This document shows positions 1 through 32,160 of a stretch of DNA of 32,160 bases, one piece after another. The notes under the pieces are model-generated. The model was not told where the DNA came from, did no database searches, and saw only the letters and a program-made list of their open reading frames with translations. Source of the DNA: Clostridia bacterium (GTDB lineage: Bacteria > Bacillota_A > Clostridia > Oscillospirales > CAG-272); NCBI GenBank assembly GCA_017466455.1, contig JAFTUD010000038.1:1-32160 (forward strand). Direction: 5' to 3'. Both the position numbers and the translations under genes were made by a program. Numbering within the stretch: the first letter of the stretch is position 1; each line of letters begins with the position of its first letter.

Positions 1-454
1 GGACGGACGCTACTACGCAAAGCATCACCCCTTCACAGCCCCGATGGATGAGGACTACCACTTGATTGATACTGACCCTGGCAAGGTTCGCGCAAGAGCC
101 TATGATATCGTTCTTAACGGTACAGAGCTTGGCGGAGGCTCAATCCGTATCCATACCACCGAAATGCAGGAGCATATGTTCCAAATTCTCGGCATAGGTA
201 AGGAGGAGGCGCAGGAGAAGTTCGGCTTCCTGCTTGACGCCTTCAAGTACGGCGTTCCACCGCACGGCGGACTCGCATACGGTCTTGACCGTCTTGTTAC
301 CCTTCTTTTGGGTCTTGAGGATATAAGAGAGGTTATCGCCTTCCCGAAGGTTCAAAACGCCTCTGAGCTTATGTCAAAATGCCCGTCATTTGCAAACCCT
401 GCCGACCTTGAGGAGCTTGGCATTGCAATAGTAAGCCCCGATGAAGAGGAATAA
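1..454 (+). CDS. aspS: Aspartate-tRNA ligase, C-terminal part (5' end outside window)
   Basis: This class II aminoacyl-tRNA synthetase charges tRNA-Asp with aspartate in the cytoplasm. Reading is open in frame from base 2, so the gene enters from the left and only about the last 150 residues are present. The start of the fragment, [17 protein letters not shown], is typical of bacterial AspRS, and the C-terminal catalytic core carries GGSIRIH and the class II motif 3 (GLAYGLDRL), followed by the conserved [12 protein letters not shown] stretch. The internal ATG at 44 is not the start. The stop is followed by an A-rich spacer of about 60 bases with no obvious terminator before the antiporter gene, so read-through into it is possible. 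Confidence 0.96.
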
Positions 455-516
455 GGCTACACCAACCTGAAAAACAAAAATAAAAATAAAAAAATAAAGG
501 AAAGGAAAGAAAACTT

Positions 517-2226
517 ATGTTAAAGGATTTCTTCAAAAGCAAGAAGAATATCGTAATGGCATCAATCCTTGCAGTATTACTCATCGCGCTTGTCGTTTGC
601 AGTATTGTTGTAAGGGCAGAGTGTGACCTTTGCGACGGTGAAGGTAAGGTTTTAGGCTTCGACTGCCAAGCTTGTGGCGGTGACGGAAAGCTCGATACCT
701 ACTACGGCACATTTATGTCACTTGCAGCGCCAATTATCGCTATCGTTCTTGCGCTCATCACAAAGGAGGTTTACTCCTCACTATTCATCGGTATTGTTAT
801 AGGCGGACTTCTCAGCGCAAACTATAACATTCCAAAGACAATCGACGCAATCACAAACGAGGGTCTTATCGGCGCCGTATCAGGAACTGCGGGAATTTTC
901 ATATTCCTTGTAATCCTTGGCGCAATGGTAGTTCTCGTAAACAAGGCAGGAGGCTCACAGGCGTTTGGCCGTTGGGCTCAGAAGAATGTTAAGACAAAGG
1001 TAGGCGCAATCCTTGCAACCTTCGTTCTTGGCGTGCTTATCTTCATTGATGACTACTTCAACTGCCTGACAGTCGGCTCGGTTATGAAGCCTGTTACCGA
1101 CAGTCACAAGATTTCAAGAGCAAAGCTTGCGTTTGTTATTGATGCAACCGCAGCACCTGTATGTATGATTGCACCAATTTCCTCTTGGGCAGCAGCCGTA
1201 TCCGAGTACGCTCCTGCGGGCACAAGCGGACTTGCAATGTTCGTTCAGGCAATTCCATTCAACTTCTACTCAATTCTCACCCTTATCTTCGTAGTTATGA
1301 TAGGCGTAATGGGCTTTGACTACGGTAAGATGGCAGGTGTTGAAATCAAGGCAAATAACGGTGAGCTCGGTGCTATTGAGGACAGTAGCGAGGAAAAGAA
1401 CGACGCAAGAGCAGACGGACGCGTGATTGACCTCATTCTTCCAATAGTAGTGCTTATCATAGCCTGCGTAATTGCGCTTATCTATGTTGGTGGCTTCTTC
1501 GATGCTGAAAGCGATTATCACCTCGACTTTATCGGCGCATTCGGTAACACCGATGCAACAGTCGGTCTGCCTTGGGGCTCAATTATCGCACTTGTATTTA
1601 CAATAATCTACCTCATGGCTCGTAAGGCAATCACCTTCAAGGAGAGCATGGCTTCAATTCCTAAGGGCTTTATCGCAATGGTACCGGCAATTCTTATCCT
1701 TACCTTCGCAACCGCGCTTAAGAATATGACAGGCCTTCTTGGCTCCGATGTATTTGTAGATAACCTTCTTTCAAATGCGGAAAACCTCACAATATTCCTT
1801 CCTGCAATTATCTTTATTGTGGCTTGCGTAATCGCATTCTCAACAGGAACATCATGGGGTACATTCGGAATTCTTATTCCAATCGTTCTTGCAGTATTCC
1901 CGGCAGGCACAACCCTCGGCGTTATCGGTATGTCCGCATGCCTTGCAGGCGCAGTTTGCGGTGACCACTGCTCGCCAATCTCCGATACAACCATTATGGC
2001 ATCTGCAGGAGCGCAGTGCAACCATGTAGAGCATGTTCAGACTCAGCTCCCATATGCTATTACAGTAGCAGGTGTATCATTCGTTTCATTTATTTTAGCA
2101 GGCGTTCTTACAAAGATTGCTGACTGGGCAGCATATCTTTCAATCCCCGTTGCAATAGCACTCCTTATCGGAACACTCTTTGTAATTAAGCACATTACAA
2201 ATAAAAAGGCTAAGGTAGAGGAATAA
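517..2226 (+). CDS. NhaC-family Na+/H+ antiporter with CxxCxGxG motifs
   Basis: This 569-residue polytopic membrane protein belongs to the NhaC/ion transporter superfamily, which exchanges Na+ for H+ or small organic ions across the cytoplasmic membrane. Family signatures include FIDDYFNCLTVGSVMKPVTD in the first half and GTSWGTFGILIPI and CGDHCSPISDTTIMAS in the second. An A-rich leader with GGAAAGGAAAG precedes the ATG. The odd part is the N-terminus: one hydrophobic segment (about residues 11-33) is followed by C36-x2-C39-DGEG and C50-x2-C53-GGDG, which look like the CxxCxGxG metal-binding repeats of DnaJ. The insert lies before the second membrane segment (about 66-85). The transported substrate cannot be told from sequence. 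A hairpin terminator follows at 2239-2262. Confidence 0.9.
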   Translation: MLKDFFKSKKNIVMASILAVLLIALVVCSIVVRAECDLCDGEGKVLGFDCQACGGDGKLDTYYGTFMSLAAPIIAIVLALITKEVYSSLFIGIVIGGLLSANYNIPKTIDAITNEGLIGAVSGTAGIFIFLVILGAMVVLVNKAGGSQAFGRWAQKNVKTKVGAILATFVLGVLIFIDDYFNCLTVGSVMKPVTDSHKISRAKLAFVIDATAAPVCMIAPISSWAAAVSEYAPAGTSGLAMFVQAIPFNFYSILTLIFVVMIGVMGFDYGKMAGVEIKANNGELGAIEDSSEEKNDARADGRVIDLILPIVVLIIACVIALIYVGGFFDAESDYHLDFIGAFGNTDATVGLPWGSIIALVFTIIYLMARKAITFKESMASIPKGFIAMVPAILILTFATALKNMTGLLGSDVFVDNLLSNAENLTIFLPAIIFIVACVIAFSTGTSWGTFGILIPIVLAVFPAGTTLGVIGMSACLAGAVCGDHCSPISDTTIMASAGAQCNHVEHVQTQLPYAITVAGVSFVSFILAGVLTKIADWAAYLSIPVAIALLIGTLFVIKHITNKKAKVEE

Positions 2227-2238
2227 TTCACAAAAATC

Positions 2239-2265
2239 AAATTCGCCCGAGAGGGCGAATTTGTA
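2239..2265 (+). terminator. Hairpin terminator after the antiporter gene
   Basis: A perfect 10-bp stem AAATTCGCCC / GGGCGAATTT with a GAGA loop lies 13 bases after the antiporter stop codon. The T-tract is short (TTTGTAATT), so termination may be partial and some read-through into nrdR is possible. Confidence 0.75.
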
Positions 2266-2300
2266 ATTGCTAAGAGAAAATCAAGCAAAGGAGAAATAAA

Positions 2301-2744
2301 ATGAAATGTCCGCATTGTGGCTTTGAGGAAAGCAAGGTTATTGACTCGCGCCCAATAGATGATAATTCAAGCATCAGAAGGCGTAGAGAATGTCTGAAAT
2401 GTCAGGCTCGCTTTACCACCTATGAGGTAATTGAAAATATTCAGCCTATCGTAATCAAAAAGGACGGTAGCCGTGAATACTTTGATAAAAATAAGCTTCT
2501 TGTAGGACTTTTGAAGGCGTGCCAAAAAAGACCTGTTGACTCGGCAAAAATCGCCGATGAAATAGAGCAGGAGCTTCAAAACTCCTTAAAGCTTGAAATA
2601 ACCTCGTATCAGCTTGGCGAAATGGTAATGGAAAAGCTAAAGGCAATAGATGCCGTAGCCTATGTCCGCTTCGCATCGGTTTACCGTGAGTTCAAGGATG
2701 TAGAAACCTTCCTTGCCGAGCTTCAAGCAATACTCAAAAAATAA
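2301..2744 (+). CDS. nrdR: Transcriptional repressor NrdR
   Basis: NrdR represses ribonucleotide reductase genes in response to dATP/ATP. The 147-residue product has the usual length and order: an N-terminal zinc ribbon with C3-x2-C6 and C31-x2-C34, the arginine-rich [12 protein letters not shown]-binding stretch, then an ATP-cone from about residue 48 ([17 protein letters not shown]) to the conserved [15 protein letters not shown] near the end. AAAGGAG sits seven bases before the ATG. It follows the antiporter and its hairpin. No NrdR boxes or ribonucleotide reductase genes are seen in this window. Confidence 0.97.
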
Positions 2745-2835
2745 AAAGGGGCTGTTGCAATGGCACAGAACAAAAACAAACACACCATTAAGGCAACAAC
2801 CACGAAAACAAAGATTTTATAGTAAAATAAAGGTT

Positions 2836-2872
2836 GAGATTTTGCACCTTGTGCAAAATCTCTTCTTTGTTA
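2836..2872 (+). terminator. Rho-independent terminator downstream of nrdR
   Basis: A perfect 12-bp stem GAGATTTTGCAC / GTGCAAAATCTC with a CTT loop is followed by TTCTTTGTT. It is about 90 bases after the nrdR stop. A TAAAAT hexamer at 2823-2828 sits just before the hairpin but has no convincing -35 element. Confidence 0.75.
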
Positions 2873-2970
2873 TTGTGTTTGTTTTTTAGGCGTGACCGCT
2901 ACTCTACCGTACAAAGTACGCCGACGACTACGCGTTCAAGCCTTCTGCACTCATTTCACTATCCCCTCGC

Positions 2971-3003
2971 AAAAAAGGTAGAGCCGAGGCTCTGCCTTTT
3001 TCA
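2971..3003. terminator. Bidirectional terminator-like hairpin
   Basis: The stem AAAAAAGGTAGAGCC / GGCTCTGCCTTTTT, with one G-T wobble, carries an A-run on one side and a T-run on the other, so it could act in either direction. It follows a short stretch (2946-2978) that resembles the sequence at 4806-4832 on the other strand. Confidence 0.65.
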
Positions 3004-3087
3004 CATTATCTAAAGCTTCGTTGTCATCTTAAACAAAAATCAGCCCGCAAAGCCCCTTGAAAAACCCCCATTTTTGTGCAAAATGTA

Positions 3088-3117
3088 AAACCTTCCATTT
3101 TGAATGTGAAGGTTTTG
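3088..3117. terminator. AAAACCTTC / GAAGGTTTT inverted repeat
   Basis: A 9-bp perfect outer stem plus an interrupted inner stem, flanked by A and T runs, lies in the long spacer before the lipoprotein gene. Apart from this and the two hairpins at 2836 and 2971, the 2745-3205 spacer holds no gene I can support. Confidence 0.5.
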
Positions 3118-3205
3118 TGAAAATCAACAAATTGTATATTGTTTTGTGCTAAAATCAAAATATAAAGATTTTTGCAAGCATAATTCAAGCGAAAAGGAGA
3201 TTGTT

Positions 3206-4174
3206 ATGAAAAGGCTATTTGCGTTTATTTTGTTAGTAATTATGTGTCTTGGTGTTGTTTCGTGCACGAATGAGGCGGTTGAGAAGAAATATTCCGGAAA
3301 CAGTATAATCGTTAAAAACGGTCGGCTCAGAAGATTGCCTCTTTATTATGAGGATGACAACCCGTTTGAAAACCCTTGGGCAGTTGCTCCTTCGGATATG
3401 GAAGCGGAGGAAGATGCTCCGTGTGAATTTGAGGGCGTTTCTTATCTTGGAAAGTATACGGAATCGAACTTTCCGATCGGCAGTCAAGAAACACTTCACA
3501 AATTTGTTCGTGAAAATGAAATGGAATATACTCTTACCGACAGTGGTAAACTTAAAAATATTAAATTTTACTTCACAAAAGAAATTGCATTTTTGCAATA
3601 TGTTCAAAATCCCGCGCAACACGCAGTCCCCGTTGCGAGAGAGGTTGCGTCAAAATACATAGACCTTGCTGAATATGAGGAAATGGCAGGGGAAAAAACA
3701 TCTCTGGTCAAAATATTTGACGGACTCGGCTGTGGGGTTGATTACTATACAACAATATTTGTTAAAAAGATTCAAGGCGTGTATACCTCTGATTATATTG
3801 CGGTAAAGGTAGACTCAAAAGGAACAGTTGCCGAAGTGGATTTTGGAACTTTTGGCGCATTTGATGATATCACAGCAAAGATAGATATGGATAAAGTAAA
3901 CGCAGATATTGAAGATAGAATAGACACAGCATTTAAGACCGAAGTGACCACACAAAACTTCAAGACCCTACATATGAGAACCGCAACCGAAATTGAACAA
4001 CAAATTTTAACAATCACACCCGAAAATGAATTGGTTATCGTTTCAAGAGTTCATATCGAGTCGTATAATGCAACGCTAAGAGGCTACAAATATGAAGAGA
4101 GCGACACAATAACGGTTGTTACAAAATTAAACGCCGATAATTTTATAGAAACTCAGGACTTGACACTAAGTTAA
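3206..4174 (+). CDS. Predicted lipoprotein of unknown function
   Basis: I do not recognise this family. The 322-residue product begins at the ATG preceded by AAAAGGAGATTGTT; an in-frame GTG/TTG-type extension to 3146 would place extra residues before the signal peptide and lacks a ribosome binding site. The N-terminus is a lipoprotein signal peptide: KR, a hydrophobic core, and the lipobox VVSC (Cys at residue 20). The mature part is soluble, mixed alpha/beta by appearance, rich in acidic residues, with no further membrane segment. It is expected to sit on the outer face of the membrane. The promoter of the next transcript (4160-4188) overlaps its last codons, so it is probably transcribed separately from the downstream lipoprotein. 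Its codon use looks more AT-rich than that of the surrounding genes, but I did not measure this. Confidence 0.75.
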   Translation: MKRLFAFILLVIMCLGVVSCTNEAVEKKYSGNSIIVKNGRLRRLPLYYEDDNPFENPWAVAPSDMEAEEDAPCEFEGVSYLGKYTESNFPIGSQETLHKFVRENEMEYTLTDSGKLKNIKFYFTKEIAFLQYVQNPAQHAVPVAREVASKYIDLAEYEEMAGEKTSLVKIFDGLGCGVDYYTTIFVKKIQGVYTSDYIAVKVDSKGTVAEVDFGTFGAFDDITAKIDMDKVNADIEDRIDTAFKTEVTTQNFKTLHMRTATEIEQQILTITPENELVIVSRVHIESYNATLRGYKYEESDTITVVTKLNADNFIETQDLTLS

Positions 4175-4188
4175 AAATATGTTAAAAT
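4160..4188 (+). promoter_or_regulatory. Promoter of the cobalamin-riboswitch transcript
   Basis: TTGACA at 4160-4165 and TAAAAT at 4183-4188 are separated by exactly 17 bases. The -35 lies inside the last codons of the preceding lipoprotein gene. Transcription would start around 4195, just before the riboswitch aptamer. Confidence 0.8.
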
Positions 4189-4191
4189 AAA

Positions 4192-4340
4192 GCGAGCGTG
4201 CAAAGGGGAAAGTGCGGTGCAAATCCGTCGCAACAGCCATTACCGTAAAAGTCGGAACACCAAATGCGTGCGTTTGGCATTGCCAAATGGTAAAATAGCC
4301 TTGGGCAACGGGGGCGAAAAGACCGAGGAATGTTTGATGC
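4192..4340 (+). ncRNA. Cobalamin (B12) riboswitch
   Basis: The leader contains the conserved cobalamin aptamer core: GGGGAAAGTGCGGTGCAAATCC at 4205-4226 (split here as AGGGGAA followed by GGTGCAAATCC), then CAACAGCCATTACCGTAA, corresponding to the B12-box region GCNNCCACTG in consensus form, followed by a variable arm with a TTTGGCATTGCCAAATGG hairpin and a distal GCGAAAAGACCGAGG segment in place of the usual GAAGNCAGGA element. Boundaries are approximate, and the 3' part is the most divergent. It follows a strong promoter and precedes the DUF4430 lipoprotein, so it should control that gene, probably by repression when cobalamin is plentiful. A covariance-model search would settle the class. 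Confidence 0.8.
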
Positions 4341-4391
4341 TTTCATTCTTCGATTTGTTTATCTCAAATAAGATAATAAGGAAGAATGAAA

Positions 4392-4760
4392 ATGAAAAGA
4401 ATTTTATCACTCACACTTGTAATTTTGATGCTTCTTGCATCACTCACACTCCTGTCCTGTGGCGATGACGAAACGGAAAAATCGTTCACCCTGACAGTGG
4501 TTCACCTAAACGGAGAGGAAAAGACCTTTAATTTAACATCAAGTGAAAAGCACCTTGGCGATGCCCTAATAAGCGAGGGAATTGTAGAGGGTGAAAACGG
4601 ACAATACGGGCTTTATATCACCACCGTTGACTCGGAGTACCATAAATACGAGGACGACGGAAAATACTGGGCGTTCTACATAGACGGCGAGTATGCAATG
4701 ACAGGCGTAGATATGACCGAAATTGTAGACGGAGCATCATATACCCTTAAAGCCGAATAA
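4392..4760 (+). CDS. DUF4430 (transcobalamin C-terminal-like) lipoprotein
   Basis: The 122-residue product is a small surface lipoprotein. Residues 1-20 form a signal peptide ending in the lipobox LLSC, followed by an acidic linker and one DUF4430 domain recognisable from GDALISEGIVEG, the YWAFYIDGEYAMTGVD core and the terminal VDGASYTLKAE. DUF4430 resembles the C-terminal domain of animal transcobalamin and intrinsic factor. The ATG at 4392 is preferred to 4386 because AAGGA then lies about eight bases upstream. Being under a cobalamin riboswitch, it is inferred to bind or hand over corrinoids outside the cell; no B12 transporter gene is adjacent. A strong terminator follows. Confidence 0.88.
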   Translation: MKRILSLTLVILMLLASLTLLSCGDDETEKSFTLTVVHLNGEEKTFNLTSSEKHLGDALISEGIVEGENGQYGLYITTVDSEYHKYEDDGKYWAFYIDGEYAMTGVDMTEIVDGASYTLKAE

Positions 4761-4781
4761 AAATTAAACATCTAAAAAGCA

Positions 4782-5440
4782 TCAAAACGGGCGTCGCATT
4801 AGCGACGCCTCTTTTTGCAGGGGATAGTGAAACGAGATCACCCAACCCCTTAAATCGCTTCGCAATTTTAGGGAACCCTTGGGACCGAAGCAATATGTAT
4901 CCGAACCGACGGGCGTAAAATCGCACTCTGACAAAAGTACCGTTTTCGTTCCGTCTTTATAATTGAAGGTGAACGTTATTTTATCGTCATAAAGATAAAT
5001 CGCATTGATGAAATTATCAATCAAACACTTTTTATCCTCTTCCTTCTCGATATTCAATTTTCTAAAACGCTCTATCCCAAAGCGTATTTGTTCCCGTGTC
5101 AAAAGCGGTCTTTCAATCTGTTCTTCCAAGATAGATATTTCCAGCTCGCTCTTTTGCTTTTCAAGTTCCGCCAACCTATCCCGCGTAGAATCAAAAATAA
5201 TCCCCTGCTCTATCGCTTGAATGATATTCTCTATCTTTTTCAGTACGTCCGCCATTTGCGCTTTTAATTGCGGTAAACGGGGATTCGCTACGCCTTGCAT
5301 TTCAAACAGCTTATCTACGAGATAATCCACGATTTTCTCATCGTTCACGATTTCAAACGCTTTTTGCACAGCCAAGCTTTCTATCCACTCTTTGCGCACA
5401 GCCTTTTTATCACAGGTGTGCTTGAAAAATTTTCTTAAAA
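4782..5440 (-). pseudogene. Large serine recombinase, C-terminal remnant
   Basis: The reading frame matches the C-terminal half of Clostridia large serine recombinases: the end of the zinc-ribbon region (CDKKAVRKEWIESLAV), then the long coiled-coil (rich in E, K, L and Q), the PLLTREQIRFGIERFRKL stretch and the LTFNYKDGTK-like tail (here FTFNYKDGTKTVLL). The catalytic resolvase domain with its serine and most of the recombinase domain are absent, so it cannot recombine DNA. The open frame begins as 5534 but residues before about 5440 come from the opposite-frame overlap with the small ORF. The final codons read through the DUF4430 terminator, so the natural end is also lost. Interpreted as the scar of an integrated conjugative or transposable element. 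Confidence 0.82.
4790..4816 (+). terminator. Rho-independent terminator of the DUF4430 gene
   Basis: A perfect GGCGTCGC / GCGACGCC stem with an ATTA loop is followed by TCTTTTT. It lies about 30 bases after the stop codon and marks the left limit of the mobile-element scar. Confidence 0.9.
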
Positions 5441-5653
5441 TTATCTCAAAACTTCCCATTTTTTGAAGCCGTTGCAGGTCATACTTGCCGTTCTGTCCTG
5501 CCCGCGCCAACCCGTGCCAAACGGAGCCATACATTTGCCTTTTGCGTTATCGTCTTGAATTTTCACCTGCGAGCCGAAATAATCGGTTTCCCTACTTCCA
5601 CACCAATACGCACACGTCGCACAGTTCTTAAAAAAGTTAGAATACGTTCTCAT
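5441..5653 (-). CDS. Small cysteine-rich protein in the mobile-element scar
   Basis: This 70-residue ORF has a convincing AAGGAG ribosome binding site six bases before the ATG. It contains five cysteines (NCATCAYWCG, GKCMAPFGTGW and SMTCNGF), spaced in a way that suggests metal binding, and aromatic residues throughout. Similar small Cys/Trp proteins occur in phages and integrative elements of Bacillota, as far as I recall, but no function is known to me. It lies between two gene fragments, so it may be a surviving cargo gene rather than a host gene. Confidence 0.6.
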   Translation of the reverse strand: MRTYSNFFKNCATCAYWCGSRETDYFGSQVKIQDDNAKGKCMAPFGTGWRGQDRTASMTCNGFKKWEVLR

Positions 5654-5670
5654 AATTTTTCTCCTTTCGT

Positions 5671-6096
5671 TTAATACCCTTTTAGATTTTCATTTTCAAG
5701 CCTTTGCTTATCTATTTGATATAAAACCTTGTCTAACGCAGAAAAAGGAATTTGATTACTGCAATTGTCCAGATAATACTTATGACAATCTTTCACATAA
5801 CCTACATACTCTTCTTGCCAATACTCTGTACTTTTCTTTCCCGTTAACTGTGGCAGATCTTTTCCATAAAGTTCCCTATATGCCCTTTGGTCTATGATAG
5901 GAAAAACGTTAGGATAAAACATTTTCAAAATCGTGCTTGCCATCGCTATTCTAACACCATGAATTTGAAGGATTTCACCAACGATATCTTTGACTTTCGT
6001 CTCTTTTTCTAGGAAATCATTGTAATCAACAACGTTTAATTTCTTAATCTTATGAAATATCTCGCCAATATTGACTTTAAGGTATCTGCTTTTGGT
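5671..6096 (-). pseudogene. 5'-truncated HhH/DNA-glycosylase-fold-like fragment
   Basis: The frame is open from just after a TAG at 6097-6099 to the stop at 5671, giving 141 codons with no start until the internal ATG at 5943, which has no ribosome binding site. The protein sequence runs through the apparent start without a break (GEILQIHGVRIAMASTILKM), showing that the 5' end is missing. The segment HGVRIAMASTILKMFYPNVFPIIDQRAY resembles helix-hairpin-helix base-excision-type proteins, in which a Gly-rich hairpin is followed by FPIID; this assignment is tentative. The 3' part is hydrophilic. It abuts truB, so the truncation probably dates from the insertion or deletion that made this scar. 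Confidence 0.6.
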
Positions 6097-6120
6097 CTAT
6101 GCTTGTTGCAACATCCCCTT

Positions 6121-7035
6121 TTATAAAACAAATAGCTTAATAGCCTTGATTGCCAACCCGTCGGGATAATCCCTTACCTCACCAAGAGCGAAAAATCCGT
6201 TTTTGTCGCAAATCCTCACACGCTCGCCCAAATCAAACGATGTGCCTATCTTTTTTTGGTAAATCTCACAACCGCTACGGCAAAGTCGGGAGAAAAAGTC
6301 GCTAAGCGTAGCCACCCTGAGGTCGCAAAAAAGCTCCTCGGTAGGAACGAGAAGGGAAGCGCGCTCCTCAATACTCATTTTTTCAATATCCGCGACGGTG
6401 TGTGCGTTTTTTAGGGTAAAATTACCGCTTTTTGTTCTTCTGAGCGCACTCATTGTAGCACCACAGCCAAGAAGCTCACCAATATCGGCGCAAAGCGTGC
6501 GAATGTAAGTCCCCTTTGAGCAATCAACCTCAATTTTGTAAACGCCTCTTGCCTCATCAACGACGCTTGGCAAAATAGATGAAATATGTATCTTTCTTGC
6601 CTGCCTCTCAACCTCAATACCGCGCCTTGCAAGGTCCACGAGCTTTTGTCCGTCAACCTTTAGCGCGCTATACATAGGCGGAGTTTGCATTATATCCCCA
6701 ACAAAGCGTGCGCAAGCCTCAAAAAATTGCTCCTTTGTGGGTAATGTGTCGCATTTTGTAAGAATTTTACCGCTAATGTCCTGCGTGTCCGTCGTAATTC
6801 CAAGCGTAATTTCGGCAGTGTAGCCCTTGTCCTCGGCACTAAGATACTCCGATGCCTTTGCGCTCCTGCCGATAAGTATAGGCAAAACGCCCGTCGCCAT
6901 AGGGTCAAGCGTGCCCGTATGCCCAACACGGCGCGTGTTAAATAGCCTTCGCATCTTGAACACTATATCGTGAGAGGTAACGCCCTCGTGCTTGTCAACG
7001 ACAATAACACCGCTTATTTCGTTCTCATTCGGCAT
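6121..7035 (-). CDS. truB: tRNA pseudouridine(55) synthase TruB
   Basis: TruB isomerises U55 to pseudouridine in the T-loop of tRNAs. The 304-residue protein shows the family pattern: GVIVVDKHEGVTSHD at the N-terminus, the catalytic motif GHTGTLDPMATGVL with the nucleophile D44, then KGYTAEITLG, MYSALKVDGQKLVDLAR and CSKGTYIRTLCADIGE. The C-terminal PUA-like part is present. Its ATG overlaps the end of the DHH phosphoesterase gene by 11 bases, indicating translational coupling. It is the last gene of the rbfA-nrnA-truB operon. Its stop codon abuts the mobile-element scar. Confidence 0.96.
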   Translation of the reverse strand: MPNENEISGVIVVDKHEGVTSHDIVFKMRRLFNTRRVGHTGTLDPMATGVLPILIGRSAKASEYLSAEDKGYTAEITLGITTDTQDISGKILTKCDTLPTKEQFFEACARFVGDIMQTPPMYSALKVDGQKLVDLARRGIEVERQARKIHISSILPSVVDEARGVYKIEVDCSKGTYIRTLCADIGELLGCGATMSALRRTKSGNFTLKNAHTVADIEKMSIEERASLLVPTEELFCDLRVATLSDFFSRLCRSGCEIYQKKIGTSFDLGERVRICDKNGFFALGEVRDYPDGLAIKAIKLFVL

Positions 7036-8005
7036 AGCTTAATACACCCTCTGCAAAAGTATTCTTAACTCTTTTGTAAGCCTCGGCAGTGCTCTCGGCA
7101 GTAATCGTAGCGCCCGCCGCACGGGTATGTCCGCCACCGCCAAGCGATGCGCAAAGCCTTGATACATCAATCTCAGCATTCGCCCTTGACGAAATGAAAA
7201 ACTTGCCCTCGTCCTTTTCGGATTGCTTGATGGAAACCGCAACTAAAACACCGTCAATTTGCCTTACCGTGTTTACAATATCGCTCACATCAGCCTCGCA
7301 AATTCCGTACCGTGCCTTTAGCTCGTTTGTCGCAAAAATAATAGCAAGCCTGCCGTCATAAAGCAACTCAACATTGTCGTAAACCATACGGTTTGCCGAA
7401 ATCTCACCAACGGTAAGGCTGTCAAAAATCCTACGGTTTATCTCGGCAAAGTCAATTCCGCTTGAAATCAGCTCCGCACCGATAACCATAGCTCGCTCAT
7501 TCGTGTTTGAATACTTAAAACAGCCCGTGTCACCGCTAAGCCCCGCATAAATGCACTCGAAAAAGTGCTTCGGTAGCTTTTTGAGGATTTTCAGCGCCCT
7601 TGCAAGCTCATAAATTATCATAGCGCACGCAGGCGAAAACTCCTCATAGTAATCACTAAATCTTGTGTTGCTCTCGTGATGGTCAATAGTTAAATCAACC
7701 CTCTCGGCAAATGCGCCCTGCGCCCCAAGCTGAGCAGGAGAGGCAACATCAACCGCAATCACTCTTTCATATTCGTCAATATCGTACCCGTCGGTAAGCG
7801 ATACTCCACCCGTTATAAAGTGGAATTTCGCACTCGGCTCATCACAGTCAACAACCTTAACCTCAGAGCCGAAATGCTCCAAAATATGCTTAAGCCCAAA
7901 TGATGAGCCGAGCGTGTCGGGGTCAGGGTTCTTGTGACAGCAGATCAGTGTTTTTTTCTTAACCCGTACTAAGGCACAAAGCCCCTTTAGGCTGAGCTTA
8001 TTCAT
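7025..8005 (-). CDS. nrnA: DHH-family phosphoesterase (NrnA-like oligoribonuclease/pAp phosphatase)
   Basis: NrnA degrades short RNA oligomers and dephosphorylates 3'-phosphoadenosine 5'-phosphate. The 326-residue product has the DHH motif I HKNPDPDTLGSS, the DHHES metal-binding motif III, and the DHHA1 substrate motif GGGGHTRAAGA near the C-terminus. The start at 8005 overlaps the rbfA stop (ATGAATAA) and is preferred over 8047, which would lie deep inside rbfA. The placement between rbfA and truB is the conserved Bacillota arrangement. The gene symbol is by family and context; the exact substrate is inferred. Confidence 0.92.
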   Translation of the reverse strand: MNKLSLKGLCALVRVKKKTLICCHKNPDPDTLGSSFGLKHILEHFGSEVKVVDCDEPSAKFHFITGGVSLTDGYDIDEYERVIAVDVASPAQLGAQGAFAERVDLTIDHHESNTRFSDYYEEFSPACAMIIYELARALKILKKLPKHFFECIYAGLSGDTGCFKYSNTNERAMVIGAELISSGIDFAEINRRIFDSLTVGEISANRMVYDNVELLYDGRLAIIFATNELKARYGICEADVSDIVNTVRQIDGVLVAVSIKQSEKDEGKFFISSRANAEIDVSRLCASLGGGGHTRAAGATITAESTAEAYKRVKNTFAEGVLSYAE

Positions 8006-8369
8006 CACCCTCATCTCCCTCATCATCGCTCTTAATATCAAGCTCATTTAAAATCTTAGAGATATTAGCGCCGTACTCCGCACTGCCGTCATACTCAAAG
8101 GCAAGCTGTGGAGTCTGCCTTAAATTAAGACGCTTCGCAAGCTCCGAGCGAAGGAAGCCCTGCGCATTCTTAAGCCCCTTTAATACCTCATTCTTGTCCC
8201 CCGTCATAACGGAGAAGTAAATCTTCGCAAATTTAAGGTCGCCACTCACCTCAGCGCCGGTTATTGAAACAAAGGCATCGGCAACCCTTGGGTCCTTAAC
8301 ATTGCGGATAATTTGAGCAAGCTCCTCCTTTACCGCATCGTTTATTCTGTTTCTTCTGAATTTAGCCAT
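7998..8369 (-). CDS. rbfA: Ribosome-binding factor A
   Basis: RbfA is a small KH-domain protein that helps mature the 16S rRNA 5' end and is released late in 30S assembly. The 123-residue product starts MAKFRRNRINDAVKEELAQI and carries the diagnostic KDPRVADAFVSITGAEVSGDLKFAKIYFS-type core (position about 24-52) and LRSELAKRLNLRQTP. GGAAAAGGA precedes the ATG at 8369; the longer frame to 8441 adds a non-homologous leader. The C-terminus is a run of acidic residues (DDEGDEGDE). It is the first gene of the operon; the usual upstream infB/nusA genes are absent here. Confidence 0.95.
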   Translation of the reverse strand: MAKFRRNRINDAVKEELAQIIRNVKDPRVADAFVSITGAEVSGDLKFAKIYFSVMTGDKNEVLKGLKNAQGFLRSELAKRLNLRQTPQLAFEYDGSAEYGANISKILNELDIKSDDEGDEGDE

Positions 8370-8476
8370 AATTTTTTCCTTTTCCAATCTAGTTCTAATC
8401 TGAATTTCAAATAAAATCAAAGCAATGAGGAAGCGTGACACACCAAAAAATATTTTCCGCCATTACTCTATTTTAT

Positions 8477-8505
8477 AGTATAACATATATAAATAAAAAA
8501 TTCAA
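8477..8505 (-). promoter_or_regulatory. Promoter of the rbfA-nrnA-truB operon
   Basis: On the minus strand TTGAAT (8500-8505) and TATACT (8477-8482) are 17 bases apart, about 110 bases upstream of rbfA. The 8370-8616 spacer otherwise contains this and the divergent promoter for the YccF gene and no gene. Confidence 0.65.
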
Positions 8506-8528
8506 AGGTTTTTTATATATTTTTCAAC

Positions 8529-8557
8529 TTGACAAAGATAAAATAATGTAGTAAAAT
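8529..8557 (+). promoter_or_regulatory. Promoter of the YccF-domain gene
   Basis: TTGACA (8529-8534) and TAAAAT (8552-8557) are separated by 17 bases and lie 60 bases before the ATG. It matches the window's recurring TTGACA-N17-TAAAAT form. Confidence 0.8.
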
Positions 8558-8616
8558 AAATCTAACAGTCAGCGCATAAGCGCAGTGACCCTTAAATATT
8601 AAAAATAGGAGAAAAA

Positions 8617-9015
8617 ATGAAGCTTGTAGGAAATATAATTTGGTTCATTCTCTTTGGAATGATACCGTGCGCTATTCACTTCGTGCTTGGTGCGATACTT
8701 TGCTGTACCTTTATATGCTTTCCGGCAGGAATGGCGCTTTTCAAAATCGCAAAGCTTGAGGCATTTCCCTTCGGCAAAACGACCGAGCTAAAGGCAGAGG
8801 AGCCAAGCATTGTAAATATTTTGTGGGTTGCCCTTATCGGTAGCTCAATTTCAGTAGTATACCTTCTTTTGGCACTCGTTCTTTGCGCAACGATAATCCT
8901 TATCCCCTTCGCAAAGCAATGCGTCAAAATCGCCAAGCTCGCGCATGTCCCCTTCGGTAGCGAGGTGTATCACACCGATATGCTAAGACAGTCTAATCAT
9001 AATTCAAACATATAA
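8617..9015 (+). CDS. YccF-domain (DUF307) inner-membrane protein
   Basis: The 132-residue protein contains two copies of the YccF-type pattern: a hydrophobic segment starting GNIIWFILFG, then CTFICFPAG and the short KIAKLEAFPFGK, repeated in the second half as NILWVALIGS, ATIILIPFA and KIAKLAHVPFG. It is predicted to have four membrane segments with conserved PFG ends. The function of the family is unknown. TAGGAG precedes the ATG by six bases, it has its own promoter and two terminators follow, so it is monocistronic. Confidence 0.9.
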   Translation: MKLVGNIIWFILFGMIPCAIHFVLGAILCCTFICFPAGMALFKIAKLEAFPFGKTTELKAEEPSIVNILWVALIGSSISVVYLLLALVLCATIILIPFAKQCVKIAKLAHVPFGSEVYHTDMLRQSNHNSNI

Positions 9016-9021
9016 AATAAA

Positions 9022-9050
9022 AAAGCCCTCGCACCGCCGAGGGCTTTCGC
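9022..9050. terminator. AAAGCCCTCG / CGAGGGCTTT terminator hairpin
   Basis: A perfect 10-bp stem with a CACCGC loop lies just after the YccF gene. Its A- and T-runs allow it to work in both directions, although the T-run is short. A closely related hairpin occurs at 16069-16086. Confidence 0.7.
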
Positions 9051-9154
9051 ATATAAAAATATCAAAAAGCAAGAAATATTGCGGAAAATATGAATGATTA
9101 TTCGTATTCGGCTCAAAAAATAAGTAGCCTTATTGAATTTTCGGTTGAATAAAG

Positions 9155-9198
9155 AAGCAGTCAGATGCCCATGCTCTTGGACACCTGACTGCTTTTTT
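9155..9198. terminator. Bidirectional terminator between YccF and phoR-like genes
   Basis: A stem AAGCAGTCAG / CTGACTGCTT, extended inside by TG-CCA/TGG-CA pairing, ends in TTTTTT on the plus strand and TTCTTTATT on the minus strand. It separates convergent transcripts: the YccF gene (plus) and the phosphate operon (minus). Confidence 0.8.
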
Positions 9199-9206
9199 GA
9201 TTGCCT

Positions 9207-10910
9207 TTAATTGCTTTTGCTGAAAACTATTGTAACCGTTGTGCCGACACCGATTTCGCTTTCGATAGAAAGCTCGGCATTATATAGCGCGCAAATGTGC
9301 TTTACGATTGCAAGACCTAAGCCCGTACCGCCCGTCTTTTTAGAGCGAGATTTATCTACACGGTAAAATCTTTCGCAAAGGCGCGGAATATTCTCTTTTT
9401 CAATTCCGATTCCCGTATCGGCTACCGATAATTTCGTTTCATCTTCATTTTCGCTAATCGTAACGGTGATTTTGCCGTTTTCTATGTTGTAATGGATTGC
9501 GTTCGAGCAAAGATTTTCAACCACCTCGAAAATCTTTTTATTATCCGCCAAAACCGTTCCCGCACCCTTTATCTCCAAGGCTATATTTTTCTTTTTAAGC
9601 TCGGAGGCAAGCTCCAACGCCACCTCATCCGCAACAGCCCTCACATCAACAGGAGAGTGAACAATATCAATATTTTCGCCGTTTTCAAGCTTGCTTAATT
9701 TCAGCATATCGGAAATTAGCGAAGCAAGGCGCAAGCTTTCCTTGTGTATTCTGTCCACTTGCTTTTTAGAGCCGTCGTCAAGCGCTTCCTTTGCAAGCAA
9801 CAGCTCCGATAAGCCCTGCATAACGGCGACGGGGGTTTTCAGCTCGTGAGAAGCGTTCGCAAAGAAGTCGCTCTTTTGCTTTGCCATTGCCTTTTGACTT
9901 GTAATATCTGTAATAATCACGATAGAATATACATTATCGCTTTGGCTGTCCACCTTGCGTATGACTACGGACAGTTCCTTGCCCTTATAAGTATATTCGG
10001 AAGCATAATTCTCGCCAAGATGACGGGCAATTTTCTCGCAAAGAGGTAGGTCGTCAATCAAATAGATAAAATCCTTACCCATAACATTTTCGGTGGAATC
10101 GAAAATAGTAGAAAGACTTTTGTTTGCAAAAATAATCCTTTTATTTTCATCAATCGCAACAATGCCCTGCGAAACATTTTCAAGCACCGTATTCAGCTTG
10201 TTATGCTCCTCTTGTACTCTTTGAATATGCGTATGCGTGTTTGCGCTTAATTCGTTGATTTCGTTAAGCACGGAATAAAGCTCAGGCTCGCCCGAATCCG
10301 TTTTGATAGGCGTATAGTTACCTGCATTTAAGCTACGCAGGCTGTTGCCAACCTCGGTGATTTTGCCCGATATTTTATTAGACAGCATATTGGAAATTAC
10401 AATAGAAACAATCAGGCAAACGACCAAAACCACAATCAAAATAGGGAGAGCAACCCCTAAATATCCGTTAATCTGACTGCTCTTGACGGCTAAACGCAAA
10501 ATAATTTCCGTGCCGTTTTCAAGCTGTGTTTTCAAGGCGTAATATGTCATATTACAGTTGAATGTTTCGGAATATCTTTCTACCGCCTCGGGCTTCCCGT
10601 TTAGCGCGTTTTTAACCTCTTCACGGTCAATATGGCTTTCAAGCGGGGATTTCGTATCGCTCTCATATAGCACATTCCCGTCTAAATCCATAATCGTTAC
10701 GCGGAAGGCGTCGTCGCTTTCGTAACGGGAAAAATTGCCAAAATCATCGGTGCTTTGCACAAGCGAGCAAGCAAGCTCCGTTTCCTCCGCAAGACGCTCC
10801 TTCATCATTTCTTTTGCGTTGACATTTACGGCAACGATACCGAAAATAAACATCACAAGAACGGAAAGAAAGGTAAGCGCAAGAATTTGAAATAATGTTT
10901 TCTTCTTCAT
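9207..10910 (-). CDS. PhoR-like sensor histidine kinase
   Basis: This 567-residue membrane kinase is the likely phosphate sensor partner of the adjacent response regulator. Order: N-terminal membrane segment (about 8-29), an extracytoplasmic domain (30-150), second membrane segment (about 151-173), HAMP (about 174-230), PAS (about 235-338), HisKA with the phospho-acceptor H355 in ASHELKTP, and HATPase with N-box N466/N470, DTGIGIE (D498) and GGTGLGLAIVK (527-537). This is the architecture of B. subtilis PhoR. Its ATG follows the regulator's stop directly (TAAATG). It is the final gene of the operon. The specific name phoR is inferred from context. Confidence 0.92.
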   Translation of the reverse strand: MKKKTLFQILALTFLSVLVMFIFGIVAVNVNAKEMMKERLAEETELACSLVQSTDDFGNFSRYESDDAFRVTIMDLDGNVLYESDTKSPLESHIDREEVKNALNGKPEAVERYSETFNCNMTYYALKTQLENGTEIILRLAVKSSQINGYLGVALPILIVVLVVCLIVSIVISNMLSNKISGKITEVGNSLRSLNAGNYTPIKTDSGEPELYSVLNEINELSANTHTHIQRVQEEHNKLNTVLENVSQGIVAIDENKRIIFANKSLSTIFDSTENVMGKDFIYLIDDLPLCEKIARHLGENYASEYTYKGKELSVVIRKVDSQSDNVYSIVIITDITSQKAMAKQKSDFFANASHELKTPVAVMQGLSELLLAKEALDDGSKKQVDRIHKESLRLASLISDMLKLSKLENGENIDIVHSPVDVRAVADEVALELASELKKKNIALEIKGAGTVLADNKKIFEVVENLCSNAIHYNIENGKITVTISENEDETKLSVADTGIGIEKENIPRLCERFYRVDKSRSKKTGGTGLGLAIVKHICALYNAELSIESEIGVGTTVTIVFSKSN

Positions 10911-11576
10911 TTATTTGTTTTCAAACCGATATCCGATACCGCGAACGGTAACGATACAGTCCTTTCCTCCTGCTTCCCGTATTTTTTCACGCAGAGATGC
11001 AATGTGGATATCAAGCGTTCTTGTTTCGCCCATATAATCCTCGCCCCAAACCTCACGGAACATTTCTTCACGCTCTACCGTAACGCCAGCTTTGCCGATA
11101 AGCAATTTCAAAAGCTTGAATTCCTTCATCGTAAGAGCTAAATCCTTATCGTTATAAAACGCCTTATACACATTGTTGTCAATCGAAAATCCGTTTACGC
11201 TCGTTATATAAAGCCTTGCACGGCGCAGGTTGGTTTTTACGCGCGCCAAAAGCTCCAAAACCGAAAAGGGCTTTGCCATATAATCGTCAGCGCCCTTGTT
11301 CAAGCCCTTTACGAAGCTGATCTCATCTGATTTCGCACTTACGCAAATTACGGGGATTTTTTCGTCAATTTCACGAATTTTCGTTAAAATCGTAAATCCG
11401 TCCATAATCGGTAGCATAATATCAAGGATAACAAGGTCGGGCTTTTTAATGCTAAAGATGTCAAAAAAGTCCTTGCCGTTTTCAAAAATTTTCGTTTCGT
11501 AATTTTCTTCAAACGCGCCTTCGTAAACCTCCTGCATGCCTTCGTCGTCTTCAACGATATAAATAAGTTCCTTCAT
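10911..11576 (-). CDS. OmpR/PhoB-family response regulator (PhoP-like)
   Basis: The 221-residue protein has a receiver domain (acidic pocket D10/D11, phospho-acceptor D52 in LVILDIMLP, K102 in AKPF) and a C-terminal winged-helix domain of the OmpR type (LTMKEFKLLKLL, REEMFREVWGEDYMGETRTLDIHIASLR, VRGIGYRFE). Its ATG overlaps the phoU stop (TAATG), and the kinase follows with no gap, so the three are coupled. By context it is the PhoP/PhoB regulator and would bind the phased repeats upstream of pstS at 15916-15943. In many Bacillota phoPR is separate from pst; here it sits at the operon's end. Confidence 0.94.
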   Translation of the reverse strand: MKELIYIVEDDEGMQEVYEGAFEENYETKIFENGKDFFDIFSIKKPDLVILDIMLPIMDGFTILTKIREIDEKIPVICVSAKSDEISFVKGLNKGADDYMAKPFSVLELLARVKTNLRRARLYITSVNGFSIDNNVYKAFYNDKDLALTMKEFKLLKLLIGKAGVTVEREEMFREVWGEDYMGETRTLDIHIASLREKIREAGGKDCIVTVRGIGYRFENK

Positions 11577-12229
11577 TATACTTTTATGTGTACTCCCGTT
11601 TCGTTATATTTTGTCCATTCACATACATTTACCGCGTGATCGCCGATTCGCTCCAAATACTTTGCGACCATCATAAGCTCAATGGCTTGATCGCCGTTTT
11701 CTCCGTCCTTTTTGATAAGCTCTATCAAATCGTTTTTAACGGCTAAAAACATCTCATCCATTTCATCATCGAGCTTTATCACCTCATCGGCAAGGGCTTC
11801 GTTATTGTTGATAAACGAGCTTACGCTTTCTCTGACCATTCTCACGGCAAGATTGCCCATAGCGGTAATATGCGTAAGCTTTTTAATATATTTTTCGCCC
11901 GGCATTGTGTAAACCAAATCGCCAATATCGCTTGCTTGGTCGCCAAATCGCTCAATGTCCGTTATCATTTTAAGCGCGGTGGAAACCTCGCGAAAATCCT
12001 TTGCAACGGGCTGTTGCTTGAGCAGTATTCGCATACAGCGCTTTTCAATATCCATTTCGTATTCATCTACGCGCTTATCCATTTGCCCGATGCTTTTTCC
12101 AAGCTCCCTATCACGGTTGACAAGCGCCGTGATAGCGCTTTCTATCATTTGCTCGGTAAGACGGCACATTTCCACAAGCTCGTTCTTTAACAGCGCAAGC
12201 TCTTCTTCAAATATTTTTCTAATAGACAT
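11576..12229 (-). CDS. phoU: Phosphate transport system regulator PhoU
   Basis: PhoU links the Pst transporter to the histidine kinase and suppresses the phosphate starvation response. The 217-residue product is all-helical and has two PhoU repeats, each with the metal-site signature: EKRCMRILLKQQPVAKDFREV with DIERFGDQASDIG in the first, and a second repeat ending AKYLERIGDHAVNVCEW. TAAGGAGTAAGGAC lies before the ATG. It is 58 bases after pstB, and its stop overlaps the start of the response regulator. Confidence 0.96.
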   Translation of the reverse strand: MSIRKIFEEELALLKNELVEMCRLTEQMIESAITALVNRDRELGKSIGQMDKRVDEYEMDIEKRCMRILLKQQPVAKDFREVSTALKMITDIERFGDQASDIGDLVYTMPGEKYIKKLTHITAMGNLAVRMVRESVSSFINNNEALADEVIKLDDEMDEMFLAVKNDLIELIKKDGENGDQAIELMMVAKYLERIGDHAVNVCEWTKYNETGVHIKV

Positions 12230-12287
12230 AGTCCTTACTCCTTAATTATATCGTTTTCTTACAAAAAAATCAATAGTATGACGCATA

Positions 12288-13064
12288 TCAACCGAATCTG
12301 CCCGTAATATAGCGCTCGGTGCGTTCATCCTTGGGTGATGTAAATATATCATCGGTGTTGCCGTATTCTACAAGCTCTCCCAAAAGGAAGAATGCTGTTT
12401 TGTCGGCAATACGGGTTGCTTGTTGCATATTGTGGGTTACGATAACTATGGTAATTTCCTTTTTCAGCTCTTCCATAAGCTCTTCAATTTTACCCGTAGA
12501 GATAGGGTCAAGCGCGCTTGTCGGCTCGTCCATTAAAAGGATTTTCGGGTTTGCCGCCAAAGAGCGCGCAATGCAAAGTCGTTGCTGTTGACCGCCCGAA
12601 AGCCCTAACGCGGATTTATTCAATCTATCCTTTAGCTCGTCCCACATAGCCGCTTGCTTAAGAGAAGTTTCTACAATCTCGTCAAGCCTTGACCGCTTCG
12701 TAATTCCGAAGGTTCTCGGACCGTATGCGATATTATCATAAACGCTCATCGGGAACGGGTTGGGCTTTTGGAATACCATACCTACATTTTTGCGAAGCTC
12801 GTTTATGTCGATTTTGCCGTAAATATCCGTTTCGCCCACATAAAATTTTCCTTCTATTTTGCACCCATCAACTAAATCGTTCATACGGTTAAAGCATTTA
12901 AGAAATGTAGATTTACCGCATCCCGACGGACCGATAAACGCCGTTACCTGCCTCTCGGGAATTTCTACACTGATATTTTTCAAGGCTTGAAAATCGCCGT
13001 ACCAAAGGCTTGCGTCCTTTACGGATATGCTTCCGCCATATGCTTCTTCAATATTTTTAATCAT
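12288..13064 (-). CDS. pstB: Phosphate ABC transporter ATP-binding protein PstB
   Basis: PstB is the ATPase that powers phosphate import. The 258-residue protein carries Walker [10 protein letters not shown] (45-53), the Q-loop [23 protein letters not shown] that is diagnostic of PstB, the signature [13 protein letters not shown], Walker [14 protein letters not shown] and the switch histidine in [13 protein letters not shown] precedes the ATG. The start overlaps the fused permease stop by one base (TAATG). The C-terminal end YITGRFG is typical. Confidence 0.97.
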
Positions 13065-14905
13065 TATTTATCTCCTTGTAATCTTTTGTTAAGCTTGCTT
13101 GCGATAAGCTCCGCTAAAAGGTTTAACCCAAGCACGAGAATAATCAGCACCACCGCCGTGGCATATGCTTCGTTTACATACCAGCCCTCGCCCGAAAGCC
13201 TGTAAAGCGCAACCGCAAGCGTGGCATTGCTGTCCAAATATCCCGTAGGCGTTGCGGATATTACCGAGCCCATAGTGTAAATAAACGGGGCGGACTCCGC
13301 AATCACTCTGCCCATGCTTAGAATAATGGCAGATATAATGCCGGGAAGCGCACACGGCAACACAATTTTGAAAATTGTTCTCATTTTACCTGCGCCAAGA
13401 GCAAGACTTCCTTCGCGCAAGCTGTTTTGTACCGACTTTAAGCTTTCCTCTGTGGAACGCACAATTGTGGGAAGTAGCATTATGCTTATTGTTAGCGTAC
13501 CTGCCAAAATAGAGCTTGTACCGCCAATCAGTGAAACGAAGGTTATCATACCGAAAAGTCCGTAAACAATAGACGGAACACCGTTCAAAAGGTCGATTGC
13601 GCCACGGATAACCTTGATGAAGAAATTGTTTTTCTTTGCGTATTCGTTTAAGAAAATTGCCGTACATAGCCCGATAGGAACGGATATTAGCAGGCTCAAC
13701 GCAACCGTCATAAGCGTTGTAATAATCGACGGCAATATCGTAATTTTTTCGCTGTCAAACTCATATTTCCCAAAGAGCAGGTGAGGGCTTGATATAAGTG
13801 TCGGAAAGCCCTTTATAAAGATAAAGCCTATTACTAGAAGTAATACCGTACCCGCAAAGGCGCCTGCGCCGATAGCCGCGCCCGCACCGATATTCGCCGT
13901 TTTGATTTTATACTTAAATCCCGCGATTTTATCCTTACACCTTGTCCAAAATGTAGCCTTCCTTGTTTTTTCATTTCTCTTAATAATTTTGGAAAATAAG
14001 CCCTTTCCTTCAACTGCGCCCTTTATCGCCCTTTTCGAGATAGCCCCGAACACAAGGTTTACAATAAGCACGAACACAAGCAAAATCACACCCGTAGCAA
14101 CAAGCGCGCCTTGCTGAACCTCGCCTGCGTAGCCCATTTCCATAACGATATTTGCGGTTAAAACGCGGAAGCTGTTGAAAAGCGAATCGGGATAGGCAAC
14201 GGAATTGCCCGCAACCATAACGACCGCCATTGTTTCGCCAAGCGCACGGCCAATACCTAAAACAAGAGATGCTGTTACGCCTGATTTTGCCGCCTTCGTA
14301 ACCGTGCCGAAAACCGCCTGCGAGTGCGTAGAGCCAAGCGCAAGTGCGCCCTCGTAATAAGCGCGCGGGACAGCCTCTAAGCTCGTTTTAGAGAGGGAAA
14401 CGACGGTTGGCATAATCATAATGCCGAGTATTAGCGATGTCGCTAAAAGTCCGCTTCCGTTGTTCGGGGCAAAATTCGCAAGCAACGGGAGCAGGAATAC
14501 AATACCGAAAAAGCCGTAAACCACCGACGGAATACCCGCAAGCAGGTTTATCATTGATGAAAAAATCCTTTTTAACCTCTTCGGGCAATAGAACGCTATG
14601 AATACTGCGGCAAAAAAGCCAAGCGTACCGCCGATTAAAAGCGCACCGACTGTTGCCGCAAGCGTGCTGACTATCATTTTTAATATGCCGTAAGAGCCTG
14701 AAAGGGTTGCATTTTCGTATTTATCCAATCTGTCGGGCGACCAATCGTCCCCGAGGATAAAGTCAAATAATCCGATTTTATTAAAGGCAGGAATACTTTT
14801 AATTAACATAAAAACGAAAATGGCGGCAACGGCGATTACGCATATAACCGCCGCTACCGTGAATATTGCTTGTCCTGCTTTTTCTTTGATTTTTGTGGTA
14901 TTCAT
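13064..14905 (-). CDS. Fused phosphate permease PstC-PstA
   Basis: This 613-residue protein joins the two normally separate membrane subunits of the Pst transporter. Residues 1-about 298 are PstC-like ([22 protein letters not shown] and EAA loop 185-212, [10 protein letters not shown]), and about 345-613 are PstA-like ([16 protein letters not shown] loop 498-523, [16 protein letters not shown]). A charged linker (about 299-335) joins them, so the chain has an even pair of EAA loops for the two PstB sites. The ATG at 14905 sits one base after the pstS stop (TGATATG); a GTG at 14923 inside pstS is an alternative. There is no strong ribosome binding site for either, so translation is probably coupled. 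The stop overlaps pstB. Confidence 0.93.
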
Positions 14906-14906
14906 A

Positions 14907-15842
14907 TCAATCTGCAATCTCACTGAATTTCGTTACTTTTCCGCTGAATATATCGTAAAGCTGCGCAACCGTAAGGTCGTCTACGCCTTCGTTGTCCTTG
15001 TTTACGATAACCGCCACCGCGTCAAGACATACATTGAAGCTGCTTATGCCATCTTCCTTTACGCTTGCGGAAGAAAGTCCGATTACATTGCCGTTTTTGT
15101 CGTTTTGTACAGCGGTTTTACCTACGGAAGAGCCTTGCAAATCAAGCGTGAATATATCGTCAGCCGTTCTTCCATAAAGGCTTGCGTAACCACTCATTGC
15201 TTTTTTGATAAACTTTTCCATAGAGGTAGAGCCGTTTACAGTGATTTTTCCACCCGCAGGGAGCGAAGCTTTTACCTCGTATTCTGCAACGGGAATACCC
15301 GCTTCGCCTTCGTTCGCTCTTTTCGTTTCATCAGCAAGGTAAATACAGCCTGCCTCGCTTGCATGCGTTTCAGCCGCATCACTCTTTAAGTAGAGCAAGA
15401 AGTCTTTGGCAATGTCGGTAAGCTCAACCGTAGAGCTTGTCATAATTACAAACGGTCTTTGGATTTTGTACGAGCCGTCGAGAACGCTTTGAGAGGTAGG
15501 CGCAACACCGTTTATCTTTACTACCTTAATCGTATCGTTTACCGAGCCGAGCGAGATGTAGCCGATAGCGTTTTTGTCACTTGCCACCTTACTCATGACA
15601 TTACCCGTTTCCTTTTGAATATCGGCGTTAGAGGTCGTTTTATAAACCTTCTTTCCGTCAACCTTCATTTCAAGGAAGCTTCCGTTGCCGTCACTTACCG
15701 CCTTGTCAAACGCTTCGCGCGTTCCACTGCCTTGCTCACGGGCTACAACCGTGATATTCTTTTCACCGCCACAAGCGGTAAGTCCTACTGCACCTGTAAT
15801 AAGGAGCAAGCAGGAAAGTAAAATTGATAAAAGTTTTTTCAT
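14907..15842 (-). CDS. pstS: Phosphate-binding lipoprotein, circularly permuted PstS
   Basis: PstS captures phosphate outside the membrane for the PstCA-B importer. The 311-residue product has a lipobox LTAC (Cys 24). Its halves are in an unusual order: residues 29-150 (ITVVAREQGSGTREAFD, NAIGYISLGSVNDTIKVVKI, IQRPFVIMTS) match the usual C-terminal half of PstS, while 199-311 (ITVNGSTSMEKF, LDAVAVIVNKDN, LTVAQLYDIFSGK) match the usual N-terminal half. Both phosphate-binding loops, SGTR and GSTS, are therefore kept. An AAGGAG precedes the ATG, and a candidate Pho box lies upstream. I recall similar order in other Clostridia, so it may be a lineage trait. It heads the operon. Confidence 0.93.
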   Translation of the reverse strand: MKKLLSILLSCLLLITGAVGLTACGGEKNITVVAREQGSGTREAFDKAVSDGNGSFLEMKVDGKKVYKTTSNADIQKETGNVMSKVASDKNAIGYISLGSVNDTIKVVKINGVAPTSQSVLDGSYKIQRPFVIMTSSTVELTDIAKDFLLYLKSDAAETHASEAGCIYLADETKRANEGEAGIPVAEYEVKASLPAGGKITVNGSTSMEKFIKKAMSGYASLYGRTADDIFTLDLQGSSVGKTAVQNDKNGNVIGLSSASVKEDGISSFNVCLDAVAVIVNKDNEGVDDLTVAQLYDIFSGKVTKFSEIAD

Positions 15843-15877
15843 TTGATTTTTTCTCCTTTTCTTGAATTAGCACCCTT

Positions 15878-15943
15878 ATTATACTGCACTTAAAATTTCC
15901 TAACTATCACTTTTTTGTTCGGGTTATGTAAAGTTTATGTTAA
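15878..15943 (-). promoter_or_regulatory. pstS promoter with phased Pho box
   Basis: Read on the minus strand, three hexamers spaced 11 bases apart, TTAACA (15938-15943), TTTACA (15927-15932) and the weaker CGAACA (15916-15921), form the tandem array expected for PhoP of the B. subtilis type (TTAACA-like, 11-bp phasing). A perfect TATAAT -10 lies at 15878-15883, with no good -35, as expected for an activated promoter. The repeat array lies about 75-100 bases before the ATG. Binding by the operon's own regulator is inferred. Confidence 0.78.
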
Positions 15944-15957
15944 ATTTCATTTTTTAA

Positions 15958-15991
15958 CAAAAAAGAGCTTAGATTGCTACACCTAAGCTCT
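15958..15991 (-). terminator. Terminator upstream of the phosphate operon
   Basis: On the minus strand, AGAGCTTAG / CTAAGCTCT with a 10-base loop is followed by TTTTTTG. It would stop transcripts from the cysteine hydrolase gene before the pstS promoter. The 15843-16100 spacer holds this, the pstS promoter and the hairpin at 16069. Confidence 0.8.
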
Positions 15992-16068
15992 AACCTTCTT
16001 TAATTTACCCTAAGTAATGTATTACTATAATGATTTTTATTTGTTTTTTAAATCTTTCTATGAATCAC

Positions 16069-16086
16069 GCCCTCGCCGAGGGCTTT
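16069..16086. terminator. GCCCT / AGGGC hairpin after the hydrolase gene
   Basis: A short inverted repeat GCCCTCG-C-CGAGGGC followed by TTTCG on the plus strand is almost the same as the hairpin at 9022-9050. It lies 15 bases after the minus-strand hydrolase stop. On the minus strand it has no T-run, so its role is uncertain. Confidence 0.45.
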
Positions 16087-16100
16087 CGTAATGCGAAAAA

Positions 16101-16619
16101 TTACATAACCTCAATTTGGCACATTTTCATAGCGTTTAGCGCATTTTCGTGGCTCGCAGGGGTAACACCCGCACAGCATGCGGAGTCAACAATCACCTTA
16201 ACCTCGGGCAAAAAAGCCTTAATGCCTATCGCATTTGAAATTACGCAAATATCCGTGCAAAGACCGATAAGAGTGATTTCATCAATTCTTGACCTCGCAT
16301 TCTCGCTCTCAAGCAAACTAAAAAGAGCAGATGAGCCAAAGGTCGGCTTATCTATTGCCATTCCCACTCGTAGCGCATCAATGGAGTCCTCAATTTTCCA
16401 GCCCCAAGTGCCCTTAATGCAGTGCCTTACAGGTAAATTCTTGCCCTCCTGTGTGTCAAGATAATTTTCAAAATGCGTGTCACGGGTGAAAAGCACCTCA
16501 CCCTCAAAGCCCCTTATCTTGTCCTTAACCCTCTCAACAATAGCCTGTGCCTCGGGCGTGCCAAGCGCACCGCTTATAAAATCGTTTTGCATATCAACTA
16601 CAATCAAAAATTTTCTCAT
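16101..16619 (-). CDS. Nicotinamidase-like cysteine hydrolase
   Basis: The 172-residue protein belongs to the isochorismatase/nicotinamidase fold. The catalytic triad is visible: D9 in IVVDMQNDF, K91 in DKPTFGSS, C125 in GLCTDICVISNA, and metal-site-like D47 and H49 (TRDTHFENY) plus H66 (RHCIKG). Deamidation of nicotinamide to nicotinate is the likeliest reaction, but the third metal ligand of PncA is not obvious. The start at 16619 is chosen by GGGGGAT and homology; the frame to 16739 adds a non-coding-looking leader. It is divergent from the NAD(P)HX repair gene, so both neighbours touch nicotinamide nucleotide metabolism. Confidence 0.88.
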   Translation of the reverse strand: MRKFLIVVDMQNDFISGALGTPEAQAIVERVKDKIRGFEGEVLFTRDTHFENYLDTQEGKNLPVRHCIKGTWGWKIEDSIDALRVGMAIDKPTFGSSALFSLLESENARSRIDEITLIGLCTDICVISNAIGIKAFLPEVKVIVDSACCAGVTPASHENALNAMKMCQIEVM

Positions 16620-16671
16620 AATATCCCCCAAGCTCGGTATATCTTCGTAGCCAAGGCTACATCTTAATAAT

Positions 16672-16700
16672 ATTTTATCATTTTTCACCCCGCAAATCAA
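16672..16700 (-). promoter_or_regulatory. Promoter of the cysteine hydrolase gene
   Basis: Minus-strand TTGATT (16695-16700) and TAAAAT (16672-16677) are separated by 17 bases. A small GTAGCC / GGCTAC hairpin lies in the 5' leader near 16648-16661. Confidence 0.7.
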
Positions 16701-16739
16701 GTATAAATCAAAATAAACACCCAAAGCTTGCGTTTTCAC

Positions 16740-16768
16740 TTGATTTTGAGGTCAAAAGGTAGTAAAAT
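16740..16768 (+). promoter_or_regulatory. Promoter of the NAD(P)HX repair gene
   Basis: TTGATT (16740-16745) and TAAAAT (16763-16768) are separated by 17 bases. It is arranged back to back with the hydrolase promoter, 40 bases away. Confidence 0.7.
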
Positions 16769-16787
16769 AAATAAAAGAGGTGATTTT

Positions 16788-18287
16788 ATGATAGAGCTTG
16801 TATCGTGTGACCTGATGAGAAAAAGCGATGAAAATACAATAAGGACAAAGACCCCAAGCACCGAGCTTATGTGGCGCGCAGGGCTTGGAATATATAACAG
16901 CGCAAAATGGCAGGGCAAGATAGGAATTGTCTGCGGTAGCGGAAATAACGCGGGCGACGGATATGCCCTTGCGCTGATTCTTAAGGAAAACAAAATTGCG
17001 TGCGACCTTATTTTGCTAAGCGAAAAGCTCTCCGTCGACGCAGAGTACTACTTCAAAAAATGCCGTGATGTATCTATAAATACGGTAAAATACACCCCCG
17101 ACACCCCCCTTGATGGCTACGATATGATAGTCGATTGCATCTTTGGCACAGGCTTTAAGGGCGAGGCGCAGGGCGTGTATGCCGAGGCAATAGAGAAGAT
17201 AAATAAAAGTAGCGCATTTGTTATCTCCGCCGATATAAACAGCGGTCTTAACGGCGATAACGGAATGTGTAAAACCGCCATAAAAAGCGACCTTACCGTG
17301 TCGATAGGCACACGCAAAAGCGGACATTATCTCGCTATGGCAAAGGACCATATCAAACGCCTTGTGAATGTGGACATCGGCATAGACCTCGTTGATACCC
17401 CTATGTACCTAATCGAGGCAAGCGACGCAGGGCGTGTGTATAAGCCGAGGCTCAATTTCTCCCATAAGGGCACATACGGCTATGTCGCAATTATCGGTGG
17501 CTGTGAGGATTATAGCGGAGCACCAAGGCTAAGCGCACTTGCTCTTTCCGCCCTTCGGGCAGGGGCAGGCGTTTCCAAGGTGTGCGTTCCAAAATCTATT
17601 TCCAATATAGTGTCAGCCTCGCTAATAGAGCCGACCATGTGTGCGTTATCCGAGCAAAACGGATATATAAAATTCGTTCCCGAGGAAATAGATAAGGCGT
17701 TAAGGGGCGTGCGCTCCGTCGCAATAGGAATGGGAATGGGTCAAGGCTCCGATGCCTATAAAATCATAAAGCATATCCTTGAAAATTACGAGCTTACGGT
17801 AATAATAGATGCCGACGGGCTAAATGACCTTTCAAAAAACGATATGACCGTCTTGAAAAATACAAAATGCACAGTAATCCTCACACCCCATATGGCAGAG
17901 CTTTCCCGTCTTTCGGGCGTGTCAATCTCCAAAATTTATGAAAGCCCTATAAAAACCGCCGAGGATTTTGCCAAGGAGTATGGCGCAGTTGTGCTTTTGA
18001 AGGGAGCGTCAACAATAGTCACCGATGGCAAAAATACGCGAATTGTTGATACAGGGTGTGCCGGAATGGCAACCGCAGGAAGCGGAGATGTCCTCTCGGG
18101 CATTATTCTCGGCACAGTAGCGCAAAATCCTATAAGAGAGCAAATGCTGCTCAATGTGTGCGCCTCGGCATATGTAAACGGTCTTGCGGGACAGCTCGCA
18201 AGCGAGCAGTATGGCGACATCTCAATGATAAGCACCGATACAATTTCCAAAATTGCCGAAGCAATAAAATCCCTGCCGAAGCAATAA
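16788..18287 (+). CDS. nnrD: Bifunctional NAD(P)HX epimerase/dehydratase
   Basis: This 499-residue enzyme repairs damaged, hydrated NADH and NADPH: the N-terminal YjeF domain (about 1-205) epimerises R-NADHX to S-NADHX, and the C-terminal carbohydrate-kinase-like domain (about 225-499) dehydrates it using ADP or ATP. Epimerase motifs are CGSGNNAGDGYALA (49-62), DCIFGTGF and SADINSGLNGDNG. Dehydratase motifs are HKGTYGYVAIIGG, IDADGLN, LTPHMAELSRLSG and GSGDVLSGIILG. AGAGGTG precedes the ATG. The last codons (AEAIKSLPKQ and stop) are made by a 20-bp tandem repeat at 18255-18330. The single gene is monocistronic. Confidence 0.95.
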   Translation: MIELVSCDLMRKSDENTIRTKTPSTELMWRAGLGIYNSAKWQGKIGIVCGSGNNAGDGYALALILKENKIACDLILLSEKLSVDAEYYFKKCRDVSINTVKYTPDTPLDGYDMIVDCIFGTGFKGEAQGVYAEAIEKINKSSAFVISADINSGLNGDNGMCKTAIKSDLTVSIGTRKSGHYLAMAKDHIKRLVNVDIGIDLVDTPMYLIEASDAGRVYKPRLNFSHKGTYGYVAIIGGCEDYSGAPRLSALALSALRAGAGVSKVCVPKSISNIVSASLIEPTMCALSEQNGYIKFVPEEIDKALRGVRSVAIGMGMGQGSDAYKIIKHILENYELTVIIDADGLNDLSKNDMTVLKNTKCTVILTPHMAELSRLSGVSISKIYESPIKTAEDFAKEYGAVVLLKGASTIVTDGKNTRIVDTGCAGMATAGSGDVLSGIILGTVAQNPIREQMLLNVCASAYVNGLAGQLASEQYGDISMISTDTISKIAEAIKSLPKQ

Positions 18288-18330
18288 AATCCCTGCCGAA
18301 GCAATAAAATCCCTGCCAAGGGAATAAAAT
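18255..18330 (+). repeat. 20-bp tandem repeat at the nnrD 3' end
   Basis: Three exact copies of GCCGAAGCAATAAAATCCCT start at 18255, 18275 and 18295; a fourth, degenerate copy (18315-18330) reads GCCAAGGGAATAAAAT. The unit is not a multiple of three, so copy 2 is read in a new frame and ends the gene with TAA at 18285-18287. Confidence 0.97.
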
Positions 18331-18353
18331 ATGCAATTTTTGCATAATTATTC

Positions 18354-18383
18354 AAAAACGCTCGCTATAAGTGGGCGTTTTTT
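18354..18383 (+). terminator. Rho-independent terminator of nnrD
   Basis: ACGCTC / GGGCGT with a 9-base loop, set between an A-run and TTTTTT. The remainder of the spacer to 18648 contains short CGCAAAAA repeats near 18450-18475 and the next promoter, but no gene. Confidence 0.8.
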
Positions 18384-18500
18384 CTCATTTATCTTAATAA
18401 ATAATGAAAAAATGATCAGAGCAACCGCCTGCACCTTGGCGGATATCTCGCAAAAATCGCAAAAAACCGCAAAAAATGAATAAAAATTCCATTTATAATA

Positions 18501-18530
18501 TTGACAAAGCCCCAAGCACTGTTATATAAT
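18501..18530 (+). promoter_or_regulatory. Promoter of the symporter-ior-paaK operon
   Basis: TTGACA (18501-18506) and a perfect TATAAT (18525-18530) with an 18-base spacer. It lies about 120 bases before the first ATG and is the only strong promoter I see before the seven downstream genes that are packed within 25 bases of each other. Confidence 0.7.
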
Positions 18531-18648
18531 AATTATATTATTTATTTTTTGTGCATAAAATTATTCATATCCCATACCCCGCATCGTGCATAAATCGACA
18601 CCAACCGAGGTAATCCTTGAATATTTTTGGCAAGACAAGGAGATTTCT

Positions 18649-20193
18649 ATGGTTATTGACTACATAATCTTGGTTTTGTATGCGCTCTCAATGGTCGCAA
18701 TAGCAATCTACACAAAAAACCGTTCAAAATCTGTTGATGACTTTTTGTTCGCAGGAAAAAAGGGACTTAACGGATGGATGAGCGCGTTTGCCTACGGAAC
18801 TACCTATTTTTCCGCAGTAATATTTATCGGCTATGCAGGCAACTTCGGCGTTCAATACGGACTTGCCTCAGTTTGGATAGGAATTGCAAACGCAGTAATC
18901 GGCGGACTTTTCGCATGGCTCGTTCTTGCGAAGCGCACTAAGAATATGACAACAAGGCTTGAGGCAAAGACAATGCCCGAGTTCTTTGAAAAGCGCTTCG
19001 GCAGTAAGAATCTGAAGCTCGTTTCCGCTATCATCGTTTTCGTATTCCTGATCCCTTACTCCGCATCGGTTTATAACGGACTTAGTAGCCTGTTTGGCAT
19101 CGTGTTCGGAATCCCCGGCTGGGTGATAATGCTTGCGCTCGCTGCGCTTACCGCACTGTACCTGTTCTTCGGCGGATATTTTGCAACAGCCCTTTCCGAC
19201 TTCATTCAGGGAATAATTATGCTAATCGGCGTTGTCCTTATGGTTATCTGCTTTATGAGCCACGAAAATGTTCAGTGGAATTTGTCCGACCTTGTAAACA
19301 ACCCCGAGCTTAACTGGTTTACCTTTGAAAGCTCAAATACAGGAATTTACGGAAACACCGTGTCACTCCTTAGCCTTATCTTCCTTACCTCGTTTGGAGT
19401 TTGGGCACTCCCTCAAACGGTTCATAAATACCACTCCGTAAGAGATAAAAGGGCAATAAGCCAAGGCACAATAATTACAACAGTATTCGCACTCATAATC
19501 GGCTTCGGCGCATACTTCACAGGCGCTCTTTCAAACTTCTTCAAGGCAGAGCTCGGATCTGCAAAGGGCGATCAGATTATCCCGAATATGCTGAATATCG
19601 CAATTCCAAACGGACTTATCGGAATTATCGCCGTGCTTATTCTGTCAGCAAGCATGTCAACCCTTTCGTCCGTGTCGCTTTCATCGGCATCAGTCGTTGC
19701 GGTAGATATTTATAAGGGCAGAATAAACAAGGACGCCGATGATAAGAGGGTAAACATCATTTTGAAATCCCTGTGCGTTTTATTCATTATAATTTCCGTA
19801 GTAATCGCAATTCTTAATGAAAAATTCGGAATTACCGCCATTGCATACCTTATGGGAATTAGCTGGGGCACGCTTGCAGGATGCTTTATCGGACCGTTTG
19901 TTCTCGGCGTAATATGGAAAAGGGTTACCAAAAGCGCGGCATGGACCTCGGTTATATCAAGCCTTGTGCTTACCGCCACACTCATTTTGGTGCTCGGCTA
20001 CCATAAAAACGGATTTGAATGCACCCTCGGACAGGCGATTTCGACAGGCGTCGGATGCTCACCGATGATAGGAACGATTTGTATGATCGCATCAATGATA
20101 CTAACAGTAGCAGTTAGCCTGCTTACCAAAAAGCCAAGCGATGAAATGCTCTTTGAGGCTTTTGAAAAACCAATAGAGAATGAAATAAAGTAA
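18649..20193 (+). CDS. Sodium:solute symporter family protein
   Basis: This 514-residue membrane protein is a member of the SSS family with about 13 membrane segments, importing a solute with Na+. Typical motifs are [25 protein letters not shown], the SSS signature [19 protein letters not shown] and [24 protein letters not shown], which contains the Na+-site serines. The start at 18649 has AAGGAG seven bases upstream; the frame to 18586 lacks one. It is ten bases before paaK, so it is part of the operon and probably brings in an aromatic amino acid or an arylacetate; the substrate is inferred from context only. Confidence 0.92.
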
Positions 20194-20203
20194 AGGTGAA
20201 AAA

Positions 20204-21505
20204 ATGATTTGGTCAAAGTATGAAACCCTCTCGCGAGAGGAAATGAACGCATTACAGCTTGAAAGATTAAAGGAAACCGTTTTTCGCGTATACGAAAAGG
20301 TTGAGCCCTACCGTCGCAAAATGGATGAGGCGGGAATAAAGCCCGAGGATATAAAATCCCTCTCGGACCTTTCAAGGCTTCCTTTTGTAACAAAGCAGGA
20401 TTTAAGAGATAACTACCCCTTCGGGCTCTTTGCAGTCCCAAAGGATGAGCTTCTCAGAATACACGCATCGTCAGGCACAACAGGAAAGCCAACCGTTGTC
20501 GGCTACACCAAGGGCGACATGGATGTGTGGACCGAATGTGTGTCAAGAATTGCATGCGCAGGCGGAGCAACACCGAGCGACATTGCACAAATCTGCTTCG
20601 GCTACGGTATGTTCACAGGCGCGCTCGGTCTGCATTACGGACTTGAAAACATCGGCGCAACAATAGTTCCCTCATCAACGGGAAACAGCGAGAAGCAAAT
20701 TATGTATATGAAGGACTTCGGCACAACCCTTCTTGTCGCAACCCCCTCATATGCGCTAAGGCTTGCCGAGGTTGCAAGGGAAATCGGCGTTGACCCCAAA
20801 ACCGACCTCAAAGTAAAAATCGGTCTTGTTGGAAGCGAGCTTCTTACTGACGCTATGCGTGATGAAATGCACAAATACTGGGGCGACGATATGCTTATCA
20901 CCTCAAACTACGGAATGAGCGAGCTTATGGGTCCCGGCGTTTCGGGCGAGTGTGAGTATGCTGACGGAATGCACATAAACGAGGACTTCTTTATCCCCGA
21001 AATCATCAACCCCGAAACGGGCGAGGTTCTGCCCGAGGGTGAGTGGGGTGAGCTTGTTATTACCTGCATTAAAAAGGAAGCCCTACCGCTTATCAGATAC
21101 AGAACAAGGGACATCACAAGGCTCAAATACGAGAAATGCAAGTGCGGAAGGACAACCGTGCGTATGGAAAACCTCTCGGGAAGAAGCGATGATATGCTTA
21201 AAATCAGGGGCGTAAATGTGTTCCCGAGCCAAATCGAGGAGGTTATTCTCTCGGTTGAGGGTCTTGGACCTCACTACGAAATCGTAGTAGAAAGAGACGG
21301 CTATTCCGATAAGCTCACAATCAGAGTAGAGCTTGCGCAGGCAACCGACTCCTTCAAGGAGCTTGAAAGAATTGAAAGAGATGTTAAATCCAAGCTAAGA
21401 GTAGTGCTTGGCCTTGACGCTAAAATAAAGCTTGAATCACCTAATACTCTTGCGCGCTTTGAGGGCAAGGCAAAGAGAGTAAGGGATCTCAGAAAGGATA
21501 AATAA
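20204..21505 (+). CDS. paaK: Phenylacetate-CoA ligase-like enzyme, copy 1
   Basis: This AMP-forming ligase joins an arylacetate to CoA using ATP. The 433-residue protein has the family adenylation loop [16 protein letters not shown] (about 87-102), [10 protein letters not shown], and the C-terminal [22 protein letters not shown] typical of PaaK. It is two bases before iorA. A second copy follows iorB. The natural acid (phenylacetate, 4-hydroxyphenylacetate or indoleacetate) cannot be read from the sequence. Confidence 0.93.
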
Positions 21506-21506
21506 G

Positions 21507-23243
21507 ATGGAAAAGAAGATAATGCTCGGAAACGAGGCAATCGCAAGAGGCGCATACGAGGCAGGCGTAAGGGTTAGTAGCTCTTACCCCGGCACACCAA
21601 GCACCGAAATCAGCGAATTTCTTGCAAAATACAATGAGGTTTATACCGAATGGGCGCCAAATGAAAAGGTAGCGCTTGAGGCTGCTGCGGGCGCATCAAT
21701 TTCGGGAGTCAGAAGCATGGCGTGCATGAAGCATGTAGGACTTAATGTCGCATCTGACCCGCTTTTCACTCTCGCATATACAGGAGTAAACGGCGGTCTT
21801 GTAGTCGTAGTAGCCGATGACCCCGGTCTTGCAAGCTCGCAAAACGAGCAGGATACAAGAATGATAGCAAGGAGCGCGCATCTTCCTGTAATTGAGCCAA
21901 GCGACAGCTCCGAGGCGAAGGAATTCTTCAAATACGCCTTCGACCTTAGCGAGCAGTACGATACACCCGTTATTTTCAGAACAACGACAAAGCTCTCGCA
22001 CTCACAAAGCGTTGTTGACATTGCCGAGAGGGTTGTTCCCGAGGACAAGGTGTACGAAAGAAATATGGCGAAGTATGTAATGATGCCTGCCAGCGCAATC
22101 GGAAGACATAAGGTTGTTGAGGCAAGAGAAATCAAGATGGCAAGCGACGCATCAAGCTTCCCCATTAACAGAGTTGAAATGGGCGATACCAAAATCGGCT
22201 TTATCACCTCGGGAATTGCATACCAGTATGTAAAGGAGGCTTGCCCTGAGGCAAGCGTGCTAAAGCTCGGCATTGTAAATCCGCTTCCAAAGGCGCTTAT
22301 TGAGGACTTTATCTCTAAGGTTGACACAGTTTATATCTTTGAGGAGCTTGAGCCTGTAATTGAGGAGCAGGTAAGAGCTTGGGGTCATAGCGTAAAGGGT
22401 AAGGAATGCTTTACAAGGCAGGGCGAATATAGCGCAAATATGCTAAAGAGCGTAATCTATGGAAAAGGTGGCTCATCGTTTGAAAAGGCAGAGGCGCCTG
22501 CCCGTCCCCCAATTCTTTGTCCGGGCTGTCCGCACAGAAGCGTATTTTCAGTTCTTAATAAGCTGAAAATCCACGCAGCAGGCGACATCGGATGCTATAC
22601 ACTCGGCGCAGTCGCACCGCTTAATGTAATCGATACGACAATTTGTATGGGCTCATCAATCTCACTCCTTCACGGAATGGAAAAGGCGAAGGGCAAGGAG
22701 TTCATCAAAAATTGGGTAGCCACAATAGGCGACTCCACCTTCCTACATACAGGAATTAACTCACTTGTAAATATGGTCTATAATAAATCAAGCGCAACCG
22801 TTATGATTCTTGACAACCGCACAACAGGTATGACAGGACATCAGGATCACGCCGCAACAGGAAAGACCCTTATGGGTGAGGATACATACGCAATAAACCT
22901 TGCCGAGCTCTGCCGTAGCATCGGTGTGCCAAATGTTATTGAAATTGACGCATTTGATGTAAAGGGACTTGAGGCGACAATTAAGGAAAGCGTAAACGGC
23001 GACACCCTCACCGTAATCATCGCAAAGGCACCCTGCGCGCTTATCAAGGGACAGAAATTCCCGAATGTGTGCGTGTGCGAGCCAAGCGAGTGCAAAAAGT
23101 GCGGAATGTGTCTGAAAATCGGATGCCCCGCCCTTACAAAGCAGGCTGACGGAACAGTAAAAATTGATGAAACAATGTGCAATGGATGCGGTCTTTGCCA
23201 AAGCTATTGCAAGTTTGGCGCAATTAAAAAGGTAGCAAGATAA
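21507..23243 (+). CDS. iorA: Indolepyruvate:ferredoxin oxidoreductase, alpha subunit
   Basis: IorA, with IorB, interconverts aryl-pyruvates plus CoA and aryl-acetyl-CoA plus CO2, reducing or oxidising ferredoxin. The 578-residue product shows the pyrimidine-binding and transketolase-like N-terminal parts (ARGAYEAGVRVSSSYPGTPS), the CPGCPHRSVF and TPP-binding GDIGCYTLGAVAPL region, GDSTFLHTG, and a C-terminal double [4Fe-4S] ferredoxin domain with CKKCGMCLKIGCPA and CNGCGLCQSYC. Length and order are those of the family. It is two bases after paaK and ten before iorB. Oxygen sensitivity of this enzyme class supports an anaerobic host. Confidence 0.96.
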   Translation: MEKKIMLGNEAIARGAYEAGVRVSSSYPGTPSTEISEFLAKYNEVYTEWAPNEKVALEAAAGASISGVRSMACMKHVGLNVASDPLFTLAYTGVNGGLVVVVADDPGLASSQNEQDTRMIARSAHLPVIEPSDSSEAKEFFKYAFDLSEQYDTPVIFRTTTKLSHSQSVVDIAERVVPEDKVYERNMAKYVMMPASAIGRHKVVEAREIKMASDASSFPINRVEMGDTKIGFITSGIAYQYVKEACPEASVLKLGIVNPLPKALIEDFISKVDTVYIFEELEPVIEEQVRAWGHSVKGKECFTRQGEYSANMLKSVIYGKGGSSFEKAEAPARPPILCPGCPHRSVFSVLNKLKIHAAGDIGCYTLGAVAPLNVIDTTICMGSSISLLHGMEKAKGKEFIKNWVATIGDSTFLHTGINSLVNMVYNKSSATVMILDNRTTGMTGHQDHAATGKTLMGEDTYAINLAELCRSIGVPNVIEIDAFDVKGLEATIKESVNGDTLTVIIAKAPCALIKGQKFPNVCVCEPSECKKCGMCLKIGCPALTKQADGTVKIDETMCNGCGLCQSYCKFGAIKKVAR

Positions 23244-23253
23244 GGAGAGAAAT

Positions 23254-23814
23254 ATGAATATAATGGTAGTCGGAGTTGGTGGACAGGGAACACTTCTCAC
23301 CAGCAGAATTATAGGAAAAACAGCCCTTAACGCAGGCTGGGATGTAAAGCTCTCCGAGGTTCACGGAATGGCACAGCGCGGAGGTAGCGTTGTTACCTTC
23401 GTAAGATTCGGCAAAAAGGTATATGAGCCCGTTTGCGAGGAGGGAAGCGTTGATGTTCTTATCTCCTTCGAGCGACTTGAGGCGTTAAGATACGCCCACT
23501 TCCTGAAGCCTGACGGAATTATGATTGTGAACGATACAAGGATTGACCCAATGACCGTCGTTATCGGAGCGAAAACCTATCCCGAGGGAATTTTAGAGGG
23601 GCTTGAGAAGGAACATAAGCTCTACACAATCGATGCAGGAAAAATCGCCAAGGAGCTTGGCAATAGCAAGGTAGTAAACACCGTAGTTCTCGGACTTAGC
23701 GCAAGATATATCGGCTTTACCGAGGATGAATGGCTTGAAATACTAAAAAATACAGTACCCCCCAAGACTATTGATATAAATATCAAGGCATTCAAGGCAG
23801 GATACGAGGCATAA
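23254..23814 (+). CDS. iorB: Indolepyruvate:ferredoxin oxidoreductase, beta subunit
   Basis: IorB is the small gamma-type subunit of the complex. The 186-residue product begins NIMVVGVGGQGTLLTSRIIG, the Gly-rich nucleotide/CoA-site motif of 2-oxoacid oxidoreductase gamma subunits, and has the conserved SEVHGMAQRGGSVVTFVRFG and LGLSARYIGF. AAGGAGAG precedes the ATG. The gene is ten bases after iorA and 14 before the second paaK. Confidence 0.96.
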   Translation: MNIMVVGVGGQGTLLTSRIIGKTALNAGWDVKLSEVHGMAQRGGSVVTFVRFGKKVYEPVCEEGSVDVLISFERLEALRYAHFLKPDGIMIVNDTRIDPMTVVIGAKTYPEGILEGLEKEHKLYTIDAGKIAKELGNSKVVNTVVLGLSARYIGFTEDEWLEILKNTVPPKTIDINIKAFKAGYEA

Positions 23815-23828
23815 GGCAGGAAAAAAAG

Positions 23829-25127
23829 ATGATTTGGAACAAGGAAATGGAATGTATGTCCCGTGAGGACATGAGAAAAATCCAAGGAGAAAGGCTCGTA
23901 AAGCTCGTTGAGTATGTTTATAACAATGTAGAGTTTTACCGCAAGAGAATGGATGAGCACGGTATTAAGCCAAGCGACATAAAGGGGCTTGAGGATATTA
24001 CAAAGCTTCCCTATACCACAAAGGACGACCTTCGTGATACATACCCCTTCGGACTTTTCGCAGCCCCACATTCCGATATTGTAAGAATTCACGCATCATC
24101 GGGAACAACAGGTAAAGCAACGGTTGTTGGCTATACCCAAAACGATATTGATGTATGGAGCGAGTGCGTTGCTCGCTGTATGAGCATGGCAAATGTAACA
24201 AAGGACGATATAATTCAAATAGCCTACGGCTACGGACTTTTCACAGGCGGTCTTGGCGCACACTACGGAGCAGAAAGGCTCGGCGCTATGGTAGTTCCTA
24301 TGAGCACGGGTAACTCCAAAAAGCTCACAACAATGATGGTAGACTTCGGCGCAACAGCGATAGCCTGCACACCGTCATACCTTCTCCACCTCTCCGAGGT
24401 TTTAAGAGATGAGGGACTCCTTGACCAAATCAAGCTCAAATCCGCCATTTGCGGAGCAGAGCCGTGGACGGATAAGATGCGTACCGAGATTGAGTCAAGA
24501 CTAAACATCACCGCCCACGACATTTACGGACTTAGCGAGATTATGGGTCCGGGCGTTGCGTGTGACTGCGCTTACCACGCAGGACTTCACATCTGCGAGG
24601 ACCACTTCTATCCCGAAATCATTGACCCTAAGACACTGACACCCGTAGCGGATGGCGAGGTTGGAGAGCTTGTGTTCACCACCCTTACCAAGGAAGGAAT
24701 TCCGCTTATCAGATACAGGACCAAGGATTTGACAAGCATCACCCACGAAAAATGCGAGTGCGGAAGAACAAGCGCGAGAATTTCACGCTTCAAGGGCAGA
24801 AGCGATGATATGCTTATCATTCGCGGAGTAAATGTATTCCCGTCACAGGTTGAGGCTGCTCTTATCAATGTAGAGGAGGTAACACCTCACTATATGATGA
24901 TAGTAGACAGAGAAAACAATCTTGACACCCTTGAAATTCAGGTTGAGGTAGATGTTAAGTATTACACCGATGAGGTTAAGGGCATTGAAAAGCTCACAAA
25001 GAAGATTTCAACCGTAATTCAGCAGGCACTTGGAATAAGCGCAAAAATTCGCCTTATGGGTCCAAACACGCTAAAGCGCAGTGAGGGCAAGGCAGTGCAT
25101 GTTATTGATAACAGAAAGCTATATTAA
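23829..25127 (+). CDS. paaK: Phenylacetate-CoA ligase-like enzyme, copy 2
   Basis: This 432-residue paralog of the enzyme at 20204 shares its order throughout: [17 protein letters not shown] (about 87-103), SEIMGPG, and [19 protein letters not shown]. The substitution of Pro by Ala after the Lys of the adenylation loop, and altered residues around the middle (for example CDCAYHAGLHICEDHFYPE versus [18 protein letters not shown]), suggest a different acid or role. GCAGGAAAAAAAG lies before the ATG. It is followed 13 bases later by the ACT-domain gene. A ligase pair flanking one IOR is unusual, and each likely serves a different arylacetate. Confidence 0.93.
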   Translation: MIWNKEMECMSREDMRKIQGERLVKLVEYVYNNVEFYRKRMDEHGIKPSDIKGLEDITKLPYTTKDDLRDTYPFGLFAAPHSDIVRIHASSGTTGKATVVGYTQNDIDVWSECVARCMSMANVTKDDIIQIAYGYGLFTGGLGAHYGAERLGAMVVPMSTGNSKKLTTMMVDFGATAIACTPSYLLHLSEVLRDEGLLDQIKLKSAICGAEPWTDKMRTEIESRLNITAHDIYGLSEIMGPGVACDCAYHAGLHICEDHFYPEIIDPKTLTPVADGEVGELVFTTLTKEGIPLIRYRTKDLTSITHEKCECGRTSARISRFKGRSDDMLIIRGVNVFPSQVEAALINVEEVTPHYMMIVDRENNLDTLEIQVEVDVKYYTDEVKGIEKLTKKISTVIQQALGISAKIRLMGPNTLKRSEGKAVHVIDNRKLY

Positions 25128-25140
25128 GGAGGAAAAAACG

Positions 25141-25569
25141 ATGACAGTAAATCAGCTATCCGTATTTATAGAAAACAGAAGAGGCAGACTTGGCGAGGTT
25201 TTGAAGGTTCTTAAGGAGAACGAGGTAAACATTCTTTCAATGTCACTTGCCGACACAACCGAATACGGTCTTTTAAGACTTATCGTAAATAAGCCCGAGC
25301 AGGGCAGAGATGTTCTCTTGGCGGCAGGCTTCTCAAGCATGCTTACAGGAATTCTTATCGTTAAGGTTCCGCATGTAGCAGGCGCACTTCAGGAAATCCT
25401 TGCGCTAATTGCTGAAAATGACATTGATATCGAATACATGTACGGACTTTCCGTTGAAGCAACAGATGCTACAATCGTTGTAAAGACAAACGAGATTGAC
25501 CGCGCGTGCGAGGTTTTCAAAAAGCATAATATCGAAACAATGAGCAAGGAAGAAATAGAGGCGCTTTAA
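25141..25569 (+). CDS. Tandem ACT-domain protein
   Basis: The 142-residue protein has two ACT domains (about 1-70 and 71-142). The first begins QLSVFIENRRGRLGEVLKVL and the second IVKVPHVAGALQEILALI; both have the Gly/Arg/Leu pattern of small-molecule-binding ACT domains. AAGGAGG precedes the ATG at 25141; the frame to 25081 is an overlap. ACT domains usually bind amino acids, and proteins like this often accompany paaK, so it is probably a sensor for aromatic amino acids or a modulator of the ligase, but no direct evidence of binding is visible. Confidence 0.9.
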   Translation: MTVNQLSVFIENRRGRLGEVLKVLKENEVNILSMSLADTTEYGLLRLIVNKPEQGRDVLLAAGFSSMLTGILIVKVPHVAGALQEILALIAENDIDIEYMYGLSVEATDATIVVKTNEIDRACEVFKKHNIETMSKEEIEAL

Positions 25570-25574
25570 TCAAA

Positions 25575-26387
25575 ATGATTATTGATTTCCACACGCACAT
25601 CTTCCCCGATAGGATTGCAAATGCCACAATATCCGCACTGTCTGAAAATGCGTCTATTCCACCCCATTCAAACGGGGCGTATGACGGACTTTATGACAGC
25701 ATGAGGCGCGCGGGCGTTGATATTTCGGTAAATCTTCCCGTTGTCACCCGCCCGACGCAGTTTGACTCCATTACCGCATTTGCAAGCCAAATAAACCAAA
25801 AAGCAGGCACATTCCCCCGTGTAATCTCGTTTGCCGGCATTCATCCCGATGATGATGACTACGAATGTCACCTTGAGTCCGTTAAGAAAATGGGATTTCT
25901 CGGAATAAAGCTTCACCCCGACTATCAAGGCGTCTTTTTTGATGATGAAAGATATATAAGAATTTTAAAAAAGGCGAAGGAGCTTGACTTAATTACCGTC
26001 ACCCACGCAGGCTTTGACGGAGCGTTTGTAGGTCAAGAGATAAAATGCACGCCGAGGCGTGCCGTAAACGCCCTTGATAAAATCGGCGGATACGGTAAGC
26101 TCGTTTTTGCGCACATGGGAGCAAATGAGCTTTTTGATGAGGTATATTCAACCCTTGCGGGGGAGAATGTTTACTTTGACACATCATATGTTTTACCGCA
26201 TATAAAAAAGGAGCTTCTTTTCAAAATCATAGAAAAGCACTCCGAGGATAAAATCCTGTTTGCAACGGATAGCCCATGGCAGGGGCAGAAGGAGCAAATT
26301 TCGATTTTAAAATCATATTCCCTTGGGGATGTGGTTGAAAATAAGATATTTTACGAAAACGCAAGCAAGCTTCTGAAGCTAAATTAA
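25575..26387 (+). CDS. Amidohydrolase-family metal-dependent hydrolase
   Basis: The 270-residue TIM-barrel-type protein has the N-terminal HxH metal site H6-T-H8 in DFHTHIFPD, K112 and H114 in GIKLHPDYQ, H144 in VTHAGFDGAF, H180 in FAHMGANE, and D232 in FATDSPWQGQ. This is the amidohydrolase-2 layout (ACMSD-like). It starts five bases after the ACT gene and ends 19 bases before the aminotransferase, so it is in the operon. The substrate is unknown; a decarboxylation or amide-hydrolysis step on an aryl compound is possible. Confidence 0.9.
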   Translation: MIIDFHTHIFPDRIANATISALSENASIPPHSNGAYDGLYDSMRRAGVDISVNLPVVTRPTQFDSITAFASQINQKAGTFPRVISFAGIHPDDDDYECHLESVKKMGFLGIKLHPDYQGVFFDDERYIRILKKAKELDLITVTHAGFDGAFVGQEIKCTPRRAVNALDKIGGYGKLVFAHMGANELFDEVYSTLAGENVYFDTSYVLPHIKKELLFKIIEKHSEDKILFATDSPWQGQKEQISILKSYSLGDVVENKIFYENASKLLKLN

Positions 26388-26406
26388 GCGTAAAAAAGAG
26401 GTAAAT

Positions 26407-27597
26407 ATGTTTAATGAAAAAATGTATGCCCTCGGTAGCAAGCGCTCGGTAATCCGTGAGATTTTTGAGTATTGCAAGACAAGGGCAAATGAAATAGGCG
26501 CGGACAAGGTGTTTGATTTCAGTATAGGAAATCCAAGCGTGCCTGCCCCAAAGGAGCTAAGTGATGCAATTTTGAAGCTCGTTAGCGAGCAGGACCCCGT
26601 TTCCCTTCACGGCTACACCTCGGCGCAGGGAGATGCCACGGTAAGAGAGGCAATAGCAAGCGATATAAACGCTCGCTTCGGCGCAGGAGTTAGCGCAAAT
26701 AACATCTATATGACCTGTGGCGCTGCCGCATCGCTTACGATTTCATTAAGAGCCCTTATTGAAAACGGCGAGGAATGTATCGTATTTGCACCGTTTTTCA
26801 CCGAGTATAGGGTGTTTATTGAAAACGCGGGCGGTAAGGTAGTCGTTTCTACCCCGATGCCGAAAACCTTCCAAATCGACATAAACGATTTTGAGAGTAA
26901 AATCACCGAAAAAACGAGGGCAGTTATCGTAAACTCTCCAAACAACCCAAGCGGAGTTGTATACAGCGAGGAAACTATCGTTGCCCTTTGCGACACACTA
27001 AGAAAAAAGGAGAAGGAATACGCACATCCAATCTACCTTATCGCAGATGAGCCGTACCGTGAGCTTGTGTTTGACGGTATTGATGTTCCGTACCTTATGA
27101 ATTATTACGATAATACCATCGTGTGCTACTCCTATTCCAAGGCGCTCTCCCTTCCGGGCGAGAGAATAGGCTATATCGCGGTTAGTCCCAAGGCGCAACA
27201 CTCACAGGATTTGTACCTCGCGGTTTGCGGTGCGGGCCGTTCGCTTGGCTATGTATGCGCTCCAAGCCTTTTCCAAATGGTAATAAGAGATACAATAGGC
27301 GCCAAGGTTGATGTTAATATCTATAAGGAAAACAGAGATATTCTCTATGGCGCGCTGACCGAATACGGATATGAGTGCGTTAGCCCCGACGGAGCATTTT
27401 ACCTCTTTGTAAAGGCTCTTGAGGATGATGCCTATAAATTCTTTGAAAGGGCAAAATCAAAGGAAATTTTGGTCGTGCCCTGTGATGATTTCGGCGTTTC
27501 GGGCTATGTAAGAATTGCATACTGTGTTGATAAGCAAAGAATTGTAAATGCCTTGCCCGCCTTCAAGGCGCTTGCCGAGGAATATAAAAACAGCTGA
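26407..27597 (+). CDS. PLP-dependent aminotransferase, class I/II
   Basis: The 396-residue fold-type I enzyme has the PLP lysine K245 in CYSYSKALSLPGERIGY, D214 and Y217 in IADEPYREL, N180 in NSPNNPSGV, and CGAAASL near residue 104. The overall layout resembles aspartate/aromatic aminotransferases. By its place at the end of the ior/paaK operon it would convert aromatic amino acids to aryl-pyruvates (or the reverse), feeding IOR. The substrate is inferred, not shown. AAGAGG precedes the ATG. Confidence 0.93.
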   Translation: MFNEKMYALGSKRSVIREIFEYCKTRANEIGADKVFDFSIGNPSVPAPKELSDAILKLVSEQDPVSLHGYTSAQGDATVREAIASDINARFGAGVSANNIYMTCGAAASLTISLRALIENGEECIVFAPFFTEYRVFIENAGGKVVVSTPMPKTFQIDINDFESKITEKTRAVIVNSPNNPSGVVYSEETIVALCDTLRKKEKEYAHPIYLIADEPYRELVFDGIDVPYLMNYYDNTIVCYSYSKALSLPGERIGYIAVSPKAQHSQDLYLAVCGAGRSLGYVCAPSLFQMVIRDTIGAKVDVNIYKENRDILYGALTEYGYECVSPDGAFYLFVKALEDDAYKFFERAKSKEILVVPCDDFGVSGYVRIAYCVDKQRIVNALPAFKALAEEYKNS

Positions 27598-27702
27598 CCC
27601 CCGTCAGGCATACCTGCCAAGGGGCGGTAAATGTCAGCCGCAAAGACCCACAAGGGGTAAATAATGTAGCCCCCAATGGCGGATTTAATCACAAATCAAC
27701 TT
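27598..27702 (+). other. GC-rich, structured spacer after the operon
   Basis: This stretch between the aminotransferase stop and its terminator contains CCCGTCAGGCATA (27600-27612), shared as a reverse complement with 32074-32086, and further self-complementary pieces (CCTGCCAAGGGGCGG, GTCAGCCGC, CCCAATGGCGG). No ORF is supported. It could be a degenerate repetitive element or part of the 3' untranslated region. Confidence 0.4.
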
Positions 27703-27735
27703 CAAAAATCGCACCCTGTGTGCGATTTTTGTGCT
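27703..27735 (+). terminator. Rho-independent terminator of the ior/paaK operon
   Basis: CAAAAATCGCAC / GTGCGATTTTTG is a perfect 12-bp stem with a five-base loop, followed by TGCTTTT. It lies about 105 bases after the aminotransferase stop. Confidence 0.85.
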
Positions 27736-27783
27736 TTTAGTGTATTTTTACTGTATTTTTTCACATTCCCGTCACATTTACTC

Positions 27784-27812
27784 TTGACATAGATGTATAT
27801 TTGTGGTAAAAT
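27784..27812 (+). promoter_or_regulatory. Promoter of the putP-like gene
   Basis: TTGACA (27784-27789) and TAAAAT (27807-27812) with a 17-base spacer, 37 bases before the ATG. Confidence 0.85.
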
Positions 27813-27848
27813 AGAGCATATATTATTTTTATTATATAGGAGAAGAAA

Positions 27849-29450
27849 ATGGAGTATAAGTATAAAATTCTTATAATCATGATAGCTTACATGGCGGTAG
27901 TTATAGGAATAGGCATCTATTTCTTTAAACGCGCACAAAAAAGCTCTGAAAACTATTTCCTTGGTGGCCGTACACTCGGTCCTTGGGTAACCGCAATGAG
28001 TGCCGAGGCATCGGATATGAGTGGTTGGCTTCTTATGGGTCTTCCCGGTCTTGCATACTGGTGCGGACTTTCAAGCGTATTTTGGACTGCGCTCGGTCTT
28101 GCAATCGGTACATATGTAAACTGGCTCTTAGTTGCGAAAAGGCTTCGTAACTACTCACAAATCTCAGGAAATTCAATCACAGTCCCCGACTTCTTCAGTA
28201 ACCGCTTCAAGGAGAAGAAAAAGGTCATTCTTGGAATTTCCGCAGTGTTCATCTTCGTATTCTTCGCAGTTTACGCGTCCTCATGCTTTGCAACAGTAGG
28301 AAAGCTTTTCTCATCACTGTTCGGCTTTGACTATCACGCAATGCTCGTAGTAGGCGCGGTATTCGTTGTTGCCTATACGCTTATCGGTGGCTTCTTGGCG
28401 GAGAGCGTGTCTGACTTTATGCAGGCAATCGTAATGATAATTGCACTCGTTACCGTAATCGGAGTCGGCGTTGTTAAATCGGGAGGCTTTGGCGAGGTTA
28501 TTGAAAACGCAAAGGCTATTGACGGCTTCTGGTCATTCTTCAACACCGCAACACCTATTACCGACGCAAACGGTGAACAGCTTGCCGTTGGCTCAGCCCC
28601 CCTCTTTGGCGAGGCAGGAAAATTCGGATTTTGGAGCATCATCTCCGAGCTTGCTTGGGGTCTTGGCTACTTTGGCGTTCCGCAGGTTCTCCTTCGCTTT
28701 ATGGCAATCCGTAAGCCAGGCGAAATCAAGCGCTCGAGAATTATCGCAACCGTATGGGTTGTAATCTCCCTTGCAGCCGCAGTTCTTATCGGTGTAATGG
28801 GTAGAACCCTTGTTCCTACATCTGACCTTCTCAATTCAAAGAGTGGCGCGGAAAACATTCTTATCGTATTCTCCGAGAGCTTCCTGCCCGTTCTTATAGC
28901 AGGCGTTATTATGGCAGGAATTCTCGCCGCAACAATTTCATCATCTGACTCATACCTTCTTATCGCATCAAGCGCCGTTTCCGCAAATATCTATAAGGGT
29001 ATTATGAAAAAGGATAAGGCTGACGATAAGGTTGTAATGTGGATTTCAAGAATTACCGTTTTGGTAATCGCCCTTGCAGGAATTGTAATCGCATGGGATA
29101 AGGATAGCGTTATATTCGGTATTGTTTCATTTGCGTGGGCAGGCTTCGGCGCAACCTTCGGTCCGCTTATGCTGTTCTCCCTCTTCTGGAAGAGAGTAAC
29201 AAAGCAGGGCGCAATCGCAGGTATGCTCACAGGCGGAATCAGCGTATTCCTTTGGGAGTTCGTATTCACTAAGTTCCTTGCTGAAAAGATTGCCTTCTTC
29301 GGCATCTATGAGCTGCTTCCCGCATTCGTTCTTTCAAGCATCGTAATCGTTGTTGTATCGCTTCTTACTAAGGAGCCCGACGGCGAAATTATCGAGGAAT
29401 TTGAAAGGGCAAAAAGAGGCGAAATTGAGGAAGCTCCCGTTGAGGCATAA
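27849..29450 (+). CDS. putP: PutP-like sodium/proline symporter
   Basis: PutP imports proline with Na+. The 533-residue protein begins with the family pattern SAEASDMSGWLLMGLPG (51-67), which matches E. coli PutP closely and contains residues of the Na+ and proline sites. Further SSS motifs are GGFLAESVSDFMQAIVM and ATISSSDSYLLIASSAVSANIYKG. It has about 13 membrane segments and a charged, acidic C-terminus. AGGAGAAGAAA precedes the ATG. It has its own promoter and terminator, so it is separate from the other symporter upstream. Proline as substrate is a family-based inference. Confidence 0.93.
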   Translation: MEYKYKILIIMIAYMAVVIGIGIYFFKRAQKSSENYFLGGRTLGPWVTAMSAEASDMSGWLLMGLPGLAYWCGLSSVFWTALGLAIGTYVNWLLVAKRLRNYSQISGNSITVPDFFSNRFKEKKKVILGISAVFIFVFFAVYASSCFATVGKLFSSLFGFDYHAMLVVGAVFVVAYTLIGGFLAESVSDFMQAIVMIIALVTVIGVGVVKSGGFGEVIENAKAIDGFWSFFNTATPITDANGEQLAVGSAPLFGEAGKFGFWSIISELAWGLGYFGVPQVLLRFMAIRKPGEIKRSRIIATVWVVISLAAAVLIGVMGRTLVPTSDLLNSKSGAENILIVFSESFLPVLIAGVIMAGILAATISSSDSYLLIASSAVSANIYKGIMKKDKADDKVVMWISRITVLVIALAGIVIAWDKDSVIFGIVSFAWAGFGATFGPLMLFSLFWKRVTKQGAIAGMLTGGISVFLWEFVFTKFLAEKIAFFGIYELLPAFVLSSIVIVVVSLLTKEPDGEIIEEFERAKRGEIEEAPVEA

Positions 29451-29460
29451 TCACAAAAAT

Positions 29461-29492
29461 AAAAGACTGTTGCTACTGCAACAGTCTTTTTT
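29461..29492 (+). terminator. Rho-independent terminator of the putP-like gene
   Basis: AAAAGACTGTTGC / GCAACAGTCTTTTTT is a near-perfect stem with a TACT loop and T-run, 11 bases after the stop. The remaining spacer to 29714 has a small GCGGTG / CACCGC hairpin at 29583-29597 and several TTCCGCA-type repeats, but no gene. Confidence 0.9.
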
Positions 29493-29714
29493 GTTTAATT
29501 TAAAGAGCGCCTTGATAAATTTTAATATCGTTTGGTCCGGATTGCTTATACACTCCCCGAGCAATTTTCCTCACACCTGCTCGCGGTGGCTCACCGCCAT
29601 TCCGCACTCCGCACTACGACTCCCTACGGTCGCATGTATGGGTAATTCTAATGAAAACAAGTTTTCAAGAATTACGACATCCGCATTCCGCATTTACGAA
29701 GCACCGTTCCGCAT

Positions 29715-30389
29715 TTATTTATCAAAAATACGCAGTCCCGCCGTTTCGGAAACAGGAAGCGAGAATACAACCGCATGCGCAGGAGTGCTGGGTCCTGCCT
29801 TGTCCATAATAGCCTGCATAATATTCTTCTTGTTCTCACGGGTAGAAACAATATAAAACATATCCTTTTCCTCGGCAAGCGTAACACCGAGAAATCTATC
29901 TCCGCCGGTGCCTCTTGCATGGACGAGCGTTCCGCCACCTGCGCCAACCTCACGGGCTGCGTCCATAATTATATCGGCGTGACCTCTTTCGCTTATAACA
30001 ACGATAAGCTCTGTTTGACAATCTGCCATATCCTTTACCTCGTATTCGTTTTCATCATTCAAATGCCCGTTTGCAAATGCTTCAAGCGCGCGCTTGCCAC
30101 CAAAGCTTGAAAGCGGAATTGCAACCGAAATTCCCCTGTTGGGAAGGTCAATAGCCATCTCCCTTGTGAGCCTTTTTATAAGCTCCGCCATTTTGTTTCC
30201 CGTCACAATACAGTAATGCACCGTCTTTGTCGTTTCCTCAAGACCAAAGAGGTCAAGCGTCTTTTGCCGTGCGGTTCCGGAGGCAGGCGTGCTATAAATG
30301 ATAGGAACATCGCATTTGTTAAAAAATGCGGTAAAATCATCACAATCCGCGCGGTTTGTAATGGTAATCATAAGATACATTTTTTGCAT
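29715..30389 (-). CDS. Tandem P-II-like regulatory protein
   Basis: The 224-residue protein has two P-II-like (GlnB-fold) halves: residues about 1-110 (MYLMITITNRADCDDF ... SVAIPLSSFGG) and about 118-224 (TELIVVISERGHADIIMDAAREVGAGGGTLVHARGT, with the flexible GGTLVHARGTGGDRFLG loop and KKNIMQAIMDKAG). Such proteins usually form trimers that bind nucleotides. AAAGGAG precedes the ATG. It lies 11 bases after the DUF1538 gene, so it likely regulates that transporter as P-II proteins regulate neighbouring membrane partners. Ligand and trigger are unknown. Confidence 0.85.
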   Translation of the reverse strand: MQKMYLMITITNRADCDDFTAFFNKCDVPIIYSTPASGTARQKTLDLFGLEETTKTVHYCIVTGNKMAELIKRLTREMAIDLPNRGISVAIPLSSFGGKRALEAFANGHLNDENEYEVKDMADCQTELIVVISERGHADIIMDAAREVGAGGGTLVHARGTGGDRFLGVTLAEEKDMFYIVSTRENKKNIMQAIMDKAGPSTPAHAVVFSLPVSETAGLRIFDK

Positions 30390-30400
30390 AGCCGTCTCCT

Positions 30401-32020
30401 TTAATCAAAATCGATAATTTCATTATCCAGAAGAGCGTTGATTTCGGGCACAGAAACAATTTGAATTTCGCCTGTTTCCTCATCGTACTCAAATATAGGA
30501 TTTTTCTCATTAAGGTCGATAATCTCCTCAAGCGAAATAGCAGGAGTGGTTTGAGCCCTTCTGAGCTTAGCCTTGTAAACGACACCAAGCACCTGAATAG
30601 CGATAAGCGGAGTCATCGCAACCATAGCAACCGTACCGAATGCGTCAGTCGCTACATTGTTTCCCGATGCACGGCATACGCCTATTGCAAAGGGAAGCAG
30701 GAATGTCGAGGTCATCGCACCCGAGGCAACTCCGCCCGAGTCAAATGCTATCGATGAGAATATTTCGGGCACGAAGAATGTAAGCGCAAACGCGGTTACA
30801 TATCCGGGAATAAGAAAATACATGATTGAAATGCCGGTAAGCGCCCTTAGCATCGCAATTCCAACCGAAATTGCAACACCTATCTCAAGCGCGAAGGCGA
30901 GTGCCTTCTTCGGAATAGCGCCAGAGGTAACATCCTCAACCTGCTTTTGTAGCACCTGTACCGCAGGCTCTGCCGCTACGATAAAGAAGCCGATTATCAT
31001 ACCGATAGGAATTACAGCGAATGAAAAGCTACTGTCGCCAAGCGCCGAGCCGAGCAAATAGCCCGCAGGCATAAATCCGACATTTGCGCCCGTCAGGAAT
31101 AAAACAAGACCGACAAATGTGTAAATAAGACCGATAAGAATTTTAATAAGACGCTTTTTTGAAAGTGGCTTTGAAAGCGCCTGATAAACGAAGAAGAATA
31201 CGACAATAGGAAGCACCGCCTTTGTAACCTCAATGATGTAGTGAGGCAGGCTCGACAGGTAATTCCAGCCAAGCTCCCTTGAGCTTTCCATCTCGTTTAT
31301 TATAAAGCTCGTTCCGTCAGAGCCGACAGGATTGTAAATAAGTCCAAGCACCAATACCGCGATTATAGGACCTATTGAGCAAAGCGAAACAAGACCGAAG
31401 GAGTCGTTTGTTTCCTCGGCATCGGAGCGTATAGAGGATACACCGACACCAAGCGCCATAATAAACGGCACAGTCATAGGACCCGTTGTAACTCCGCCGG
31501 AGTCAAACGCCACCGACCAAAAATCGGGATTTACAAAAATTGCCAGAGCAAATGCGATAATGTAGAAGCCGAGAAGCAGGAAGCGGAGCTTCACACCGAA
31601 AAGTATGCGTAGCATAGCGACAACCAAAAATGCGCCGACGCCTATTGAAACCGATAAAACAAGCAGAAAGCTCGGCTTGATTGACGGCACATAGGTTGCA
31701 AGCACCTGTAAATCGGGCTCGGACATCGTAATCATAACACCTACAAGGAAGGAAAGAATAACGACGAGCCAAATCTTTCGTGAGCGTGTCATTTGCACGC
31801 CGACATATTCACCCATCGGCGTCATTGATGTCTCCGCACCGAGCGTAAAAAGCGCAATTCCGACTATAAGTATAGCCGAGCCGAAGATAAACGATGTAAA
31901 CGCCGATATTTCAATAGGAGAAACGCTAAGACACAGCAGTAAAACTATCGCCGAAATAGGTAAAACGCTCTTTGCCGACTCGGTTAGCTTCTCCTTTAAA
32001 ACAGTTTTGTTTTTAAACAT
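30401..32020 (-). CDS. DUF1538 membrane protein
   Basis: The 539-residue protein has about 12-14 hydrophobic segments and an internal duplication: each half has an FDSGGV motif, VAFDSGGVTTGPMTVPFIMALGVG near residue 172 and IAFDSGGVASGAMTSTFLLPFAIG near 425, and each begins with GSAI/GSAL-like membrane repeats. This is the DUF1538 family, whose members are thought to be transporters; no substrate is established to my knowledge. A charged C-terminal tail (about 480-539) could contact the adjacent P-II-like protein. A GAGGACC precedes the ATG. No clear promoter is seen before the window edge. Confidence 0.9.
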   Translation of the reverse strand: MFKNKTVLKEKLTESAKSVLPISAIVLLLCLSVSPIEISAFTSFIFGSAILIVGIALFTLGAETSMTPMGEYVGVQMTRSRKIWLVVILSFLVGVMITMSEPDLQVLATYVPSIKPSFLLVLSVSIGVGAFLVVAMLRILFGVKLRFLLLGFYIIAFALAIFVNPDFWSVAFDSGGVTTGPMTVPFIMALGVGVSSIRSDAEETNDSFGLVSLCSIGPIIAVLVLGLIYNPVGSDGTSFIINEMESSRELGWNYLSSLPHYIIEVTKAVLPIVVFFFVYQALSKPLSKKRLIKILIGLIYTFVGLVLFLTGANVGFMPAGYLLGSALGDSSFSFAVIPIGMIIGFFIVAAEPAVQVLQKQVEDVTSGAIPKKALAFALEIGVAISVGIAMLRALTGISIMYFLIPGYVTAFALTFFVPEIFSSIAFDSGGVASGAMTSTFLLPFAIGVCRASGNNVATDAFGTVAMVAMTPLIAIQVLGVVYKAKLRRAQTTPAISLEEIIDLNEKNPIFEYDEETGEIQIVSVPEINALLDNEIIDFD

Positions 32021-32080
32021 TTCAAGGTCCTCAAATATTAGTAAATAAAGCGCCGAGAAAGCGCCTTAGGGTTTATGCCT

Positions 32081-32126
32081 GACGGGAATGGAACGAACCA
32101 GTTTTGGAACGGACAAAAGTCCCGTC
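32081..32126. repeat. Inverted-repeat leader before the DUF1538 gene
   Basis: GACGGGA (32081-32087) and TCCCGTC (32120-32126) are perfectly complementary and enclose two direct copies of GGAACG. The element lies 60-105 bases upstream of the DUF1538 start on the minus strand, in the position of a 5' leader or operator. Its left edge belongs to the 13-bp match with 27600-27612. The remaining sequence to the window end is AT-rich and I see no gene. Confidence 0.5.
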
Positions 32127-32160
32127 TTCTGTGTTAAAATTTTTTGAAATATTTTTATAT

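What the first reader, a model, noticed from the sequence alone, without database searches (positions are those of the whole stretch)
14907..15842. PstS is circularly permuted: the usual C-terminal half comes first
After the lipoprotein signal the order is REQGSGTR (loop normally in the second half) then, near residue 203, GSTSMEKF (normally the first loop of the mature protein) and LTVAQLYDIFSGK, which normally precedes REQGSGTR. Both phosphate loops remain, so function is probably kept. Permutation of a bilobal binding protein is a striking evolutionary change, and it co-occurs with a permease fusion. I recall similar order in other Clostridia, so novelty is uncertain.
Basis: partly seen in the sequence, partly recalled or inferred. 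Interest (0 to 1): 0.75.

Follow-up and report, generated by a model that had tools for sequence, protein, structure and literature searches.

The report
Circularly permuted phosphate-binding lipoprotein PstS
This bacterium's phosphate-catching protein has its two halves in swapped order; the swap is real and probably harmless to function, and related bacteria and one already solved crystal structure share it, so it is a little-noticed but established variant and not a first.

Summary

It is no assembly error: 74 of 391 genomes sampled from the class of a close relative carry a full-length permuted match, as do 3 of 250 from a Bacilli class and 3 of 149 from the Actinomycetota phylum. One origin fits: 40 of 42 permuted tree rows form one clade, moderately supported. 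The PstC-PstA fusion is one later change inside that clade, so the two traits are not generally linked.

Function is most likely ordinary phosphate capture, with the lipid anchor moved to the other lobe (inferred). My searches found no paper on permuted PstS, but a solved structure and other permuted binding proteins are precedents: a new member of a known kind.

The parts
14907..15842 (-). Permuted PstS, 311 aa
15771..15842 (-). Lipoprotein signal, residues 1-24; lipid-anchor Cys is residue 24 (LTAC)
   Evidence: sequence; Cys24 invariant in A1 and A2
15333..15761 (-). Segment equivalent to the C-terminal half of classical PstS (residues 28-170), now first
   Evidence: boundaries chosen by me from these alignments
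15717..15740 (-). Phosphate loop REQGSGTR (residues 35-42)
   Evidence: R35, S39, G40, T41, R42 invariant in 72 rows
15255..15332 (-). Linker (residues 171-196) joining the old C-terminus to the old N-terminus
   Evidence: what lies between the two halves as bounded above
14916..15254 (-). Segment equivalent to the N-terminal half of classical PstS (residues 197-309), now last
15222..15233 (-). First phosphate loop GSTS (residues 204-207)
   Evidence: G204, S205, S207 invariant in 72 rows
14937..14975 (-). LTVAQLYDIFSGK (residues 290-302), which precedes REQGSGTR in classical PstS
13064..14923 (-). Fused PstC-PstA permease, 619 aa; listed start overlaps the pstS end
   Evidence: TIGR02138 14-298 (408.7 bits) and TIGR00974 355-612 (372.1 bits)
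12288..13064 (-). PstB ATPase (PF00005; the name rests on operon context)
11576..12229 (-). PhoU
   Evidence: PF01895
10911..11576 (-). PhoB-like response regulator
   Evidence: PF00072 + PF00486
9207..10910 (-). PhoR-like histidine kinase
   Evidence: PF00512 + PF02518 + PAS

Best explanation
It is the phosphate-binding lipoprotein of this Pst importer, a bilobal binding protein that was circularly permuted: cut in the loop between the LTLEQL..IF(S/T)GK helix region and the strand that leads into REQGSGTR, with the old C- and N-termini joined through a linker. SHOWN: swapped order, same overall fold as 4h1x, conserved loops of both halves kept, place directly upstream of pstCA-pstB-phoU-phoBR, and wide occurrence, mostly as one clade. 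INFERRED: it binds phosphate between the lobes and delivers it to PstCA as usual; both termini now sit in the second lobe, so the lipid tethers that lobe and not the first; the change arose once, by tandem duplication, fusion and trimming, and the permease fusion came later in one sub-clade. The confidence given is for the core (a permuted, working phosphate-binding PstS), not for every inferred step.
Against: The permuted clade has support 81/91 only, not starred; two permuted rows (L204, L206) fall outside it, so more than one origin is not excluded, and a p over 0.05 does not show a clade. The NCNC proteins are duplications within classical PstS (N copies 72-80%, C copies 73-85% identical), not ancestors of this clade, and none showed up among the listed matches in 391 genomes. 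No phosphate binding or transport was measured. Lobe assignment is inferred: no coordinates were inspected.
Confidence: 0.9

Rival explanations
1. Assembly error or two joined gene fragments give a false order.
For: None found; the window's own genome is not held, so a second assembly of it could not be checked.
Against: Full-length relatives at 98% (8 member sequences), 91% and lower from other contigs; same order in 74 of 391 genomes; a solved structure with the same order.
Confidence: 0.01
2. The permuted protein has changed ligand (another oxyanion), or is only a sensor or spare copy beside the Pst importer.
For: Not assayed. Residues 257-259 read SSA in the window where several relatives read SSR, and some genomes hold two permuted copies (G007, G008, G129).
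Against: Loop residues invariant in 72 rows; position in the operon next to permease and ATPase; it is the only TIGR02136 match in 8 of 12 genomes.
Confidence: 0.08
3. The permutation arose more than once, by repeated duplication-fusion or by recombination between neighbouring pstS copies.
For: L204 and L206 stand outside the main permuted clade; NCNC, NCN and CNC proteins suggest that copies fuse and recombine; tandem permuted copies in L045 and L198.
Confidence: 0.2

Closest known systems
PDB 4h1x, phosphate-binding protein PstS 2 (SP_2084) of Streptococcus pneumoniae TIGR4
   Different: 34-36% identical; shorter linker between the halves (alignment); its operon was not examined here.
Classical PstS (TIGR02136; PDB 4gd5, 4q8r, 1twy, 4exl)
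   Same: Both halves homologous, both phosphate loops kept, pst operon.
   Different: Order of halves swapped; the window protein scores 120.1 bits against a curated cut-off of 206.6.
Treponema pallidum MglB-2 (Tp0684), PMC4990184
   Same: A circularly permuted tethered lipoprotein of an ABC importer; relatives mostly in treponemes and Gram-positives; its authors propose a sub-class marked 'c' (passages and Discussion read).
   Different: Type I sugar-binding protein, permuted in its N lobe, needs a fourth lobe crossing; the authors say its permuted part may come from a different gene.
OpuAC of Bacillus subtilis (PDB 2b4l, 2b4m)
   Different: Other ligand, 13-14% identity; similarity of arrangement, not membership.

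Membership tests
Permuted PstS (4h1x type) | Collinear full-length sequence match to 4h1x | tested here: met
   28-309 to 9-264, E 2.5e-32
Permuted PstS (4h1x type) | Same permuted fold | tested here: met
Permuted PstS (4h1x type) | Groups with 4h1x among PstS on a tree | tested here: met
   Same clade of 40 permuted rows, support 81/91, moderate, not starred
Permuted PstS (4h1x type) | Phosphate binding | not testable with these tools
   Needs a binding assay
Classical PstS (TIGR02136) | Homology of both halves | tested here: met
   Two stretches, E 1e-34; swapped pieces of 4q8r and 4gd5
Classical PstS (TIGR02136) | Collinear order N-half then C-half | tested here: not met
   Order is C-half then N-half
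Classical PstS (TIGR02136) | Curated score cut-off 206.6 bits | tested here: not met
   120.1 bits
Classical PstS (TIGR02136) | Located in a pst operon with permease and ATPase | tested here: met
OpuAC-type binding protein | Sequence homology | tested here: inconclusive

The most novel reading that the evidence does not exclude
A single old permutation founded a large, so far unnamed clade of PstS in Bacillota that now tethers the binding protein to the membrane by its second lobe; the clade stands in for classical PstS in many lineages, spread to Bacilli, Actinomycetota and spirochaetes, still recombines with classical copies into one-and-a-half-copy hybrids, and the re-tethering changes how PstS docks to its permease, which in one sub-clade was followed by fusion of PstC and PstA.
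Probability: 0.3. Interest if true: 0.62.

Novelty: new member of a known kind. Interest (0 to 1): 0.42.

Why it matters
Natural permutation of so central a binding protein is a clean natural experiment: same fold and probably the same job, but termini and membrane anchor on the other lobe. It makes testable whether the lobe that is tethered matters for docking and release. A practical point: the window protein misses NCBI's PstS model by 86 bits, and the two permuted proteins that I looked at in named plasmid records (Treponema saccharophilum pTS2, Monoglobus pectinilyticus plasmid 3) are annotated only as 'substrate-binding domain-containing protein' although pstC, pstA, pstB and phoU follow. 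Such operons can look as if they lacked pstS.

Tried and rejected
First AlphaFold job on 12 close relatives (A1) gave a poor model (pLDDT 59.8); it was not used. The second, on 72 more diverse rows (A4), is the one reported.

NCN and CNC proteins (8 and 4 of 317 proteins listed or typed as the query) first looked like the missing intermediates of permutation by duplication. Rejected: their segments are mosaics, part closest to classical and the rest closest to permuted PstS, and the two N copies of the NCN are only 38-46% identical. They are hybrids between existing genes, or metagenome assembly chimaeras. Four NCN clusters (P0205, P0206, P0208, P0209; 83-97% identical to one another, similar junction) argue that one line may be real; against that, a search of 391 genomes with a profile of these forms (A3) listed no match spanning an NCN, CNC or NCNC length (list cut after the best rows). 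NCNC proteins are tandem fusions of the classical kind, in two lineages (P0124; P0125, P0202, P0203).

The tether-strain idea proposed for TpMglB-2 (anchor kept away from the ligand site) does not fit here: the distance from lipid Cys to first ligand loop is 11 residues in the window, median 16 in permuted (119 of 126 measured) and 27 in classical (51 of 88 measured; 13 had no lipobox, 24 no loop match), so the anchor moved closer (crude pattern count).

A general link between permutation and permease fusion was rejected.

Paper searches. Seen: listings only for (4 papers; 9 papers on SP_2084 and PstS, none opened); PMC4990184 in passages and its Discussion; PMC2395249 in passages and section 11; PMC12667903 and PMC2861598 searched for terms without a hit. 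None of this showed a paper on permuted PstS; the library lacks most subscription journals. PDB 9l8j's title speaks of an 'evolutionary hotspot' in a phosphate-binding protein; its paper was not found.

Empty genome searches: the phyla of G406 (0 of 148) and G407 (0 of 97) at E <= 1e-40; the tool warns that an empty answer shows little. A first class search with TIGR02136 (139 of 196 genomes match) was replaced.

Full report
OBSERVATION. The ORF at 14907-15842 (minus) encodes 311 aa with a lipoprotein signal ending in LTAC (Cys24). REQGSGTR is at 35-42, GSTSMEKF at 204-211, LTVAQLYDIFSGK at 290-302. TIGR02136 matches in two stretches, the better 27-167 to profile 161-293 of 295; PF12849 in two, the better 191-307 to profile 3-124 of 267. 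Against solved chains, classical PstS 4q8r aligns as 200-309 to 6-113 plus 25-158 to 115-234, and 4gd5 likewise; 4h1x aligns in one piece, 28-309 to 9-264, E 2.5e-32. So the order is swapped, and the cut is in the loop just before the strand that runs into REQGSGTR.

ANATOMY AND MECHANISM. In the model two long strands, 128-136 and 266-281, sit where this kind of binding protein crosses between lobes (reading from recalled structures). On that reading the permuted chain starts and ends in the second lobe and runs through the first lobe in the middle, with the old termini joined by a linker (171-196). The number of crossings stays two, unlike TpMglB-2, where the permutation needs a fourth in place of three (PMC4990184). 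Residues R35, S39, G40, T41, R42, G204, S205, S207, S238, G241 and S258 are invariant in 72 rows; they include the loops that hold phosphate in PstS (recalled). The gene precedes a fused PstC-PstA (TIGR02138 408.7 bits, TIGR00974 372.1 bits), an ABC ATPase, PhoU, a response regulator and a histidine kinase. In 8 of 12 genomes searched that hold a permuted gene, the only TIGR02136 matches are the two halves of that one gene (the other four, G003, G007, G008 and G011, have further PstS-like or permuted genes; completeness of the genomes is not given). I conclude that it works as an ordinary PstS whose lipid anchor holds the second lobe. Binding, transport and the tethered lobe are inferred.

SPREAD. 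Of 391 genomes sampled from the class of G002 (genome of L002, whose PstS is 84% identical to the window's), 268 match the permuted profile A2 and 74 have a full-length match in permuted order (counted by me from its listing, tallied; the partial cases G082, G187 and G259 are not counted; G002, G008, G009 and G012 were known carriers beforehand). Of 250 genomes of the class of G402 (Aeribacillus, Bacilli), 231 match in some way and 3 are permuted. Of 149 genomes of the phylum of G403 (a Coriobacteriia record, Actinomycetota), 3 are permuted. In two further phyla 0 of 148 and 0 of 97. Of 17 plasmid records with a match I examined the best 3: Treponema saccharophilum pTS2 and Monoglobus pectinilyticus plasmid 3 carry permuted PstS followed by separate pstC, pstA, pstB and phoU; the Subdoligranulum one is classical. 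Names given to permuted proteins include Blautia and Anaerosphaera; Peptostreptococcus porci has it too.

ORIGIN. A tree of 86 rows and 240 columns, made on halves brought into one order and thinned from 216 rows at 62% identity, needs 3 changes of order; 40 of 42 permuted rows form one clade (81/91, moderate), which holds the window, a Blautia protein and 4h1x. The fused-permease rows form a 12-row group inside it (100/100; 11 with the fusion, one, L209, with no permease beside it) and fusion needs 1 change. Two permuted rows, L204 and L206, stand outside, but the AU test does not reject all 42 as one clade (p 0.409; without L204 0.385), which is not proof of one. In the 8 outgroup genomes the genes with both halves are classical in order, so permuted is taken as derived; the tree itself is unrooted.

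PERMEASE FUSION. After dropping 41 identical ORFs and 10 rows of other or partial architecture, 126 permuted ORFs split into 39 with fused PstC-PstA behind them, 74 with separate genes and 13 without a complete pair in view; 88 classical ORFs split into 0, 71 and 17 (the sample was chosen to be rich in permuted genes, so these are not frequencies). So the permutation is wider, and on the tree older, than the fusion.

HOW IT MAY HAVE ARISEN. Permutation by tandem duplication, fusion and trimming predicts NCNC proteins. Four exist among 317 proteins, one on a 3.83 Mb contig named for Clostridium sp. 'deep ...', but they are duplications within classical PstS. The 8 NCN and 4 CNC proteins are mosaics of classical and permuted genes; none of these forms was listed in 391 genomes. 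If real, they show recombination between the two kinds, not the original event.

NOVELTY. The topology has been in the PDB since 2012 and is common in the class sampled, so this is a new member of a known kind. My searches found no paper that describes PstS as permuted (listed under Tried and rejected). The family is easy to overlook: the window protein scores 120.1 bits against TIGR02136's cut-off of 206.6. All 72 members of A4 hit that model at E <= 0.001, the best at 3.3e-61, which may lie near the cut-off, so not every permuted PstS need fail it. The two named records looked at call such proteins only 'substrate-binding domain-containing protein'.

Noticed in passing
window 13064-14923 (-): PstC and PstA are one 619-aa protein; the same fusion follows permuted pstS in 39 of 126 distinct permuted ORFs fetched, and is one change on the tree.
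   Followed up: partly
P0126, P0128, P0129, P0205, P0206, P0208, P0209, P0210 (NCN); P0122, P0123, P0204, P0207 (CNC): One-and-a-half-copy PstS proteins that are mosaics of classical and permuted PstS; the last part of P0129 is closest to P0158 (84%), itself 65% identical to the window protein. Real hybrids or assembly chimaeras.
   Followed up: partly
P0124, P0125, P0202, P0203: Fused tandem classical PstS (NCNC, 527-539 aa), P0202 on a 3.83 Mb contig; a double binding protein on one chain.
   Followed up: partly
L045 8950-9846 and 9962-10831; L198 4227-5171 and 5258-6220: Two permuted pstS genes side by side before pstC and pstA.
   Followed up: no
L204 997-1944; L206 4962-6080: Permuted PstS outside the main permuted clade; possible second origins.
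   Followed up: partly
L264 3914-4783 (Treponema saccharophilum plasmid pTS2): A whole pst operon with permuted PstS on a spirochaete plasmid, perhaps acquired from Gram-positives.
   Followed up: no
L208 3484-4773, L210 1588-2895, L260 4152-5471: 430-440 aa PstS-like proteins in classical order with hydrophobic segments in front (by eye); no pstC or pstA match downstream in view.
   Followed up: no
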